Shown here one piece after another: positions 1 through 64,000 of a stretch of 64,000 nt of DNA. This DNA is from Lachnospiraceae bacterium (lineage in GTDB: Bacteria; Bacillota; Clostridia; Lachnospirales; Lachnospiraceae). The DNA is taken from NCBI GenBank assembly GCA_015057505.1, contig SVEG01000002.1, forward strand, positions 62,001-126,000. The letters are read 5' to 3'. Below the pieces are notes generated by a model, which had not been told where the DNA came from, did not search any database, and saw nothing but the letters and a program-made list of their open reading frames with translations. The position numbers and the translations under genes were made by a program. How positions within the stretch are numbered: the first letter of the stretch is position 1; every line of letters starts with the position of its first letter.

Positions 1-892
1 CCTTAGAAAGGTTGTATACCTCAAGGTTAGTTCCCTGTCCGAATAAGTAATAGTACTTGCCGGGCTGTACTGTAAACTCATATGAATTGTTGCCTTCTTT
101 CAAAGTAACAACTGCATCTGCTGCCTCGAATTGAGCAGGAGCATCAGCTGTAGGAACAAGCTGTGTATCACTTGCAAAAATGTATCCTGACTTACCTGAA
201 CCCATATATACTGCAAGCTTAACATAAGATTCTTCTGTCGCTGTAATCTCACCAAATACACGGGCTGTCGAAGAACCAACCTTACCATTGTTAACACTAT
301 TTGTCTTTAATGTATAAGTGTACTCTGCTCCGTCAACAGCAACTGCCGCATCTTTATTAGATACAACAAGAGGCTGACATGCTGTAAATGTAACTGCATC
401 AAATTTTGCGATAATACCGCCGTCTTCTACTGCATCTGTAGCAAAAGCAGGTACTTTCTTTGTCTTCATAATATTAAATAACTCAAGATTAGTTCCCTGA
501 CCTAATAAGTAATAATACTTACCTACCTCAGCTGTAAACTCATACGAATTAGTTCCTTCTTTCAAAGTAACAACTGCACTGGCTGCATCAAATTGAGCCG
601 GAGCATCAGCTGTAGGAACAAGCTGTGTGTCACTTGCGAATACATATCCCGACTTACCTGAACCCATATATACTACTAACTGAACATTGGTTTCTTCTGT
701 TGCAACAATCTCACCGAATACACGTGCTGTTGAAGAACCAACTTTACCATTGTTAACACTACTTGTCTTTAATGTATAAGTATACTCTGCTCCATCAACA
801 GCAACTGCCGCATCTTTATTAGATACACTAAGAGCCTGACGGGCTGTAAATGTCACTGTCTCAAGATTTGCAATAATACCGCCATCTGCTAC
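1..892 (-). repeat. Two direct 462-bp coding repeats
   Basis: Matching blocks such as catctttattag (349 and 811) and ttccctg (31 and 493) are exactly 462 bp apart, so each unit encodes 154 residues. DNA identity is high over long runs, suggesting recent duplication or homogenisation. More copies may lie beyond the left edge. Confidence 0.85.
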
Positions 893-1027
893 ATCTCCTG
901 AAGCAATATTGGCAGCACTTGCAGCTTTAACTGTGAAGAGATTACCGGGCATAAGACCAATAATCATAAAAAGAGCAAGCATGATTGATGTTACTCTTTT
1001 TGCATTTTGTTTTTTGCAAAATTTCAT
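1..1027 (-). CDS. Secreted tandem-repeat protein, C-terminus beyond left edge
   Basis: Absent from the ORF track because it runs off the left edge, but open for 342 codons. It starts at ATG 1027 behind GGGAGG. Residues 1-36 form a signal peptide (KRVTSIMLALFMIIGLMPG, then VKAA). The rest is two copies of a module of about 154 residues rich in Ala, Val, Thr and Ser, with motifs such as NKDAAVAVDGAEYTYTLK, ARVFGEI, VYMGSGKSGY and FASDTQLVPTADAPAQF. The module looks like a beta-sandwich binding domain, but I do not recognise the family. Catalytic or anchoring domains may lie beyond the edge. It is divergent from the AraC gene at 1291. Gene certain; function unknown. Confidence 0.85.
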   Translation of the reverse strand, partial: MKFCKKQNAKRVTSIMLALFMIIGLMPGNLFTVKAASAANIASGDVADGGIIANLETVTFTARQALSVSNKDAAVAVDGAEYTYTLKTSSVNNGKVGSSTARVFGEIVATEETNVQLVVYMGSGKSGYVFASDTQLVPTADAPAQFDAASAVVTLKEGTNSYEFTAEVGKYYYLLGQGTNLELFNIMKTKKVPAFATDAVEDGGIIAKFDAVTFTACQPLVVSNKDAAVAVDGAEYTYTLKTNSVNNGKVGSSTARVFGEITATEESYVKLAVYMGSGKSGYIFASDTQLVPTADAPAQFEAADAVVTLKEGNNSYEFTVQPGKYYYLFGQGTNLEVYNLSK

Positions 1028-1059
1028 AATATATTTCCTCCCTTTATATATTCTTTGTT

Positions 1060-1103
1060 GTGCGTCGCTTCACTTGACGCACCACGTTATTCGTATTATA
1101 TCA
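1060..1103 (-). promoter_or_regulatory. Extended -10 promoter and 5'-end stem-loop of the repeat protein
   Basis: On the minus strand an extended -10 (TGATATAAT, hexamer at 1095-1100) lies just upstream of a perfect 7-bp stem, GTGCGTC/GACGCAC, at 1060-1082 with a 9-nt loop. The stem would lie within a few nucleotides of the predicted RNA 5' end and about 33 nt before the start codon. That position suits a 5' mRNA-stabilising hairpin, which is inference. Confidence 0.55.
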
Positions 1104-1147
1104 TACTACAAAACGCAATAATACTTATTTTTTTTGATATCTTGCTA

Positions 1148-1176
1148 TTGATTACTGATTTTTTTAGGTGTATAAT
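1148..1176 (+). promoter_or_regulatory. Promoter of the AraC-type regulator
   Basis: TTGATT at 1148-1153, 17 bp spacer, TATAAT at 1171-1176. It leads to the AraC gene whose start is at 1291. Confidence 0.55.
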
Positions 1177-1290
1177 GTGCATAATGTCATTATATGCAAA
1201 GATTATGTTTATTTTTTGTGCAACATTACCAAGCATAATTATTTTGAACACCGGGACAAATCACGATATTTTTGGAAAGAAGGGAACACA

Positions 1291-2160
1291 ATGGAATCAA
1301 AAAAGTATTTTGTTGTATCACGTTTCAACCACGATGGCTCTGCCGGCATGCACACACCACACTCACACTCACAATGTGAATTATACTATCTTATGTCCGG
1401 CGGATGCACTATGTTGTCAGGGCAGACCAATTACGTCCTGACACCGGGAATGATTCTTATAGTTCCCTCCAATGTGCCTCATAAAACCACCTACAATCCG
1501 GATACACTCAGTGAGCGTTTAACCGTGGAATTCTCTAACGAATATATCTCTGATATTGCCGAAGAATTCGGAGAAATCTGGATGGATCGATTCTTTTACA
1601 ATACGCCAATCTATCTTCCGCCGGATTCACGCGCTCATATAGAGCAAATGTTTGATGCACTTATGGAAGACAATATGCCGGCCGTGTCGCTGTCTCCGGA
1701 AAATTCCATACGACCACAACCTGACGATGTATTTTCTGACTGCGTCCGAAAACTGCATTTTCAGGAAATAATTATAGAACTGCTTCGCCGTAATACGCAT
1801 GCTAATTACGTAACTGCAGAGGGAATCTTAATCTCTGACATTGCCGTTGCTGAGGCGCGTCGATACATAGACGCCAACTACAATGACCCCCTCACCCTCG
1901 AAGGAGTAGCCGATATATACCGGCTAAATCCTTCCTACTTTTCGAACAAGTTCAAATCCGTAAACGGCATCGGTTTCAAAAAGTACCTTAACAATGTACG
2001 AATAATCCGCGCCGAGAAGCTGCTTCTGGAAACTGATATGAGTATTACCGAGATTGCCATAAAATGCGGCTATGAGACCAGTAATTACTTCGGTGACGCA
2101 TTCCGCCGAATAAATAACTGCTCTCCGTCGCAGTTTAGGAAGATGAATGGGAATGTGTAG
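1291..2160 (+). CDS. AraC family transcriptional regulator with cupin sensor domain
   Basis: About 289 residues when started at ATG 1291 behind GAAGGG; the 41-residue upstream extension in the ORF track is probably untranslated. The N-terminal half is a cupin ligand-binding domain (HTPHSHSQCELYYLMSG, then TPGMILIVPSNVPH). The C-terminal 100 residues carry two helix-turn-helix motifs of the AraC type (EGVADIYRLNPSYFSNKFK and ITEIAIKCGYETSNYFGDAFR). Such regulators usually sense a sugar. It is transcribed away from the secreted repeat protein, which is its most plausible target, but no operator was identified. Confidence 0.9.
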   Translation: MESKKYFVVSRFNHDGSAGMHTPHSHSQCELYYLMSGGCTMLSGQTNYVLTPGMILIVPSNVPHKTTYNPDTLSERLTVEFSNEYISDIAEEFGEIWMDRFFYNTPIYLPPDSRAHIEQMFDALMEDNMPAVSLSPENSIRPQPDDVFSDCVRKLHFQEIIIELLRRNTHANYVTAEGILISDIAVAEARRYIDANYNDPLTLEGVADIYRLNPSYFSNKFKSVNGIGFKKYLNNVRIIRAEKLLLETDMSITEIAIKCGYETSNYFGDAFRRINNCSPSQFRKMNGNV

Positions 2161-2234
2161 ATTTATGTATTTCCTCTCTAAAAAATTTCAAGGACTATGT
2201 TTCCATAGTCCTTGAATGTAGTTCCACTCTTCCC

Positions 2235-2534
2235 TTAAATCTCCTGTCTTAATTCTGCAAACACTTCTCTGGCAGGACGTGTTTTCCCTTCTCTTGCCTG
2301 TTGTAACCCTATTTCCATCATGGAATCAAATTCTGTCTTGCTCATTTCACTCACTGCCTTCGGTTCATTTGCAAGTGTTACAGAAAAAGGAATTCCCTTT
2401 TTTATAATAATCTGCTTATAAAGCATATTGATTAAAACAGATGTTGGAATGCCCAACTGTTCCATAATTTTTTCTGCCTGTTCTTTAATATCCGGCTCTA
2501 CCCTTGCTATTACATTTGCTGTTTTTGTAGCCAT
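2235..2534 (-). CDS. RelB/DinJ-type antitoxin, apparently without toxin
   Basis: 99 residues from ATG 2534, chosen because AAAGGTGG lies just upstream; the longer ORF has no such site. The N-terminal half matches the ribbon-helix-helix RelB/DinJ family (ARVEPDIKEQAEKIMEQLGIP, then INMLYKQIIIKKGIPF). The C-terminal arm is charged and would wrap a toxin. No RelE/YafQ-like toxin gene follows: downstream is the convergent AraC gene, and upstream is the small HTH gene. It may be an orphan antitoxin left from a lost pair, or may act with a toxin elsewhere. Confidence 0.85.
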   Translation of the reverse strand: MATKTANVIARVEPDIKEQAEKIMEQLGIPTSVLINMLYKQIIIKKGIPFSVTLANEPKAVSEMSKTEFDSMMEIGLQQAREGKTRPAREVFAELRQEI

Positions 2535-2661
2535 AGTTATACCACCTTTCAAGAACAGTATATCATTTTGTATATCGTTTAGCAATACATTTTATGCATT
2601 TTCGTTTAATCAAAAATTCCATTACCGATTCGTTTCCGTTTTTTCCTTTTCCATAACCTGA

Positions 2662-2928
2662 CTACTCTCTTTTCAAAGCATCATAATACGCCTTATATCT
2701 ATATGCCGTTCTCCTGCTAATCTCACCTTGGCTTACAATCCCCATAATTGTCATGCCACTTTCATACTTCTCAACAAAAGCATTATATGAAGCCAGCCAC
2801 GTATCGTCATGCTTCTTACGTCCGGCGCGATTCCTGGATCTGTAATGCTCCAGCTCCTCACGTAATGCTTTATTTTCAGCCTCTAGTTCCGATATATAGT
2901 TCAATGCTTCTTCCAGTGTTTTTATCAT
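2662..2928 (-). CDS. Small coiled-coil helix-turn-helix protein, copy 1
   Basis: 88 residues. Residues 1-35 are a charged heptad-like helix (EEALNYISELEAENKALREE), probably a dimerising coiled coil. Residues 55-85 resemble a resolvase-type helix-turn-helix (GMTIMGIVSQGEISRRTAYRY). The start has GGAGG six bases upstream. Residues 1-85 are identical to the second copy at 5408-5683 although the DNA differs. It lies behind a consensus promoter carrying GTGTCA repeats. I infer a small DNA-binding protein, perhaps autoregulatory; family name not recognised. Confidence 0.8.
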   Translation of the reverse strand: MIKTLEEALNYISELEAENKALREELEHYRSRNRAGRKKHDDTWLASYNAFVEKYESGMTIMGIVSQGEISRRTAYRYKAYYDALKRE

Positions 2929-3022
2929 ATAACCTCCGGTGTGCCTATAATTATTCGTGACACTATTATAGCATTAAATTATATGAGTGTCAATTTAATT
3001 TTTGACACAAAGTAAATTTGCC
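2672..3022 (-). repeat. Duplicated HTH-gene locus, copy 1 (351 bp)
   Basis: Aligns without gaps to 5427-5777 at an offset of 2755 bp. I count 15 differences, all transitions. Homology begins inside the last codons of the gene and ends just beyond the GTGTCA operator. The flanks are unrelated. Confidence 0.9.
2957..3008 (-). promoter_or_regulatory. Consensus promoter with GTGTCA operator repeats, copy 1
   Basis: On the minus strand TTGACA (2988-2993) and TATAAT (2965-2970) are 17 bp apart, a perfect sigma-A promoter. GTGTCAA and TTGACAC form a palindrome with an 8-bp centre over the -35. A third copy, AGTGTCA, directly follows the -10. So strong a promoter framed by three identical half-sites suggests tight repression; the downstream HTH protein is a candidate repressor (inference). 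Confidence 0.75.
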
Positions 3023-3030
3023 CATGAACA

Positions 3031-3066
3031 GAAAAAGTCCGACAGAACCAGCTTCCATCGGACTTT
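3031..3066 (-). terminator. Terminator of the XRE gene; hairpin family copy 1
   Basis: AAAGTCCGA/TCGGACTTT stem with a loop containing a short GAA/TTC inner stem, followed on the minus strand by TTTTT. It lies 6 bp after the stop of the XRE gene. Related hairpins are at 11423, 15324 and 18517. Confidence 0.8.
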
Positions 3067-3072
3067 ACATAT

Positions 3073-4140
3073 CTAATTGAATTGCTTTATTGCTTCTTCA
3101 GCCATTGCAACACGTTCATTTATATCTTCTCGCGTAGAATCCCAAAAACCATCCGTATCACCCTCTATAAACATCAAACAATGTCTACCCTCTGAGCTGT
3201 CTAAGAAATCAAAATATCTATCGCGAGTCTCATATAAATCCTGCATATGCATCAATGCTTTCTCTTTATTTCCAAGTTCCGCATTTTCCTTGACTAATGC
3301 CAACAACAACGAGGTCTTCTGAAATATCTGTCGATGCGGAAGATATTCACCGCCGGATAAAAAAGCTTCAATAATTCTTAGCATATACTCATTTAATGCA
3401 ATGCATTTTTCTTTTGCACCGGATTCATTCTGCTGTCTTGTAATTCTTGCAGCTAATCTTATACTTCTTGCAACAAATCGCGCTTTTAAAGCAAAGCTCT
3501 TCTTTATCTTTTCAAGAGCAATATCATACTTACCATCTGCATATGCCATTTCAGCTTCCCAATATTCCCTATCACCATAAATGTAAGGTAAGTTTTGCAT
3601 AAAGCCTTCTGCCTTTATCGTTTCACCGCATAAATCATAAGCTCTTGCCATTAAATAATATGTTTTACATATATTATCAGGATTGTTTTCATATCTGAAG
3701 ATACTATTGCTATACCTCTCGCACTCTTCAAGAAATGTCTTATGCTGTACATCCAATTTCTTTTTGAAAAATAGCTCGATATAACATTCCAGACAACATA
3801 GTGCAACATCGGGTACATCCGGATACTTATTAAAAAATCTTAATGATATGTCATATAACTTAGCTGCCTTTTCCACATCATTAATTAAATTAATTCCACC
3901 CAGACAACTTCGAACTGTCTTCAATTCTCTTTCATAATCTTCATCAGTATGCCCAAGCAATTTGTCTGTTGAAACCTCCAACACTTTTGCCAATGGTACA
4001 ATCTGTGAAATATCCGGCATACCTGCATCTGTTTCCCATTTAGAAATAGCTTGTGTTGATACTCCTATCAATTCAGCTAATTGACCCTGTGTAAAATTTT
4101 TTTCTTTTCTGTACAACTTAATCATCTGACCTATTGTCAT
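3073..4140 (-). CDS. XRE family regulator with TPR-like C-terminal region
   Basis: 355 residues from ATG 4140 behind AGAGGTG. Residues 1-65 form a Cro/C1-type helix-turn-helix (GQMIKLYRKEKNFTQGQLAE, then GVSTQAISKWETDAGMPDI). The remaining 290 residues are helical and repeat-like (KAAKLYDISLRFFNKYPDVP, ALEKIKKSFALK), resembling TPR-type sensing domains of Firmicutes regulators that bind peptides. No peptide gene is evident beside it. It ends at a strong terminator and is transcribed alone. Target unknown; possibly autoregulated through the upstream palindrome. Confidence 0.85.
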   Translation of the reverse strand: MTIGQMIKLYRKEKNFTQGQLAELIGVSTQAISKWETDAGMPDISQIVPLAKVLEVSTDKLLGHTDEDYERELKTVRSCLGGINLINDVEKAAKLYDISLRFFNKYPDVPDVALCCLECYIELFFKKKLDVQHKTFLEECERYSNSIFRYENNPDNICKTYYLMARAYDLCGETIKAEGFMQNLPYIYGDREYWEAEMAYADGKYDIALEKIKKSFALKARFVARSIRLAARITRQQNESGAKEKCIALNEYMLRIIEAFLSGGEYLPHRQIFQKTSLLLALVKENAELGNKEKALMHMQDLYETRDRYFDFLDSSEGRHCLMFIEGDTDGFWDSTREDINERVAMAEEAIKQFN

Positions 4141-4196
4141 ATCTAATCACCTCTTTTTATATTCGGTACCGTAACTTAATCATAACAAATTAGTTG

Positions 4197-4214
4197 TGCA
4201 TAGTACACCATGCA
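4197..4214. promoter_or_regulatory. Palindrome upstream of the XRE gene
   Basis: TGCATAGTACACCATGCA is an imperfect palindrome about 57 bp upstream of the XRE start, a plausible autoregulatory operator. The rest of 4141-4438 holds no gene I can support. Confidence 0.35.
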
Positions 4215-4438
4215 ATTAGATATCATAAATCAACGGAACGTGGATTTTTGTAAATAATTTATTCAGTCATATTAAAACTGCGATATCTTACTCATCTGCG
4301 ATAGCAGCCTGTAAGGTACTAAATAATCGGCTTAGCAATCGCAAAGGTAAAAGACCCCTTTTCGTCATGGAAGGCATATAGGATGTGGAAAGGAGGGACT
4401 AGAAAAATTACCTTTATAACCTTTTTGCGAAGCCTCCA

Positions 4439-5336
4439 CTACAATCCACCTTCTTCAATTTGCGGAATATTAACTAATTGCTGTAACTTTCTTTCTAGAA
4501 CTTCTTTATCCGGCAACAACAACTGATATTTAGATACCAACATAGGGGACATTGTTCTGCTCATAGCATATTCCACAACTTCATCGTTCTTGGAAGCACA
4601 TAGAAGTAACCCAACGCTTGGGTTTTCGTTTTCTTTTTTCACTTGTCTATCCAATGTTTCCAGATAAAAATCCATTTTTGATATGTATTCCGGTTTAAAT
4701 TTACCTATTTTCAACTCCATTGCTACAAGGCACTGTAATCCGCGATGATAAAAAAGTAAGTCAATTCTGAAATCTTCTCCCCTAACCTGCACCTTATATT
4801 CCTCATCGATGAAGGTAAAATCTTTACCCAACTCTAGGATAAAGTCTTTCATATTTTTTATCAGAGCTTTTCGCAAATCACTTTCACGGTATTCATTTGG
4901 CAAATCTAAAAATTCAATAACATATGAATCTAAAAATGGATTCCCACCCAATTTCTTTAATACTTAACCGGATATAAAATTCTCTCTCTTCAGCAGACTT
5001 GCAACCGGACATAATTAACAAATGGTTAGTCCAACTAATTTGTGTCACCAGTGGTGACACAAATTTATTATCTTTATATGTTTCATAGAATTTTTTCATC
5101 CTATAAAGACCGCTTCGATTAAATCCTTTTATTCCGGGAAAAGCCTCTTGTATTCCTTTTACAATATTATCAATATAGGCGTCGCCAAAAGCAGCTTGTT
5201 CAGACTCTTTGCTAAGGAATTCTCCAACCTTCCAGTACATATTGATAAGTTCTTCATTTACTTTCCTTATTGCATTCTGTCGAGATTCGTTAATTATGTT
5301 AACTAAATAAGCTACTGGCGCTATGTCATTTCCCAT
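4439..5336 (-). pseudogene. DUF1016 (YhcG-type) PD-(D/E)XK nuclease, internal deletion and frameshift
   Basis: Two ORFs are halves of one DUF1016 protein. The N-terminal half (start ATG 5336 behind AAAGGAG) has the DUF1016 N domain, ending at REFYIRLSIKE. The C-terminal half resumes at LDSYVIEFLDLPNEYRESDL and holds the nuclease core (RIDLLFYHRGLQCLVAMELK). In family members roughly 40 residues normally separate these segments. Here they are missing and the reading frame changes at about 4955, so the gene is broken by a deletion. These proteins accompany restriction and defence loci; this one is probably inactive. It is preceded by the second copy of the small HTH gene. Confidence 0.85.
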
Positions 5337-5407
5337 AAAAAGCTCTCCTTTAATTTGTGACACCACTAGTATCTCTAATCCTTTACTATCGCAATGTAGT
5401 TCCCTTA

Positions 5408-5683
5408 TCAACTATGCTGCTTTCTATTCAAAGCATCATAATACGCCTTATATCTATACGCTGTTCTCCTGCTAATCTCGCCTTGGCTTACAATCCCCAT
5501 AATTGTCATGCCACTTTCATACTTCTCAACAAAAGCATTATATGAAGCCAGCCACGTATCATCATGCTTCTTACGTCCGGCGCGATTCCTGGACCTATAA
5601 TGCTCCAGTTCCTCACGTAATGCTTTATTTTCAGCCTCTAGTTCTGATATATAGTTCAATGCTTCTTCCAGTGTTTTTATCAT
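5408..5683 (-). CDS. Small coiled-coil helix-turn-helix protein, copy 2
   Basis: 91 residues. Residues 1-85 are identical to the product of 2662-2928; only the tail differs (NRKQHS instead of KRE) because homology stops there. The eight coding DNA differences are all synonymous. It has the same coiled coil followed by HTH, and the same promoter and operator. It ends about 70 bp before the start of the DUF1016 pseudogene, so it may once have been co-transcribed with it. Function unknown; a DNA-binding role is inferred. Confidence 0.8.
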   Translation of the reverse strand: MIKTLEEALNYISELEAENKALREELEHYRSRNRAGRKKHDDTWLASYNAFVEKYESGMTIMGIVSQGEISRRTAYRYKAYYDALNRKQHS

Positions 5684-5777
5684 ATAGCCTCCAGTGTGCC
5701 TGTAATTATTTATGACACTATTATAGCATTAAATTATATGAGTGTCAATTTAATTTTTGACACGAAGTAGATTTGCC
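5427..5777 (-). repeat. Duplicated HTH-gene locus, copy 2 (351 bp)
   Basis: Partner of 2672-3022. A run of about 50 bp covering the -10, -35 and GTGTCA half-sites is identical in both copies, while the 5' leader and the edges differ. Confidence 0.9.
5713..5763 (-). promoter_or_regulatory. Consensus promoter with GTGTCA operator repeats, copy 2
   Basis: TTGACA (5743-5748), 17 bp, TATAAT (5720-5725) on the minus strand, with the same palindrome over the -35 and the same third half-site after the -10 as copy 1. Confidence 0.75.
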
Positions 5778-5831
5778 AACCTTCGAAACTTATTTACCGA
5801 AACTGAAGTAATGCTATGTAAATAAAATCAC

Positions 5832-5872
5832 AAAAAAAAACTGAAATCCCTGTTTTACACCAAGACTCAGTT
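5832..5872 (-). terminator. Terminator after the zinc-ribbon gene
   Basis: On the minus strand AACTGA and TCAGTT enclose a weakly paired interior and are followed by a run of T. It lies about 70 bp beyond the stop at 5944. Confidence 0.55.
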
Positions 5873-5943
5873 CCTCTATCTAATTATATTGTATATCTCA
5901 AAATAAACCTGAAATTTGGGTTAGTTCTTACAGTAATATAACA

Positions 5944-6465
5944 TTACTTCTTCTTACTATCTTTTGCACTACCGTGTCCCCAATGTTCCGTTAGTTTTTC
6001 ATCGCAATCTCTGATTATTGTTCCTGTATCCGTATAAATTACTTTTTCCACGTATCTATCGTTGATCTTATCAATCATTCTAACTCTTGTTACTGCACCT
6101 GTTCCGTCTTTTTGAAATGAACTGCTTGAATATTTGATTTCAAAATTTCTTTTGCTTACATCATCCTTTACGATACTGACTTCCGATTCAAATGGTAAAT
6201 ATTCTTCTTTTATATATCCCCAATCATCTAAAATATCGTCAGCTGTAGGATTTTCTTTTATTTCAATTCTTTTTCTAGTAACAACAGCTCGCCAATCCTT
6301 CTTCCCGCACAAGGGACAATAATTCAATAACTCCATACTCACTGCACCACAATTAGGTGTCATACATTCATATCCTAGTATCTCTTCTACTTGCATTTCG
6401 TTTGTGCTAAAATCTTTCATACTATGTTTCTCTACCAAATTCAAATTTGTCCGTATGATTATCAC
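5944..6465 (-). CDS. Uncharacterised protein with zinc ribbon
   Basis: 173 residues if started at GTG 6465, which overlaps the stop of the upstream gene; an ATG at 6420 (MKDFSTNE) would give 158. Near the N-terminus CMTPNCG and CPLCGKKDW form a four-cysteine zinc ribbon. The remainder (FEIKYSSSSFQKDG, VRMIDKINDRYVEKVIYTDTG) looks like a beta-rich domain I do not recognise. Coupled to the DUF3788 gene, so the two may act together. Confidence 0.7.
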   Translation of the reverse strand: MIIIRTNLNLVEKHSMKDFSTNEMQVEEILGYECMTPNCGAVSMELLNYCPLCGKKDWRAVVTRKRIEIKENPTADDILDDWGYIKEEYLPFESEVSIVKDDVSKRNFEIKYSSSSFQKDGTGAVTRVRMIDKINDRYVEKVIYTDTGTIIRDCDEKLTEHWGHGSAKDSKKK

Positions 6466-6872
6466 TTACATTTAATTTCTAAAATTTTCTTTATATCTTC
6501 ATAATGTTCTTGGCACATAACTCGATAGTGTATCCAACCGCCATCACTACAGGGATATTTATTGTCTATATGTTCTTGAGCATATTTTTTCACGCCATCA
6601 TAAATTGCTTCATATTGTTTATTTGTCAATCTCATCATAACTGTAAAAGCACCAGCTTCGGTAAAGATATTACATATGAGCTTTTTCTTTTTATAATGTC
6701 CAATACCCCAACCGTATTTATTACCATAAGGAAAAACCACTTTCTGCTCTGTACTAAAAGTAGTAGTCAACCAATCATTAATCACAGAAAAACGTTCTGC
6801 ATTTTCACCACAATATTCTGTCATTTCTGCTACTGTTGGTTCAACTTGTTTATTAAGCATCCTTTCGTACAT
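6462..6872 (-). CDS. DUF3788 domain protein
   Basis: 136 residues, the usual size of a stand-alone DUF3788 protein. The characteristic motifs are present: FPYGNKYGWGIGHYKKKKL, GAFTVMMRLTNKQYE and YPCSDGGWIHYRV. The function of the family is not established. Its stop overlaps the next gene. A second DUF3788 domain, fused to DUF3795, occurs at 21511-22236 in the same island. Confidence 0.8.
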   Translation of the reverse strand: MYERMLNKQVEPTVAEMTEYCGENAERFSVINDWLTTTFSTEQKVVFPYGNKYGWGIGHYKKKKLICNIFTEAGAFTVMMRLTNKQYEAIYDGVKKYAQEHIDNKYPCSDGGWIHYRVMCQEHYEDIKKILEIKCK

Positions 6873-6928
6873 AACTACCCTCCAAGCCCAATTTTATCGT
6901 TTCTATGATGCTACTAACATTCCATATG

Positions 6929-8029
6929 TTAATTGCATTTTTTTATTCTTTTCTCCAAATTCTTGTATTTTTCCTGCATACGCTGTGATGCCACATCCTT
7001 CTCCCGCTTCAGCTTCGTTTCATAGTGGTTTCGAATTTCTTTTAAAGTCATTGTTGCTTTGTCAATCAAATTTCTTTCTCGTTCAATTTCCTCAACCATT
7101 TCTAAGATTTCTACCAAAGAATATCGGCTACATACTTCCTCATAAACAGCGTCATCCATATTTTGATATTCCAAACAAGAATCATAAAAAAGGTTTCGTA
7201 TAGAAACAGGTTTTAATGTCGTTGAGTTGAATACCATTTTCAAAGCAGAAATCGCTTTAGCCTTCCTTCCAAGGCAGTAATTAGCCTTAAATAATAAGGA
7301 ATACTTGAGATAATTGTTATCAGTTTTACTTTTTTTTATTATCTTAATGCATTTTTTAAAATCTCCTAGAAGATATTGTTTTTTCGCTTTGTTGTAAAAA
7401 AAATCGCCTAGAAGATATTTGTTAATGGACTTATCGATTCTCTTATAAGACCATACAATTCCCTGTAACTGTAAATACAGCTTGCTTAACTCCAAAAAAT
7501 TCTCAGACATATAAGCAATTGTTGGCACGACGGGTCTATAGCAAGTATTGCCCACTACATTATCGGCCTTTTCGTCATATGAATATACAGTTACCTTAGT
7601 TGAAATTTTTCTTAAAAGCAAAATTTCTTCAGCGGACATAAACGCATAATAGGTAGCGCTTTTATCAATCTTTTGACATAATTCTTTAGTTCTCACATCA
7701 AGATCGTTACCAACCGGTAGCAACTTATCTGCCATTTCATCAAATTTGAACGAGGAGTTTAAGCACTTGTTCTGTAACCACAACTCAAAATCCTCTTTTG
7801 TGACTAAACCAGACTCTATTTTATCAAAAGGAAAACTCCAACCAAATTCATTGATTTTAAGAGCAATACTTAGATAACTGCTAAGTGCTATAAAAATTTC
7901 ATAAATATCGAATTCCACTTTAGGTCTTACTTTGTTGTATCGCCTTTTTTCAGGCAAAAAATTAAAAACAATCCAAAAAATAAATGATGCGATTAATGAT
8001 GTAATTATCGCTAATAAAATTTCTTCCAT
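6929..8029 (-). CDS. Uncharacterised protein with N-terminal membrane anchor
   Basis: 366 residues from ATG 8029 behind AAGGAG. Residues 3-27 are one hydrophobic segment (AIITSLIASFIFWIVFNFLP) followed by a basic stretch, so the protein is probably membrane-anchored with a large cytoplasmic part. The middle contains helical segments resembling TPR units (YLLGDFFYNKAKKQYLLGDF). The end is a charged coiled coil (LKREKDVASQRMQEKYKN). No family recognised. Low GC content typical of the island. Confidence 0.7.
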   Translation of the reverse strand: MEEILLAIITSLIASFIFWIVFNFLPEKRRYNKVRPKVEFDIYEIFIALSSYLSIALKINEFGWSFPFDKIESGLVTKEDFELWLQNKCLNSSFKFDEMADKLLPVGNDLDVRTKELCQKIDKSATYYAFMSAEEILLLRKISTKVTVYSYDEKADNVVGNTCYRPVVPTIAYMSENFLELSKLYLQLQGIVWSYKRIDKSINKYLLGDFFYNKAKKQYLLGDFKKCIKIIKKSKTDNNYLKYSLLFKANYCLGRKAKAISALKMVFNSTTLKPVSIRNLFYDSCLEYQNMDDAVYEEVCSRYSLVEILEMVEEIERERNLIDKATMTLKEIRNHYETKLKREKDVASQRMQEKYKNLEKRIKKCN

Positions 8030-8089
8030 GACATATCTCCTTAGTTAGATATGAGACACTTATTATAATGAATTGTACCACAAACCATG

Positions 8090-8350
8090 TTACTTTCCAA
8101 TGTATCCTGCACAATTCATAAATAATTTGCCAAGTTTATCAGCAACTTCTTGCCGAGTTGACGTAAACACATGCGCATAGCAATATGTTATATCGATGCT
8201 CTCGTGAGCAACACAATCTTCGGCCCCAAGTTTTTCTAATACATTCAATACAAGTCTTTGATGTTCAGTAGGACTATTAGGATATATATGTGCTATTTGA
8301 TAAATTTTATTGAGCCTGCCACCTTTACCCATTCCGGCAAATTCTTTCAC
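8090..8350 (-). CDS. Small uncharacterised protein
   Basis: 86 residues from GTG 8350, ten bases after the stop of the HAD gene and without a clear ribosome site, so probably translationally coupled; ATG at MGKGGRL is an alternative start. Motifs YQIAHIYPNSPTEHQRLVLN and YCYAHVFTSTRQEVADKLG do not match a family I know. Confidence 0.55.
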   Translation of the reverse strand: MKEFAGMGKGGRLNKIYQIAHIYPNSPTEHQRLVLNVLEKLGAEDCVAHESIDITYCYAHVFTSTRQEVADKLGKLFMNCAGYIGK

Positions 8351-8359
8351 AATTAGAAA

Positions 8360-8953
8360 TTACACTTTAAACATTTTCTCGAGCTCATAAAAATTCATAA
8401 CGGTTTTTCCATCATATTCTACACCTCTACTATTAAACAAAACCGTATCCATACCTACTTTTCGCGCCGCCCCAAGATAGCTTCTTCTATCATCCACATA
8501 CACACAATCTTCTGCTTTCAACTCAAGTTTCTCTAAAGTAAGTTCAAATATTCGGCTATCCGGCTTTTGAATTTTTAAGTCTCCACTAATGCTTATTACA
8601 TCGAAATACTGATTAATTTGAAATTTTTCGCGTATGTATTTGCTCCATCTACTTGAATCATTTGATATAATGGCTAATTTATATTGTTTCTTCGCACTCG
8701 CTACAAATTCATAAAAACCTTCATTTAATTCAATAGTATCCAAATATTCTTTCTCTACTTGTTCCAAATTTCCTTTAAACCCTAAAATTCTCCACACATC
8801 TAGAGAAGATAACTCTCCCACGTCCGCTTTAAACCACGGCATTCGTATCTCATCTTGTGAAAGATCCGGAAATATGTTCTGCACGTACGGAACAAAATCA
8901 TCACCTGTTTGCTTAACTATTACTCCATACATGTCTAAAATGATTGCTTTCAT
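8360..8953 (-). CDS. HAD family hydrolase
   Basis: 197 residues. HAD motif I is ILDMYGVIVK, so the second aspartate is replaced by Tyr (DMYG). Motif II is AIISNDSSR, with the lysine region at LKIQKPDSRIF. Motif III/IV is CVYVDDRRSYLGAARKVGM. Usual length for a small phosphatase of this superfamily. The substituted second aspartate, normally the general acid/base, questions simple phosphatase activity. Start ATG 8953 behind AGGAGAG. Follows the NUDIX gene closely, probably one operon with the GNAT gene. Confidence 0.85.
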   Translation of the reverse strand: MKAIILDMYGVIVKQTGDDFVPYVQNIFPDLSQDEIRMPWFKADVGELSSLDVWRILGFKGNLEQVEKEYLDTIELNEGFYEFVASAKKQYKLAIISNDSSRWSKYIREKFQINQYFDVISISGDLKIQKPDSRIFELTLEKLELKAEDCVYVDDRRSYLGAARKVGMDTVLFNSRGVEYDGKTVMNFYELEKMFKV

Positions 8954-8965
8954 ATATTATCTCTC

Positions 8966-9463
8966 CTAATTTTTCTGTTCTAAATATTTCCTCAGTGCAT
9001 GAACATGCATCAGAAAAATGCTTTCAGGAGAATTATCCACAATCTCTTTTAATGCATCACGTTCTACCCAGCGAATGTTCTCAGTCTCATTTGTCTGTTT
9101 AAGCAGTTCTCCCTCTGCTTCACATAAAAAAGTACTTAGAATTATTGAATAAGCTCCGGATAAGTTCTGTGTCACGCAATAAGGCGAAAACATTATCGTT
9201 TTATTTCCCTCTACATCTAAAAAATTACTCTCAGCCTCTCCTTTTATAGACGTAAGATGTAGTCCTGTTTCTTCCCACACTTCTCTTCTTAATGCTTCGA
9301 AAATATTTTCATACTCCCGAATTTTTCCGGCAGGAATCTCCAACAGACCGTCCATACCATCTCCATTATTCTTCTTTCTGTTTTGTACTAATATGAATTC
9401 TGTACCATCAACTATTTTTATAATAATCGCTCCGACAGCAGGAATCGCAAATGTCTCTTTCAT
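8966..9463 (-). CDS. NUDIX hydrolase
   Basis: 165 residues from ATG 9463, preferred because GGAG precedes it by six bases. The Nudix box is GKIREYENIFEALRREVWEETGLHL, close to GX5EX7REUXEEXGU. Family members hydrolyse nucleoside diphosphate-linked compounds; the substrate cannot be told here. It lies between the GNAT and HAD genes in the same direction and is probably expressed from the leader-controlled promoter at 10175. Confidence 0.9.
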   Translation of the reverse strand: MKETFAIPAVGAIIIKIVDGTEFILVQNRKKNNGDGMDGLLEIPAGKIREYENIFEALRREVWEETGLHLTSIKGEAESNFLDVEGNKTIMFSPYCVTQNLSGAYSIILSTFLCEAEGELLKQTNETENIRWVERDALKEIVDNSPESIFLMHVHALRKYLEQKN

Positions 9464-9497
9464 ACTATTCTCCATTATAAAAAAGCAATTTTATTTT

Positions 9498-9941
9498 TTA
9501 CTTCAATGCTTTTATAAAAACAAAAACCTCATTTCCCTTTTTATTTGTATACGGATAAAAATCAGACTCAAAGCCTAATTTTTTATGTAATGCAATGCTT
9601 GCGACATTGTCCTTTTTGATTTGAGCAGAAGCGACTTCGTAACCTTTGTTCTTCGCAATATCTAATGCCAGCTTCATCGCTTGAAAGCCAAAGCCTTGTC
9701 CTCTATATTCTTCAAATATCTCCGGTCCGCAGGATATAATGTGCTCTGAATGCTCGTATAAAGAAATCATTCCGACGATTTCTTCGTTATGGACAATTGC
9801 AAACATTTCAAAATATCTGTTGTCGATTTCTTTCTTTGACCAGTCGGATAACATTAGCTGGAGTTCGGTATAGGAATGGTTTTTGTAACGATAGGACTGT
9901 AATGTTGGGAGGTCTTTTTCTGTGAAGTTGCGTAGTTGCAT
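9498..9941 (-). CDS. GNAT family N-acetyltransferase
   Basis: 147 residues, ATG 9941 behind GAGGAGG. The acetyl-CoA site is visible as EEYRGQGFGFQAMKLALDIA, followed by ASIALHKKLGFE typical of GNAT proteins. Acceptor substrate unknown. It is the first gene after a structured leader RNA with its own promoter and terminator, so expression probably depends on readthrough. The NUDIX and HAD genes follow. Confidence 0.88.
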   Translation of the reverse strand: MQLRNFTEKDLPTLQSYRYKNHSYTELQLMLSDWSKKEIDNRYFEMFAIVHNEEIVGMISLYEHSEHIISCGPEIFEEYRGQGFGFQAMKLALDIAKNKGYEVASAQIKKDNVASIALHKKLGFESDFYPYTNKKGNEVFVFIKALK

Positions 9942-9975
9942 ATGAGCACCTCCTCAAAAACCTCTCTATTTTTTC

Positions 9976-10003
9976 AAAAAAGGTTGCCCTTTCGGACAAC
10001 CTT
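9976..10003 (-). terminator. Leader terminator before the GNAT gene
   Basis: On the minus strand AAGGTTGTCC and GGGCAACCTT pair over 10 bp around a GAAA tetraloop and are followed by TTTTTT. It sits about 35 bp before the GNAT start, so it is an attenuator or the 3' end of a small RNA. A 17-codon ORF beginning MFEMEQGCPKG runs through it but has no ribosome site. Confidence 0.8.
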
Positions 10004-10167
10004 GCTCCATTTCAAACATTGCTGATTTTTCTGTTGTCTGCCAACCTATCGCCCAACAAAAGCGATTAAAATGTGGAATTTTTCTGTTGTTCCCCAACCT
10101 GTCGACCTACGAATCGACTAATCTGTCAGATTTTTAAGGTGTCAGCTCACCTAAAAAAGTTTATCTT
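9976..10167 (-). ncRNA. Candidate structured leader RNA with three modules, copy 1
   Basis: Transcribed from the promoter at 10175-10203. Three modules occur in order: GGUGAGCUGACACC, then GGUUGGGGAACAACAGAAAAAU, then GGUUGGCAGACAACAGAAAAAU. The last two each follow a hairpin (GUCGA...UCGAC and AUCGC...GCGAU). The RNA ends in the GAAA-loop terminator. The same order, promoter and modules recur at 45455-45679. I do not recognise a named RNA family. It could be a ligand- or antibiotic-responsive attenuator or a small RNA. Confidence 0.65.
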
Positions 10168-10174
10168 TAATATT

Positions 10175-10203
10175 ATTATATATGCCGGAAATTTTTATGT
10201 CAA
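10175..10203 (-). promoter_or_regulatory. Consensus promoter of the leader RNA, copy 1
   Basis: TTGACA (10198-10203), 17 bp, TATAAT (10175-10180) on the minus strand. The -35 side, ATATTGACATAAAAATT, is identical to the promoter of the second leader at 45651-45679. Confidence 0.8.
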
Positions 10204-10288
10204 TATAATTCCTCTTGGATACCCTTACTTTAGTTTATAATCTGCTAATCATATTTTTAATATAAATATGTAAAATAAATATTATGTT

Positions 10289-11218
10289 TTATTCCCACTC
10301 TTTTCTTTTATCAAGATATAATAGTATTAAGGTAAATATAGTTATTACATTAATCGCATCACTCTGATTTTTAAAAAGAATTTCAAAAGCAAATGTTGCT
10401 ATTACAAATAATATTACTAAACAAAGTAATTGAAATCTCCACAATGTCTTTTTTTGATATTCTAAATCCCAATTTAAACTTTCAACTCGTGTCTGTTTAA
10501 ACTTTTTAATTTCTTCCTGCCTATTTTCCACATATTTTTTTATATCAACATTCGTGGGTAATTTATCAGGAATACTACGTTGTTTTCTACTAACTGCTCT
10601 ATTTATTTTTAGCATTCCATGTTTATTCATAATTTTCAAAATTACCATATTAATAAGGTCTACGTCAATTTTAATCAATCCAAGCAAAATAAATATAGCA
10701 ACCGGATATGAGCAAATTATATTATTAGATATATATGCAAAATATGATGCCAAGTAATCAGCAATTTCTGCATCTACATATACTAAAGCAATGATAGCGA
10801 ATAAATCTATTGTTATAATAATCAAAACGTTTTCAAAATTTTCAAATTTTTTTGCTCGTTTATTTATTATAATTTCAAAAATCTTCAATATTATTATAAC
10901 AGGAATACAAATCAAAAAGCACAAACATAACAATAGCTTATAAATACATTGTATTACTTTTGTAAATCGTCTCGAAATATGCAACTTATTATATATGTAA
11001 AAATAAGATATTAAAAAAAGCATCATCACAGAAGTACATACCGTTACAAAATATCCAAATAGCACTTTATCAATTACAGTTTTGGAAATCAAAAAATAAA
11101 CTATAAACATTATATCAATTATAGTAAAAAATAACACCATCCACAGAAGCCCTTTTTCTCCTATATCTTTCCTTCTGCTTTGCCACAGATTATTAATTTT
11201 TTCATTTATTACTTTCAT
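10289..11218 (-). CDS. Uncharacterised multi-pass membrane protein
   Basis: About 309 residues from ATG 11218 behind AAAGGTG. Around seven hydrophobic segments are visible (LLWMVLFFTIIDIMFIVYFL, FGYFVTVCTSVMMLFLISYF, LLLCLCFLICIPVIIIL, VLIIITIDLFAIIALVYV, LLCLVILFVIATFAFEILF). A cytoplasmic basic loop between the last two groups contains KKYVENRQEEIKKFKQTR. No family recognised. Its promoter has the paired TGTAAG boxes also found upstream of the OLD and AIPR genes, which links it to the putative defence regulon. Confidence 0.75.
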   Translation of the reverse strand: MKVINEKINNLWQSRRKDIGEKGLLWMVLFFTIIDIMFIVYFLISKTVIDKVLFGYFVTVCTSVMMLFLISYFYIYNKLHISRRFTKVIQCIYKLLLCLCFLICIPVIIILKIFEIIINKRAKKFENFENVLIIITIDLFAIIALVYVDAEIADYLASYFAYISNNIICSYPVAIFILLGLIKIDVDLINMVILKIMNKHGMLKINRAVSRKQRSIPDKLPTNVDIKKYVENRQEEIKKFKQTRVESLNWDLEYQKKTLWRFQLLCLVILFVIATFAFEILFKNQSDAINVITIFTLILLYLDKRKEWE

Positions 11219-11267
11219 ATAATCCAACACCTTTCTTATTTTTAGTAACAATAAACTCTCTTTATTA

Positions 11268-11300
11268 ATTTTACCACGTCACCCTTACAATTCTCTTACA
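11268..11300 (-). promoter_or_regulatory. TGTAAG-box activator promoter, copy 1
   Basis: Minus strand: TGTAAG at 11295-11300 and 11284-11289 (11-bp period), 10 bp, then extended -10 TGGTAAAAT (hexamer 11268-11273). There is no good -35. The arrangement matches promoters activated by OmpR-type response regulators. It is 50 bp upstream of the membrane-protein start. Confidence 0.65.
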
Positions 11301-11422
11301 AAAATACAAATTTCTACATTTTTCACAAAAAATTCTTAACTATCCGCTGTCTTTTCCTTCGATAATCGCTTATTAAAATCCATTTCACTTTACACTATAC
11401 ACATTACTTGCCGCATACATGC

Positions 11423-11457
11423 AAAAAAGTCCGACAGAACCCACTTCCATCGGACTT
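11423..11457 (-). terminator. Hairpin family copy 2, after the pseudogene
   Basis: AAGTCCGA/TCGGACTT stem followed on the minus strand by TTTTTTG. It lies about 10 bp beyond the pseudogene stop at 11468 and its sequence is close to copy 1. Confidence 0.75.
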
Positions 11458-11467
11458 CCATATCCAC

Positions 11468-11880
11468 CTATTCTACCTCTGCCACATTAAGCTCCATAGC
11501 TGTAACACAGCTTCCCCACTCGGCACTAATGCCAACCTTTGAAACGATACGCAAATCAGGATTTTGCTTCAACGCCCTAATATACGGTAAATCTGTACGT
11601 TCTATGCGTTTTTCTCCGTCTACTGTCAGCGTCATCTTCTCGCGTTCCAAAAGCCAAGAGATATTTACAAATTCATTTACCGAGATTTTGCCGAAACCGC
11701 CGAAACCGTATTGCTACGCAGTCAATACATCGTATATTCGCAATTCTTCCTCCTTGCATTCCGATTAAAAATGTCTTCACAGTTGTCAGAATAAAATCTT
11801 ATATTAGCGCTGTCGGTTTTCGCAGCAACATTGACCTTAAGCGTAAATGCATAAGTCTGTGGCGTTTTGAGGTAGTAATT
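11468..11880 (-). pseudogene. Decayed fragment of a conserved C-terminal domain
   Basis: Three reading-frame segments form one protein-like string. YYLKTPQTYAFTLKVNVAAK and TDSANIRFYSDN lie in one frame. After a frameshift, ECKEEELRIYDVLTA follows, then an in-frame TAG at 11714-11716, then QYGFGGFGKISVNEFVN through MELNVAEVE. The string is reminiscent of a C-terminal domain in clostridial AraC-like proteins (recalled, not verified). The apparent TTG start at 11743 with a perfect AGGAGG is a coincidence: those bases encode KEEE. The N-terminal part is missing, replaced by the gene at 11887. Confidence 0.7.
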
Positions 11881-11886
11881 TCATTA

Positions 11887-12999
11887 TCAACTACACATCT
11901 TTAGTATTGATTGCATACGTTGAACTTGTTCTTCAAAATTTACTTTCTTTGCACCTCGTTGTTCCAAGTATTCCTTAACTTTGTCAAAACATACATCTAT
12001 ATCTCGCAACATTCCATCAGTAAAAGTTATTGTTGTAATTCCATATTGCTTATAGAATTCATTCCTTTTTGCCATTTCTTTTTCCCATTGTAATCTTATA
12101 TCTTCATTCATTTGTTTTTGAGTTTTGCTAGTAATTCCACTCACACTCATATGTGTAGATTGCGGACTTATTTCAAACCCAATCAATTTTTGCGTATAAG
12201 GATTTAATATTGTAAAATCTAATCTATACTTATGTGCTTGATCTTCTTTACTAAATCTGAACTCGGGAATAAGTAACGGAACCTCTGTTACGTTTTCATG
12301 TCTTTTTAGAAACTCAAAATATTTCGCCATTATCTGCTTCTCATAATCAGATCTTGAAATTCTCATTACTATCTGTTCATAAAAATTAATAAAGGCTTGC
12401 AAATCAGAAAACGTATACGGTTGTGGATTTCCTGGCGAAACAATTCCTGTTGACAAAATATGTCCAATCGTCCAATATTCATATTTCGCTCGTCTTATTT
12501 CACTTACATCATTTGTCCACTTTTCTTGCCTATAAGCAGGACTAATCATTATTCCCCAAAATAATGGATTGCTACCAAACCATACTTCCCACAAATTTTC
12601 ATTAGGTTTATATCTTTTTCTTTCTTTCAAATTTCTATAAAAATTTCTTTCAAGAAATGTATTAATATACTTTTGACAAATTGGATACTTCATCATTTCC
12701 AATATAATATATTGATATTTGCCATTTGGCCCATCAAACACTTTTTCTCCATATGCATCACATAAACCTTTTAACCATTGTGCTATAAAGTCATTAGGAT
12801 TAACAAATTCTGTTCTTATACTATCAACAAAAATGTTATTTTTTCCGCCAATAGTACTATGTAACGATTGCAAAGAACAGCTATCTGCCTTACCCTCTCT
12901 AACGCGTAAATTACTATATATTTTTAACACTTCTTCTTGATCTTTCTTTATCACTTCAGTCAGATGTTCTGCATATGCCCATGCACTTGTAAAACCCAT
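11887..12999 (-). CDS. Putative nuclease downstream of the OLD gene
   Basis: 370 residues from ATG 12999 behind GGAGGG. Residues about 245-300 carry YRLDFTILNPYTQKLIGFEI followed by SPQSTH, which resembles the D...E..H layout of Vsr/DUF559-type PD-(D/E)XK enzymes. The usual Lys or Asp after the Glu is Ser here, so catalysis is uncertain. The rest has aromatic-rich segments (NLWEVWFGSNPLFWGIMI) without a known family. It lies 157 bp downstream of the OLD gene without a terminator I can see, so the pair may be one transcript and one system. Confidence 0.65.
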   Translation of the reverse strand: MGFTSAWAYAEHLTEVIKKDQEEVLKIYSNLRVREGKADSCSLQSLHSTIGGKNNIFVDSIRTEFVNPNDFIAQWLKGLCDAYGEKVFDGPNGKYQYIILEMMKYPICQKYINTFLERNFYRNLKERKRYKPNENLWEVWFGSNPLFWGIMISPAYRQEKWTNDVSEIRRAKYEYWTIGHILSTGIVSPGNPQPYTFSDLQAFINFYEQIVMRISRSDYEKQIMAKYFEFLKRHENVTEVPLLIPEFRFSKEDQAHKYRLDFTILNPYTQKLIGFEISPQSTHMSVSGITSKTQKQMNEDIRLQWEKEMAKRNEFYKQYGITTITFTDGMLRDIDVCFDKVKEYLEQRGAKKVNFEEQVQRMQSILKMCS

Positions 13000-13156
13000 T
13001 TCTTTCCCTCCATTTACATATAAATCTATTTCGCTTTCAGATATACGTTTTCCATTACATTGTCATATTCAAAGCTTTCATCATTATTTCTCACTAATGA
13101 TGTGCAAAGAATAAGAGAAAAGCGAAGGAAAATGGTTATCTCAGATTTTTATTATC

Positions 13157-15010
13157 TTAATTTTCAAAAATCTCAAATAATTTAACCCATTTAGTAAAAT
13201 ATTCATTAGGAATATCAGCATGCTTCTTGTTTTTAAGTGCTTGCTTAAATGCTTTTGACAACTCTACTTTCCATCCTTCACCTAATTCAACCGAATACTT
13301 TTTTGCAAATTCTTCTATTTGAGGAAGAATAGGTCTTGCCACATCATATTCATCTTCAAAAGCTGCCTCTTCTACAGAAACAAACATACGTGTAATGCCT
13401 CTGTTTAGAAGGCTAAATGGAACAATATCTTCAACTTCACTATTATCCATTTCAACAATATCTTTTATTTCAATAACACGTACTTTTTGGTCTTTGTATA
13501 AACCGGAATGCAACTTTTTCACCGCATCTTTACCCATCTGATCTGAATCAGCAATAACATATGGAAGTTGCTCTGCTTTGCTAGAAACAATGCTTACAAC
13601 ACCTGAAATACCTTTTACACCACCTGATGGTATGAAAACAATTTCCTGCTTAGGGGCTATCTTTTTTTCCTTAATCAAAAATGCCTTGATAGCATTAAGA
13701 TAATATTGATCCGATGGACCTTCTACTATTACAGTTTGACACCCTTGCAAAAGTATATCAGAAACACTAAGTCCCATAGCCGCGTGAACGGCATAAATGG
13801 ATTTTTCATTTAGCGCATCTGTTCCTTGCCTTAAATTACAAGAAGACAATGTATTTCCATTTTCGTCCCTATACACAACCCTGCATCTATCAATGTTTGA
13901 TGTATCAATCAAAAACGGAGAATGCGTTGTGTTGATAATTTGATTTGTCTCCGATAACTTGTCAAAAAACTTAGAAAGATCCTTTTGAGCCATAGGGTGC
14001 AAGGTTAATCCTGCTTCATCCAAAAGCAAAATCGCATTTTTATGTTGTTCTTGACTTTCTACTAAGAATATTAAATAAAAGCTTAAAAACCATTGTAAAC
14101 CTGTGCTCCGCAATTCTAAAGCCACTTCATCTGCTCTTATACTGTCTGAAACCCATATACGGAAATACTCTCCATCTGCTTCAAATCTGAATCTATATTC
14201 CCCTTGATTCCACCACTCTTTAAATTTTGTAGTTAATTCGTTTGATGCAGACTGTAAAAGAATGCTTCGTTTCTCTTTATTATTCTCTGCTTTTTCTATT
14301 TCAGCCTTCTTAGGTATACCAGGTTGATTATTAACCCCTTTTGGTGCATAAGAACTTGCCTCTTGTCCTAAATCTAAAATTTCCTGTGGGTTCAATTTCA
14401 CAAAATCAAACAACACCCTTAAAGTACGTACCTGTTCTTTATTTGGATCTATACCAGTAACAACTTGTCCGTTCAACCATTTTACAACATGTGGTAAATA
14501 AATTTTCGCTGATAAATTCCCATAATTTGAATAATACACAAACTTCGGAATATGTTTAAGCACTTCATTATTTAAATTTTCTATATATATGGATTCATCA
14601 AAATTTTCATCTGCCTTATTTTTTTCCGTTGCTTCTGGGACTCCATTTGGATAATCAAATTTATATGTACCATCATAATATCTAGATACCACAACCGTAT
14701 TTCCTTCACAACAATTTGCGCCAACTTCTTTTGATATTTCATCAGCGCTTTCCTTATCAATCATAAATTCAGCAGATATAAATTTAACTTCTCCTAAATT
14801 ATCACGTAATGTGCTTAGTTTTGAAACTGGCAAATCATGAAGTTCATCTATTTCTCCTTCACGTGCCGGATTGAGTTTCCACAGAGCTAAAAGTAAGTTA
14901 GACTTTCCAGATTCATTAATCCCGACTAATGTTGTAACATCATTACAGTCAATCCAACCACTATCCTCTACAGAACGAAAATTTGCCACTTGATAACGAG
15001 TTAATTTCAT
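13157..15010 (-). CDS. OLD-family ATP-dependent nuclease (AAA ATPase plus TOPRIM)
   Basis: 617 residues, ATG 15010 behind AAGGAGG. Walker A is GINESGKSNLLLALW at about residue 30. A signature-like STGLQWFLSFYLIFLVE precedes Walker B LLLDEAGLTLHP and the switch NTTHSPFLID. A C-terminal TOPRIM domain follows, with VIVEGPSDQYYL (Glu) and YVIADSDQMGKDAV (DxD). This is the OLD nuclease layout, known from phage P2 Old and from GajA of Gabija. No UvrD-like helicase follows, so it is not canonical Gabija; a putative nuclease gene follows instead. Promoter with TGTAAG boxes at 15192. Confidence 0.88.
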   Translation of the reverse strand: MKLTRYQVANFRSVEDSGWIDCNDVTTLVGINESGKSNLLLALWKLNPAREGEIDELHDLPVSKLSTLRDNLGEVKFISAEFMIDKESADEISKEVGANCCEGNTVVVSRYYDGTYKFDYPNGVPEATEKNKADENFDESIYIENLNNEVLKHIPKFVYYSNYGNLSAKIYLPHVVKWLNGQVVTGIDPNKEQVRTLRVLFDFVKLNPQEILDLGQEASSYAPKGVNNQPGIPKKAEIEKAENNKEKRSILLQSASNELTTKFKEWWNQGEYRFRFEADGEYFRIWVSDSIRADEVALELRSTGLQWFLSFYLIFLVESQEQHKNAILLLDEAGLTLHPMAQKDLSKFFDKLSETNQIINTTHSPFLIDTSNIDRCRVVYRDENGNTLSSCNLRQGTDALNEKSIYAVHAAMGLSVSDILLQGCQTVIVEGPSDQYYLNAIKAFLIKEKKIAPKQEIVFIPSGGVKGISGVVSIVSSKAEQLPYVIADSDQMGKDAVKKLHSGLYKDQKVRVIEIKDIVEMDNSEVEDIVPFSLLNRGITRMFVSVEEAAFEDEYDVARPILPQIEEFAKKYSVELGEGWKVELSKAFKQALKNKKHADIPNEYFTKWVKLFEIFEN

Positions 15011-15191
15011 TATATTTCCTCCTTAACATATTTATATTGTAAATTATTGTATTTTTCCTTTCTACCACTTTTCATTGTGTTCACTTTATTACCCAAACAC
15101 AGCTCATAAATACCTCTCAAAATAAAACAACTACAAAAAAGCTATATCTGCTTAATTCTTATTCACATGATAAAGTACCTACTATAAAAAC

Positions 15192-15224
15192 AGTTTACCA
15201 TATCAACCTTACATTTCTCTTACA
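15192..15224 (-). promoter_or_regulatory. TGTAAG-box activator promoter, copy 2
   Basis: Minus strand: TGTAAG at 15219-15224 and 15208-15213, 10 bp, extended -10 TGGTAAACT (hexamer 15192-15197). Same spacing as copies at 11268 and 18416. It leaves a leader of about 175 nt before the OLD start. Confidence 0.65.
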
Positions 15225-15323
15225 AAAATAATATTTTTCGACATTTTCCTAAAAATATTCTTAATTAATCGTTTTTTATACCACTTCATTTTATCTACTA
15301 TACATAATCCATCATAACAATAC

Positions 15324-15360
15324 AAAAAAATCCGACAGAACCAGTTTCTGTCGGACTTTC
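15324..15360 (-). terminator. Hairpin family copy 3, after the EcsC gene
   Basis: TCCGACAGAA and TTCTGTCGGA pair perfectly; in copies 1 and 2 the middle two pairs are CA/CA mismatches. Followed on the minus strand by TTTTTTT. It lies 11 bp beyond the stop at 15372. Confidence 0.8.
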
Positions 15361-15371
15361 CATACTATCTA

Positions 15372-16109
15372 TCAAATTTCTTCCACATCATTATTTGCCA
15401 ATACTTCTTCAAAATCAGCCGCGTCCACAACGACGGTTTCCTCTTCTTCCTTGCGCTTCGTAAAGTCACCTTCCATGAACCATTTATATGCTCTGTCGGC
15501 AATCAACTTTGTTTCAACCAAATCAAGACCACCGCCAATTACCGCACCAACTCCCGGTAACATTTTACCTAAATTCAAAACACCCTTAGTTCCAAATTTA
15601 GTTATAAATCTAAAACCAACTTTCTGATTTATCTTTGTCAAAACCTTACCCGGTATTTTCTTGATTAGTCCGTTTGCAAACTTCATACCAAACTTTATAC
15701 CCGCTTGCTTTATAAGTTCATTCACTGCTACACCAGCCAAACAAGCATAGATAAATGTCTGAGTCTGGTCACTATCCAATTCAAATCCATTCATATATGC
15801 AACACACGCTATCATTCGCATCTGCACATACAACACGCTTCCTATATTCGCCGGCAAAGTTACCGGCATAGTAACAATTCCTCCAAATCCGGCAATAAAC
15901 CCTGATGTTGTACACTTGGCAATCTGATTACGAAGCATTGCCTTACATGCCTCTTCCTTTGTTGCATACTTTTTCAAATAATCATTTGCCATATCTTCGA
16001 CACTGGAACTTACTTTAGGAACTCCATGTAAACATTTGTCATAGCAAGAATCTAATAACTTCATGATATCTGCTTGTGTTAATAACTGTTTCTTTTCTTT
16101 TTCACTCAT
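15372..16109 (-). CDS. EcsC family protein
   Basis: 245 residues from ATG 16109 behind AAAGGAG; the 268-residue form in the track has a weaker site. EcsC features are visible: GFIAGFGGIVTMPVTLPANI, YVQMRMIACVAYMNGFEL, then a glycine-rich amphipathic region GKMLPGVGAVIGGGLDLVET. EcsC proteins are membrane-associated and of unclear biochemistry; some are found in anti-phage loci. It lies 218 bp downstream of the AIPR gene, same direction, ending at a hairpin terminator, so the two may be one transcript. Confidence 0.85.
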   Translation of the reverse strand: MSEKEKKQLLTQADIMKLLDSCYDKCLHGVPKVSSSVEDMANDYLKKYATKEEACKAMLRNQIAKCTTSGFIAGFGGIVTMPVTLPANIGSVLYVQMRMIACVAYMNGFELDSDQTQTFIYACLAGVAVNELIKQAGIKFGMKFANGLIKKIPGKVLTKINQKVGFRFITKFGTKGVLNLGKMLPGVGAVIGGGLDLVETKLIADRAYKWFMEGDFTKRKEEEETVVVDAADFEEVLANNDVEEI

Positions 16110-16326
16110 ACTTTTTCTCCTTTGTTGTGTTGGTATTAAAGGATTTGTATTTTTCGCGAAGTTCTTATCTTCATTCATAATATTGTCTTCACTTAATTTG
16201 TCTATAAAAAATCTCTTTCTACAACCATCGCGGTTTGAGGAGAAACTTTGATTATTTACTTATATTCAATAAGCATCCTCCTCATACACAATAAGTGTAA
16301 TAATGAAACATGTTTTTGTATATTAA

Positions 16327-18249
16327 TCACTGTACCTTAAATTCTATTAAAAAATCCCTATATTTCTCCTCTAGCTCAAGATTTGATGCCATCTCTTCTC
16401 TAAGCGCTTCAAAAAATTTGCCTTCGCAAGAAGGACTACGTACCCAGTTATTTACATTAGCTGCCTTATTTGCTTCTGAAGCTGTCTTCACCAAAACTTT
16501 TACAGTCAAAGTCAAAAATAAATTTGCTGATGCCTCAATTAATTTCTTCTTAAATTCTTTATCTGAATAATAACGATCATAATTAAACAATCTCTTATCA
16601 CTCTTAGCGTCAAATTGTGCTTTAAACTCATAATAAAGCGAAATAAAATAGAACATACAAATTCCTGCAGTATCTAAATGCAAAGAGTTCTGTGCTATTC
16701 GTGCATCAATATTCTTAATTGTATCTGGGTTTGTTTCATTTTCTTTTTGTTCTTGAGCCTTTGTTATTCGTTCTGTTAGAGTTGTTTTCAAAACTCGTTT
16801 TGCCTCTTTATAAATATGCTGAACAAATAACAGCTCATCAATATCTGTTTTAGTTTTTGTAAATATAACTCCATTATTATCCGGATTTTCTTTATCACAA
16901 AAGAAAATATCATGATAAATTTTATTAATAACATAATCACTTTGAGAATAATCGTTATTAAATAATGCACTCTTTTTATCTTTCGCAGTAAATGGCTTTT
17001 GTAAAAATGACGCATATGCAAGTTGCGCTAATTCTTCGTTTGTAGTTTTACGATGAACAATTCCTTTATTAAAACCTCCTGGTATTTGGGAGCCTCGCCT
17101 AATTTCAACAAATATTTGTGGATATGTATCATCCAGAAGCCATTGATTAAGATACTTTTGCTCAGGTCTATTTGCAACCATATCACGCGAAGTAATTGGA
17201 TTTTGAGTGTTGTTATATATTGCGATGTCTTGACGCATCTTTTCATCTCCAACTTTCAAAATCCTTGCTAATACATAAACTTTTTTTAATGCCTCTATTT
17301 TTTCATTTTCTTGATTTTTCTTTGCTTCTCTAAGAAACAAACCTAATGAACTTGTTGTTTGTGCACCATTTACTATAGAAAAATCCCTCAAAGAAACCTT
17401 TCCATCATTTGCATCCGCAATATCTGCATCTCGCGCGATAATTGTAATTCCATTATTATAATACCAAAAATTCTCTGGACACTCATTTATTGTATTACTC
17501 ATAGCTTGAAACGTTTTACTCTTTTTTGTTATAAGTGATTCTCTTAAGTTACTTCCGAACAAGATATTACGTCCTGCTTCTGTACTAAAATATGTATTAT
17601 TAAGTTGTGCCAAATCAAAGCCATTAATACTACACACTATTGCACCATGATTATTATCTAAGCTTCCATATTGCATGCTTGTATCAATAGCAATTTCATC
17701 ATTGTCAACAAACTCACTTGTATTATTATAAATAATTTCCAAAGCTTTCATCGTAAGTATATGCTCATTTTCTTCTGAACCAGAAAAATCATCTGCAACT
17801 CCTGTATGAACAACATAATAATTACAATGACTCTTATTTGCTTTATCCAAACTAGAGCTACTTAACATTTCTTTACATGTTTCACTATTTATCAACTTAG
17901 GATTTTTGCAATAATCATCTATTGTACGTCTCATTCCTAAAATTGCATTTCGTAATTCACTCTCATCAAGCGCTGTATTTTTTACTTGAATTATATCAAA
18001 GCTACACTCATCTCCATTTTCATGTTGATAAAAAATATCTATTCCCGCATCCGGAGGAGCTATAACATATTTACGCAATTCATTTATATTACTTTTTACA
18101 AAATCAGGCAAAAACTTGCCATAAAGCACTTTTAATACAACCAATTCAAATGCATCATTTTTTTGATTATTACGAACAATTGGACTATAACTAGGCAAAC
18201 CTTTAAACTCTTCATAATATTGTTCTTGTAATTCTATTAACGTTTTCAT
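16327..18249 (-). CDS. AIPR family abortive-infection protein with nuclease-like N-terminus
   Basis: 640 residues, start behind AAAGGAG. The AIPR domain shows FWYYNNGITIIARDADI, SIVNGAQTTSSLGLF and IAIYNNTQNPITSRDMVANR. Near the N-terminus APPDAGIDIFYQHENG with SFDIIQVKNT is a D...QxK arrangement typical of Mrr-like PD-(D/E)XK nucleases. AIPR proteins are named after a lactococcal abortive-infection phage resistance protein. Promoter with TGTAAG boxes at 18416 and EcsC gene downstream. I infer an anti-phage role; the exact mechanism is not known. Confidence 0.88.
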   Translation of the reverse strand: MKTLIELQEQYYEEFKGLPSYSPIVRNNQKNDAFELVVLKVLYGKFLPDFVKSNINELRKYVIAPPDAGIDIFYQHENGDECSFDIIQVKNTALDESELRNAILGMRRTIDDYCKNPKLINSETCKEMLSSSSLDKANKSHCNYYVVHTGVADDFSGSEENEHILTMKALEIIYNNTSEFVDNDEIAIDTSMQYGSLDNNHGAIVCSINGFDLAQLNNTYFSTEAGRNILFGSNLRESLITKKSKTFQAMSNTINECPENFWYYNNGITIIARDADIADANDGKVSLRDFSIVNGAQTTSSLGLFLREAKKNQENEKIEALKKVYVLARILKVGDEKMRQDIAIYNNTQNPITSRDMVANRPEQKYLNQWLLDDTYPQIFVEIRRGSQIPGGFNKGIVHRKTTNEELAQLAYASFLQKPFTAKDKKSALFNNDYSQSDYVINKIYHDIFFCDKENPDNNGVIFTKTKTDIDELLFVQHIYKEAKRVLKTTLTERITKAQEQKENETNPDTIKNIDARIAQNSLHLDTAGICMFYFISLYYEFKAQFDAKSDKRLFNYDRYYSDKEFKKKLIEASANLFLTLTVKVLVKTASEANKAANVNNWVRSPSCEGKFFEALREEMASNLELEEKYRDFLIEFKVQ

Positions 18250-18415
18250 GCATTTACTTCTCCTTTGTATTTTCTTTTCATTTCATTTTGTATTATATAA
18301 TCAAATTATAACATACTTGTTTTTTGTATTCAACTTTGCAATTTTACAAAATCTACTATCCATAAAAAATAACCATTCTCCATGAAATATATATTCAATA
18401 CTTTTATTAATAATA

Positions 18416-18448
18416 ATTTTATCACACCAACCTTACATTTCCCTTACA
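18416..18448 (-). promoter_or_regulatory. TGTAAG-box activator promoter, copy 3
   Basis: Minus strand: TGTAAG at 18443-18448 and 18432-18437, 10 bp, extended -10 TGATAAAAT (hexamer 18416-18421). It leaves a leader of about 160 nt before the AIPR start. Confidence 0.65.
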
Positions 18449-18516
18449 ATTTACAACAAATTTCGACTTTTTCTTTTTTTGCTTTATTAACTTTATCTAT
18501 TTATCCCAATACACAC

Positions 18517-18552
18517 AAAAACCCCGACGGAAGTAAACTTCCATCGAGGTTC
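18517..18552 (-). terminator. Hairpin family copy 4
   Basis: On the minus strand AACCTCGATGGAAGT pairs with ACTTCCGTCGGGGTT through two G-U wobbles, followed by TTTTG. The pairing works only for RNA of the minus strand. It lies 9 bp beyond the stop of the 30-codon ORF at 18562. Confidence 0.75.
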
Positions 18553-18561
18553 ATATAGTCA

Positions 18562-18654
18562 TTATTCACGAGCATATGGCTCGTTGCTTACGCGTATCTT
18601 ATTCCCTACGCCCTCGAAAAAGCTTCGCTTTTTCTCGTATGTTGTATTCGCCAT
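18562..18654 (-). CDS. Possible 30-residue protein or repeat-derived ORF
   Basis: Encodes MANTTYEKKRSFFEGVGNKI then RVSNEPYARE. A related ORF (MANITHEKKRSFFEGVGGRI) is at 22365. It ends 9 bp before hairpin copy 4, as three other minus-strand genes or gene remnants end just before their hairpins. Against a gene: the purine-rich site GGTGG is only 3 bases from the ATG, and the DNA contains a self-complementary core. The rest of 18655-18760 shows nothing. Confidence 0.35.
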   Translation of the reverse strand: MANTTYEKKRSFFEGVGNKIRVSNEPYARE

Positions 18655-18664
18655 AATCCACCAC
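18605..18664. repeat. Intergenic repeat with GAAAAAGC hairpin, copy 1
   Basis: About 60 bp aligning to 22426-22485, with the shared core ccctcgaaaaagct and gctttttctcg that folds as a hairpin, and attcgccataatc at the end. Roughly eight differences. Confidence 0.75.
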
Positions 18665-18760
18665 ATGGAGTACAATTATCTAGGGGATGATTCCCCTTTT
18701 CGTTGCAAGCAACATATAAAATACGCTTAGGAAGTACTTGAGAAGTGACTATTTCACCTC

Positions 18761-19360
18761 TTAAACATCTCCTGCATTATATACCTTCAATATGGCTTCC
18801 TTAACCTCATAAAGATTACTCAAAAGCAACTTGAATTGTTTTATACCGACATCACCATTACACATTAAATCCATATAATCAACAAGCAGGTCCCCTCCAT
18901 ATTTACTGGATTTCAATGTTATTTCAGGATATCTTAATGACATATACAAGTCATGGGAATTTGTTAGGTGATTTGTTTTCATAAAGTTTTTGATAATGTC
19001 AATCTGATTATCATAATATGTTCTTAGAGAATAATACAATTCTGAATTCACACCATAAAAACCCATAAGAAACTCCAAAAGCTCTTCGACACTATGTTTC
19101 TTTTCAAATGTTTTACCATTCAGCAATAGCAATCCTTTTACAAAAAGCTCTGTACTTTGTAAACAATTAAAAACAGCAGGAATGAATAGGTACAAATCAC
19201 TTTTTAATGCATTATGCTCCATTTCACATTGCGCTTCTTCTGCTGTATTCCCAATTCCGGCATTTGAATTCTTATTATTTATTAGTGTTTCCAATAACAA
19301 TTTCGCCGTTTCAAAGTATTGTTCTCCTAATCTAAAATAGCATATCGCCCGTTCCTTCAT
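18761..19360 (-). CDS. HEPN-like domain protein
   Basis: About 199 residues from ATG 19360 (GGTG six bases upstream); the track start adds 19 residues. Helical pattern FRLGEQYFETAKLLLETLI, then FIPAVFNCLQSTELFVKGLL and KKHSVEELLEFLMGFYG, resembles HEPN domains (A-x-Y...E...K..L...H.L). The RxxxxH ribonuclease motif is not seen, so it would be a non-catalytic HEPN member. No partner nucleotidyltransferase is adjacent. Moderate confidence in the fold, function unknown. Confidence 0.6.
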   Translation of the reverse strand: MKERAICYFRLGEQYFETAKLLLETLINNKNSNAGIGNTAEEAQCEMEHNALKSDLYLFIPAVFNCLQSTELFVKGLLLLNGKTFEKKHSVEELLEFLMGFYGVNSELYYSLRTYYDNQIDIIKNFMKTNHLTNSHDLYMSLRYPEITLKSSKYGGDLLVDYMDLMCNGDVGIKQFKLLLSNLYEVKEAILKVYNAGDV

Positions 19361-19459
19361 TTCGATCACCATATCCTCTAAAAACAAAAAGAAATAACTA
19401 CCGACAAAATGCACCACTTATAAACTTATTTTACTAAACCTCTTTTATCGACGATAAGC

Positions 19460-19633
19460 CTACGCTGATTTTTTTACAACTGTAAGTAAAGTCAAAGCAT
19501 CGACTTCTCCAACATAAACCTTTTCTTTCCAACCATCTATATTGATTTTGAAATTATATAAGCATTTTTTGTTAGGACATTCCCTATCGAAATATCCCTT
19601 TCTATCAGATTGAATTTTAACATGTATTTCCAA
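19460..19633 (-). CDS. Small zinc-motif ORF, possibly a truncated gene
   Basis: Not in the ORF track. Open from TTG 19633 (AGGTG seven bases upstream) to TAG 19460: LEIHVKIQSDRKGYFDRECP, NKKCLYNFKINIDGWKEKV, ending LTVVKKSA. The composition is coding-like and CPNKKC looks like half a zinc ribbon. The second Cys pair is absent, so the C-terminus may have been lost by frameshift after WKEKV. Confidence 0.45.
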   Translation of the reverse strand: MEIHVKIQSDRKGYFDRECPNKKCLYNFKINIDGWKEKVYVGEVDALTLLTVVKKSA

Positions 19634-19671
19634 TTTTCTACACCTACGTAAAATTTAAAAATTCTGTCCCT

Positions 19672-19873
19672 ACAAATTGGATTTTGTCACTCCAACAAAC
19701 TGAAATTTTGCGCGTAGCAATGAGCCATGCGCAGATGAGCCGAAGGTGACTGCCGGGTGCTCGCACACAGGTAGGCGCATTCGTGCGAAGATGCATACGG
19801 CGAACGCCGCGACAGCGAGTAAGCGATAGCTTACGAACCTGTCGGCATGGCGATACACCTACAAACTGTAATT
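19672..19873. repeat. GC-rich structured segment bounded by short direct repeats
   Basis: Much richer in GC than its surroundings. It starts with two and ends with one copy of a CCTACAAACTGTAATTT-like direct repeat (19672, 19693, 19856) and contains small inverted repeats such as GTAAGC-GATA-GCTTAC. The 62-residue ORF over it looks like a chance frame. It is probably an inserted repeat element. Confidence 0.5.
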
Positions 19874-19876
19874 TAT

Positions 19877-20305
19877 CTACTTAGTAAAATCAATTTCATA
19901 ACGTGTTCCATGTGAAAGCAATACTCCATCCACTAACTTAACACAAAGAATACAAGTATTTTCATCTTCAAAATTGTTATGCCCATTGTCTATCCATTCT
20001 GAAAAAGCAACTCTCATTTTGTTTGCAATTATCTCATTTTCTTTTTTTCCAAAATAACCTAAGTTAATTCCTTTTCCACTAGCAGTAAACCAATCTCCGG
20101 ATATTGCAACATTAGGATTCTTCTCGATTTGCTTCATCTTATTTGAAAGTCCATAAGTAAGTACATAAAATGCACCATCGTCATAGAAAGAATTTACACT
20201 ACGCACATAAGGTTTACCATCCATTGTTGTTGCTAAAGCAATAATGCTATCTTTTCCAAATCGTTCAACCACTATCTTTTCTGCTTCTCTTGAAAGTTTC
20301 TCCAT
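19877..20305 (-). CDS. Pyridoxamine 5'-phosphate oxidase-like flavin-binding protein
   Basis: 142 residues from ATG 20305 behind GAGGAGG. Split-barrel features: SIIALATTMDGKPYVRSVNS, GAFYVLTYGLSNKMKQIEKN and VAISGDWFTASGKGINLGYF. Family members bind FMN or a related flavin cofactor and are often reductases; substrate unknown. It follows the DUF3795 gene by about 30 bp. Confidence 0.8.
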   Translation of the reverse strand: MEKLSREAEKIVVERFGKDSIIALATTMDGKPYVRSVNSFYDDGAFYVLTYGLSNKMKQIEKNPNVAISGDWFTASGKGINLGYFGKKENEIIANKMRVAFSEWIDNGHNNFEDENTCILCVKLVDGVLLSHGTRYEIDFTK

Positions 20306-20334
20306 TTTATACCTCCTCTGTTTCAAAATAACCT

Positions 20335-20598
20335 CTACTTATCCTCATTTTTCCACTTGTTCAGGTTCGTCAAGCGGTCAGGATTATGTCCGTTTTCAAT
20401 AAACGTAGTCAAATCCTGACAAGGGAACTTTTTACACTCACCGCAATGCTTGAAGCCTTTCGTAGCAGCACATTTATAAATATCGCATTCTCCCCAGAAT
20501 ATCTTTCCTTCTTGTTCCACGCAGCCACCGCAATTAAATTTTTCTTTGAACTGACAGGAATTACAATCCGTTCCACATTTTCCTTTGATTGTGCTCAT
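20335..20598 (-). CDS. DUF3795 cysteine-rich protein
   Basis: 87 residues behind AGGAGG. Ten cysteines in the DUF3795 pattern: CGTDCNSCQFKEKFNCGGC, CDIYKC and HCGECKKFPC, presumably metal-binding. Function of the family unknown. It precedes the flavin-binding protein; a DUF3788-DUF3795 fusion lies two genes upstream. Confidence 0.85.
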   Translation of the reverse strand: MSTIKGKCGTDCNSCQFKEKFNCGGCVEQEGKIFWGECDIYKCAATKGFKHCGECKKFPCQDLTTFIENGHNPDRLTNLNKWKNEDK

Positions 20599-20651
20599 TA
20601 TATATTCCTCCTACTTCAATTGTATCGTTTGTAATATCAACTCTGAAACTA

Positions 20652-21440
20652 TTAAGGTAATGATTTCAATGTATATATGGCTTTTATAATGGTTAGTCCA
20701 TAGTCAACAAAGAAGTTTTTATGCTCTTCTGAATACATTTTCCTTTCTTCTATTGCTTCATCCGTTGCATGTCTAAAACAATGCATTTTCCTCCTATAAC
20801 TTGCCACTATATCGTCAGAAATATATTCAAAACAAAGATTATAATAATCAAGTGTAATAAACTTCTTATCCTTTTTCAATAGGTTCTCTATCAAGTTTGC
20901 AATCTCTGCTAGCTTTTCATCTGTACTCATATTATTGAAAGAAGCTTGTCGATTAGATATTTCGATAAATTTTTGGTTTATCATATCATCTATCTCAATA
21001 TGATTAGATTTGATTTCAAAAGTTAAACTCGCAACAAATTTTCTTCTAACAGCATAACGAACGGTTCCATTATCATCATCACCCTGGGCAATAATCCTGT
21101 TTCTTATATCTCCATATGTAAAGTCACTTGGATCCACCGGTGGTCTTGCTAACACTCTAGGAAATTCTTTTATCTCGTATCCCATTTTATATAAATAATA
21201 TGTAACAAGATAAAACCAGCATTTCTTTTCTTTATCCTCGAAATACACTTCTGGCTGACACAATTCCCTAAATTTTATTATAGCCTCTTCTGCATCATAT
21301 ACTTCAAACACATAATCATTTACTTCCATCTCTCCACTAAAAATGTTATGTATTTTGTTCACATTTTTAATTGATTCATAAAACCGATAATGATATTCTG
21401 TTTCTTGTATATTTTGAAAATAGAATTCTTTTAATTCCAT
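20652..21440 (-). CDS. Uncharacterised protein
   Basis: 262 residues from ATG 21440 behind GGAGG. It starts MELKEFYFQNIQETEYHYRF and contains PRVLARPPVDPSDFTYGDIR, RYAVRRKFVASLTFEIKS and a helical C-terminal third with CFRHATDEAIEERKMYSEEH. No signal peptide or membrane segment. I do not recognise the family. It lies between the two DUF3795-type genes in the same direction. Confidence 0.7.
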   Translation of the reverse strand: MELKEFYFQNIQETEYHYRFYESIKNVNKIHNIFSGEMEVNDYVFEVYDAEEAIIKFRELCQPEVYFEDKEKKCWFYLVTYYLYKMGYEIKEFPRVLARPPVDPSDFTYGDIRNRIIAQGDDDNGTVRYAVRRKFVASLTFEIKSNHIEIDDMINQKFIEISNRQASFNNMSTDEKLAEIANLIENLLKKDKKFITLDYYNLCFEYISDDIVASYRRKMHCFRHATDEAIEERKMYSEEHKNFFVDYGLTIIKAIYTLKSLP

Positions 21441-21510
21441 TCAAATCCTCCGTTTTGCTTAATAATGTAATTCGAACAATCTCTACTACAATTATAATTA
21501 CTTTCCGCTC

Positions 21511-22236
21511 CTATTTATCCTCGTATTGCATAGGAACATACGGAAGTATACCCCAAGTTATTTCATCAGCATAATGAACTTCTGTATGTATCATCGAACG
21601 ATAATCTGCTGATGTCGCCTTTACACAAGGAAACTCTTTGCATTCTTTACACTCTGCTAATCCTCTTTTGGGAGCGCAATCTTTTGCATTACAAGGATCG
21701 TCTTTACAATAACAATTATCACTATAACAACCTTCGCAACGCATACTCCAATCTGTGATTCCCCACATCTTAATCAAGTGCGGTTCCATCATAGCACGCA
21801 TAGCCTCATCCGTGTTTATATAATGAACACATAAATCGCATCGTTGACCACATTTAGAATACACCGCATTTTCTTTTGAAAAAGGTTTGCGATTTGGCTT
21901 CTTCTTAATCATTATCATCTGTTTGACTTCTTCTAATTGTTCCAAAGTAGATACATCAATAAACATCCACTTACCATCGTGGTATGTCTTTGAGTTATCA
22001 TAATAATTACGTATGTACGATGAGAATTCACTTGCATGCATTTCAAAGTATTCACGTTCTTTTCTGCCAAAAATAATCAAAAAAGTAAATCTGTCGTCAT
22101 GAATGTAAATGGTAAGAATTGTTTTTGCTCCTTGTTTAAATTTTAATTCGTCTTTACCATCACCAATCTCATCCAAACGATACTTTCCACGCATAAATTT
22201 CATTGTTTCATGGCTTACTTGTTCAAGAATAGTCAT
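21511..22236 (-). CDS. DUF3788-DUF3795 fusion protein
   Basis: 241 residues behind AGGAGG. Residues 1-110 match DUF3788 (FTFLIIFGRKEREYFEMHAS, YHDGKWMFIDV). Residues about 128-225 match DUF3795, with cysteine clusters CGQRCDLC, CEGCYSDNCYC and CKECKEFPC. The two domains occur separately at 6462 and 20335 in the same island, so they probably act together. Biochemical role unknown. Confidence 0.8.
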   Translation of the reverse strand: MTILEQVSHETMKFMRGKYRLDEIGDGKDELKFKQGAKTILTIYIHDDRFTFLIIFGRKEREYFEMHASEFSSYIRNYYDNSKTYHDGKWMFIDVSTLEQLEEVKQMIMIKKKPNRKPFSKENAVYSKCGQRCDLCVHYINTDEAMRAMMEPHLIKMWGITDWSMRCEGCYSDNCYCKDDPCNAKDCAPKRGLAECKECKEFPCVKATSADYRSMIHTEVHYADEITWGILPYVPMQYEDK

Positions 22237-22364
22237 AATATCCTCCTATCAATCAAATTTATTTTCCCGAATATGCAATTCCATCCAATTGAAATTGCAG
22301 ACCATTTTCAATCCTTAACAACACATAGTATTTTAAAATCGAATATATGTTCGTCTTCATCATA

Positions 22365-22475
22365 TCATATTACTTCCAAATTATCAATAACATTCCTATA
22401 CATTATGCCATGTTTTATCCTGCCTCCCACGCCCTCGAAAAAGCTCCGCTTTTTCTCGTGTGTTATATTCGCCAT
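22365..22475 (-). CDS. Possible 36-residue protein related to the ORF at 18562
   Basis: MANITHEKKRSFFEGVGGRI then KHGIMYRNVIDNLEVI. The first 20 residues match the ORF at 18562 with five changes. No good ribosome site; may be only a repeat. Confidence 0.25.
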   Translation of the reverse strand: MANITHEKKRSFFEGVGGRIKHGIMYRNVIDNLEVI

Positions 22476-22485
22476 AATCTTCCAC
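22426..22485. repeat. Intergenic repeat with GAAAAAGC hairpin, copy 2
   Basis: Partner of 18605-18664. The remaining 22237-22425 shows no gene. Confidence 0.75.
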
Positions 22486-22497
22486 GCAGATTGAGTC

Positions 22498-22527
22498 GTG
22501 CACTCTTTTACAAGAGCGCACTTTTTT
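22498..22527 (+). terminator. Plus-strand terminator-like hairpin
   Basis: GTGCACTCTT pairs with AAGAGCGCAC (one A/C mismatch) and is followed by TTTTTT. No plus-strand gene precedes it, so it may be a remnant. Confidence 0.4.
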
Positions 22528-22536
22528 AACAAATAA

Positions 22537-22576
22537 AATGCGCACAACTACATGTAAACATGCATTTGTGCGCATT
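22537..22576 (-). terminator. Terminator of ppdK
   Basis: AATGCGCACAA and TTGTGCGCATT pair perfectly with a partly paired loop, followed on the minus strand by TTTATTTG, about 70 bp after the ppdK stop. Confidence 0.75.
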
Positions 22577-22646
22577 AATTATTTGTTACTCAATCTGCTT
22601 ATTATAACAGTTATAAACTATATCTGTTCAGCCCGATTCTTTCTCA

Positions 22647-25277
22647 TTATTTATCAGCAATAGCAGCCTGTGCAGCAGCAAGTCTTGCGATCGGCACACG
22701 GAAAGGTGAGCATGATACATAGTCAAGACCAATCTTGTGGCAGAATTCTACTGATGTAGGATCTCCGCCGTGCTCGCCACAGATACCAACATGAAGTTTG
22801 TTGTTAACCGGCTTACCAAGCTTGATTGACATTTCCATAAGCTTACCAACACCTGTCTGGTCAAGCTTAGCGAAAGGATCGTTCTCGAAGATCTTTGTAT
22901 CGTAGTAAGCGTCTAAGAACTTACCAGCGTCATCTCTTGAGAAACCGTATGTCATCTGTGTAAGGTCGTTTGTACCGAAGCAGAAGAAATCAGCTTCTGT
23001 AGCGATCTCGTCAGCGATAAGAGCTGCACGAGGAATCTCGATCATTGTACCAACTTCGTACTCAAGAGCGATACCTGCTGCTGCGATTTCAGCATCAGCT
23101 GTATCAACAACGATCTTCTTAACGAACTTAAGCTCTTTTGTATCACCTACGAGCGGAATCATAATCTCAGGCTTAACGTTCCAGTCAGCATGAGCCTTCT
23201 TAACGTTGATTGCTGCACGGATAACAGCCTTTGTCTGCATCTTAGCGATCTCAGGATATGTTACAGCAAGACGGCATCCTCTGTGACCCATCATAGGGTT
23301 GAACTCGTGGAGTGATGCGATGATTGTCTTGATTGCTTCTACAGACTTGTTCTGAGCCTTAGCAAGTGCTACGATGTCAGCTTCCTCTGTAGGAACGAAC
23401 TCATGTAACGGCGGGTCAAGGAAACGGATTGTAACCGGGTTACCCTCAAGTGCTTCGTAAAGAGCTTCGAAGTCGCCCTGCTGATAAGGAAGAATCTTCT
23501 CAAGAGCTGCTTCTCTCTCTTCTACTGTATCTGAACAAATCATCTCTCTGAATGCTGCGATTCTGTCAGCCTCAAAGAACATATGCTCTGTACGGCAAAG
23601 ACCGATACCTTCTGCACCGAGCTCACGAGCTTTCTTAGCGTCTGCAGGTGTATCTGCGTTTGTTCTAACTTTAAGTCTTCTATACTTGTCTGCCCAAGCC
23701 ATAATTCTTCCGAATTCGCCTGCGATTGTAGCATCAACTGTAGGGATAAGACCATCATAGATGTTACCTGTTGTACCATCGATAGAGATGCAATCTCCTT
23801 CGTGGAATGTCTTGCCGGCTAATGTAAACTTCTTGTTTTCTTCGTCCATAGCGATATCGCCACAGCCTGATACACAGCATGTACCCATACCACGAGCAAC
23901 AACGGCTGCGTGTGATGTCATACCACCACGAACTGTAAGGATACCCTGAGCAGCCTTCATACCTGTGATATCTTCAGGTGATGTTTCAAGACGAACAAGA
24001 ACAACCTTCTCGCCTCTCTCTTTCCAAGCTACTGCGTCATCTGCTGTAAATACGATCTTACCGCAAGCAGCACCCGGTGATGCACCAAGACCCTTGCCCA
24101 TAGGTGTAGCAGCCTTGATTGCCTTAGCATCAAACTGAGGATGTAATAATGTATCTAAGTTACGAGGATCGATCATTGCAACAGCTTCTTCTTCTGTTCT
24201 CATTCCCTCGTCTACGAGGTCACAAGCGATCTTAAGAGCAGCCTGAGCTGTTCTCTTACCGTTACGTGTCTGAAGCATGTAAAGCTTCTCGTTCTCGATT
24301 GTGAACTCCATATCCTGCATATCTCTGTAGTGGCTCTCAAGCTTAGCACAGATCTCTGTGAACTTAGCGAAAGCAGCAGGGAATTTCTCTTCCATCTGAG
24401 CGATGGGCATAGGTGTACGAACACCTGCAACAACGTCTTCACCCTGAGCGTTTGTTAAGAACTCACCCATGAGCTTCTTCTCGCCTGTAGCGGGATCACG
24501 TGTAAATGCAACACCTGTACCACAGTTGTCACCCATGTTACCGAATGCCATTGACTGTACGTTAACAGCTGTACCCCATGAATAAGGGATATCGTTGTCA
24601 CGACGGTAAACGTTAGCACGAGGGTTGTCCCATGAACGGAATACAGCCTGGATAGCGCCCATAAGCTGAACCTTAGGATCTGTAGGGAAGTCCTCACCGA
24701 TCTTTGACTTGTACTCAGCCTTAAACTGGTTAGCAAGCTCTTTAAGGTCGTCTGCTGTAAGCTCAACGTCCTGCTTAACGCCCTTCTTCTCTTTCATCTC
24801 GTCGATAAGCTCTTCAAAGTACTTCTTACCAACTTCCATAACTACGTCTGAATACATCTGAATGAATCTTCTGTAGCAGTCCCAAGCCCAACGAGGGTTG
24901 CCTGACTTCTCAGCCATTACGTTAACAACTTCTTCGTTAAGACCAAGGTTAAGAATTGTATCCATCATACCGGGCATTGATGCTCTGGCACCTGAACGAA
25001 CAGAAACAAGGAGGGGATTCTCTTTGTCTCCGAATTTCTTTCCTGTAATCTCTTCCATCTTAACAACGTACTCATTGATCTGAGCCATAATCTCGTCGTT
25101 AATCTTACGTCCATCCTCATAGTACTGTGTACAAGCTTCTGTTGTGATTGTGAAGCCCTGAGGTACAACGTCAGCACCGATGATCTTAGTCATCTCGGCA
25201 AGGTTGGCACCCTTACCACCGAGAAGGTTACGCATGCTAGCATCGCCTTCGCTAAACAAATATACCCATTTTGCCAT
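22647..25277 (-). CDS. ppdK: Pyruvate, phosphate dikinase
   Basis: 876 residues from ATG 25277 (AGGAGG nine bases upstream), the usual length. Converts ATP, phosphate and pyruvate to AMP, pyrophosphate and phosphoenolpyruvate, or the reverse in glycolysis of anaerobes. ATP-grasp region near the N-terminus (GGKGANLAEMTKI, SVRSGARASMPGMMDT); phosphohistidine domain with the catalytic His in GGMTSHAAVVARGMG; C-terminal PEP/pyruvate barrel with GICGEHGGDP. Cytosolic. Follows the glyS/recO/era block, an order common in Clostridia. Ends at its own hairpin terminator. Confidence 0.98.
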   Translation of the reverse strand: MAKWVYLFSEGDASMRNLLGGKGANLAEMTKIIGADVVPQGFTITTEACTQYYEDGRKINDEIMAQINEYVVKMEEITGKKFGDKENPLLVSVRSGARASMPGMMDTILNLGLNEEVVNVMAEKSGNPRWAWDCYRRFIQMYSDVVMEVGKKYFEELIDEMKEKKGVKQDVELTADDLKELANQFKAEYKSKIGEDFPTDPKVQLMGAIQAVFRSWDNPRANVYRRDNDIPYSWGTAVNVQSMAFGNMGDNCGTGVAFTRDPATGEKKLMGEFLTNAQGEDVVAGVRTPMPIAQMEEKFPAAFAKFTEICAKLESHYRDMQDMEFTIENEKLYMLQTRNGKRTAQAALKIACDLVDEGMRTEEEAVAMIDPRNLDTLLHPQFDAKAIKAATPMGKGLGASPGAACGKIVFTADDAVAWKERGEKVVLVRLETSPEDITGMKAAQGILTVRGGMTSHAAVVARGMGTCCVSGCGDIAMDEENKKFTLAGKTFHEGDCISIDGTTGNIYDGLIPTVDATIAGEFGRIMAWADKYRRLKVRTNADTPADAKKARELGAEGIGLCRTEHMFFEADRIAAFREMICSDTVEEREAALEKILPYQQGDFEALYEALEGNPVTIRFLDPPLHEFVPTEEADIVALAKAQNKSVEAIKTIIASLHEFNPMMGHRGCRLAVTYPEIAKMQTKAVIRAAINVKKAHADWNVKPEIMIPLVGDTKELKFVKKIVVDTADAEIAAAGIALEYEVGTMIEIPRAALIADEIATEADFFCFGTNDLTQMTYGFSRDDAGKFLDAYYDTKIFENDPFAKLDQTGVGKLMEMSIKLGKPVNNKLHVGICGEHGGDPTSVEFCHKIGLDYVSCSPFRVPIARLAAAQAAIADK

Positions 25278-25303
25278 TTGTTTCATCCTCCTACGAATTA
25301 ATT

Positions 25304-25325
25304 ACCCGCTGAGTAGACGGCGGGT
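25304..25325 (-). promoter_or_regulatory. Stem-loop in the ppdK leader
   Basis: ACCCGC/GCGGGT stem with a 10-nt loop about 27 bp before the start codon. It has no T run after it, so it is more likely an mRNA-stability or translational element than a terminator. Confidence 0.4.
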
Positions 25326-25415
25326 AGTTTAGTATAAATATACTATATCTCCGATATTGTAACATTGAATTTACCAAAATGCAACTGTTTTTATGCAAAG
25401 TTTGTTATGTTTTTA

Positions 25416-25931
25416 TCAGTCCTCAAGGCCTCTAAATACATTCTGATACCTCGTGTTCGGCGGATACTCCGCTGCCTTTGCAAAACCGGCCTTAACCATG
25501 ATTGCGTTGAGCATGTACTTCACGGCATCCGCTTCGTTTGTTATGTCAACCTTATCCTCCATCCACACATACGCAAGCGTACGTCCGTATACATCAATCC
25601 GTTCTTCGTCATACTGAAGATACAGCGTATCTCCTGCCCTAACAATACTCTTAAGATACTCCGCCGCAAGTTCTCCCTCCGGTGTATTCTCGCTCTCATC
25701 ACTATGTACACTCTCCGGCGCATCAACACCGATAAACCTAACCTTTATTTCTTCGTCTTCAAGCGCTACAACTATCGTGTCGCCGTCCACTACCCTCACA
25801 AGACTGACCGCCGTAAAATCTTTTGCCGCGGCATCATTTTTCCTTTTAAACCCATCAGTAAACAGATATACCAAAGCAAAAACGGCAAGTATTATTGCGC
25901 CGATTATTATTCTTTTCAAATGTCTTTTCAT
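25416..25931 (-). CDS. Membrane-anchored thermonuclease family protein
   Basis: 171 residues from ATG 25931 (GGTGGGG upstream). Residues 8-26 are a signal anchor (IIIGAIILAVFALVYLF). The SNase domain shows VVDGDTIVVALEDEEIKVRF, IGVDAPES, then the Glu/Arg region EYLKSIVRAGD and RIDVYGRTLAYVW. These match the calcium-dependent nuclease core (D, R, E, R). Likely an extracytoplasmic nuclease. Sits between glyS and ppdK, downstream of the glyS terminator. Confidence 0.88.
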   Translation of the reverse strand: MKRHLKRIIIGAIILAVFALVYLFTDGFKRKNDAAAKDFTAVSLVRVVDGDTIVVALEDEEIKVRFIGVDAPESVHSDESENTPEGELAAEYLKSIVRAGDTLYLQYDEERIDVYGRTLAYVWMEDKVDITNEADAVKYMLNAIMVKAGFAKAAEYPPNTRYQNVFRGLED

Positions 25932-25997
25932 ATACACCCCACCAAATCTTTTGCCAAAGCAACTGCAAGCACAATTCTGCCTGCAGGGCATTTGTTG

Positions 25998-26028
25998 CAA
26001 AAACGCCCGCAGACCTAAGCCTGCGGGC
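25998..26028 (-). terminator. Terminator of glyS
   Basis: GCCCGCAG/CTGCGGGC perfect 8-bp stem, followed on the minus strand by GTTTTTG, 7 bp after the stop. Confidence 0.85.
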
Positions 26029-26035
26029 ATCCTAT

Positions 26036-27424
26036 TTAGAACATAAATTTATCAGCAAAATAAGCCTTCAAATCTTCAATCTTAACTCTTTCCTGCTGCA
26101 TTGTGTCACGGTCACGAACTGTTACTGCGCCGTCTGTCTCTGACTCAAAGTCATATGTGATACAGAAAGGAGTTCCGATTTCATCAAGTCTTCTGTAACG
26201 CTTACCGATGTTACCTCTGTCATCGAATTCACAGTTGTAGTACTTGCTGAGCTCTGCGTAAATCTTCTCTGCACCCTCGTTAAGCTTCTTGGAAAGCGGT
26301 AAAATACCAATCTTTACAGGAGCAAGTGCGGGATGGAAACGAAGAACTGTACGAATGTCGCCATCGCCCAAATCTTCTTCATCATATGCTGCGCAAAGAA
26401 ATGCAAGTGTTACACGGTCTGCACCGAGTGACGGCTCAACAACGTAAGGAACGTATTTTTCTCTTGTCTCGTCGTCGAAGTATGACATATCCTCGCCTGA
26501 TGTATTCTGATGCTGTGTTAAATCGTAGTCTGTTCTGTCTGCGATACCCCAAAGCTCGCCCCAGCCGAACGGGAATAAGAACTCAAGGTCTGTTGTTGCC
26601 TTACTGTAGAAGCAAAGTTCTTCAGGAGAATGGTCTCTTGCACGCATCTCCTCGTCCTTGATACCGAGTGACTTTAACCAGTCGATACAGAACTGTTTCC
26701 AGTATGCAAACCACTCAAGGTCTGTTCCGGGTGCACAGAAGAACTCAAGCTCCATCTGCTCGAACTCTCTTGTACGGAATGTAAAGTTACCGGGTGTAAT
26801 CTCATTACGGAATGACTTACCAATCTGACCGATACCAAAAGGAACTTTCTTTCTTGATGTTCTCTGAACATTCTTGAAGTTAACGAAAATACCCTGTGCT
26901 GTCTCGGGTCTCAAATATACTGTATTCTTAGCATCCTCAGTAACACCCTGGAATGTCTTGAACATAAGGTTGAACTGACGAATGTCTGTGAAATCTTTCT
27001 TACCGCATGAAGGACAAACGATAGCGTGCTCGTCGATGAATTTCTTCATTTCGTCGTTAGACCAAGCATCTACTGAACCTTCGATTGTCATGTTGTTCTC
27101 TGCCATGAAATCTTCGATTAATTTGTCTGCTCTGAATCTCTCGTGGCATCCCTTACAATCCATCAAAGGATCTGAGAAACCGCCAAGATGACCTGATGCA
27201 ACCCATGTCTGAGGGTTCATAAGAATCGCGCAGTCAACACCTACGTTGTAGGGGCTTTCCTGAACGAATTTCTGCCACCATGCTTTTTTAACGTTGTTCT
27301 TAAGTTCAACGCCGAGATTACCGTAATCCCATGTATTAGCAAGACCGCCGTAAATCTCTGAACCGGGATAAACGAATCCTCTTGATTTTGCAAGGGCAAC
27401 GATTTTTTCCATTGATTTTTCCAT
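26036..27424 (-). CDS. glyS: Glycyl-tRNA synthetase, single-chain dimeric type
   Basis: 462 residues, start 27424 behind AGAGAGG. Class II motifs: the N-terminal [20 protein letters not shown], motif 2 region [20 protein letters not shown], motif 3 region [18 protein letters not shown]-terminal anticodon-binding domain begins near [15 protein letters not shown]. Zinc-binding cysteines CKGCHE and CPSCGKKD are present. Charges tRNA-Gly with glycine in the cytosol. Only 32 bp follow the upstream lipoprotein gene, so it is probably transcribed with recO; no T-box leader is visible. Confidence 0.97.
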
Positions 27425-27456
27425 GTTTCTGACCTCTCTATTCTCTCTTCATTTGC

Positions 27457-28074
27457 TTATTCATATATGATATAAGACCGGCAGTTCGCTTTGACCTGCG
27501 CGGTTGCTTTATCTATCTCTTCCACGTCTGCTCCGATAAACTTAATCGTTCCGGGAACATTAATTGCCATATCCGTTGTCGGCTCCATAATTACAACATA
27601 ATTGGCTACATTGTAAACTGCGTCCGCAAGAGCTGCTTCACTCAGATTCTCGTACTTATAAAAAGTCGTGGCGAAATCATATCCTGCTTCCATCGCCTCT
27701 TTGATAGTTCCGACAAACAACGTCTCTTGATTAAAGCCTGTATAATGCTCCGCCGACATATATTTAAGTATCACCTTGGCGGTAGTCCCATCAACACTTA
27801 AATCAACAAGGCTTACTGCCTCTGCTGGAATACTATAGTTATACTTCTGAATCTCAGAATCTATAAACGCCCTAAGTTCCTCTGCGTCATAATACTCTTT
27901 ATCAAGCGAATCAATCACGGTACATACTGCCGTCAAATCCGGCGCAACAAATAAAGTATTCTTATCTGCCGCTCTGTATTTCTCATTGGGATCCTTGTTA
28001 CAGCCGCAACCAACTGCCGCCACACAAAGCACCAATATGACACATAACCTTAATAATACATTCGTTCTGCGCAT
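27457..28074 (-). CDS. Putative lipoprotein
   Basis: 205 residues. The N-terminus MRRTNVLLRLCVILVLCVAA then VGCGCNK is a lipoprotein signal with the modified Cys near residue 23. The mature part is about 180 residues, mixed alpha/beta (KVILKYMSAEHYTGFNQETL, YVVIMEPTTDMAINVPGTIK), of no family I recognise. Between recO and glyS in the same direction. Confidence 0.75.
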   Translation of the reverse strand: MRRTNVLLRLCVILVLCVAAVGCGCNKDPNEKYRAADKNTLFVAPDLTAVCTVIDSLDKEYYDAEELRAFIDSEIQKYNYSIPAEAVSLVDLSVDGTTAKVILKYMSAEHYTGFNQETLFVGTIKEAMEAGYDFATTFYKYENLSEAALADAVYNVANYVVIMEPTTDMAINVPGTIKFIGADVEEIDKATAQVKANCRSYIIYE

Positions 28075-28147
28075 TACGCAACCCCTTCCCGAGAGATTTT
28101 CTACTATTTTACAAGCAAATCACAATATTTTCAATAGTTAAATTATT

Positions 28148-28882
28148 TTAGATGCTTTCTAATATCTCAAGCGACTTCATCTTTCGGTCAATATATACTG
28201 CAATCTCCCTATCCATTAATGAAGAAAACTCCTGTAAGACCTCCGGCTTTACATTAAAGGTATACAGCTTCTCTATCGGACTTGTAAGCACATACTGCAT
28301 CGTGTACACTGTTGCCTCAAGAAGTGATACCGCCACATCTTCCTTACAAGAATCACAACGAAGGGAATTGGTTCTAAAATCAAAATAATGCAGATTCTCC
28401 TGTATTCTGCATCTGCCACACGAAAACAAATTAGGATACTCACCGTTTATTGCCATGAGACGAAGTTCGAAAATGCGACGCACAAGTTCATTCGGTATGG
28501 ACTCCTTCATAAGAGCACGAAACGACTGATACAAAAGCTTAATCATTTCCGACCCGTCAATATTCTCACGTCCGTAATAATCTGCAAACTCTACAAAATA
28601 ACAGCCGTAGGTTGCCGCTTCAAAATCAAGCGACAGTTCCTCGAAATAATTCTGAATACGCATTGCCGAAACCGTGTATGAACTGCGACCCTCAAACAAA
28701 TCAAACTCACCAAAAGAAAAGGGACGGCTCCCTGCCATCTGTGGATTACCGGGCCTTCTTGCGCCGCGCACAAATGCAGAAATCTTTCCCTTTTCTCTGG
28801 TAAGGATTACAAGTCTTCTGTCATATTCACCCACGGGCATTGCCGACAAAACCATGCCCGTCACCGTATAAGTCTCGCTCAT
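28148..28882 (-). CDS. recO: DNA repair protein RecO
   Basis: 244 residues, ATG 28882 behind AGGAG. N-terminal OB fold (TVTGMVLSAMPVGEYDRRLV, EKGKISAFVRGARRPGNPQM) and a C-terminal zinc-binding helical domain with CGRCRIQ and CDSCKED. RecO loads RecA on SSB-coated DNA with RecR. Its start overlaps the end of yqzL by 56 bp. Located in the conserved era-yqzL-recO order. Confidence 0.96.
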   Translation of the reverse strand: MSETYTVTGMVLSAMPVGEYDRRLVILTREKGKISAFVRGARRPGNPQMAGSRPFSFGEFDLFEGRSSYTVSAMRIQNYFEELSLDFEAATYGCYFVEFADYYGRENIDGSEMIKLLYQSFRALMKESIPNELVRRIFELRLMAINGEYPNLFSCGRCRIQENLHYFDFRTNSLRCDSCKEDVAVSLLEATVYTMQYVLTSPIEKLYTFNVKPEVLQEFSSLMDREIAVYIDRKMKSLEILESI

Positions 28883-29075
28883 ACCGTTCTTTCTCCTGTG
28901 TTTTACTGCCGTCCGACGGCTGAATTATCTCGTTTTTCACAACATCAGCTATAACAGCCGCCTTTGCGAAACCGTCCTCATCCTGCACCGAAAACGAATT
29001 CTCCCTGTACTTGAGATAGTCGCTTACTTTACCCGTAGAAGCAAATAACTGCCATCCGTCATCACCGTCTGTCAT
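28827..29075 (-). CDS. yqzL: YqzL-like small protein
   Basis: 82 residues, ATG 29075 behind GGGGG. The segment WQLFASTGKVSDYLKYR matches the short YqzL proteins encoded between era and recO in Firmicutes. Here the protein is longer, with a 60-residue charged tail overlapping the recO start. Function unknown. Confidence 0.75.
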   Translation of the reverse strand: MTDGDDGWQLFASTGKVSDYLKYRENSFSVQDEDGFAKAAVIADVVKNEIIQPSDGSKTQEKERYERDLYGDGHGFVGNARG

Positions 29076-29157
29076 ATATGTCGCCCCCTTATCTTTAAGA
29101 TTAGGGTCTCCATATCCCGCTTACATATACCGGTAAAATGTTGCCAAATGTCCCTGC

Positions 29158-30081
29158 CTATTCCATAAGGTCCTTCTTGGCATCGTATCCGTAATTCTTT
29201 ATCAGGAAATCGCTGTCGCGCCATTCCTTTTTAACCTTAACCCAAAGCTTAAGGTTTGCTTTCATCTCTAACATGTCTTCAATCTCATAACGTGCCGCAC
29301 TGCCGATTTTTTTAAGCATAGCGCCCTGCTTACCGATTATGATTCCCTTATGTGAATCACGCTCACAGATAATCGTCGCATCGATGTCCATGATATCACC
29401 CAAGGGGCGTTCCTTCATCCTGTCGATCGAAACAGCAATTCCGTGCGGTATCTCGTCATCAAGTGTACGAAGTGCCTTCTCTCTTATAAGCTCCGCAACA
29501 ATCTGACGCATCGGCTGGTCCGTAACGGTATCCTCATCATAAAAAGGAATTCCGTAAGGAAGATACTGATAAAAAACTTTCAAAAGCTCGTCCGTATTTT
29601 TCCCTTTAAGTGCGGAAACAGGAACTATCTCCGCAAAATCATATATTTTACGATAGGTGTCAATAAACTGTAAAATCTCATCATTTTTAACAGTATCCAC
29701 CTTGTTAATAACAAGCACTACCGGAGTCTTAACTTTCTTAAGAGTCTCCGCAATACGCTGCTCGCCTGCACCCACATAATTGGTCGGCTCAACAAGCCAT
29801 GCGATTACATCAACGTCCTTTAATGTGCGCTCCGCAACGTTAACCATATATTCGCCAAGTCTGTTCTTGGCCTTATGAATTCCCGGTGTATCAAGAAAAA
29901 CTATCTGTCCCTCATCAGAAGTATACACCGTCTGAATTCTGTTACGCGTAGTCTGCGGTTTATTGGAGGTTATGGCAATCTTCTGACCGATAAGATGATT
30001 CATAAGTGTTGACTTACCTACATTCGGTCGTCCGATTAAAGCCACAAACCCCGATTTATAATTTGCATTACTGTTATCCAT
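29158..30081 (-). CDS. era: GTPase Era
   Basis: 307 residues from ATG 30081 (AAGGAGGAC upstream). G1 GRPNVGKST, switch region with TTRNRIQTVYTSDEG, G3 LDTPGIH, G4 NKVD and G5 SALKG are all present. The C-terminal KH domain includes ERDSHKGIIIGKQGAMLKKI. Era binds 16S rRNA and assists 30S maturation. First gene of the era-yqzL-recO group; it follows the SSB-like gene by about 105 bp. Confidence 0.97.
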   Translation of the reverse strand: MDNSNANYKSGFVALIGRPNVGKSTLMNHLIGQKIAITSNKPQTTRNRIQTVYTSDEGQIVFLDTPGIHKAKNRLGEYMVNVAERTLKDVDVIAWLVEPTNYVGAGEQRIAETLKKVKTPVVLVINKVDTVKNDEILQFIDTYRKIYDFAEIVPVSALKGKNTDELLKVFYQYLPYGIPFYDEDTVTDQPMRQIVAELIREKALRTLDDEIPHGIAVSIDRMKERPLGDIMDIDATIICERDSHKGIIIGKQGAMLKKIGSAARYEIEDMLEMKANLKLWVKVKKEWRDSDFLIKNYGYDAKKDLME

Positions 30082-30186
30082 ATATGTCCTCCTTGGGCCT
30101 GTTTTCAAGCCATACATATATTGTAATGCATTTTAACGGAAAAACAAAGCATTTTTTGGAAATGAAGTTTTCCGCAAGCAAAAAAG

Positions 30187-30816
30187 CTACTCCCCATACT
30201 CAAGCTTGCTTACCGACACCTCGTATGCGATTCGTTTTTCCCCTTCATTCTCATCTATTTTTTTCAAATACTCCCTGCTCTGGACGCGGCCCCAGATTTT
30301 AATTTTGCCGCCAACCTCAAATCCCGAAGCAAATCTTGCATTTCTTCCCCATGCAATACACGGGATATAGTCGGATTTACCGTAAGGACGGTTTACCGCA
30401 ACAAGCAAATCGGCTATCTCTCTTCCGAGCGGTGTTTTTCTGTAAATAGGTGCTTTACAGATAAATCCTTCGAGATAAATCTGATTGGTTTTGCCGAACT
30501 CGCTGTCATCATCCACGATATTCCAATCACGCACAAAAATCGATAAAACAAGTCTGTTTTTTGTGCCCTCGTGGCGGTTGTAGGAACGGAACTGTCCGGA
30601 CACCTCAACTAATTCTCCCCTATAGTCGCGCGTCACATCCACAAGCCTCTCGGATACCATGAGCGGAATTCTGTCGTATTGGTTGCTTAATCGGCTCACT
30701 GCCACTTCAAGCACATAAAAACCTTCCCCGAAGACCTCATGGCTGAACTCGAAGTCCGATACTACCTCCCCAATAATACTCACTCTGTTGTTTTCAATTA
30801 CCTTATCTGTCATCAT
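30187..30816 (-). CDS. Single-stranded DNA-binding-like OB-fold protein
   Basis: 209 residues. Two OB-like halves: NNRVSIIGEVVSDFEFSHEV with VLEVAVSRLSNQYDRIPLMV and VEVSGQFRSYN, then IYLEGFICKAPIYRKTPLG with DLLVAVNRPYGKSDYIPCIA and GGKIKIWGRVQSREY. Each half has the strand pattern of SSB, so it looks like a tandem SSB repeat. The acidic SSB tail is missing. Likely not the main SSB; precise role unknown. Confidence 0.75.
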   Translation of the reverse strand: MMTDKVIENNRVSIIGEVVSDFEFSHEVFGEGFYVLEVAVSRLSNQYDRIPLMVSERLVDVTRDYRGELVEVSGQFRSYNRHEGTKNRLVLSIFVRDWNIVDDDSEFGKTNQIYLEGFICKAPIYRKTPLGREIADLLVAVNRPYGKSDYIPCIAWGRNARFASGFEVGGKIKIWGRVQSREYLKKIDENEGEKRIAYEVSVSKLEYGE

Positions 30817-30940
30817 TGTATTTCTCCCTTTCTGACTGTATTTTTCAGTACATAAGATATTTATGATGAACCTGCCTTATTTAGAACAGGTTATAAGGTA
30901 ATTATTTCCGACAAATTCCGATTTTATCCAAAAATAATGA

Positions 30941-31099
30941 GGGAGCAAAAAAATTTGCAGGAAGTTTCAATTCGTTGTTCGCTTGTTCCTCGTTACAGCT
31001 GTGTGCTCATGTCGGACTAAAGTCCGCCCTGATGCCCACAACTGTCTCGGAAATGCGTACACCTGAATTTGAAATTTCCTGCAAATTTTTCTTGCTCCC
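30941..31099. repeat. 159-bp inverted-repeat element after nadE
   Basis: The ends gggagcaaaaaaatttgcag (30941 on) and the complementary sequence ending at 31099 pair over about 33 bp with few mismatches. The interior holds a second hairpin GGACTAAAGTCC. It may serve as a nadE terminator, but its size resembles a small non-autonomous mobile element. Confidence 0.7.
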
Positions 31100-31157
31100 G
31101 GCAAGTTTATGATAAGTTCGAATTAGTATTATGCAATAATTACGCTATTGTTATATT

Positions 31158-33071
31158 TTATGGCTTTAATGTCTCGAGTTCACTTAGCCACAGATTCATG
31201 CTTGCATCACTCGGCATCTTCAGGTCACCGCGTGGTGATACTCCGACTGAACCAACCTTCGGACCGTCGGGGAGGCATGAACGCTTGAACTGTTGTGTGA
31301 AAAAGCGTCTGAAAAAGGTGTTAAGCCATTTTAAAACTGTCGCGCTGTCGTATATTCCTGCAAAAGCCGCCTTCGCAACTCTGTAAAGCTTCTTCGGATT
31401 GTAGCCGAGTTTGAGGACATGGTAGATAAAGAAATCATGAAGTTCATACGGTCCTACGATATCTTCTGTCTTCTGGTTGATTTCTCCGTCCTTCGGCGGA
31501 AGAAGCTCGGGACTTACGGGTGTATCGAGCACGTCGTACAATACGGCGGCAAGCTCCTCATCTTTGCAGGTATCCGCAAAGTATCTCACAATATGCTTAA
31601 GAAGCGTCTTGGGAATGCCCGCGTTAACACCGTACATGGACATGTGGTCGCCGTTATAGGTCGCCCAACCGAGCACAAGCTCGGACAAATCACCCGTACC
31701 TACAACAATTCCGCCCACATCGCCCGCAATGTCCATAAGCACCTGTGTTCTTTCGCGCGCCTGCGCATTCTCGTAAGTCAAATCATGCTTATTAATATCA
31801 TGTCCTATATCTTCAAAATGCTGCTCAACTGATTTATTAATGCGAACCTCCCTAAGTGTTGCACCGAGCTTATTTGTCATTGCAACGGCATTGTTAAAGG
31901 TTCTGTCACTTGTTCCAAAACACGGCATCGTAACCGCAATAATATTCTCTCTCGGAAGGCCAAGTATATCAAATGTTTTTGCCGCTACAAGAAGTGCAAG
32001 CGTGGAATCGAGGCCACCTGATATTCCGAGCACAACCGTCTTACAGCCTATATGCGACAAACGCTTTTTAAGTCCCATAGCCTGAAGCATAAGAATATCC
32101 TCACAGCGAGCCGCAAGCTTCTCTTTGTCTGTCGGAATAAACGGAGACACGGGAAAACTTCTGTCAAATTCCTTTTCTTCATCCTGCATGTCAAATTCCA
32201 CGATACGATGCGAACAATCCTCCGACACAAACACACCCTGTCTTCTTCTCTCACTTACAATGGAATCAAGGTCAATATCCGACACTACAAGCCCGTTATT
32301 ATATTTCTCCGTCTCCGCAAGAATTGTTCCGCGCTCCGCAATCATGTTATGCCCTGCAAAAACAACATCCGTCGTGGACTCACCCTCGCCGGCGTCAGCA
32401 TACACGTAACCGCAGACAAGACGCGCCGACTCTACTTTTATAAGATTCGTCCTATATTCATCCTTGCCGACAAGCTCGTTGCTTGCCGAAAGATTAGCTA
32501 TAACCGTTGCTCCTGCAAGCGCGTGTCTTACGCCCGGCTGCACAGGTCCCCACACATCCGCGCAAACTTCTACCGCCAGTGTAAAATCATCTATTCCTCT
32601 GCATTTAAAAAGAATATCTGTTCCGAAAGGTACAATCTCGCCGCCAACATTTATGTCAACCGCTCGTCTGTGTCCCTGCACGAAATATCTTCCCTCGGAA
32701 AATTCAGCATGATTCCTTATATTACTCTTGGAAACAATCCCGAGAATTTTTCCTTCATACAAAACTGCCGCCGCATTATAAAGTGTCGCATTATATTCAA
32801 ACGGAAGCCCGACTACAACCACAAGCTTTTTGCCGGCCGTAAAATCTCTTATCATTAAAAGCTGCTCTGTTGCCGCACGGACAAGTGTTTTCTGCAAAAA
32901 CAAATCACCGCAGGTATAGCCTGTTATGCAAAGCTCCGGAAGCACGAGAAGACTTGCCTTCTTTGCCGATGCCTCTTCTATCCTCTTACAAATCTCTGCG
33001 CTGTTTTTTATACAATCAGCGACCGCAATCGTCGGTGTAGCCGCACAAACCTTTAAGAATCCGTCATTCAT
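31158..33071 (-). CDS. nadE: Glutamine-dependent NAD+ synthetase
   Basis: 637 residues, usual for the glutamine-hydrolysing form. The N-terminal nitrilase domain has its Glu in LLVLPELCITGYTCGDLF, Lys in YEGKILGIVSKSN and Cys in AVEVCADVWGP. The C-terminal synthetase domain has the P-loop VVLGISGGLDSTLAL. Makes NAD+ from deamido-NAD with ammonia channelled from glutamine. Transcribed alone, from ATG 33071. Confidence 0.96.
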   Translation of the reverse strand: MNDGFLKVCAATPTIAVADCIKNSAEICKRIEEASAKKASLLVLPELCITGYTCGDLFLQKTLVRAATEQLLMIRDFTAGKKLVVVVGLPFEYNATLYNAAAVLYEGKILGIVSKSNIRNHAEFSEGRYFVQGHRRAVDINVGGEIVPFGTDILFKCRGIDDFTLAVEVCADVWGPVQPGVRHALAGATVIANLSASNELVGKDEYRTNLIKVESARLVCGYVYADAGEGESTTDVVFAGHNMIAERGTILAETEKYNNGLVVSDIDLDSIVSERRRQGVFVSEDCSHRIVEFDMQDEEKEFDRSFPVSPFIPTDKEKLAARCEDILMLQAMGLKKRLSHIGCKTVVLGISGGLDSTLALLVAAKTFDILGLPRENIIAVTMPCFGTSDRTFNNAVAMTNKLGATLREVRINKSVEQHFEDIGHDINKHDLTYENAQARERTQVLMDIAGDVGGIVVGTGDLSELVLGWATYNGDHMSMYGVNAGIPKTLLKHIVRYFADTCKDEELAAVLYDVLDTPVSPELLPPKDGEINQKTEDIVGPYELHDFFIYHVLKLGYNPKKLYRVAKAAFAGIYDSATVLKWLNTFFRRFFTQQFKRSCLPDGPKVGSVGVSPRGDLKMPSDASMNLWLSELETLKP

Positions 33072-33202
33072 AATGTAATCAAGCTCCTTTTCTCTGATAC
33101 TACAATTTTATTATATTGTAGCGCAAAGTCAACTATTTTAATTCATTTTGAAACCGTATTTCCGATGTTTTCTTAATATCTGCGGCATCATTTCTTATGC
33201 TT

Positions 33203-33991
33203 TTATAAAAATAACAATAAACTCAGCGCCATTACCGCCATTCCCACTATCAGTCCGCGGATTGGCAGATGCGGCTCACCGCACTCATGTGCAGTAGGTA
33301 GTAAATCATCCACGGCAATAAAAACCATTATGCCTGCCACCGCCGCAAAAATCACTCCAAACACCACATCATTCATAACCGGCATCAATATAAACCAGCC
33401 GATTATTGCTCCGACAGGCTCTGCAAGTCCCGACAAAAATGAATACAAAAAGGCTTTTTTTCGTGAACCTGTTGCCTGATAAATCGGAACAGACACCGCT
33501 ATCCCCTCGGGAATATTGTGTATTGAAATCGCAACAACAATCGGAATCGCAATCCCCGGATCCTGCATCGCAGAAATAAAAGTCGCAAGTCCCTCCGGGA
33601 AATTGTGAATTGCAATCGCAAGTGCCGTAAACAAACCCATTCTGAGCAGTTTTTTAGCATTTTCTTTCTCCTCCGCGTCACTTAATACTTCTTTTGCTTT
33701 ATCATCAGTCTTTTCTTCGGGCAAAAGCCTGTTAATCAATGCTATAAAAAGTATTCCTCCAAAAAAAGCTGCCACAGTAGCCCATGACCCATTTAGTTCA
33801 CCTAGTTCGGCAACAAGTGCCCTTTTCGCTTTCTGAAAGATTTCTATCAAAGATACATAAACCATAACTCCGGCAGAAAAGCCAAGACTTACGGACAAAA
33901 ATTTCTTATTCGTCTTTTTTGTAAAAAAAGCTATCAGACTACCGACGCCGGTACAAAGCCCTGCAAAAAAAGTAAGCAAAAATGCCTGCAT
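33203..33991 (-). CDS. ZIP family metal transporter
   Basis: 262 residues, eight hydrophobic segments. The metal-binding motifs HNFPEGLATFISAM and HNIPEGIAVSVPIY are typical of the ZupT branch. Between segments 3 and 4 is a charged cytoplasmic loop (LLPEEKTDDKAKEVLSDAEE). Likely imports zinc or iron. Monocistronic; no metal operator noticed. Confidence 0.9.
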   Translation of the reverse strand: MQAFLLTFFAGLCTGVGSLIAFFTKKTNKKFLSVSLGFSAGVMVYVSLIEIFQKAKRALVAELGELNGSWATVAAFFGGILFIALINRLLPEEKTDDKAKEVLSDAEEKENAKKLLRMGLFTALAIAIHNFPEGLATFISAMQDPGIAIPIVVAISIHNIPEGIAVSVPIYQATGSRKKAFLYSFLSGLAEPVGAIIGWFILMPVMNDVVFGVIFAAVAGIMVFIAVDDLLPTAHECGEPHLPIRGLIVGMAVMALSLLLFL

Positions 33992-34163
33992 ACAAAAACT
34001 CTTTCCATTATTTCTCTCTTTATAATATTCAGGTGAAAAATAAGTAGTTACTAATCCCTGCTTACATTGCCTCTGTCTACAAATTTTTCTTGCATTTTAT
34101 TATGCGCTTTGATAGAGTGTAAATAGGATTATGTCCTTATATTTTTAAAAAGAGAGGTTTATC

Positions 34164-34493
34164 ATGAGCGATTTTGAAAAGAACAATTTAGAAGAACAAG
34201 ACGAGGAAATGAATGTCACATTAACACTTGATGACGGCAGCACTGTAGAATGTGTTGTTTTGACCATTATTGAAGCCAACAACGGCAATGACTACATTGC
34301 TTTGTTACCGATTGAAGGTCCTGAAGCTGAAAGTGGCGAAGTATTTCTTTACAGATATACAGAAGATGCAGAAGGTAATCCCAATCTCGAAAACATAGAA
34401 GATGATGAGGAGTTCGAGATTGTTTCTGATGCTTTTGATGAGTTCCTGGATGAGCAGGAATTCGATGAGCTTGTTGAAGAAGACGACGAGTAG
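34164..34493 (+). CDS. DUF1292 acidic protein
   Basis: 109 residues, start behind AGAGAGG. DUF1292 features: MNVTLTLDDGSTVECVVLTI, DYIALLPIEGPEAESGEVFL and YRYTEDAEGNPNLENIEDDE. Strongly acidic. Found widely in Firmicutes, function unknown. Followed by a terminator, then the nucleosidase operon. Confidence 0.9.
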   Translation: MSDFEKNNLEEQDEEMNVTLTLDDGSTVECVVLTIIEANNGNDYIALLPIEGPEAESGEVFLYRYTEDAEGNPNLENIEDDEEFEIVSDAFDEFLDEQEFDELVEEDDE

Positions 34494-34497
34494 ACCA

Positions 34498-34528
34498 CAA
34501 AGGAGTTGACAATGTCAGCTCCTTTTCT
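34498..34528 (+). terminator. Terminator after the DUF1292 gene
   Basis: AAAGGAGTTGAC and GTCAGCTCCTTT pair around AAT with one wobble, followed by TCT. Confidence 0.65.
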
Positions 34529-34554
34529 AAAATCACTGTTTGGAGGAAATTCTG

Positions 34555-35427
34555 GTGTTGTATATTGTTACGGCGATGTATGCGGAGGCGGCGCCTTTTA
34601 TAAAGCATTATAACTTAAAGCGTGACAGGCTTATGAAGAGGCATGAGTTGTATGTGTCGGAAAACAAGTCCGTGTGTTTGCTGATAACAAAACCGGGAAA
34701 GATTACGGCGGCGATGGCTGTGACAGAAATGCTTGTTACTCATGAGCCGGCAAATGAGGATTTTCTGGTTAATATCGGGGTGTGCGGAAGTTGCGCAGGC
34801 ACACATGCCTACATATGCAACGACATCCTTGATCACGATACAGGCAGGCACTACTATCCCGATATGCTTTATAAGCATCCTTTTAAGGAAGCAGGAATTG
34901 AAACATGTTCTGTCGTTGTTAATGATAAGTCATTTATTTCAATGCCGCTTGCGGACATGGAAGCAACGGCAGTTTTTCAGGCTGCGGCATCCTTTTTTCC
35001 ACCGCACAGAATGGCTTTTATAAAAATACCGTCGGATAACCTTGAAACTTCTCATGTCACAAAGGAAAGTGTTACAGGCGTGATTGAAGAGAATCTGGCT
35101 GTTATATGTGACTGGCTTGATAATATTTCAAACCTTAATGACAATAATTCCAATACAAATATAGGGGACAATGTAACAACAAAGTATTCCACACCTGACT
35201 CTCCTGTTACTTTTCTTCCTGCCGAACAAACCTTTTTTGACAATTTAGCAGATAGGCTCAACCTCTCAGTAACCATGAAAGAACAGCTCAGACAGCTTTT
35301 TATTTATCGCAAACTAACCAAAGGAAATCTTGACGGTGTAATTTTACCGGAGATTCCCGAGGGACGAATTACGAACCAGAAAAGGACGATTCTCTTTGAA
35401 CAATTCAGACAACAATTTTTACAATAA
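34555..35427 (+). CDS. MTA/SAH nucleosidase-like (nucleoside phosphorylase superfamily) protein
   Basis: About 290 residues from GTG 34555, placed eight bases after GGAGG; the track start at 34540 overlaps that site. It has the opening YIVTAMYAEAAPFIKHYNL, the ITKPGKITAAMAVTEML turn, a nucleobase region VNIGVCGSCAG and the purine-site motif SMPLADMEATAVFQAAASFF. The C-terminal 90 residues are an extra helical region. Probably cleaves a nucleoside. It overlaps the spore-photoproduct-lyase-like gene by 32 bp, so the two are co-translated. Confidence 0.75.
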   Translation: MLYIVTAMYAEAAPFIKHYNLKRDRLMKRHELYVSENKSVCLLITKPGKITAAMAVTEMLVTHEPANEDFLVNIGVCGSCAGTHAYICNDILDHDTGRHYYPDMLYKHPFKEAGIETCSVVVNDKSFISMPLADMEATAVFQAAASFFPPHRMAFIKIPSDNLETSHVTKESVTGVIEENLAVICDWLDNISNLNDNNSNTNIGDNVTTKYSTPDSPVTFLPAEQTFFDNLADRLNLSVTMKEQLRQLFIYRKLTKGNLDGVILPEIPEGRITNQKRTILFEQFRQQFLQ

Positions 35428-36427
35428 ACCATTTTCATATGTATACGTTGAAGAAGCTGCTTTCGAATATGCGCAAGCACAGAATATCCTTGCCAAGTTT
35501 CCGAATGCGACGGTAATTCCGATCAAGCATTACAAGGATGTTTTCAACCGCAAAAATCAGAACACGGTCGCGCAGAAACATTCGCAACAGCTGATTCTTG
35601 CTGTTGAGCAGGAGAACTTTTTGTACCCCGGTGCAGCAGTATGCCAGGATTTCGGAAATAAGCATTTTTACTATACTTCTTTGATGATGAACTGCATTTA
35701 TGACTGCGAATACTGCTATCTGCAAGGCATGTACCCCTCAGGCAATCTTGTTATTTTCGTAAATATAGAAGATTATTTCAAGAAGCTTGAAGAAATGTTA
35801 TGTAAACATGAAATATATCTTTGCATATCCTTCGATTCAGACCTTATGGCCTTCGAGCATATCACGGGCATTGTTGGTAAATGGATTAAATTCTGCCGCA
35901 CACACCCTTCCTTAACGATTGAAGTCAGAACAAAAAGCGCCAACTTTGCGGCGATTAAGGAACTTGCTCCGCCGAGCAACGTAATCCTCGCATGGACTCT
36001 CACGCCCGATTACGTAGTCGCAAACCATGAGCACAAGACACCGTCTCTTAACGCAAGACTTGCTGCAGCACAGGCTGCAATTAATGCAGGCTATAAGGTT
36101 AGGCTCTGCTTTGACCCGGTGCTTCTGCTCCCCGATTACGAGACAATATACGGAGAATTTTTGGAATATATATTTTCAAAAATTAATCCTGACGATATAA
36201 ATGACGTAAGCTTCGGCGAATTTCGCGTATCCAATGATTATCTTAAACGTATGCGCAAGCTACGTCCCTGCTCTGCCCTTCTGCAATACCCTTACGATAC
36301 AACGGGCGGTGTTGCCTCATACGATAGGGAAAGAGGTCAACTTTTACTTGCTTTTATTAAAAATAAGCTTGAAAAATATTTTTCCAAAGATAAAATATAC
36401 TGTTGGAAAGGAGACGAGGAACAATGA
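35396..36427 (+). CDS. Spore photoproduct lyase family radical SAM protein
   Basis: 343 residues from TTG 35396 (AAGGA upstream), close to the usual length. The radical SAM cluster is CIYDCEYCYLQGMYPSGN, i.e. CX3CX2C. SPL-like flanks: LAKFPNATVIPIKHYKDVFN and VCQDFGNKHFYYTSLMMN. True SplB repairs the thymine dimer of UV-irradiated spores; family members occur in other contexts. Here it is between a nucleosidase-like and an SDR gene, overlapping both, which is not the standard splAB layout. Confidence 0.85.
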   Translation: MNNSDNNFYNKPFSYVYVEEAAFEYAQAQNILAKFPNATVIPIKHYKDVFNRKNQNTVAQKHSQQLILAVEQENFLYPGAAVCQDFGNKHFYYTSLMMNCIYDCEYCYLQGMYPSGNLVIFVNIEDYFKKLEEMLCKHEIYLCISFDSDLMAFEHITGIVGKWIKFCRTHPSLTIEVRTKSANFAAIKELAPPSNVILAWTLTPDYVVANHEHKTPSLNARLAAAQAAINAGYKVRLCFDPVLLLPDYETIYGEFLEYIFSKINPDDINDVSFGEFRVSNDYLKRMRKLRPCSALLQYPYDTTGGVASYDRERGQLLLAFIKNKLEKYFSKDKIYCWKGDEEQ

Positions 36428-37119
36428 CAAATGCACTCGTAACCGGAGCATCCTCCGGAATCGGACTTGCAATCAGCAAAATGCTCATCAAACACGGCAT
36501 CCACGTATACGGCATCGGACGCGACTTCAAAGAACCGATAGAGTCCGAGCTTTTTACTCCGATTGTATGCGATATGCTCAACACAGGTAAGCTTACTGCA
36601 GGAATACGCGCTCTGAAAAAAGAAGTTGATTTTTCAATTGTAATACACAATGCAGGTGTGGGATATTTCGGACCGCACGAGGAACAAAATCCCCAGAAAA
36701 TTCATGAAATGACTTGCATTAATCTTGAGGTTCCGATGCTTCTTACCAATCTTCTTCTGAGAGACATCAAGGCATCCAAGGGGTTGTTTGTATTTATCTC
36801 CTCCGTCACCGCCCAAAAAAGCAACACACACGGCTGCGCCTACGGTGCAACCAAGGCAGGACTTTCAAGCTTTGCGAGAAGCCTTTTTGATGAAGTCAGA
36901 AAATACGATGTAAGGGTAGCTACAATTCACCCTGACATGACGCAGTCAGACTTTTACCGCAACGCAGATTTTAACGCAAGCGAAGATTTGCACGCAAGCC
37001 TTGTGCCGGAAGATGTAGCTTCAGTTGTGGAAACAATAATCAACCAACGGGACGGCCTTGTAATTCGCGATATTACGCTTATGCCGCAATATCACAGGAT
37101 TGAGCGTAACCCCAAGTAA
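36424..37119 (+). CDS. SDR family oxidoreductase
   Basis: 231 residues from ATG 36424, overlapping the previous stop. Rossmann motif TGASSGIGLAISKML, NAG motif VIHNAGVGYFG, catalytic Ser in FISSVTAQKS and YGATK as the Tyr-x-x-x-Lys pair. NAD(P)-dependent; substrate unknown. Third gene of the nucleosidase/SPL/SDR operon. Confidence 0.88.
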   Translation: MTNALVTGASSGIGLAISKMLIKHGIHVYGIGRDFKEPIESELFTPIVCDMLNTGKLTAGIRALKKEVDFSIVIHNAGVGYFGPHEEQNPQKIHEMTCINLEVPMLLTNLLLRDIKASKGLFVFISSVTAQKSNTHGCAYGATKAGLSSFARSLFDEVRKYDVRVATIHPDMTQSDFYRNADFNASEDLHASLVPEDVASVVETIINQRDGLVIRDITLMPQYHRIERNPK

Positions 37120-37187
37120 AACAGTCATTTTCAAATTACATGCAACAAATTTCAACCTGTCGCCTGTCGACACAAGAAAGGGAAAAT

Positions 37188-38483
37188 ATGAACAAAACAA
37201 AAGAAAAGGTTATGAATCATTTTAAGAAATTATTTTTTGTAACAATACACTTTTTAAGATATATCCTGTATTCCATAATAATCGGTGTCGTTGTCGGACT
37301 TGTCGGTGCCGCATTTTATCACTGCATGCACTTTGCAACGGGACTTCGCGATACTTATTCATGGATACTTTATTTTCTGCCCATCGGTGGTCTGCTCATT
37401 GTCGGTGACAATTATCTTTTCAAGGACAGAGCGCCCCAAGGCACCAATCTTATCTTAAAATCTGTCCGCGACGAAGAACATATTCCGATTAAGGTTGCAC
37501 CGCTTATTTTTATTGATACGGTACTCACTCACTTTTTCGGCGGTTCGGCAGGACGTGAGGGTGCCGCTCTTCAGCTTGGCGGAAGTATCGGTAGCTTTAT
37601 CGGCAAAACCTTAAAATCAAACAGGGTCAACCGCAAAATACTGACACTCTGCGGTATGAGTGCCGCTTTTTCGGCACTTTTCGGAACACCGCTTGCAGCA
37701 GCAATTTTTGCACTTGAAGTAGTAAATGTCGGTGCCGTTTATTACACCGCGCTTGTACCATGCTGTCTTTCATCAATAATTGCATATTTGGTGGCACAAG
37801 CTTTAAACGTTGCACCGGAGCTTTTTACTGTTACAGGTATTCCTGAACTTGGTGCACTATCCATCGGAAAAGTAATTGTTCTTGCCCTACTCTGTGCAGT
37901 TGTAAGTATTCTTTTCTGTAAAATGCTTCACTTTGCAAAACACGCGCTTACAAAATATCTCAAGAATCCTTTCCTCAGAATCTTTGTTGGCGGTGCACTT
38001 ATAGTTTTAATTACGCTCATTATCGGCTCAAGAGATTATCTCGGTGCCGGAATGAATATCATAGAACACTGTATTACCGGCGGAGAGGCTCCTATTGCCC
38101 CTGCGTTCCTTCTTAAGATTGTTTTTACGGCAATTACGCTTGGCGCAGGCTTCTGCGGTGGCGAAATTGTTCCGTCGTTTTTCATCGGAGCAACCTTCGG
38201 TGCAGTCATGGGTCCTTTGCTCGGACTTGATGTTTCTTTTGCGGCAGCCATCGGTATGCTCTGCGTATTCTGCGGCGTAACTAACTGCCCTATTTCAACA
38301 CTAATTATAGGCTTTGAACTTTTTGGATTCGGCGGTGCGGCACTTTTCTTTATTGCGATATCAGTAAGTTACCTGATTTCCGGTCGCGAAAGCCTTTACA
38401 GCACACAAACAATTATTGATCCGAAGTTTGGAATTGAATTTGAGAAAAAAGAGATTCAGGAATTGCCCCGGGAAAAAGAATAA
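37188..38483 (+). CDS. ClC family chloride channel or transporter
   Basis: 431 residues from ATG 37188 behind AAAGGG. ClC selectivity motifs: FGGSAGREGAALQLGGSIGS, SAAFSALFGTPLAAAIFALE and FCGGEIVPSFFIGATFGAV. About ten or more membrane segments. Ala replaces the Pro of GREGP. Whether it is a channel, a proton antiporter or a fluoride exporter cannot be told. No fluoride riboswitch seen upstream. Followed at 12 bp by a membrane protein gene. Confidence 0.9.
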   Translation: MNKTKEKVMNHFKKLFFVTIHFLRYILYSIIIGVVVGLVGAAFYHCMHFATGLRDTYSWILYFLPIGGLLIVGDNYLFKDRAPQGTNLILKSVRDEEHIPIKVAPLIFIDTVLTHFFGGSAGREGAALQLGGSIGSFIGKTLKSNRVNRKILTLCGMSAAFSALFGTPLAAAIFALEVVNVGAVYYTALVPCCLSSIIAYLVAQALNVAPELFTVTGIPELGALSIGKVIVLALLCAVVSILFCKMLHFAKHALTKYLKNPFLRIFVGGALIVLITLIIGSRDYLGAGMNIIEHCITGGEAPIAPAFLLKIVFTAITLGAGFCGGEIVPSFFIGATFGAVMGPLLGLDVSFAAAIGMLCVFCGVTNCPISTLIIGFELFGFGGAALFFIAISVSYLISGRESLYSTQTIIDPKFGIEFEKKEIQELPREKE

Positions 38484-38495
38484 AGGAGAATTCAC

Positions 38496-39293
38496 ATGAA
38501 AGTCTGGATGTCACAGAACACAAAGAACAATAACCATTATACATTACGATTAGTACTTCCATTAATCGCAATGGTAGTACTGCTCCCCATCGTAACGTTC
38601 GGAATGATGATTTTTATCAAAGAGTCTGGTTTATCTATGGAGCTTGCTTCCACTGTCACCCTCATAGTTCTCACTATTGTTATTGTATGTATTGCACTTA
38701 ACATGGGAAAAATGGCAAACAGAGATGCACTTATTTTCTGTCTGGATGACGAACATAACCTTTTTGCAGTAAATGCCAGGAATTTTGTCAGCGCACATCG
38801 CGGAATTTACGGATATGCCAAAATGGCCTCTGATGTACAAAAGGCGCTTAAAAACATAAAAGAAAATCAGATTTTGGAGCGGCAGATGATGCAGGCAGAC
38901 AGCCTTACAGGTCTTGCTCCCCAGATTATATCTGTTGAAAACTTTAAACCCAACAACAAAGGGTATTCCGCAGTATGCAAAGTTCGATACCCCAACGGCA
39001 ACACCGGAAAAGCTACATATCTTATCGAAAATGGCTATGAAAATCAGAATGAGCTCATTGCTGCTTTTGAGCGCAAGAAGTCTGCATATTCGCCCGAGGT
39101 AAAGGTTAACTATAATCCTATAAAGATTATTATAAGTCTCCTTGCACTTATCGCCTGCGTTGCAGTCTGCGTAATGAGTCACCCCGCAGTAGGCTCCCTG
39201 CCTGAGAAGATATATTTTCCGTTTCTAGGTGCAGCATTTGTGATGCTGTTTCCTGTTATGTATTTTATAATAAAACAGAAGCGCGGAGAGTAA
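38496..39293 (+). CDS. Uncharacterised membrane protein
   Basis: 265 residues behind AAAGGAG. Two N-terminal hydrophobic segments (LVLPLIAMVVLLPIVTFGMM, LASTVTLIVLTIVIVCIAL), a soluble part of about 130 residues (ALKNIKENQILERQMMQADS, VCKVRYPNGNTGKATYLIEN) and two C-terminal segments (IIISLLALIACVAVCVM, FPFLGAAFVMLFPVMYFII). Coupled to the ClC gene. No family recognised. Confidence 0.75.
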   Translation: MKVWMSQNTKNNNHYTLRLVLPLIAMVVLLPIVTFGMMIFIKESGLSMELASTVTLIVLTIVIVCIALNMGKMANRDALIFCLDDEHNLFAVNARNFVSAHRGIYGYAKMASDVQKALKNIKENQILERQMMQADSLTGLAPQIISVENFKPNNKGYSAVCKVRYPNGNTGKATYLIENGYENQNELIAAFERKKSAYSPEVKVNYNPIKIIISLLALIACVAVCVMSHPAVGSLPEKIYFPFLGAAFVMLFPVMYFIIKQKRGE

Positions 39294-39304
39294 AACTCAA
39301 ATCA

Positions 39305-39342
39305 AACAGCCTCTATGGTGTTATCCTTAGAGGCTGTTTTTT
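39305..39342 (+). terminator. Terminator after the membrane protein gene
   Basis: AACAGCCTCT/AGAGGCTGTT stem followed by TTTT. It also touches the 3' end of the minus-strand gene at 39341. Confidence 0.8.
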
Positions 39343-39718
39343 ACACCATCCTTCCGTCTTCAACCTTTACAGCAACCTGCCATTCATCCTCATACAAAAT
39401 CGTTCCCACGAAATTCGTATAAACTATATCATACGGATGGTTATATTTATCCAATAATTGTATCGCCGGCTCAAGCTTTTTTAACATTTCTTCTGTAGTT
39501 TCTGTCTTAAAAAAAGTTATTACCTGCGCACCTTCTTTACACAATGTCGGCTCCGGCAAATTATCCTTAAACCAAAGTTCTGTCTCTTTGAACACTTCCT
39601 CATCTTCATCAGTCATAACGCCATCATAAATCATTCTCCAACACATACCAAAAATTCCTTTAGGATATTTGGTAACATAAGAACATTCCCTTCCTTGTAT
39701 TCGCACATATTTACACAT
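39341..39718 (-). CDS. Small uncharacterised protein
   Basis: 125 residues, ATG 39718 behind AAAGGAG. Cysteine-containing start MCKYVRIQGRECSYVTKYPK, then acidic DGVMTDEDEEVFKETELWFK and AVKVEDGRMV at the end. No membrane segment. No family recognised. Confidence 0.65.
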   Translation of the reverse strand: MCKYVRIQGRECSYVTKYPKGIFGMCWRMIYDGVMTDEDEEVFKETELWFKDNLPEPTLCKEGAQVITFFKTETTEEMLKKLEPAIQLLDKYNHPYDIVYTNFVGTILYEDEWQVAVKVEDGRMV

Positions 39719-39741
39719 AAAAACATCTCCTTTTCCTAAAA

Positions 39742-39778
39742 TAAAAACGCTTGTCAGGAAATTTTCCCTAACAAGCGT
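39742..39778 (-). terminator. Terminator of the 39840 gene
   Basis: ACGCTTGT/ACAAGCGT stem with a partly paired interior, followed on the minus strand by TTTTTAT. Confidence 0.75.
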
Positions 39779-39839
39779 GGATCAGGCTTTCCGCCTCATA
39801 TCAATTACAGTATATCTGAAAACGCTGTATAAATCAAGT

Positions 39840-40367
39840 TTATTTCTTTATAAGCTTAATAATTCTCGGTCTGTTATATCTCTGCATTATCACAAAAGAC
39901 AAATCAAGACATGCCGACAGCAATGATGTAATAAGGAACACCCAAAACGAACCAAATACCGGCACCGTAATCAGTGGTAGAAAACTAAAAACCACAATAA
40001 CCTCATGCACCACCTCTGCCTGGCACATTGCCTGCGCAATCTCATCAAAGGTATGTTTTTTTACATCAAAAAGCTCCGGCTCGTACGTTGGCATCTTTTT
40101 CTTCCAGTTTTTAACCTTTAACTTTTTATACAACTTTTCTTCAAACGGTCGAAGCTGATACCATTTTTTATTATAGTCAGCCCTATTATGCATTATCGTA
40201 TCAACTATTCCACCAACCAAAAGCCTCATAACAAAATGATATGCTATTGTTCCGAAGGTAATTGCCAGCGAGAATAAGATATCCGCCTCGAAGTTTACAA
40301 ATAAAACAGCCATCAATATCGTAGCTATTACAGTGATTACTGCTGTTGACATCATCAGTTTTTTCAT
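39840..40367 (-). CDS. Membrane protein similar to glycosyl-diaponeurosporenoate acyltransferase
   Basis: 175 residues from ATG 40367 behind GGAG. Two N-terminal membrane segments, then KKWYQLRPFEEKLYKKLKVK and WKKKMPTYEPELFD, two more segments and the closing MQRYNRPRIIKL. This pattern occurs in the CrtO-type acyltransferase family of staphylococci, but no carotenoid genes are nearby, so the reaction here is unknown. Confidence 0.65.
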   Translation of the reverse strand: MKKLMMSTAVITVIATILMAVLFVNFEADILFSLAITFGTIAYHFVMRLLVGGIVDTIMHNRADYNKKWYQLRPFEEKLYKKLKVKNWKKKMPTYEPELFDVKKHTFDEIAQAMCQAEVVHEVIVVFSFLPLITVPVFGSFWVFLITSLLSACLDLSFVIMQRYNRPRIIKLIKK

Positions 40368-40386
40368 AAGCATCGCTCCAACCTTT

Positions 40387-40875
40387 TTATATATCCCTTA
40401 TGTACCAAACATCACAAGCAAAATGCTCCGTCTCGACATAAGGTTTTTCAAGTCTTTCAAAACCGTACTTCACATAGAATTTGTTTGCCGCAACCATATT
40501 GCTCAAAGTCTCCAAATAACACTTTTTATAATACTTTTTTGCATATGCCAGTGCTAATTCCATAAGCTTGTGGGCAATGCCCGTTCCTCTGGCTTCTTTA
40601 TAGCAATACATCTTCTGAAGTTCACAAACATCCTCTGTTCCGGGAAGCTTTCCGATTCCAACTCCGGCAACAATTTGTCCTTGCGTATCCTCGGCAACCC
40701 AGTATTTGTGACCTTCTTTATTGTATATTTCAGAAAATCTCCCAAGATCCGGATCACTCCATGCAAGCCCTTCACGATTTCCGCCAAATTCCGTAAGACA
40801 GATTCTTATCAAATTTTCAACAGCCTTATTGTCTTTAGGCTCTATTTCTCTTATTGTATATTTATCTTTCAACAC
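40387..40875 (-). CDS. GNAT family N-acetyltransferase
   Basis: About 162 residues from GTG 40875 (AAGGGA upstream); the track start lies inside the previous gene. GNAT features: KYTIREIEPKDNKAVENLIR, the CoA loop YCYKEARGTGIAHKLMELAL and NKFYVKYGFERLEKP. Acceptor unknown. Overlaps or abuts the preceding gene and probably shares its transcript. Confidence 0.85.
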   Translation of the reverse strand: MLKDKYTIREIEPKDNKAVENLIRICLTEFGGNREGLAWSDPDLGRFSEIYNKEGHKYWVAEDTQGQIVAGVGIGKLPGTEDVCELQKMYCYKEARGTGIAHKLMELALAYAKKYYKKCYLETLSNMVAANKFYVKYGFERLEKPYVETEHFACDVWYIRDI

Positions 40876-40882
40876 TTTTCCC

Positions 40883-41383
40883 TTACACTTCTTTGGTGTA
40901 TATATTTCCTTCCTGCTTAAGTATACGGTAGTCCCTCTGCCTATCATAGCTTAGATACTTTTCCGGAATAAAACGCTCCATATGCACCTCTGCATTTAAC
41001 AGAGCTTCGTCTAATAATGCAAAAACTGAGTCCGACTTATCTTCTACTCCCGCTCCGGCATCTACTATCAGACAGTCTGAATCAAACAACGCTAATCTTC
41101 CGTCTGCCACTTCCAACCCTATACCGGCAAGCTCTGACCTATGCCCTGTAACTATACCCTTAATTTCCACAATAAAGGCTTGTATTTTGTCATTAACACT
41201 GTTCTCGTATTTTTCAAGAAAAGCTTCATATTCAGCCAAAAAATCAGTTATTATAGTATCTCTATCGGACACCTCTCCCAATGCAACAGCCTCAAGCCTG
41301 TCAACATGCCCTGAAAGCCGCACAGCATCATTTTTCAAGTCATGTATCGCCGCAAAGGCTTTTCTATCAATTTTCCCGTCCAT
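40883..41383 (-). CDS. Uncharacterised soluble protein
   Basis: 166 residues. Helical and acidic start KAFAAIHDLKNDAVRLSGHV, then LAEYEAFLEKYENSVNDKIQ and a C-terminal FIPEKYLSYDRQRDYRILKQ. No known family. It directly follows the large inverted repeat and precedes the GNAT gene. Confidence 0.65.
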   Translation of the reverse strand: MDGKIDRKAFAAIHDLKNDAVRLSGHVDRLEAVALGEVSDRDTIITDFLAEYEAFLEKYENSVNDKIQAFIVEIKGIVTGHRSELAGIGLEVADGRLALFDSDCLIVDAGAGVEDKSDSVFALLDEALLNAEVHMERFIPEKYLSYDRQRDYRILKQEGNIYTKEV

Positions 41384-41408
41384 AACACTGTGCTCCTTTC
41401 CTCAAAAC

Positions 41409-41950
41409 TATTACAATATTTATGAAAGCGTTCTCTGCATAGCGGTAGGGCATATAGTTTGGTTTTATTGCAACTTTCACACGCCTTTAAGTCGAACTAA
41501 ACTTTGCAAGCTTCGATGTTTGATTGCACGCCTCTTTCGTGAACTCGCAAAACTTAAAATTTATTTTATGATTTTTCGAAGACAACATAGACCTTTAGCT
41601 GAACTCACTTTACTGACGCTTCGATGAAGCACGCCTCGTAGGCTTGTTTGAGTAACAAGGTGATTCTTATCTGTTACATAATTATAAACTTAGCATCACC
41701 TTGTTACGAGTTTGCTAAAGAGGCGTGCTAATAAAACATCGAAGCGTGTAAAGTGTTAGTTCCGCTTAAGGTCGTAGAGTTGCGAGCGAAAATCATAAAA
41801 TAAATTCTAAGTTTTTCTCAGACAACCTACAGAGGCGTGCTTCATCGAAGCTTATGCAAAGTAAGTTCGTCTAAAAGGGTATACGTTGCAATAAAACCAA
41901 ACTATATGCCCTACCGCTATGCAGAGAACGCTTTCATAAATACTATAATA
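41409..41950. repeat. 542-bp imperfect inverted repeat
   Basis: The outer 58 bp on each side (atttatgaaagcgttctctg onward) are fully complementary, and most of the remaining arm of about 250 bp also pairs at lower identity. The centre is taacaaggtgat...atcaccttgtta. Each arm contains two copies of a motif like GAACT-ACTTT-GCTTCGATG-GCACGCCTC. It fills the whole gap between the gene at 41383 and the purine permease and has no ORF. A mobile element or long structured RNA are both possible. Confidence 0.85.
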
Positions 41951-41994
41951 AAACTGCGGAACCGGCAAGTGTCGGCCCCGCAACAATAATTACT

Positions 41995-43410
41995 TTAGAA
42001 AATAATAAAGAACTTCGCGATAAACAATACTGAAAGCAATATTGTAAGCCATGAAACCTCTTTAATCTTACCTGTACAAATCTTAAGAACTGAATAAGCG
42101 ATGAGACCGATTCCGATTCCGTTACCGATACCGCTTGTACCAAGCATGAAGATTAAAAGAAGAACTACAGGAACTACCTGTGTATAATCTGTGTAATCTA
42201 CTTCTTTAAGAGAACCCATCATAAGAATTCCAACAAAGATAAGTGCTGCCGATGTGGCGGGCGGCGGAATCAAAGCTGCGATAGGTGCGATAAACATACA
42301 AGCGAGGAATAAAAGTCCTGTTACAATTGACGCAAGACCTGTACGTCCTCCTGCCTCAACGCCTGAAGCTGACTCGATAAATGTTGTAACTGTTGAAGTA
42401 CCTGTACAAGCACCAACACATGTTGCAATTGAGTCTGATAACATAGCTTCCTGCATGTTGGGCATATTGCCGTCTTCATCAATCATGTTAGCTCTCTTAG
42501 CTGTACCATACAATGTACCGATTGTATCAAACATATCTACCATACAGAAAGAAACAATCGTCATGATAGCTGAGAACACACCGATGGAGAAGAGATTCTC
42601 AAAGTTAAATTTGAAGAATGTCACTTCAAACATATCCTTAAATGGCGGTATAAAGCTTGCGCCCTCAAGTGAAGCGAACGGATTAATACCGATGATTGCC
42701 TTGCCGATAAAGAATACAACTGAAGAACCGAGCATACCGATTAACACTGCACCTTTAACCTTCTTCTGACTGAGAACCGCCATAAGGAAAATGCCGATAA
42801 AGGTTGTGATAACATACAATACCATCATTTTATAGTCTGCTCCGAGAGTTGCTTTGGTAACACTTGCACCGTTACCAAAGAAGCCGTTAAGCATGTAATA
42901 ATCAGCGAACTGACCAAGACCTGCGTTAGAAGTAAAACCTACATTAACAAGCATAAGGCCGATACCTGCAGGGATACCTACTCTTACAGCCTTCGGAATA
43001 GCATCTACAATCTTCTCTCTTACTTTAAAAATCGTAAGGATTGTAAATAAAATACCTGAAATCAAAATAATAACAAGACCTGCCCGGAAGCCTTCCACAT
43101 AGCTTATACCTGCCGCAGCCGCTATCTGAGCAACTACAGTAGCAAAGTATGAGTTAAGTCCCATACCGGGTGCTAAAGCAAATGGCTTATTCGCCAAAAT
43201 ACCCATAAGGAGTGTTCCGACTGCCGCCGAAATTACGGTTGCCATAAATACGGCATTCCACAAATCTTGTCCGTTTGCACCGAAGCCGGTAAGCAAATTG
43301 GGGTTGAGCGCAATAATATACGCCATTGTCATGAATGTTGAAAGACCTGCAACAACTTCTGTTCCGACAGTAGTGTTGTTTTCTTTCAGTTTGAAAAACT
43401 TTTCAAACAT
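41995..43410 (-). CDS. NCS2 family purine permease
   Basis: 471 residues from ATG 43410 behind GGAGGG. Twelve or more membrane segments. AzgA-branch motifs: VVAGLSTFMTMAYIIALNPN near the N-terminus, FALAPGMGLNSYFATVVA, and GACTGTSTVTTFIESASGVE then GGRTGLASIVTGL. Imports guanine, hypoxanthine or adenine with protons in characterised relatives. Leader contains a compact hairpin (43441-43482) that is not a standard purine riboswitch. Confidence 0.93.
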   Translation of the reverse strand: MFEKFFKLKENNTTVGTEVVAGLSTFMTMAYIIALNPNLLTGFGANGQDLWNAVFMATVISAAVGTLLMGILANKPFALAPGMGLNSYFATVVAQIAAAAGISYVEGFRAGLVIILISGILFTILTIFKVREKIVDAIPKAVRVGIPAGIGLMLVNVGFTSNAGLGQFADYYMLNGFFGNGASVTKATLGADYKMMVLYVITTFIGIFLMAVLSQKKVKGAVLIGMLGSSVVFFIGKAIIGINPFASLEGASFIPPFKDMFEVTFFKFNFENLFSIGVFSAIMTIVSFCMVDMFDTIGTLYGTAKRANMIDEDGNMPNMQEAMLSDSIATCVGACTGTSTVTTFIESASGVEAGGRTGLASIVTGLLFLACMFIAPIAALIPPPATSAALIFVGILMMGSLKEVDYTDYTQVVPVVLLLIFMLGTSGIGNGIGIGLIAYSVLKICTGKIKEVSWLTILLSVLFIAKFFIIF

Positions 43411-43440
43411 CTTCTGTTCCCTCCTAAATATAGTTTTGTA

Positions 43441-43482
43441 ACCCATATTCCGGACTCATTTCAAAGTCCGACCAATACCCTT
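43441..43482 (-). promoter_or_regulatory. Compact stem-loop leader of the purine permease
   Basis: In the short leader CGGACU/AGUCCG (43451-43470) forms a hairpin, extended by UAUU/AAUA across an internal loop, followed by GGGUUACAAAACU. The known purine aptamer fold is not visible. Possible small regulatory element. Confidence 0.4.
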
Positions 43483-43484
43483 TT

Positions 43485-43513
43485 ATTATATAATTTTACA
43501 TTACTTTTTTCAA
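43485..43513 (-). promoter_or_regulatory. Promoter of the purine permease
   Basis: TTGAAA (43508-43513), 17 bp, TATAAT (43485-43490) on the minus strand. Confidence 0.7.
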
Positions 43514-43558
43514 TATTTATTCAACTTTTAATCAAGTTTTTGTGTTCATAAACATCTG

Positions 43559-44752
43559 TCAGTCTTTCTTTATAAATGATGCTCGTTGTATTGCTCCCGA
43601 ACCAAACCTCTCTCTTATACTGTCAACCGCCTTATCAAGCTTCTCAAGCTTTTCATAATCGGTATCATCAAGAAAACTAAGCTGCCTGCTATTATCCTTA
43701 GACACCTTTGCGGTAGCGACACCAAGAAGTCTTATCGGTGTACCGTCCCACAATTCATCAAACAATCTGCAGGCAATATCGTATATCTCCTTGGTAATAT
43801 TTGTCGGCGAATCTGCCACGCACTGATGCGAAATATATGACAAATCATTAAGCCTGATATTTACCGAAACAACCTCTATCCTAACCTCATCTCTTCGGAG
43901 TCTTCCTGCAACCGACTCCGAAAGTGAAAGCAACACCTGCTTTGCCGTCGCCGCACTTGTTATATCTGCTGAAACAGTTGTCTCGTTACTATAGCATTTG
44001 GCATCTGCCGGAACCGGCTCTACTGCCGAATCGTCCCTGCCGTTTGCAAAATTCCAGATGCCTTCACCATGCTTTTTAAGAACCGATTTAAGCATCCCAA
44101 CATCTGCTCTCGCCAAATCACCTATCGTTTTTATTCCGAGACTCTTTAGCTTCGCCTCAGAGGACTTTCCCACTGAAAACAAATCCCTTACCGGAAGAGG
44201 CCACATCTTCGCCTCAATCTCCTCAGGGAACAATGTATGTACAAGATTAGGCTTTTTAAAATCACTCGCCATCTTAGCCAAAAGCTTGTTGCTTGAAATA
44301 CCGACATTTACCGTAAATCCAAGTGTATCATATATCTCGTCCTTTATCCTGTTAGCTACAGTCACAGGCTCACCAAAAAGCAGTTCCGTGCCCGTCATGT
44401 CCATAAAAGCCTCATCAATACTGTACTGCTCAACCACATCCGTATACTTCCTAAGAATCTCCATGAATGCCTCAGAGTATTCCTTATACCTCGCATGATT
44501 CGGCTTAATAAGCACCAGATTCGGGCATTTCCTCAGCGCATCAACTATCGGCTCGCCGGTCTGAATCTTATAGTCCTTCGCCGGGACCGATTTTGCAAGA
44601 ATAACACCATGGCGCATAGACATGTCACCACCTACTGCCGACGGAATCGTACGCAAATCAAGCGTCTCGCCAAGCTCTCGTATTCTGTAAACGGCTTCCC
44701 ATGACAAAAAAGCGCTATTGACGTCGATGTGGAAGATTGTTCTGCGGCTCAT
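43559..44752 (-). CDS. dinB: DNA polymerase IV (Y family)
   Basis: 397 residues, ATG 44752 behind AAAGGAG. Y-family motifs: FHIDVNSAFLSWEAV with catalytic Asp, DVVEQYSIDEAFMDMTGTEL with the Asp-Glu pair, and VNVGISSNKLLAKMASDFKK. The thumb region SVGKSSEAKLKSLGIKTIGD and a little-finger domain follow. The usual C-terminal beta-clamp motif is likely QLSFLDD. Performs error-prone translesion synthesis. Downstream of the 44774 gene. Confidence 0.94.
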   Translation of the reverse strand: MSRRTIFHIDVNSAFLSWEAVYRIRELGETLDLRTIPSAVGGDMSMRHGVILAKSVPAKDYKIQTGEPIVDALRKCPNLVLIKPNHARYKEYSEAFMEILRKYTDVVEQYSIDEAFMDMTGTELLFGEPVTVANRIKDEIYDTLGFTVNVGISSNKLLAKMASDFKKPNLVHTLFPEEIEAKMWPLPVRDLFSVGKSSEAKLKSLGIKTIGDLARADVGMLKSVLKKHGEGIWNFANGRDDSAVEPVPADAKCYSNETTVSADITSAATAKQVLLSLSESVAGRLRRDEVRIEVVSVNIRLNDLSYISHQCVADSPTNITKEIYDIACRLFDELWDGTPIRLLGVATAKVSKDNSRQLSFLDDTDYEKLEKLDKAVDSIRERFGSGAIQRASFIKKD

Positions 44753-44773
44753 GGTGTGGCTCCTTTCTGTTGA

Positions 44774-45427
44774 CTAATGTCCTCTGTACTCATAACCTGA
44801 TAAATCAATCATATTACAAATTTGTTCCGGTAAATTAATATTCTTGAGATTCAGTCCTTTTGCAACATGCTTTATTGTCGAATAAACATTACTGTCTATC
44901 TCTTTTTCAAATATAGCAAGAACTTGCGATGGAACATCCGTTAACTTTTTTATATCTTCAAGCAATGCAGAAGACGGAACATATACCTCATTCTCTTTAC
45001 TTAATCCCAAACAAAAATTTACTCCACCCATAACTTTATCAACAAAAAGATACGGACGCATATTATTATAATTCCCTGCTATTTTAGTTATCTTTGTCAC
45101 ATCCATTAACGAAGGTAGTGCCAGCAACTTTAAACGAGTGGTTCCGTCTGCCTTAAATACAAATTCATCTCTTCCTAATTTATTTTCAACGCACTTTCTA
45201 TAAAAATTCACTGATTGATTATGTAAAACATTTCCTGTCTTATCAACCAACTCTAACCCTGTTAAATGCTGATAATTTCTTTCATAAAAAACTACTTCTA
45301 TGTATCGAATAACATTATCTTTTCTCTCACGATAAATAACCATGAGCTTTTTATTCAATAATTTTTCTTTATATTGTTTTGCACAATTCAAAACCAACCT
45401 TCTAGCTTCTTCCTTAGTAAATCTCAT
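44774..45427 (-). CDS. PBECR4-like domain protein
   Basis: 217 residues, start ATG 45427. Motifs LVIYRERK-like opening (MVIYRERKDNVIRYIEVVFY), YQHLTGLELVD and FYRKCVENKLGRDEFVF recall PBECR4, a barnase/ColE5/RelE-like predicted nuclease domain seen in phage-related proteins. That assignment is from memory and needs a profile search. Reached through a structured leader RNA with its own terminator, like the GNAT gene at 9498. 21 bp before dinB, so possibly co-transcribed with it. Confidence 0.55.
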   Translation of the reverse strand: MRFTKEEARRLVLNCAKQYKEKLLNKKLMVIYRERKDNVIRYIEVVFYERNYQHLTGLELVDKTGNVLHNQSVNFYRKCVENKLGRDEFVFKADGTTRLKLLALPSLMDVTKITKIAGNYNNMRPYLFVDKVMGGVNFCLGLSKENEVYVPSSALLEDIKKLTDVPSQVLAIFEKEIDSNVYSTIKHVAKGLNLKNINLPEQICNMIDLSGYEYRGH

Positions 45428-45454
45428 ACTTATTTTAATCCCCCATAAAATTTA

Positions 45455-45497
45455 AAAAGAGAGTAATAACACCATTGTGCTACATACTCTCTCTTTG
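45455..45497 (-). terminator. Leader terminator before the PBECR4-like gene
   Basis: AAGAGAGAGUA/UACUCUCUU stem continued by UAGCAC/GUGUUA with an AAUG loop, then TTTTT, about 25 bp before the start codon. Confidence 0.8.
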
Positions 45498-45643
45498 TGG
45501 CTAATTTTAGTGTTGTCTGCCAACGACCAGCTAAACGCTGATACAAATATCGGATTTTAGTGTTGTCCGCCAACGGCCAATCTCATGATTGACGAGCATA
45601 TCAGATTAAAGTGTTAGCCCACCGGAAAAGCACGCTTCTCCTC
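45455..45643 (-). ncRNA. Candidate structured leader RNA with three modules, copy 2
   Basis: Same layout as 9976-10167. Modules are GGUGGGCUAACACUUUAAUC, then GUUGGCGGACAACACUAAAAU, then GUUGGCAGACAACACUAAAAU. Intervening hairpins are GUCAAUC...GAUUGGC and AGC...GCU. The module core GUUGGCAGACAAC is identical in both leaders, while hairpins and terminators differ in sequence but not in place. Confidence 0.65.
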
Positions 45644-45650
45644 TAATATT

Positions 45651-45679
45651 ATTATACGCCGAGCTAATTTTTATGTCAA
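45651..45679 (-). promoter_or_regulatory. Consensus promoter of the leader RNA, copy 2
   Basis: TTGACA (45674-45679), 17 bp, TATAAT (45651-45656) on the minus strand, nearly the same sequence as the promoter at 10175. Confidence 0.8.
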
Positions 45680-45728
45680 TATGAAACTTATCTGTTATTA
45701 TAAACATTGTATTCTACAAAAATACTTC

Positions 45729-46151
45729 TTACAAAATCTTTTGGTATATATTTTGCCCATGTACCTGAAATATTACTTTGTATCCACACTTTTCATAAAA
45801 TGCATCTTCTTTAGAACCTAAGGTAATATACTTATAACCTTTTTCTCTTGCCAACACTTCAAAATAATCCATTAATCTCTTTGTAATACCTTGTCGCCGA
45901 TAATCCTGATGACATGCAACAAATCCAATAACTAAACTATCCTTATTTTCTGAACGACCTAAAACTGCGGAAACTATTTTTTCATCTTTTACCGCATATA
46001 CCAATGGTTGTTGTCCGTCTAAAAACCTCGCATGCCATGCTTCATATCCGTATAATTCAGGATTTCCCTCTCCTAAAATACTGTAACACAATTCAAGAAC
46101 ATCTTTTAATTCATTCTCTGTTTGAATTTGTTTCATTACTGCATCTGACAT
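45729..46151 (-). CDS. GNAT family N-acetyltransferase
   Basis: 140 residues. GNAT core FVACHQDYRRQGITKRLMDY gives the acetyl-CoA loop; DAFYEKCGYKVIFQVHG closes the fold. Resembles small acetyltransferases of the YitI/ElaA size. Acceptor unknown. Seven bases after the acyltransferase stop, so probably one operon. Confidence 0.88.
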   Translation of the reverse strand: MSDAVMKQIQTENELKDVLELCYSILGEGNPELYGYEAWHARFLDGQQPLVYAVKDEKIVSAVLGRSENKDSLVIGFVACHQDYRRQGITKRLMDYFEVLAREKGYKYITLGSKEDAFYEKCGYKVIFQVHGQNIYQKIL

Positions 46152-46157
46152 TTTTTC

Positions 46158-47405
46158 CTAACCTCTCTCCGTTTTCTCCCTAGCAAGCTTATGCATCTCC
46201 TCCGTCGCAAACGAAATCTTCGTTATCGCATCACGTTTAGACAGATAGCACCAGAAGCTGTCGTCGGGAATCGATATATCCACGCAGTCGCCTCTGCCGA
46301 GATAATCGTACTCGATATGCATGCTCTCGAGATTTTTCGCACTTCTTGTAAGCGTATAATCCTCACCATAGTAATTACATTTTACTATGGTTTCGGTCGG
46401 AGTCTGAATAAACTTGCCCTCGCCCTGCTTATAAAATCTCCATGCGTTAGGCAAGGTCTCAACTCTTACCGTATCCTCAAAATAATATGTACCGTCTTCT
46501 ATTTCTTTGCGCACGCACTCCCTTTCCCAGTTACTCCAATCAGGAATGTGCTCAAATTCCGTCTCACCCTCCAAGGCATGAAGTTTGCCGTATTCATCCA
46601 TGTTCCAACGCTTACCGCAGGCTTTACACCAAAGTTCTGTGCCTTCCGAATCAGTCTGTGACTCTGCAAGACATGCGGGACATTTATAAAGCAGGGCGTG
46701 CAATCCGTTTGCTCGCTTCGGATGGTCAATCTTTAGCTTGTTGTCTGCCTGCCATTTAAAATCATCATATACAAAATGCTCTCTGATACGCGCATTTATC
46801 TCGTCAGGAGAAATCGCCTTCATATCATCTGCCGTAACAATCTGCTCCATAGTTGCTTCGACATAAGTCTTTTTGTTAATCTTGTTCCACTGCGGACAGG
46901 TTACAAAATTACCGTGAATCTTAAGCACAACTACGGGCACACCAAGAAGCTTCGCCATCTTGCCTACAGAATCCGGAAGAAACGACGTACAACCGTCAAG
47001 CGAATATCTTGCCTCAGGAAAAAGCACAAAAATATTCTTAAGCGTACTTACCGAATATTTTATATTCCTGATAAGATTCGTATCACGTATAAACTTTCGC
47101 GTTCCTATAACACCGAGCGAACGCATAAGCGGCTCCGTGTATGTCTTAAAACCTTCCAGCGTCATAACATTATTAACCTTGCGTGGATGTGTAGCCTTAA
47201 GCATTATATTAAAATCCACCATTGAAGAGTGCGTAACCAACAAAAGATACGGTCCGTCAAGCCCCTCCATATTGACCTTCTCAAGCTTAAAATTACGTTT
47301 TTTAAGATCCGGCCAGCTTATAATAAGCTTTGCCGCCATCATAAGAAAACACGGATTACAAGGCTTTTTTGCAAAATTAAAACGTTTGATTTTATCTTTT
47401 TTCAT
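46158..47405 (-). CDS. PlsC-like phospholipid acyltransferase with zinc ribbon
   Basis: 415 residues from ATG 47405 (GGGGGA upstream). Acyltransferase box HSSMVDFN (HX4D) and the later FPEARYSLDG are PlsC-type motifs. About residue 260 a zinc ribbon CPACLAESQTDSEGTELWCK ACGKRW is inserted, followed by a C-terminal domain of about 130 residues with no known match. Probably transfers an acyl chain to a glycerophosphate or similar acceptor at the membrane. Confidence 0.8.
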   Translation of the reverse strand: MKKDKIKRFNFAKKPCNPCFLMMAAKLIISWPDLKKRNFKLEKVNMEGLDGPYLLLVTHSSMVDFNIMLKATHPRKVNNVMTLEGFKTYTEPLMRSLGVIGTRKFIRDTNLIRNIKYSVSTLKNIFVLFPEARYSLDGCTSFLPDSVGKMAKLLGVPVVVLKIHGNFVTCPQWNKINKKTYVEATMEQIVTADDMKAISPDEINARIREHFVYDDFKWQADNKLKIDHPKRANGLHALLYKCPACLAESQTDSEGTELWCKACGKRWNMDEYGKLHALEGETEFEHIPDWSNWERECVRKEIEDGTYYFEDTVRVETLPNAWRFYKQGEGKFIQTPTETIVKCNYYGEDYTLTRSAKNLESMHIEYDYLGRGDCVDISIPDDSFWCYLSKRDAITKISFATEEMHKLAREKTERG

Positions 47406-47482
47406 AAGTGTATCCCCCATAGTAAATCTCTTTAACATTTTCACAAAACTTCCAAATATGAACTTGCACACCAAGCTCTATG

Positions 47483-48262
47483 CTATATAAATTTATAAAT
47501 ATTATAGACATTAATCAGCATTATAACGACCATGAGCCCTATGAAAAGCTTCTCAACCGCCTCCTCCTTAAGCTTCCTGTTAAGCTCTCTTCCGTATACT
47601 CCGCCGCCGATTCCGCCAAGCACCATAAGCCCCAGGAGCCAGAAGTCAAATTCCGGTACGCTCCTCGTAATAATTGAGAAGCACAGGCTTGCAAGTTGCG
47701 AGAAAAATATTATGTAGAGCGAATTTTCTGCCGCCTGTTTCGTTCCCATGGAAAAAAAGAAGTACAGAACCACAAGATTAATGGGACCGCCGCCAATTCC
47801 AAGGAACGACGACATAATACCGAGCACCATACCGATTATGACACATTTGGATGCTTCCTCAACATGATGTGTATAAATATTATTCTTCTTAAGCGTATAA
47901 ATAAGCGTTCCAAACGTAACTACAAGAAGGCATGCCGCCTGGATTGCACCAACCATATTCTGGTCATATCCTGACACAAGCAATGAAAACAACCACTTTC
48001 CGAGCACACCGCCGACTGCCGCACCTATCGCAAGCGGAAGCGATGTCGCTTTTTCAATCTTGGAATCTTTGCTTTTTTTACTCTTAATCATGGAATATGT
48101 ACTCATCGAAAGCACCGTACAGCCTGACAAAAAGCTTATGGTTGACACTTCTAAAATCCCGAATGCGTCAAGAAGCGGTTTTATAATAACTCCGCCTCCG
48201 ATTCCGCATATTGCACCTATTATTGATGCTCCGAAGCATATAAAGAAAAACAAAAACTGCAT
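47483..48262 (-). CDS. TauE/SafE (TSUP) family permease
   Basis: 259 residues from ATG 48262 behind AAAGGA. Eight hydrophobic segments and the repeated glycine motif: IGAICGIGGGVIIKPLLD and GIMSSFLGIGGGPINLVVLY. These permeases export or import sulfonates, sulfite or organic anions; substrate unknown. Confidence 0.88.
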   Translation of the reverse strand: MQFLFFFICFGASIIGAICGIGGGVIIKPLLDAFGILEVSTISFLSGCTVLSMSTYSMIKSKKSKDSKIEKATSLPLAIGAAVGGVLGKWLFSLLVSGYDQNMVGAIQAACLLVVTFGTLIYTLKKNNIYTHHVEEASKCVIIGMVLGIMSSFLGIGGGPINLVVLYFFFSMGTKQAAENSLYIIFFSQLASLCFSIITRSVPEFDFWLLGLMVLGGIGGGVYGRELNRKLKEEAVEKLFIGLMVVIMLINVYNIYKFI

Positions 48263-48371
48263 TATTATATTTCCTTTCATCGTTTGGCAAATTCACCCTT
48301 AATCATCTCCTTTTATTATCCCTTATCAGCAGACAAATATCAATCTTTTTTTCCGTTCTGTCTGCGATTTA

Positions 48372-48400
48372 TTGACAAAGATTTTTATCCCACATATAAT
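48372..48400 (+). promoter_or_regulatory. Consensus promoter of the alpha/beta hydrolase gene
   Basis: TTGACA (48372-48377), 17 bp, TATAAT (48395-48400). Confidence 0.75.
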
Positions 48401-48438
48401 TCAAATTAAGACTTTTTATTCAAAGGATAACAATTACC

Positions 48439-49362
48439 ATGATACCTTTAATTATCGTTTTTATTATCATAATTCTGATACTTGCGATATCATACTGGGC
48501 ATACCGCATGGCCTTTTTTAATCCGATGGAAGGTCGTGACAATTACTATGACCTGCCACCAGGCGAGCAATACGAACCACTGTGGCCTCGCATGACCAAG
48601 ATGATTGACTCGATGGTTGAGACAGAATTCGAAGAGGTATACATCACCTCTTATGATGGCAAACAACTCTTCGGCAGATATTTTCACGTTTCGGATGACG
48701 CACCTCTTGAAATTCAGTTTCACGGATATAAAAGCACTGCCCTACGTGATTATTGCGGCGGAAGCAAACTTGCGCACAGGCTCGGTTACAACGAACTTCT
48801 GATAGACCAGCGTTCCCACGGCAGAAGCGACGGAAGTACAATTACCTTCGGCATCAAGGAACGCCGTGACTGTTTAAGTTGGATTAACTATGCCATTAAC
48901 CGTTTCGGAAAAGACAAGCGCATTATTCTGTCAGGACTCTCCATGGGTGCTGCGACTGTCCTTATGGTAAATGACCTTAAATTACCGGACAATGTCATAG
49001 GAATTATATCGGACTGTCCTTACAGTTCTCCAAAAGCAATCATCAAAAAGGTCTGTAAAGATATTGGCTATCCGCCTACGATTGCATTTCCTTTTATTGT
49101 ACTTAGTGCATTTATATTCGGACACTTCAACATATACGAATCAAGTCCCGTTAATGCTGTAAAGTGTGCAAAAATTCCGATTCTGCTCATCCACGGTGAC
49201 GACGACCGTTTTGTTCCGTGTGACATGAGCCGTGAAATCCATAATGTACGTCCTGACCTTATACAGTTTCACACCTTCCCGGATGCAGGACACGGCATAA
49301 GTTATCTTATGAATACCGAGCGCTATGAAAAACTTGTAGAAGAATTTATAAATAATCTTTAA
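48439..49362 (+). CDS. Alpha/beta hydrolase
   Basis: 307 residues, start behind AAAGGA. Residues 3-25 are one hydrophobic segment, so it is membrane-anchored. Catalytic features: IQFHGYKSTALRDYCGG, RSHGRSDGST, nucleophile elbow LSGLSMGAATV, Asp in IPILLIHGDDDRFVPCDMS and His in FPDAGHGISYL. Typical of the YqkD-like hydrolases. Substrate unknown. Confidence 0.88.
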   Translation: MIPLIIVFIIIILILAISYWAYRMAFFNPMEGRDNYYDLPPGEQYEPLWPRMTKMIDSMVETEFEEVYITSYDGKQLFGRYFHVSDDAPLEIQFHGYKSTALRDYCGGSKLAHRLGYNELLIDQRSHGRSDGSTITFGIKERRDCLSWINYAINRFGKDKRIILSGLSMGAATVLMVNDLKLPDNVIGIISDCPYSSPKAIIKKVCKDIGYPPTIAFPFIVLSAFIFGHFNIYESSPVNAVKCAKIPILLIHGDDDRFVPCDMSREIHNVRPDLIQFHTFPDAGHGISYLMNTERYEKLVEEFINNL

Positions 49363-49366
49363 AAAA

Positions 49367-49411
49367 AGAGGTACCGGCATATACGTGTTCAAACGTTATA
49401 CCGGTACCTCT
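49367..49411. terminator. Bidirectional terminator
   Basis: AGAGGTACCGG/CCGGTACCTCT stem with a further inner pairing, flanked by A run on the left and ending between convergent genes. Confidence 0.75.
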
Positions 49412-49450
49412 CTTGGTAAGAATTATAAAAAAAGGATGGATATATATGCT

Positions 49451-50290
49451 TTAACCTTTAAGACCTGTGGATGCCACACCTTCCACGAAAAACTTCTGCA
49501 GACACATGAATACTACAAGTACAGGAATCAGTGATAATACAGAACCAGCCATAATCAAACCGTAATCTGAAGAATACTGGCTGATGAACATTTTGAGTCC
49601 CAATTGTATTGTCTTATTTTCCTGTGATTTCAAATAAATCAACGGTCCCAAATAATCATTCCAGGTTGCAACAAATGTAAAAATAGTAAGTGTCGATAAT
49701 GCCGGTTTTGAGAGCGGAAGCATAATCTTGGCATAAATCTTATACTCGCTCATACCGTCAATTCTTGCTGCTTCACACAAATCATCAGGAATTCCTTCGT
49801 AAAACTGCTTCATCATAAACACACCGAACGCTGAGAACGCCTGAAGACATATTATTGCAAGAAGCTTATCATTAAGTCCCATGCTTCGCATCATAATGAA
49901 CTGCGGAACCATGTATACCTGCCATGGCATCGCTATTGTGGCAATATATGCAAGGAACAAAAACTTTTTATGTTTAAAATTCAGTTTTGCAAATGAATAT
50001 GCTGCAAAACTACTTGTAAGTAACTGCAAAAACGTAACAACGATTGTAAGATAAACCGTATTACCTACAAACTTTCCGAAGGGAATCTTCTTCCAGATAT
50101 TCACGTAGTTCTTCCATCTGGGGACCTCCGGAATCCAGACAAACGGATTCATCTGGAATACCTCCCTGTCGCTCTTAATTGAGGCGGAAAGCATCCATAA
50201 AAACGGAACAATCATCATAAGCGCAATCGCAATTAATATAATATATAATATCACTTTGCTTAAAACAGCTTTTTTATGTGCTGATTTCAT
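49451..50290 (-). CDS. Sugar ABC transporter permease, MalG type
   Basis: 279 residues, six membrane segments. The EAA loop is EAARIDGMSEYKIYAKIMLP, the ATPase contact site. Start region VLSKVILYIILIAIALMMIV. Typical CUT1 second permease. Follows the other permease gene by about 58 bp; no ATPase gene in the cluster, so an MsmK-like ATPase encoded elsewhere is probably shared. Confidence 0.92.
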   Translation of the reverse strand: MKSAHKKAVLSKVILYIILIAIALMMIVPFLWMLSASIKSDREVFQMNPFVWIPEVPRWKNYVNIWKKIPFGKFVGNTVYLTIVVTFLQLLTSSFAAYSFAKLNFKHKKFLFLAYIATIAMPWQVYMVPQFIMMRSMGLNDKLLAIICLQAFSAFGVFMMKQFYEGIPDDLCEAARIDGMSEYKIYAKIMLPLSKPALSTLTIFTFVATWNDYLGPLIYLKSQENKTIQLGLKMFISQYSSDYGLIMAGSVLSLIPVLVVFMCLQKFFVEGVASTGLKG

Positions 50291-50347
50291 ATTACTTTTC
50301 TCACGCCTTTCTTACACGGTATTTTCTGATACTACATTGCTCTGTAA

Positions 50348-51412
50348 TCATGCCCGTTCCTTCTTCGCCTGTCCCGCAAACTGAATAATTGTTACAAGCA
50401 GAACCATTGCAAAGAGCACCATCGCAACTGCACTTGAATAACCGAGATTCCAATCGATAAATGCCTTCTGATATATGTAATATACAAGAACCGTTGCTGA
50501 GGTAGTCAGCTCTCCGCTTCCTCCGCCCGCAAGCATTACAGCGATATCATATACCTTAAAGCAGTTAATCGTAAGCATTACGACAACAAAAAATGTAGTC
50601 GAGCTCAACTGCGGCCATGTAATATAACGGAATTTCTTCCAGGTGTTTGCACCGTCAAGCGATGCTGCCTCGTAAAGCTCTGCTGAAATTCCCTGAAGAC
50701 CCGCAAGGTAAATTACCATATAGTAGCCCATGTACTTCCATACACTGAACAAAATCATCGATACAAGTACAAGTGCTCCACTAAACCACTGTGGCAAATC
50801 TTCCGGCAAAACGTGGAAAAAATTATGTAAAATTGAATTAACAGGTCCCTTAGACGGATGGAAAAGCATTTTCCAAACCGATGTAATTGCTACAAGAGAC
50901 GCAACATATGGAAAAAAGGAAACAGTTCTGAAAAAACCTCTTCCTATTACTTTCTGATTTAAAACGACTGCAAGCGCGAGCGATGCTATCATCGTAAGCG
51001 GTACAGTTCCAAGACAATATATAATAGTATTTTTTAATGCGGCTTTGAAAAATATATCATCGCCAAGATTTTTAAAATTATCTAAACCGATTAATTTTAT
51101 CGGGTTACTTCCGTCCCACTCCATAAATGCAAGTGCAAACGCGAATATAATCGGGATTAATGTAAATACACAAAATCCGATAAAGTTGGGCGCAATAAAC
51201 GAGTACGCCACCAAATCTCTCTTTGTCTCACGACTTAACAAACTACCTGACTTTAATCTTTCAATCTGACGGTTAAGCTTCTCAATTTTCTTAATCATCT
51301 TGCGCTTAAGCTTCAAATCCTCTTCCGTCATTACAGCTGCTATTAACTCTGTAAGTCTTTCCTGCAAAGAAGCAATTTTTTCTGCCTTTTGAACTTCATC
51401 TGACTTAGGCAT
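50348..51412 (-). CDS. Sugar ABC transporter permease, MalF type, with N-terminal coiled coil
   Basis: 354 residues behind AAAGGAG. EAA loop EAASLDGANTWKKFRYITWP. Six membrane segments begin at about residue 75. The first 75 residues are a charged helical extension (AEKIASLQERLTELIAAVMT, LNRQIERLKSGSLL) not usual in this family, likely a coiled coil in the cytoplasm. Second gene of the operon after the binding protein. Confidence 0.9.
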   Translation of the reverse strand: MPKSDEVQKAEKIASLQERLTELIAAVMTEEDLKLKRKMIKKIEKLNRQIERLKSGSLLSRETKRDLVAYSFIAPNFIGFCVFTLIPIIFAFALAFMEWDGSNPIKLIGLDNFKNLGDDIFFKAALKNTIIYCLGTVPLTMIASLALAVVLNQKVIGRGFFRTVSFFPYVASLVAITSVWKMLFHPSKGPVNSILHNFFHVLPEDLPQWFSGALVLVSMILFSVWKYMGYYMVIYLAGLQGISAELYEAASLDGANTWKKFRYITWPQLSSTTFFVVVMLTINCFKVYDIAVMLAGGGSGELTTSATVLVYYIYQKAFIDWNLGYSSAVAMVLFAMVLLVTIIQFAGQAKKERA

Positions 51413-51435
51413 AAATATTCTCCTTTCGTTTTAAC

Positions 51436-51468
51436 AATAAAGGGGTCGCATAGGTTTACACGACCCCT
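51436..51468 (-). terminator. Partial terminator between binding protein and permease
   Basis: AGGGGTCG/CGACCCCT stem followed on the minus strand by TTTATT. Such intercistronic hairpins favour binding-protein mRNA over permease mRNA. Confidence 0.65.
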
Positions 51469-51489
51469 CTGAACTTGTTACTTCACAAA

Positions 51490-52779
51490 CTATTTGTTAA
51501 GAATCTTAGCTACTGCATCGTTCATAGCCTTAATACCGTCAGCAATTGACATTTCACCTGTCATGATACTTCCATGGTAAGAATCAAGAGCTGAGTTAAT
51601 CTCTGATACGTTAGGAGCATAAGGTACTTCAAGATACAAGTTAGAAACATTGAGTGCTTCTTTACTTGCTGCATCTGTCGGGAAGCCTTCGATTGCTGTG
51701 ATGATGCTAGCAATATCGCTTGTCATGATTGCCGGGAAGTTACCGCTTGAAGCCATAACCTTAGCACCTTCTTCACCACTTACCCACTTAACGAAATCCC
51801 ATGCTTCGTCAGCATTGTCTGTAGCTGATGTTACAGCAAGACCTGTAATTGTACCAAGTGTTGAACCTGCCTCTACACCATCAGCATGAGGATATTTAAC
51901 AATACCCCAGTTACCGCAAAGCTTAGCATCATATTCGCCGCTCTTAATATTGGTAATGAGTGTTGAAATAAACCATGAACCCTGATTCATCATTGCAACA
52001 TCTCCACCTGAGAATGCTGCTGAGTAATGTAAACCTTCTGTCTTAAGATCTGTGTATTTTCTACATACGCCGTCTTTTTCCTGATTAAGAACTAATTCAT
52101 AGTAAGGCTTTAAGAATGAATACTCGCCATCTAAGATAGTGTGCTTGCCATCAAGTACACCAAGTAACTGTACTGTACTTCTCCATGTGTGGTAGTGTGT
52201 ACCGTATACCTGCGCACCAAATGTTGTCTTTGTAACTTTTCTTGCAAGAGCATCATACTCTGCGAATGTCATATCGTTTGTAGGATATGCAACGCCTGCT
52301 TTATCAAAAATGTCTTTATTGTAGAATACAACCCAGAAGTCATTTCTGAAAGGTAACTGATAAAGCTTACCGTCAACTGTAACCTGGTCTGTAGCACCTG
52401 CATATTTTGCAAGGTCAACCTTGTCTTTCTTTATGTAATCATCCAATGAAATAATTGCATTCTTCTGTACCAATGTTGCGTAACCGGGAACATCCTTAAT
52501 TGTTACAACGTCAAAATCTGTTCCGCTACCTGACAACTCTGTTGCAAGAACTGTCATATAATCTGTAGAACCAAGGTCAACCATTTCAATCTTTACGTTC
52601 TCATGGCTTGCTTCATAAGCTTCTTTAATATCAGTCCAATACTGTGTTGTAGCCTGATCCCAGATAGCCCACTTCAAAACAACCTCATCACCTGATGAGC
52701 TTCCTTTTTTACCGCAACCTGCAAATAATGCAGCAACCATTGCAGTCATAAGTAACATACTGATTACTCTCTTTTTCAT
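51490..52779 (-). CDS. Extracellular solute-binding lipoprotein of a CUT1 sugar transporter
   Basis: 429 residues. Lipoprotein signal MKKRVISMLLMTAMVAALFA GCGKK with lipobox around Cys22. SBP family 1 features: VLKWAIWDQATTQYWTDIKE, VTIKDVPGYATLVQKNAIIS and GDVAMMNQGSWFISTLITNI. First gene of the transporter operon, divergent from the sensor kinase. Substrate probably an oligosaccharide, to judge from the DUF2264 gene. Confidence 0.93.
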   Translation of the reverse strand: MKKRVISMLLMTAMVAALFAGCGKKGSSSGDEVVLKWAIWDQATTQYWTDIKEAYEASHENVKIEMVDLGSTDYMTVLATELSGSGTDFDVVTIKDVPGYATLVQKNAIISLDDYIKKDKVDLAKYAGATDQVTVDGKLYQLPFRNDFWVVFYNKDIFDKAGVAYPTNDMTFAEYDALARKVTKTTFGAQVYGTHYHTWRSTVQLLGVLDGKHTILDGEYSFLKPYYELVLNQEKDGVCRKYTDLKTEGLHYSAAFSGGDVAMMNQGSWFISTLITNIKSGEYDAKLCGNWGIVKYPHADGVEAGSTLGTITGLAVTSATDNADEAWDFVKWVSGEEGAKVMASSGNFPAIMTSDIASIITAIEGFPTDAASKEALNVSNLYLEVPYAPNVSEINSALDSYHGSIMTGEMSIADGIKAMNDAVAKILNK

Positions 52780-52807
52780 TTTTCTCCTCCTAATATTCGG
52801 TATAACT

Positions 52808-52835
52808 ATTATACCATGTTTTACTGCTGTGCAAA
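52808..52835 (-). promoter_or_regulatory. Putative promoter of the transporter operon
   Basis: -10 TATAAT at 52808-52813 on the minus strand with a weak TTTGCA upstream. The intergenic 52836-53020 is A/T-rich and probably holds the response-regulator site; no clear repeat was found. Confidence 0.4.
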
Positions 52836-53031
52836 ACCCGAATTTCGCACCCGTTTGTTTGTAAGATAAGTATATTCAATTACACTTCGATATAACATGG
52901 AAAAACTTTTATTTTTATTCATATTTTTTTCAAACAAGAAAAATATTTAGTTTTTAATATGTACTTTTTTTCACTAATATGTATTATTTTTTAAATTTTA
53001 CCTTTTCCATCACAAATGTGTTATACTATAG

Positions 53032-53037
53032 TTACTA
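53032..53037 (+). promoter_or_regulatory. Putative -10 of the sensor kinase operon
   Basis: TATACT at 53032-53037; a poor -35 lies about 18 bp upstream. Confidence 0.35.
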
Positions 53038-53059
53038 ATTTAAACGGTAGGTTGCCTGT

Positions 53060-54859
53060 ATGAAAATAAAACATTTCTTTTCAAGTATACAAAAAAGAAT
53101 TCTTATAATAACGCTTAGCTGTATAGTCGGCATGTGCATATTAATCGGTCTTGTAAGCTACTATATTTTCCACAGCTATCTTCAGAACAACCTTATACAT
53201 TCCACAGAAAGCAGTCTTACACTTTTGGCGGATTCCATTAACAAAAGTGTTAATGACATCTACCGTATGGCCCGCTACTGTCAGACTAACTCTGACATTG
53301 CAACGTATATTGAAAACAACCCAAATCCCGGCTCCGTACTGTCAGTTGCAACGTACGACAGTCTTTCCGAAGAATACAATCTCAATGCTTCAAGCAAATA
53401 TATGCCAAGACTTGCCATCGTTACGGCAGAAAACTTTTTACAGGTTGTAAACTCAACCTATTCTTCCACCAATAACCTTGCAAAAGAAATTCCTCAGCTT
53501 GATTTCTATGAAACTTTACTTAATGCCAAAGGCTATGATTTTTCCACGGGCTTTATTGCTGACCCGTTTCATCGTAAAGGCCGTCCCGTTCTTCCGATAA
53601 TACGTCCGATTACATATCAGTATAATGCGGTACAGGCCGGATATCTTTTTATAGAAGTGTCTGCTGATTTATTCACTGACGCACTTGACCGTTACGGGGT
53701 TCCCGAAGACAGCATGTTTTATTTTTCGATAGACAAACACAATTATATTTATGAAGACGGTACAATTACCGAAATTGAACGCAACTACAAGACACTGGCG
53801 GATCTTACAGACTCATCGCTTGCAGACACCACCACTGTTACCAAGATTCAGACCTCTAAAGGTAAAACCCAGGTTATAGTCACTACACCGCTTGATATGA
53901 ACAACTGTTATATAAGTCAGAGTATTTCATACGCGGAAACCATCAGCCAAAAGCCGTTTTTTATAAATGTGCTTATTTCCACGCTGACCGGTATCATTGC
54001 AATCGGTGCGCTTCTTATGTTTATCATGAACAAAATGATTACCGTTCCGGTTTCCCAGCTCCGCACCAAGATGCAAAAAATTGCCGACGGCGATTTTTCC
54101 AGAGACCCATCTATCGAATGGGACCATGAAATCGGAGAAATCGGCAAAGGAATTAATGATTTATCTGAAAATGTTAACCAGCTTATGAATAAGCGTGTGG
54201 AATTTGAAAGCCAAAAAAAGGACCTCGAATACAAGATTCTTCTGAACCAGATTAATCCGCACTTTATATACAACACGTTAAACTCCATCAAATGGATGGC
54301 TGCCGCACAGGGTTCGGACGGAATTGCTGAGATGACTACTGCGCTTTCAAGACTTTTAAAAAGTATTTCAAAAGGTACAAGTTTACTCATTGACATTCGC
54401 GAAGAACTTTCTCTTATAGAGAATTATTTTACGATACAAAGCTACCGCTACGGCGGAACAATCACACTAGACATTAAAGTCGACGAAGAAGCTTTATATG
54501 ATTGCAGCATTATTAAATTCACACTGCAACCACTTGTTGAGAATGCCATATTCCACGGTATTGAACCCAAGGGCTGTGCAGGTCATATCACAATTCACAT
54601 TTTGCGTGACGGTAACGACATACGAATTGATGTGACCGATGACGGTGTCGGTATGTCCGAAGAAAAAGCTAAGCAGATTCTTAACGACGGTAACAACAGT
54701 GCCGACTTTTTCCGCGAACTCGGTGTAAACAATGTACACAAGCGTTTACAGTACCAATTCGGGGAACAATACGGTATAACCATAGAAAGTGAACCCGGCA
54801 GGTATACTACCATGTCAATCCACATCCCAATGCGCACTCCCGACTCAAAAACTATATGA
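53060..54859 (+). CDS. YesM-type sensor histidine kinase
   Basis: 599 residues. Membrane segments near residues 12-36 and 295-318 flank an extracellular sensor domain. A HAMP region (NKMITVPVSQLRTKMQKIAD) precedes the kinase core. Phosphorylated His in LNQINPHFIYNTLNSIKWMA; ATPase motifs LQPLVENAIFHG and VTDDGVGMSEE. These kinases respond to carbohydrates together with the AraC-type regulator encoded 33 bp downstream. Divergent from the ABC operon it presumably controls. Confidence 0.92.
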   Translation: MKIKHFFSSIQKRILIITLSCIVGMCILIGLVSYYIFHSYLQNNLIHSTESSLTLLADSINKSVNDIYRMARYCQTNSDIATYIENNPNPGSVLSVATYDSLSEEYNLNASSKYMPRLAIVTAENFLQVVNSTYSSTNNLAKEIPQLDFYETLLNAKGYDFSTGFIADPFHRKGRPVLPIIRPITYQYNAVQAGYLFIEVSADLFTDALDRYGVPEDSMFYFSIDKHNYIYEDGTITEIERNYKTLADLTDSSLADTTTVTKIQTSKGKTQVIVTTPLDMNNCYISQSISYAETISQKPFFINVLISTLTGIIAIGALLMFIMNKMITVPVSQLRTKMQKIADGDFSRDPSIEWDHEIGEIGKGINDLSENVNQLMNKRVEFESQKKDLEYKILLNQINPHFIYNTLNSIKWMAAAQGSDGIAEMTTALSRLLKSISKGTSLLIDIREELSLIENYFTIQSYRYGGTITLDIKVDEEALYDCSIIKFTLQPLVENAIFHGIEPKGCAGHITIHILRDGNDIRIDVTDDGVGMSEEKAKQILNDGNNSADFFRELGVNNVHKRLQYQFGEQYGITIESEPGRYTTMSIHIPMRTPDSKTI

Positions 54860-54892
54860 GAATCAGCAAATTAAGTACGACGGAGGTATATT

Positions 54893-56491
54893 ATGATTCA
54901 ATTATTAATAGTCGATGATGAACCCCTCGTTCAGGTAGGTATTAAGTCAATGATAAACTGGCAGGAACTCGGAATTGAAATCTGCGGTACTGCCGTGAAC
55001 GGCCAAAATGCCCTCAAAATAATTGAAGAAGTGTCACCCGACATTATTATTACCGATGTAAAAATGCCTGTTATGGACGGTCTTGAGCTTATTAGAGAAT
55101 GTCGCGAACACTATGGTACAGAACATCCTGAATTTATAATTCTCACAAGCTACGAAGATTTCCACATGGTTAAGGAAGCTCTCACATATCAGGTATCTGA
55201 TTACCTTGTAAAGCTTGAACTTACCCCTGCACTATTGAAAAACTGCATGGAAAAGGTTCTTTCAAAAATCAGTAAGAATAAACAAGTTGCCGGTGAACCT
55301 GTTGGCAATATGCACCTGTTTAACGATAAGTTTTTTATCAGTCTTCTTCACAATCTTTTTGAATCGGAAGAACAGTTTTTATTACAGAGTAGAGACTTAA
55401 ACCTCAACTTTAATTATGAAGCTTACATATGCTGTTATGGTGAAATTGTAAGCGCGGCTGCCGATAATCTGCCTGCAGACAAGCAACTTTCGCTCTTTAC
55501 TTCTTCGCTACAGATGATACGTGAGCTTACCGCAAAATATATGCCTACTTACGCCCTTTCACTCGATGTACGGCATTTTGCGCTTATTTTCTGCCATGAC
55601 AAACTTTCTGCAAACGAATCAGAGGTTTTTGAAAACATATTACATATACTAAGAAGTATGAATTCCACCCTGCAAAATTATTATAATGTAAACCTTAAGT
55701 GCGCTGTCGGAAGTCTTGTTAATACTCCGCAGGCAATTTGTGATTCCTACCAGTATTCGCGTCAGGCATACCTATCCGCTACTGCCGAAGATCCCATAGT
55801 TTTTTTTGAAAATACTTTGCAAAAAAACGTGCATCGCAACTCGTTTAACATAAGCCTTTTTAAAAATGATTTAACAAGGGCATTTGAAGAATATGACCCA
55901 GCTATACTTAAGCAATCAATCTCGACCATATGTGAACTGTTTCTGACTTACCCCAACCGGTATATTCAGGCCATGGATGCCGCCTGCAACATTCTTTACC
56001 TGTCAATTTCATTGCTACAGGATGGAGAATCCATTGTTTCCGGATTTTTTAAAAATACACCGGAGGGCTATCGTTCAATCTACAAGATGTCAAATGTTGA
56101 GCAAATCGTGAACTGGCTCGGCTCCTTTGCTGAACAGCTTGCAGATGTGTTCGAACAAAGAAGGCAGGATCATAAAAACCACATTGTTATCAATGTACGT
56201 AAATACATTAATGAACACCTGCACAAACATCTTTCACTCAACGAGGTTGCTGCGGTATTCGGTATCAGTCCAAGCTATTTAAGCCAGCTCTTCAGTAAAT
56301 ACAACGATATAGGTTTTAGCGAATATATTAATACCTGCAAAATAAACGAAGCAAAACGCCTTCTGAAAGAGGAAAACTTGAAAGTATATGAGGTTGCAGA
56401 TACTCTCGGTTTTGAAAGTGCTTTCTACTTCAGTAAGGTTTTTAAAAAACTGGAGGGGATCTCTCCTTCCGAATATTTGAACGCCAATTAA
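54893..56491 (+). CDS. YesN-type response regulator with AraC DNA-binding domain
   Basis: 532 residues. Receiver domain: LLIVDDEPLVQVGIKSMINW, phosphoacceptor Asp in IIITDVKMPVMDGLELI, and the Lys in SDYLVKLELTP. A long central region without recognised motif follows. The C-terminal 100 residues are an AraC-type pair of HTH motifs (LNEVAAVFGISPSYLSQLFS and YEVADTLGFESAFYFSKVFK). Partner of the kinase upstream. Confidence 0.93.
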   Translation: MIQLLIVDDEPLVQVGIKSMINWQELGIEICGTAVNGQNALKIIEEVSPDIIITDVKMPVMDGLELIRECREHYGTEHPEFIILTSYEDFHMVKEALTYQVSDYLVKLELTPALLKNCMEKVLSKISKNKQVAGEPVGNMHLFNDKFFISLLHNLFESEEQFLLQSRDLNLNFNYEAYICCYGEIVSAAADNLPADKQLSLFTSSLQMIRELTAKYMPTYALSLDVRHFALIFCHDKLSANESEVFENILHILRSMNSTLQNYYNVNLKCAVGSLVNTPQAICDSYQYSRQAYLSATAEDPIVFFENTLQKNVHRNSFNISLFKNDLTRAFEEYDPAILKQSISTICELFLTYPNRYIQAMDAACNILYLSISLLQDGESIVSGFFKNTPEGYRSIYKMSNVEQIVNWLGSFAEQLADVFEQRRQDHKNHIVINVRKYINEHLHKHLSLNEVAAVFGISPSYLSQLFSKYNDIGFSEYINTCKINEAKRLLKEENLKVYEVADTLGFESAFYFSKVFKKLEGISPSEYLNAN

Positions 56492-56513
56492 TTTTTTGAA
56501 AGGAAATACTGAT

Positions 56514-58568
56514 ATGATTTTTGAACCTACAAATTTGGACTATAATTTAAGCCCTTACACAGGACTTACAAGGGACAATTGGATCGATGCCGGAAAATAT
56601 CTTCTTACAGGCATGTTTAACCACATCCCGTCCATTGAGGCACCCGTAATAATGCCCCGTCGCGAAACAGAGATTACATATCCGCACAAGGATGCAACCG
56701 GTAATCGACTTAAGCAAGAGGAAATGGCTCAAAAATTTGAGGGACTTGCCCGTTCTTTACTTATTGCCGCACCGCTTATACATATCGAACCTGAAATAAC
56801 CATCTGCGGTTATTCCCTTAAAGAATATTATCGCAAACAGGTGCTTTATGCCTGCACCAAAGGACATCCGAATTTTGTGGGCTATATGGATGATTTGAGA
56901 GAGCTTGCAGGTACGGATGACCCTTCGCGTACCTTCCAGCAGACAGTTGAGACCTGTGCACTTGTTATGTGTCTTGACATCTGTAAGGAAGAAATCTGGG
57001 ACACTTACTCTAAAGACGAAAAAGATATTGTAGCCAACTTCCTTCTCAGCTACGCCCATACAAGCACCGTGCCGCAGAACTGGCGACTTTTTAATATGCT
57101 CGATATGGCTTTCCTGCACAAAGAAGGCTACAAAGTAGACAAAGATATTATGCGTGAACATGCTCAGGTAATTCTTAACTACTACGCAGGCGACGGTTGG
57201 TATAGAGACGGTCAGAACTTTGACTACTACTCCTGTTGGGCATTTAACGTTTACACTGCTTTCTGGTGCAACTGGTACGGCTACGAACACGAGCCATACA
57301 TTGCTGCCGGATATGAGCGCAATTCCAACAAGCTCATGGAAACCTACGCCGACTTTTTTGACAAAGACGGTTTTACCAATATGTGGGGACGAAGCAATGT
57401 TTACCGCAATGCCGCAACAAGTGCATTTGACGGCAATATGATGTTTAGAAACTCCAAAGTAAATCACGGACTTGCAAGAAGAATTGCTTCCGGCTCACTT
57501 TTACAGTTTATGACAAGGGATGACTTCCTTTATGACGGTGTACCGACCATGGGCTTCTATGGTCAGTTTGCACCACTTGTACAGGGCTATTCCTGCGCAG
57601 AGTCCGCGTACTGGCTCGGTAAGGCATTTTTATGTCTGCACCTGCCGGCAGAGCATCCTTTCTGGACTGCCGAAGAAAACAACGGAAGTTGGGAAACCTT
57701 AGATGAAAAAGGCATAAAAGAAACCACTCTTAACGGCCCGGCACTCTGCTTTACCAACCATAACGCCAACGGCGAAACAATTCTCCGCTCCGGCAAAGTT
57801 GTTAAAAAGAGCACTGACACTCATGCAATGTGGAATTACTCCAAACTCAGCTTTAACAGCAAGTATCCGTGGGAAGCTTCACCTACAAGGGATATTGAGT
57901 CCATGCAATATGTCCTCACCGACGGACTTACAGAAAATATCGAGAAATGTAACGTAACCTTCTGGCACGGAATTCGTGATAATGTATTATACCGCAGACA
58001 GTTTTTCAATTATAATCTTGAAACCGAAACTCACTGGAGACAGGCACTTAACCTAGCTGACTTTCCTGTTGAATATGGAATACTCCGTGCCGATAAATTA
58101 AGGCTCTACCGTGCTCCTTTTTCACTTACTCTCGGTGCTTACGGCTTCCCCGATAACGGCACAGAAATTATCCGCAAAGAATCAGGCAACGCCAAGGCTA
58201 TTATTCTTAAAGGACATGACTACACAGGTCGCGAGAAACAGCTTGCAATGACAATTTACGACGGATGGGACAGCCTTGATTTTGTTCACAGTGAAGGTAC
58301 CAATCCCGACTCCGACAAATCAATTGTTATTTACGGTAAGACTGCCCGCCACAAATTATACGGCTATGAACAATTTGTATTGATTTCTCAGGTGATTACA
58401 AAAGAATCTCTCGAAGATTTTACGAAAGATGAAATCTTCCCCATTAAAGAAATAGTTTATACCGACAAAGAAAAACGCGGAGGCTACGGACCAGTAGAGA
58501 TTATCCTCAAAAACGGCAACACAAAAACAATCGATTACGAAGGAATAGAAGGTAACCTTCAGTTATAA
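56514..58568 (+). CDS. DUF2264 glycoside hydrolase-like protein
   Basis: 684 residues from ATG 56514 (AAAGGA upstream). DUF2264 features: PYTGLTRDNWIDAGKYLLTG, FNMLDMAFLHKEGYKVDKDI, DGWYRDGQNFDYYSCWAFNV and IAAGYERNSNKLMETYADFF. No signal peptide, so it acts in the cytoplasm on imported sugar. I recall DUF2264 as related to glucuronidases of CAZy family GH154, to be checked. Located with the two-component system and the transporter, so a saccharide utilisation locus. Confidence 0.85.
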   Translation: MIFEPTNLDYNLSPYTGLTRDNWIDAGKYLLTGMFNHIPSIEAPVIMPRRETEITYPHKDATGNRLKQEEMAQKFEGLARSLLIAAPLIHIEPEITICGYSLKEYYRKQVLYACTKGHPNFVGYMDDLRELAGTDDPSRTFQQTVETCALVMCLDICKEEIWDTYSKDEKDIVANFLLSYAHTSTVPQNWRLFNMLDMAFLHKEGYKVDKDIMREHAQVILNYYAGDGWYRDGQNFDYYSCWAFNVYTAFWCNWYGYEHEPYIAAGYERNSNKLMETYADFFDKDGFTNMWGRSNVYRNAATSAFDGNMMFRNSKVNHGLARRIASGSLLQFMTRDDFLYDGVPTMGFYGQFAPLVQGYSCAESAYWLGKAFLCLHLPAEHPFWTAEENNGSWETLDEKGIKETTLNGPALCFTNHNANGETILRSGKVVKKSTDTHAMWNYSKLSFNSKYPWEASPTRDIESMQYVLTDGLTENIEKCNVTFWHGIRDNVLYRRQFFNYNLETETHWRQALNLADFPVEYGILRADKLRLYRAPFSLTLGAYGFPDNGTEIIRKESGNAKAIILKGHDYTGREKQLAMTIYDGWDSLDFVHSEGTNPDSDKSIVIYGKTARHKLYGYEQFVLISQVITKESLEDFTKDEIFPIKEIVYTDKEKRGGYGPVEIILKNGNTKTIDYEGIEGNLQL

Positions 58569-58580
58569 TTTATAAAATAA

Positions 58581-58637
58581 AAGCGTTCAGTCTGTGAGAG
58601 TATGCTAGTATATCCCCACAATACTGAACGCTTTTTT
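58581..58637. terminator. Bidirectional terminator between DUF2264 and cotH
   Basis: AAGCGTTCAGT/ACTGAACGCTT stem, flanked by A run on the left and T run on the right, between convergent genes. Confidence 0.8.
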
Positions 58638-58639
58638 AT

Positions 58640-60751
58640 TTACTTATCTTTAGCTTTTTTCTTACGTCTGATAAACAATACCGCAATTCCTGCACACACA
58701 AGTACAACCGCTGCCGAAACCGCAATAATAACCGGCACAAAGGACGAACTCGTAGCAGGCTTTATAAGTACTGCAATATGCTTAATACTGTCTGTCTCAC
58801 CCGAAAAAATATTATCATCTCTCGTCATTGTAAGCTTTGTTAATCCATCGTCCGTGTAGGAATAAATCTCAACATTCTTACCGTCAATGTCTTCTTTTGC
58901 CAATGGAACCGACAACGTATATGCAGATATAGGATTAGCTCTGTTTCCCATCGAATAAACCGTAAGACTTTCATCTTCGCCACATCCAAGCTCTGACTTA
59001 ATATTCTCATATACTGCATTTGTTTCTTCAATATGCGAAACCACAAGTAACGGTGACAAAGCACTCTTCTTTTTTTCAAACTCCGCAGTGACAAAAATAC
59101 CTGTTACCGCATCAACCGTAGTCAACGTACCACTGCTCGTAAAATCTCCTCTGATGGCATTACCCAAGGTTTCAAGATTACAGCCTGTTGCACAAACGGT
59201 TGTATCAATTCCTTCAACCTGAGCGTATACGCCCACTGAACGTAAAGCGATTATCTTAGCAAGATTCGGCAAGCCCTGTCTTACATCACGCGGTTGCTTT
59301 ATCCAATTCATATAGTATACATTGGATGCCAGCTTCTCTGTTGCCGCCGCAATTACTTCATCCTGCATTTTCTCAATATATGAATTGAAAAATCCCGGCA
59401 CATAACTTTCTCCCGTAGATTCTACAGTGCCTCCGAGTGCCGCAACCTTCGAGCACTCCTTCATATATTCGTGATATTCATCCATCAATGTCTTATTCTG
59501 ATAAATAACATTAAATAACGGATACTCCGCATAATTCTTTGCAGACAGCTGTTTTTCACGACCTGCATTCCTAGCATCAAGACGATACATAACATCAATA
59601 TTATAATTTGCCGTAAGCTCGGCCGTACTGGGATAATAACAGCCAAAGCTCAAATCATAATCCCACGGAACTACCGTACATACTCCGTCGGTATCAATAT
59701 AAAGGCCATAATTCTTCTGTCCGACGAACATATTATCCATCTGGCATAACCAGCTGTGCACTGCAAAATATTTTACAACCTCATCGACATTCATAATTTT
59801 GTCAAGAAGCTTAAGATATTCTTCGCTGTTAACATCTATTGTCTTACCGTCAAAATCCTTACCCTCGCTAAGACAGTTTATCTTTCTTAACCATTCCATT
59901 ACCGTTGGAAGCATATCCTCTACATCTTTGTAGGTATCCTCATCGTACTCCCAAAGAGCATCCGGTTCATCAATTAACTCATCATACAAAAGCCCCGTTC
60001 CCTCGGGCTTACAAAGATAGCTACTGATTGCATCCTTATCGACATTGTAATACTGCTCTAAAATAGAGCTGTCCAAAGCCTCCACCATAGCATACACGCC
60101 ATAATAATTGCCATTGATATATAACTTGGCAAGTCCATACTGAGGTGTGGGAAGTCCCATCTCATCCATGAGTTTGAGTGCAAAAAACTCCTTCATCATG
60201 GATTTATCAAAAAAGAAATTATTAAAGCTTATCTTATCACAACCGTAAAAATTCTGCTTCTCTCCGTAATCCTTTTTCTTAATAAACTTACCAAAATTGA
60301 CTGTAAACGAAAAACGATCACTTCCGGCATTATCCGTATAAGCATGCTCAAGCGTATAACTACCCTTGGTTTTTAAACCGCAATAGCCAAGCTTAACATC
60401 TCCGATTGTCACACTTGTTGTCATTACATACGGTTCTTCATCTGCATTCTGCAAAAGGTAATTAAGATTATTTTCATCTATCTCTATATACACCGTCTGC
60501 AGGGTATCCTCTAAAAAGAAGTCATTATACTTCCCATCCTTAGCCTTCCCCTGTGTTTTTGCATTCACAACATAATCCTTTGGCGGAGTATTGTTAACCT
60601 TATCCTCCGTAATCCACTCTGTGGCCGTTCCGTGCATGATTCTGTCTTCTTCGTCTCCTCTTGCTGCCATAGCAGGCTCTACCCATACTGTTCCAAGCAA
60701 AATAAGACTCGTAAGCACTACTGCCAATCCCCTGTTTGCTCTCTTTTTCAC
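58640..60751 (-). CDS. CotH kinase family surface protein
   Basis: 703 residues. Signal peptide at residues 1-29 (LAVVLTSLILLGTVWVEPAM then AARG). CotH domain: LGYCGLKTKGSYTLEHAYTD, YGCDKISFNNFFFDKSMMKE, LYINGNYYGVYAMVEALD and the DxD-like VVPWDYDLSFGCYYP. One C-terminal membrane segment (VPVIIAVSAAVVLVCAGIAV) followed by a basic tail anchors it outside the cell. CotH of Bacillus spores is a protein kinase; clostridial homologues are often in cell-wall or cellulosomal proteins. Transcribed alone. Confidence 0.9.
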   Translation of the reverse strand: MKKRANRGLAVVLTSLILLGTVWVEPAMAARGDEEDRIMHGTATEWITEDKVNNTPPKDYVVNAKTQGKAKDGKYNDFFLEDTLQTVYIEIDENNLNYLLQNADEEPYVMTTSVTIGDVKLGYCGLKTKGSYTLEHAYTDNAGSDRFSFTVNFGKFIKKKDYGEKQNFYGCDKISFNNFFFDKSMMKEFFALKLMDEMGLPTPQYGLAKLYINGNYYGVYAMVEALDSSILEQYYNVDKDAISSYLCKPEGTGLLYDELIDEPDALWEYDEDTYKDVEDMLPTVMEWLRKINCLSEGKDFDGKTIDVNSEEYLKLLDKIMNVDEVVKYFAVHSWLCQMDNMFVGQKNYGLYIDTDGVCTVVPWDYDLSFGCYYPSTAELTANYNIDVMYRLDARNAGREKQLSAKNYAEYPLFNVIYQNKTLMDEYHEYMKECSKVAALGGTVESTGESYVPGFFNSYIEKMQDEVIAAATEKLASNVYYMNWIKQPRDVRQGLPNLAKIIALRSVGVYAQVEGIDTTVCATGCNLETLGNAIRGDFTSSGTLTTVDAVTGIFVTAEFEKKKSALSPLLVVSHIEETNAVYENIKSELGCGEDESLTVYSMGNRANPISAYTLSVPLAKEDIDGKNVEIYSYTDDGLTKLTMTRDDNIFSGETDSIKHIAVLIKPATSSSFVPVIIAVSAAVVLVCAGIAVLFIRRKKKAKDK

Positions 60752-60888
60752 TTTTGTTGTACTCCTTTTTATTTAATGCAATTTATGTATTTTATTATAC
60801 TATTTTTTTCTGTTTCATTCAATGCATTTTCCTTGCATTTGGCATAATAATACAGTAAAATTAACTAAATTGTTTTATGGAGGCATTT

Positions 60889-62067
60889 ATGAATTACAGA
60901 ACGGACAAATATGGCAATCAGATATCAATACTGGGCTTCGGATGCATGCGTTTTCCGCAGACACTCGGCAAAATTAACATGGAAGAAACAGAGCGCGAGA
61001 TACTTTCCGCTTTTAATTCGGGCGTGAATTATTACGATACTGCTTATGTATATCCCGGCAGCGAGACAGCCATTGGTGAGATTTTTGAGAGAAATCATAT
61101 CCGAGAAAAATTATATATCGCAACCAAGCTTCCCCATTATCTTATAAAATCAAAGGAAGGGCTTGAGAAGCTTTTTTCTGAACAGCTTCGCCGCTTAAAG
61201 ACTGATTATATCGATTACTACCTCATGCACATGTTAAGTGACATCGACACCTGGGAACGCCTCAAAACTCTCGGCATCCTTGAATGGATTGAGAGCAAAA
61301 AGGCAACCGGTGCCATCAGACAAATCGGTTTTTCATATCACGGCAATTCCGATATGTTCTGTAAGCTTGTAGATGCTTATGATTGGGATTTCTGCCAGAT
61401 TCAATATAATTATATGGATGAGCACTCACAGGCAGGAAGAAAAGGCTTAAATTATGCTCATGACAAAGGACTTCCGGTTATTATCATGGAACCTCTTCGC
61501 GGTGGCAAGCTTGTTAACAGATTACCCGACAAAGCCAAACGCATATTTAACGATTACCCTGTTAAGCACACGCCTGCGCAGTGGGCTTTCCGCTGGCTTT
61601 GGAATCAACCGGAAGTAACCTGCGTCCTGTCAGGCATGAATTCCGACGAGATGGTAAAAGACAACATTAATACTGCTTCCACAGTATCTGTCGGTGAACT
61701 CGGACCCGATGAGGAAGCTATGCTTAAAAATGTTGTGGGGGCAATCAACAGCAAAATGAAGGTTGGCTGTACAGGATGCGGCTATTGTATGCCCTGCCCC
61801 AAAAATGTAGATATTCCCGGAACATTTTCTGCATACAATCGCAGATACAGCGAAAGTAAGTTTTGGGGACTTGTGGATTATACGATGTGCACTGCACTCC
61901 GCAAAACTCCAACCTCTGCCTCTAACTGCATCGAATGCGGCAAATGCGAGAAACATTGTCCTCAGGGAATTGAAATCCGTAAGGAACTTAAGAATGCCCG
62001 TAAAGAACTTGAAGGACCGTTATACAAGATGGCTCGTAAAATAAATAAGTGGCTGAAAGCTTTCTAA
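60889..62067 (+). CDS. Aldo/keto reductase with C-terminal 4Fe-4S domain
   Basis: 392 residues from ATG 60889 (GGAGG upstream). AKR features: GFGCMRFPQTLGKI, YDTAYVYPGSETAIGEIFE, catalytic Lys in IATKLPHYL and the HML site in YIDYYLMHMLSD. Two iron-sulfur clusters at the C-terminus: CTGCGYCMPCPKNVD and CIECGKCEKHCPQ. Ferredoxin-type AKR seen in anaerobes; substrate unknown. Confidence 0.93.
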   Translation: MNYRTDKYGNQISILGFGCMRFPQTLGKINMEETEREILSAFNSGVNYYDTAYVYPGSETAIGEIFERNHIREKLYIATKLPHYLIKSKEGLEKLFSEQLRRLKTDYIDYYLMHMLSDIDTWERLKTLGILEWIESKKATGAIRQIGFSYHGNSDMFCKLVDAYDWDFCQIQYNYMDEHSQAGRKGLNYAHDKGLPVIIMEPLRGGKLVNRLPDKAKRIFNDYPVKHTPAQWAFRWLWNQPEVTCVLSGMNSDEMVKDNINTASTVSVGELGPDEEAMLKNVVGAINSKMKVGCTGCGYCMPCPKNVDIPGTFSAYNRRYSESKFWGLVDYTMCTALRKTPTSASNCIECGKCEKHCPQGIEIRKELKNARKELEGPLYKMARKINKWLKAF

Positions 62068-62086
62068 GCTTTCAGCCACATTTTTC
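62049..62086 (+). terminator. Terminator of the aldo/keto reductase gene
   Basis: GTGGCTGAAAGC/GCTTTCAGCCAC stem whose loop contains the stop codon, followed by ATTTTT. Confidence 0.8.
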
Positions 62087-62128
62087 GTGATTAACTCTGT
62101 TTCCTAAGAATTTGCCACGCAAACACTT

Positions 62129-63175
62129 TCACTCTGCTTCAAAAGGCACAATCTCTATAGTAATAATATCGTTTACATCAAACTCAGCATCACCAACACT
62201 CCACACATCAAGCTCATAATCTCCCGGTACGGAGGTTTCAAAACGACGAATATTTCGTTCACTATTATCGAACCCATCTCGCATACTTACACTATTTCCC
62301 GTGCCCCATGTCAAATTTGCAAGGTGGATTGAGTCAACTTTGCTGATACTTACTTTATTAAACCTCCAACTGACTATTGCTTTTTCGCCTTCTTTTACTC
62401 TGAAAGCAACCTCCCTATCCTTATATCCCAAAGGATCGTCTTGTATAAATACGTTTACTATGCCTCCAATATAGTCAAGTTCTCCCGGTTCCCCACGACC
62501 AGTTGCGCTTCCCTGCATTTTTTTAGAATCAAGATAAATTTCTACATTCTGACTGCTACCGTCCGGATATACTTCTTCAACCGTAAAGTACACCTTCCAT
62601 CTTCCTATACCTTCATATGCATCCTTATAGTTAATATTACGGATCGAAATACCAAGTTCATGATACTCTTTTAGCTTATCTAATATTTTCTCTTCCATGT
62701 AAATCATAAATTCTTCCGGTGTCAAATCTTTGACATTTTCTGCAAATATATACTTAACATACGAATAATCCACCATCTTTGCGGCCTTTTCAAATTCCTC
62801 GTCTTCGATATATTTCAAAAATTTCATACACTTGTATATATCGTCCATACTTGAAAAACAGATGCCCTCACCGCGCTTTTCATTAACTCCCATCACAATT
62901 AACGCACTTATCGGAATTATCATAAGCATGGCAATTACGCACATACGCCAACGTCTCTTGATTTTCTTAAAACCTTTGCGAAGAACCTTCTCTTCCTTTA
63001 GTTCCTCCTTAATCTCGGGAATAACTTCTTCTATACCATATAATTTATTGTAATACTCTGCACATATCTTGCAATCTTTTTTATGTTCTTCCACAAGCTT
63101 CTTACTGTCCTCGGAACATCCGTCGTCCTCACACAGTATCATTAAGTCCTTAATTATGTCACAGGATATTTTCAT
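62129..63175 (-). CDS. Membrane anti-sigma factor
   Basis: 348 residues. The N-terminal 45 residues have the zinc-binding anti-sigma pattern HKKDCKICAEYY. One membrane segment near residue 80 (WRMCVIAMLMIIPISALIVM). The rest is extracytoplasmic (YVKYIFAENVKDLTPEEFMI, IVNVFIQDDPLGYKDREVAF, TSVPGDYELDVWSVG). Its start overlaps the stop of the sigma factor gene by 4 bp. Typical regulator of the co-encoded ECF sigma factor. Confidence 0.85.
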   Translation of the reverse strand: MKISCDIIKDLMILCEDDGCSEDSKKLVEEHKKDCKICAEYYNKLYGIEEVIPEIKEELKEEKVLRKGFKKIKRRWRMCVIAMLMIIPISALIVMGVNEKRGEGICFSSMDDIYKCMKFLKYIEDEEFEKAAKMVDYSYVKYIFAENVKDLTPEEFMIYMEEKILDKLKEYHELGISIRNINYKDAYEGIGRWKVYFTVEEVYPDGSSQNVEIYLDSKKMQGSATGRGEPGELDYIGGIVNVFIQDDPLGYKDREVAFRVKEGEKAIVSWRFNKVSISKVDSIHLANLTWGTGNSVSMRDGFDNSERNIRRFETSVPGDYELDVWSVGDAEFDVNDIITIEIVPFEAE

Positions 63176-63684
63176 AATTGTCCTCCCTGATTTTTCTCCA
63201 TACTTTCTATATATTTTTGAACTTTACTCTTGGCACGGTAATATGTAACACGCGCCCATTCTTCCGACTTTGAGTATTCTGCCGCAATATCCTTTAGCTT
63301 CATCTCCGCAAATACACGAAGCATAAACACTTCACGATATGGCTCATCTAATTTAAAAATTGCATTTTTCAGAAGCAGTTCTCCTTCTTTTCTTATCACC
63401 AATGCTTCCGGCGATTCTCCTTTGTCTTCGACCTCCGTCAATTCAGTTCCGGCTTCGTCAAAATTTTTCTTTCGCTTACATTCTTTAAGCCACGCATTTT
63501 TACCAATCTGACAAAGCCATGTAAAAATACTGCTTCTCCCCTCGAATTTATCAATATGCAAGAACGCCTGATAGAAGGTTTCTGATAAAAGCTCTTCTGC
63601 CTCCTGCGCATTCTTTGTCAGGGCAAGCAGATAATAATATACTTTTTTTGCGTACTTTTTATAAACTTCTTTAAACTCTGCCAT
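63172..63684 (-). CDS. ECF RNA polymerase sigma factor
   Basis: 170 residues. Region 2: FKEVYKKYAKKVYYYLLALT and AEELLSETFYQAFLHIDKFE, with GRSSIFTWLCQIGKNAWLKE. Region 4: LDEPYREVFMLRVFAEMKLK and DIAAEYSKSEEWARVTYYRA. Translationally coupled to the anti-sigma factor. The inducing signal is unknown. Confidence 0.92.
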   Translation of the reverse strand: MAEFKEVYKKYAKKVYYYLLALTKNAQEAEELLSETFYQAFLHIDKFEGRSSIFTWLCQIGKNAWLKECKRKKNFDEAGTELTEVEDKGESPEALVIRKEGELLLKNAIFKLDEPYREVFMLRVFAEMKLKDIAAEYSKSEEWARVTYYRAKSKVQKYIESMEKNQGGQL

Positions 63685-63702
63685 AGTTCCCCCTAACTAA
63701 AA

Positions 63703-64000
63703 TTATGTAATCTTACACCACTTGTTTTTCCAGCGACACAACTCATAAAGCATGAAATATACTGCAACCGCTGTTATCGGCGCAAAAATTACAAAATAGT
63801 CTAATTTAATATCTATATCACGTAACACCCGAACAATCGGCCCGTGCAATAAATATACCCACAAAGTATCAGTTCCTGCCTTTGAAAAAATCAATCGTTT
63901 TGTCGGAATTACTGCCAATAACAAAAAACTCAACCCAAAAGCAATAACATAACTAACCGTCCGGAATCCTTCTCCGAAAATAGCCTGCGTTGCTTCATAA
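63703..64000 (-). CDS. Acyltransferase family membrane protein, C-terminal part
   Basis: The frame stays open to the right edge, so the ORF-track start at 63933 is internal. Visible residues include GEGFRTVSYVIAFGLSFLLL, FSKAGTDTLWVYLLHGPIVR and FAPITAVAVYFMLYEL, the C-terminal membrane segments of acyltransferase-3 family proteins. Only the last 98 residues are seen. Confidence 0.7.
   Translation of the reverse strand, partial: YEATQAIFGEGFRTVSYVIAFGLSFLLLAVIPTKRLIFSKAGTDTLWVYLLHGPIVRVLRDIDIKLDYFVIFAPITAVAVYFMLYELCRWKNKWCKIT

Follow-up and report, generated by a model that had tools for sequence, protein, structure and literature searches.

Modification-dependent endonucleases such as PvuRTs1I and AbaSI are encoded by single genes without a methylase, and join a Vsr-like nuclease domain to a C-terminal SRA-like reader. 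OLD-family proteins combine an N-terminal ABC ATPase with a C-terminal TOPRIM domain that carries an acidic motif. Within this family, class 1 OLD proteins are encoded by single genes, and class 2 proteins are accompanied by a UvrD-like helicase (PMC10568477, PMC7049728). Class 1 genes have furthermore been described as not lying near other defence genes (PMC10568477).

Here we analyse a 64,000-nucleotide stretch of a Lachnospiraceae genome (hereafter the window, to which coordinates refer), in which an OLD gene is followed by the gene of a 370-residue putative nuclease. An earlier note, made from the sequence alone, had proposed that the two may form an undescribed two-gene anti-phage system. 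We instead favour, at a probability of roughly 0.66, the reading that OLD and the nuclease are independent defence modules within one acquired A+T-rich island and make up no obligate system, the nuclease being a solo member of an undescribed family.

Genes of the A+T-rich island

Both open reading frames are borne out on the minus strand, with OLD (13157–15010, 617 aa) first in transcription order and the nuclease gene (11887–12999, 370 aa) following after 157 bp. In full, the order of transcription on this strand runs from an AIPR/AbiU-type abortive-infection protein of 640 aa (18249–16327) through an EcsC-family protein that matches the PADLOC candidate PDC-S29 (16178–15372, 4e-75), OLD and the nuclease to a 320-aa predicted membrane protein of no confident family (11251–10289). 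A HEPN-domain protein of 218 aa is also encoded on the minus strand of the island (18761–19417). The G+C content is approximately 30–35% from about 3 to 22.5 kb of the window versus 41–45% outside, in agreement with this stretch being an acquired island.

Intrinsic terminators were called on the minus strand at 15325–15361, separating the EcsC-type gene from the OLD promoter, and at 18519–18552, upstream of the AIPR promoter. The unit formed by OLD and the nuclease is closed by a terminator-like inverted repeat, GTCCGA...TCGGAC-T6 (11424–11463, minus strand), which is a copy of the inverted repeat of the 15325–15361 terminator and was missed by the terminator scan because its loop exceeds the scan's length limit. 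Between the nuclease gene and this repeat lie about 400 bp without an intact open reading frame (11460–11870), perhaps the remnant of another cassette gene. The EcsC-type gene comes straight after AIPR; as no terminator-like site was called in between, the two possibly form an AIPR–EcsC unit. Long direct repeats were found at 2662–2961 and 5417–5716 (300 nt, 95% identity), at 16–315 and 478–777 (300 nt, 85%) and at 18605–18664 and 22426–22485 (60 nt, 90%); flanking or lying inside the island, they suggest duplication or recombination-prone boundaries. A search of positions 1–26000 gave no Rfam match, and thus no retron was found there.

A class 1 OLD protein among other defence genes

The 617-aa protein finds its best profile matches in AAA_15 (4e-24) and the PADLOC Old model (2e-30), and its best solved-structure match in Thermus scotoductus OLD (TsOLD, 6p74). 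It shares Walker A (NESGKS), Walker B (LLLDE), TTHSPF, VEGPSDQYYL, DSD and VED motifs with six relatives, in line with the earlier note, which had listed all OLD motifs as present. The gene is complete and has the ATPase–TOPRIM architecture of the OLD family, with a TOPRIM Pfam score of only 14.8 bits against a cut-off of 23.2. Judged by P2 Old and TsOLD, its ABC-type ATPase and TOPRIM nuclease would cut foreign or damaged DNA.

The gene is flanked by the EcsC-type and nuclease genes, and no UvrD/PcrA/Rep helicase or reverse transcriptase adjoins it. The absence of a UvrD partner, which the earlier note had rightly pointed out, is ordinary, since class 1 OLD genes are defined as single genes. 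The window copy resembles the class 1 proteins P2 Old and TsOLD in its single gene and domain order, and differs from class 1 genes in sitting among other defence genes. In addition, it is about 85 aa shorter than all aligned relatives, the gap falling after residue ~115. In class 1 OLD a helical dimerisation domain is inserted in the ATPase, and the alignment places the gap at a site that possibly corresponds to this insert as described for TsOLD.

Two other ATPase systems were considered. Gabija shares the OLD-family ATPase–TOPRIM protein, but the window gene is without an adjacent UvrD-like GajB and matches GajA models less well than Old. The AriA ATPase model of PARIS (AriA–AriB) also matches, but no DUF4435 occurs among the proteins scanned, and the TOPRIM motifs that the window protein itself carries count against PARIS.

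Relatives of the window OLD at 46–53% identity are found on plasmids of Hymenobacter, Pseudosulfitobacter, Paracoccus and Deinococcus, each with differing neighbours and with no helicase or nuclease in common. More distant relatives (29%) also stand alone, and a scan of viral contigs found no close relative.

OLD and the nuclease are not a conserved pair

To the extent that gene order can speak for a functional pair, the window offers some grounds for a real two-component anti-phage system. The two genes lie on the same strand at the distance given above, the unit has terminator-like repeats at both ends, and scans found neither a terminator nor a minus-strand promoter-like site in the gap, where the RNA fold is unremarkable (z −1.1); the coordinates and the terminator scan thus agree with the arrangement set out in the earlier note. 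As a promoter-like box (described below) precedes OLD and a terminator-like repeat follows the nuclease, a single promoter probably serves both genes here.

The wider distribution argues strongly against such a system. We assembled 56 nuclease loci (L005–L060) from about ten phyla, comprising 51 loci in sequenced genomes, four distinct plasmid loci (five records, two of them near-identical) and one in a viral contig; the loci stem from a profile-guided scan seeded by conserved peptides and are hence a sample. None of the 56 has a relative of the window OLD within about 8 kb, and the window OLD, EcsC, AIPR and HEPN proteins are all absent from them (tblastn, E<=1e-3). Clustering of open reading frames around the 56 loci revealed no protein family that recurs as a steady neighbour. 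Furthermore, among 32 whole genomes with the nuclease, 27 have no OLD match anywhere at E<=1e-3, and the nuclease is missing around 39 OLD-like loci, most of which have only about 1.5 kb of flank. The closest nuclease, from Anaerocolumna (74% protein identity), shares DNA similarity with the window only at 11883–13001, so that between the two closest known carriers this gene alone is shared.

With an OLD profile, one OLD-family neighbour appeared among the 56 loci, in L050, a proteobacterial metagenome genome in which the nuclease copy lies directly beside a Gabija pair (2229–6241). This second instance of proximity could be counted for the two-component account, though the neighbour is the GajA-like gene of that pair and is followed by its UvrD-like gene. 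Taken together, a two-component system appears very unlikely. The co-occurrence search that the earlier note had proposed finds the second gene mostly without OLD neighbours, the outcome that the note itself had named as refuting, and the suggested two-gene system is not supported. The two genes do not constitute a new system, and a two-component account should not be built on them.

The nuclease has a predicted PD-(D/E)XK domain

None of 43 members of the nuclease family has a convincing match in Pfam, NCBIfam or PADLOC (2.0.0), the best PADLOC value being an unconvincing 0.0036 in one member. The YRLDF...GFEIS...H core picked out in the earlier note is real, with D261, E276, S278 and H283 invariant in the 43 relatives. 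Invariant residues also occur in the N-terminal part, namely W161, D164, S166, E167, I168, R169 and H180.

Structure prediction, which the earlier note had suggested for this protein, gave an AF2 model with a mean pLDDT of 88.7, dividing it into an N-terminal helical/beta region (residues 1–212) and a C-terminal domain (residues ~213–350) of alpha-beta-beta-beta-alpha-beta topology (H218–233/E243–248/E260–266/E271–277/H294–317/E321–326). Structural comparison of residues 214–350 with VIA-align returned I-Bth0305I (Z 6.6), NGO0050 (6.4), Vsr (5.9) and PvuRTs1I (5.6), with Can2 within the same range and AbaSI at Z 4.5; the top matches have an rmsd of 2.8–5.2 over 92–126 aligned residues, and all are modest, with Z under 8. 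Foldseek searches of PDB and viral libraries gave no match at E<=0.001 (E > 0.1), and phmmer matches in the PDB (glutamate receptor) were dismissed as chance. The model predicts a PD-(D/E)XK fold for the C-terminal half, nearest to Vsr/I-Bth0305I-type endonucleases. This placement relies on topology together with conserved residues; it is credible in that PD-(D/E)XK-type nucleases fill nearly all of the top ranks and that D261, E276, S278 and H283 lie on or next to the expected active-site strands. Both the core fold and an acidic active site (D261/E276) are thus present in the model, against which stands the replacement of the usual ExK lysine by E-x-S.

Consequently, the Vsr/DUF559-like label of the earlier note stands for the fold and falls for family membership, as none of the 43 members matches DUF559 or Vsr in Pfam or NCBIfam. 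The nuclease resembles the Vsr-like/EDxHD/DUF559 group (Vsr, I-Bth0305I, NGO0050), its best structural neighbours, in a D ... ExxxxxxH core, and differs from it in the missing sequence match and in a conserved 212-aa N-terminal region that the group lacks. DUF559 proteins have E-x-D-G where the nuclease has E-x-S-P. Likeness to PvuRTs1I and AbaSI lies in the single gene without a methylase and the Vsr-like domain, but the extra domain of the nuclease is N-terminal and unmatched. Modelled alone, this domain reaches a pLDDT of 92.4 and has no structural match at Z>=5, which leaves room for a known fold.

Spread and proposed function of the nuclease

Phyla are interleaved in the nuclease tree, and sequence comparison establishes the family as widely transferred, in the form of a single gene. 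The two closest copies differ by a dN of 0.19 and a dS of 2.55, which is near saturation, giving a dN/dS of about 0.07; the nuclease is under purifying selection. Its neighbours match 142 PADLOC models (E<=1e-8) versus 16 for an equally large set of 97 proteins from elsewhere in the same genomes, a rough measure that counts models and not proteins, since one protein can match many models. By this measure the nuclease lies in defence islands. A scan of viral contigs and phage records for close relatives found none, and a literature search found nothing on this kind of nuclease. A family present in about ten phyla by this search, located in defence islands and without a Pfam, NCBIfam or PADLOC entry can be tested as a one-gene defence.

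Several further matches call for separate mention. On a Pseudomonas aeruginosa plasmid (L008), the nuclease gene lies in two pieces (7950–8567 and 15500–16045), interrupted by an insertion that carries IS66 and mercury-resistance genes. A weak match in one genome (G160) falls inside a uronate-isomerase-like open reading frame and is due to chance, and the matches in another (G344), two pieces in different frames, probably represent a broken copy.

The best reading of the nuclease is that of a stand-alone, methylase-less, restriction-like enzyme with a putative antiviral role. Its C-terminal domain, with D261, E276, S278 and H283, would cut DNA, and target choice would fall to the N-terminal part, with invariant W161, D164, S166, E167, R169 and H180. 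Since the gene moves without a methyltransferase, an antitoxin or any other partner, the protein must tell target from self on its own. This choice would be built into the nuclease, most simply through recognition of modified or otherwise phage-specific DNA in the manner of type IV-like restriction; in the simplest scheme the N-terminal part would read modified phage DNA, by analogy with PvuRTs1I and AbaSI.

Gene neighbourhoods bear on whether the protein is instead an orphan restriction endonuclease or a selfish nuclease acting by addiction, with the antidote methyltransferase encoded elsewhere in the genome. Its PD-(D/E)XK fold would suit such an enzyme, as would the restriction-modification genes among its neighbours on two plasmids. 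However, neither a methyltransferase nor any other family recurs beside it, and the neighbours differ among related copies, which makes this origin improbable.

The main rival to a stand-alone restriction-like nuclease is a role in abortive infection, in which the protein would act as an effector and cleave nucleic acid of the host once its N-terminal domain senses phage. The nuclease occurs as a single gene in islands rich in Abi genes (AIPR in the window; AbiEi/AbiEii and Abi_C in L005), and residues 130–347 overlap structurally, in part, with Can2/Cdn1 nucleases. On the other hand, no sensor domain was recognised in residues 1–212, where a known fold may still lie below the Z>=5 threshold, and we regard an effector role as doubtful.

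A promoter-like motif shared by defence units

The earlier note had also pointed to a TGTAAG box and regulated expression. TGTAAG-N5-TGTAAG occurs four times in the window versus 0.29 expected, with three of the matches in the island. Box 1 (15208–15225, minus strand), a TTGTAAG-N5-TGTAAG direct repeat of 11-bp period with GTCGAA upstream (to 15242) and GGTAAA downstream, lies about 200 bp upstream of OLD and not in front of the nuclease. Box 2 (11284–11301) precedes the 320-aa gene and box 3 (18432–18449) precedes AIPR, both on the minus strand, and the three island units that begin with a box each follow a terminator or terminator-like repeat. The box is therefore real and present upstream of OLD, but not particular to the pair; a shared regulated promoter probably drives expression.

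In the whole genome there are exactly five copies of TTGTAAG-N5-TGTAAG, three in the island, one at window position 56554 inside a long open reading frame, which we attribute to chance, and one on another contig (G000:C23:120803–120820, minus strand; L148:10804–10821). The last precedes, by about 115 bp, an operon that opens with a methyltransferase gene. PADLOC models assign this operon to PD-Lambda-5 (subunit B 8e-117, subunit A 1e-93), and an AAA_15 ATPase gene comes next. The four copies outside the open reading frame align over about 60 nt and share GTCGAA on the upstream side, with GTAGAA in one copy, and a TAAAAT-like element downstream; three of these full-consensus copies precede known defence genes (OLD, AIPR/AbiU and PD-Lambda-5) and one precedes the 320-aa gene, and the genome search gave no further full-consensus copy.

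The box is a promoter-like motif, and the placing of its four copies suggests that the units behind it form a small defence regulon. The predicted layout would be an A-rich stretch, GTCGAA, the 11-bp direct repeat TTGTAAG-N4-WTGTAAG and a TAAAAT-like element. As a tentative extension, which we hold possible and no stronger, a dedicated regulator may run a phage-defence regulon of four units (AIPR–EcsC, OLD–nuclease, the 320-aa gene and PD-Lambda-5) at two distant loci from one promoter of about 60 nt, behind which cassettes have been captured and of which the nuclease is a member. If so, new defence cassettes captured behind the promoter would become co-regulated at once, and the nuclease would be a new single-gene restriction-like member of the regulon. 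With a promoter common to unrelated defence operons at separate loci, it can be tested whether an immune arsenal is under coordinated control.

None of 396 further genomes of the family contains the exact long motif, a match in one viral contig (L154) falls in G+C-rich coding sequence and reflects chance, and a literature search found nothing relevant on a shared defence promoter. The 11-bp period resembles the sites of OmpR/PhoB-type response regulators. One near match was found in a relative (G472), upstream of a truncated response-regulator-like open reading frame.
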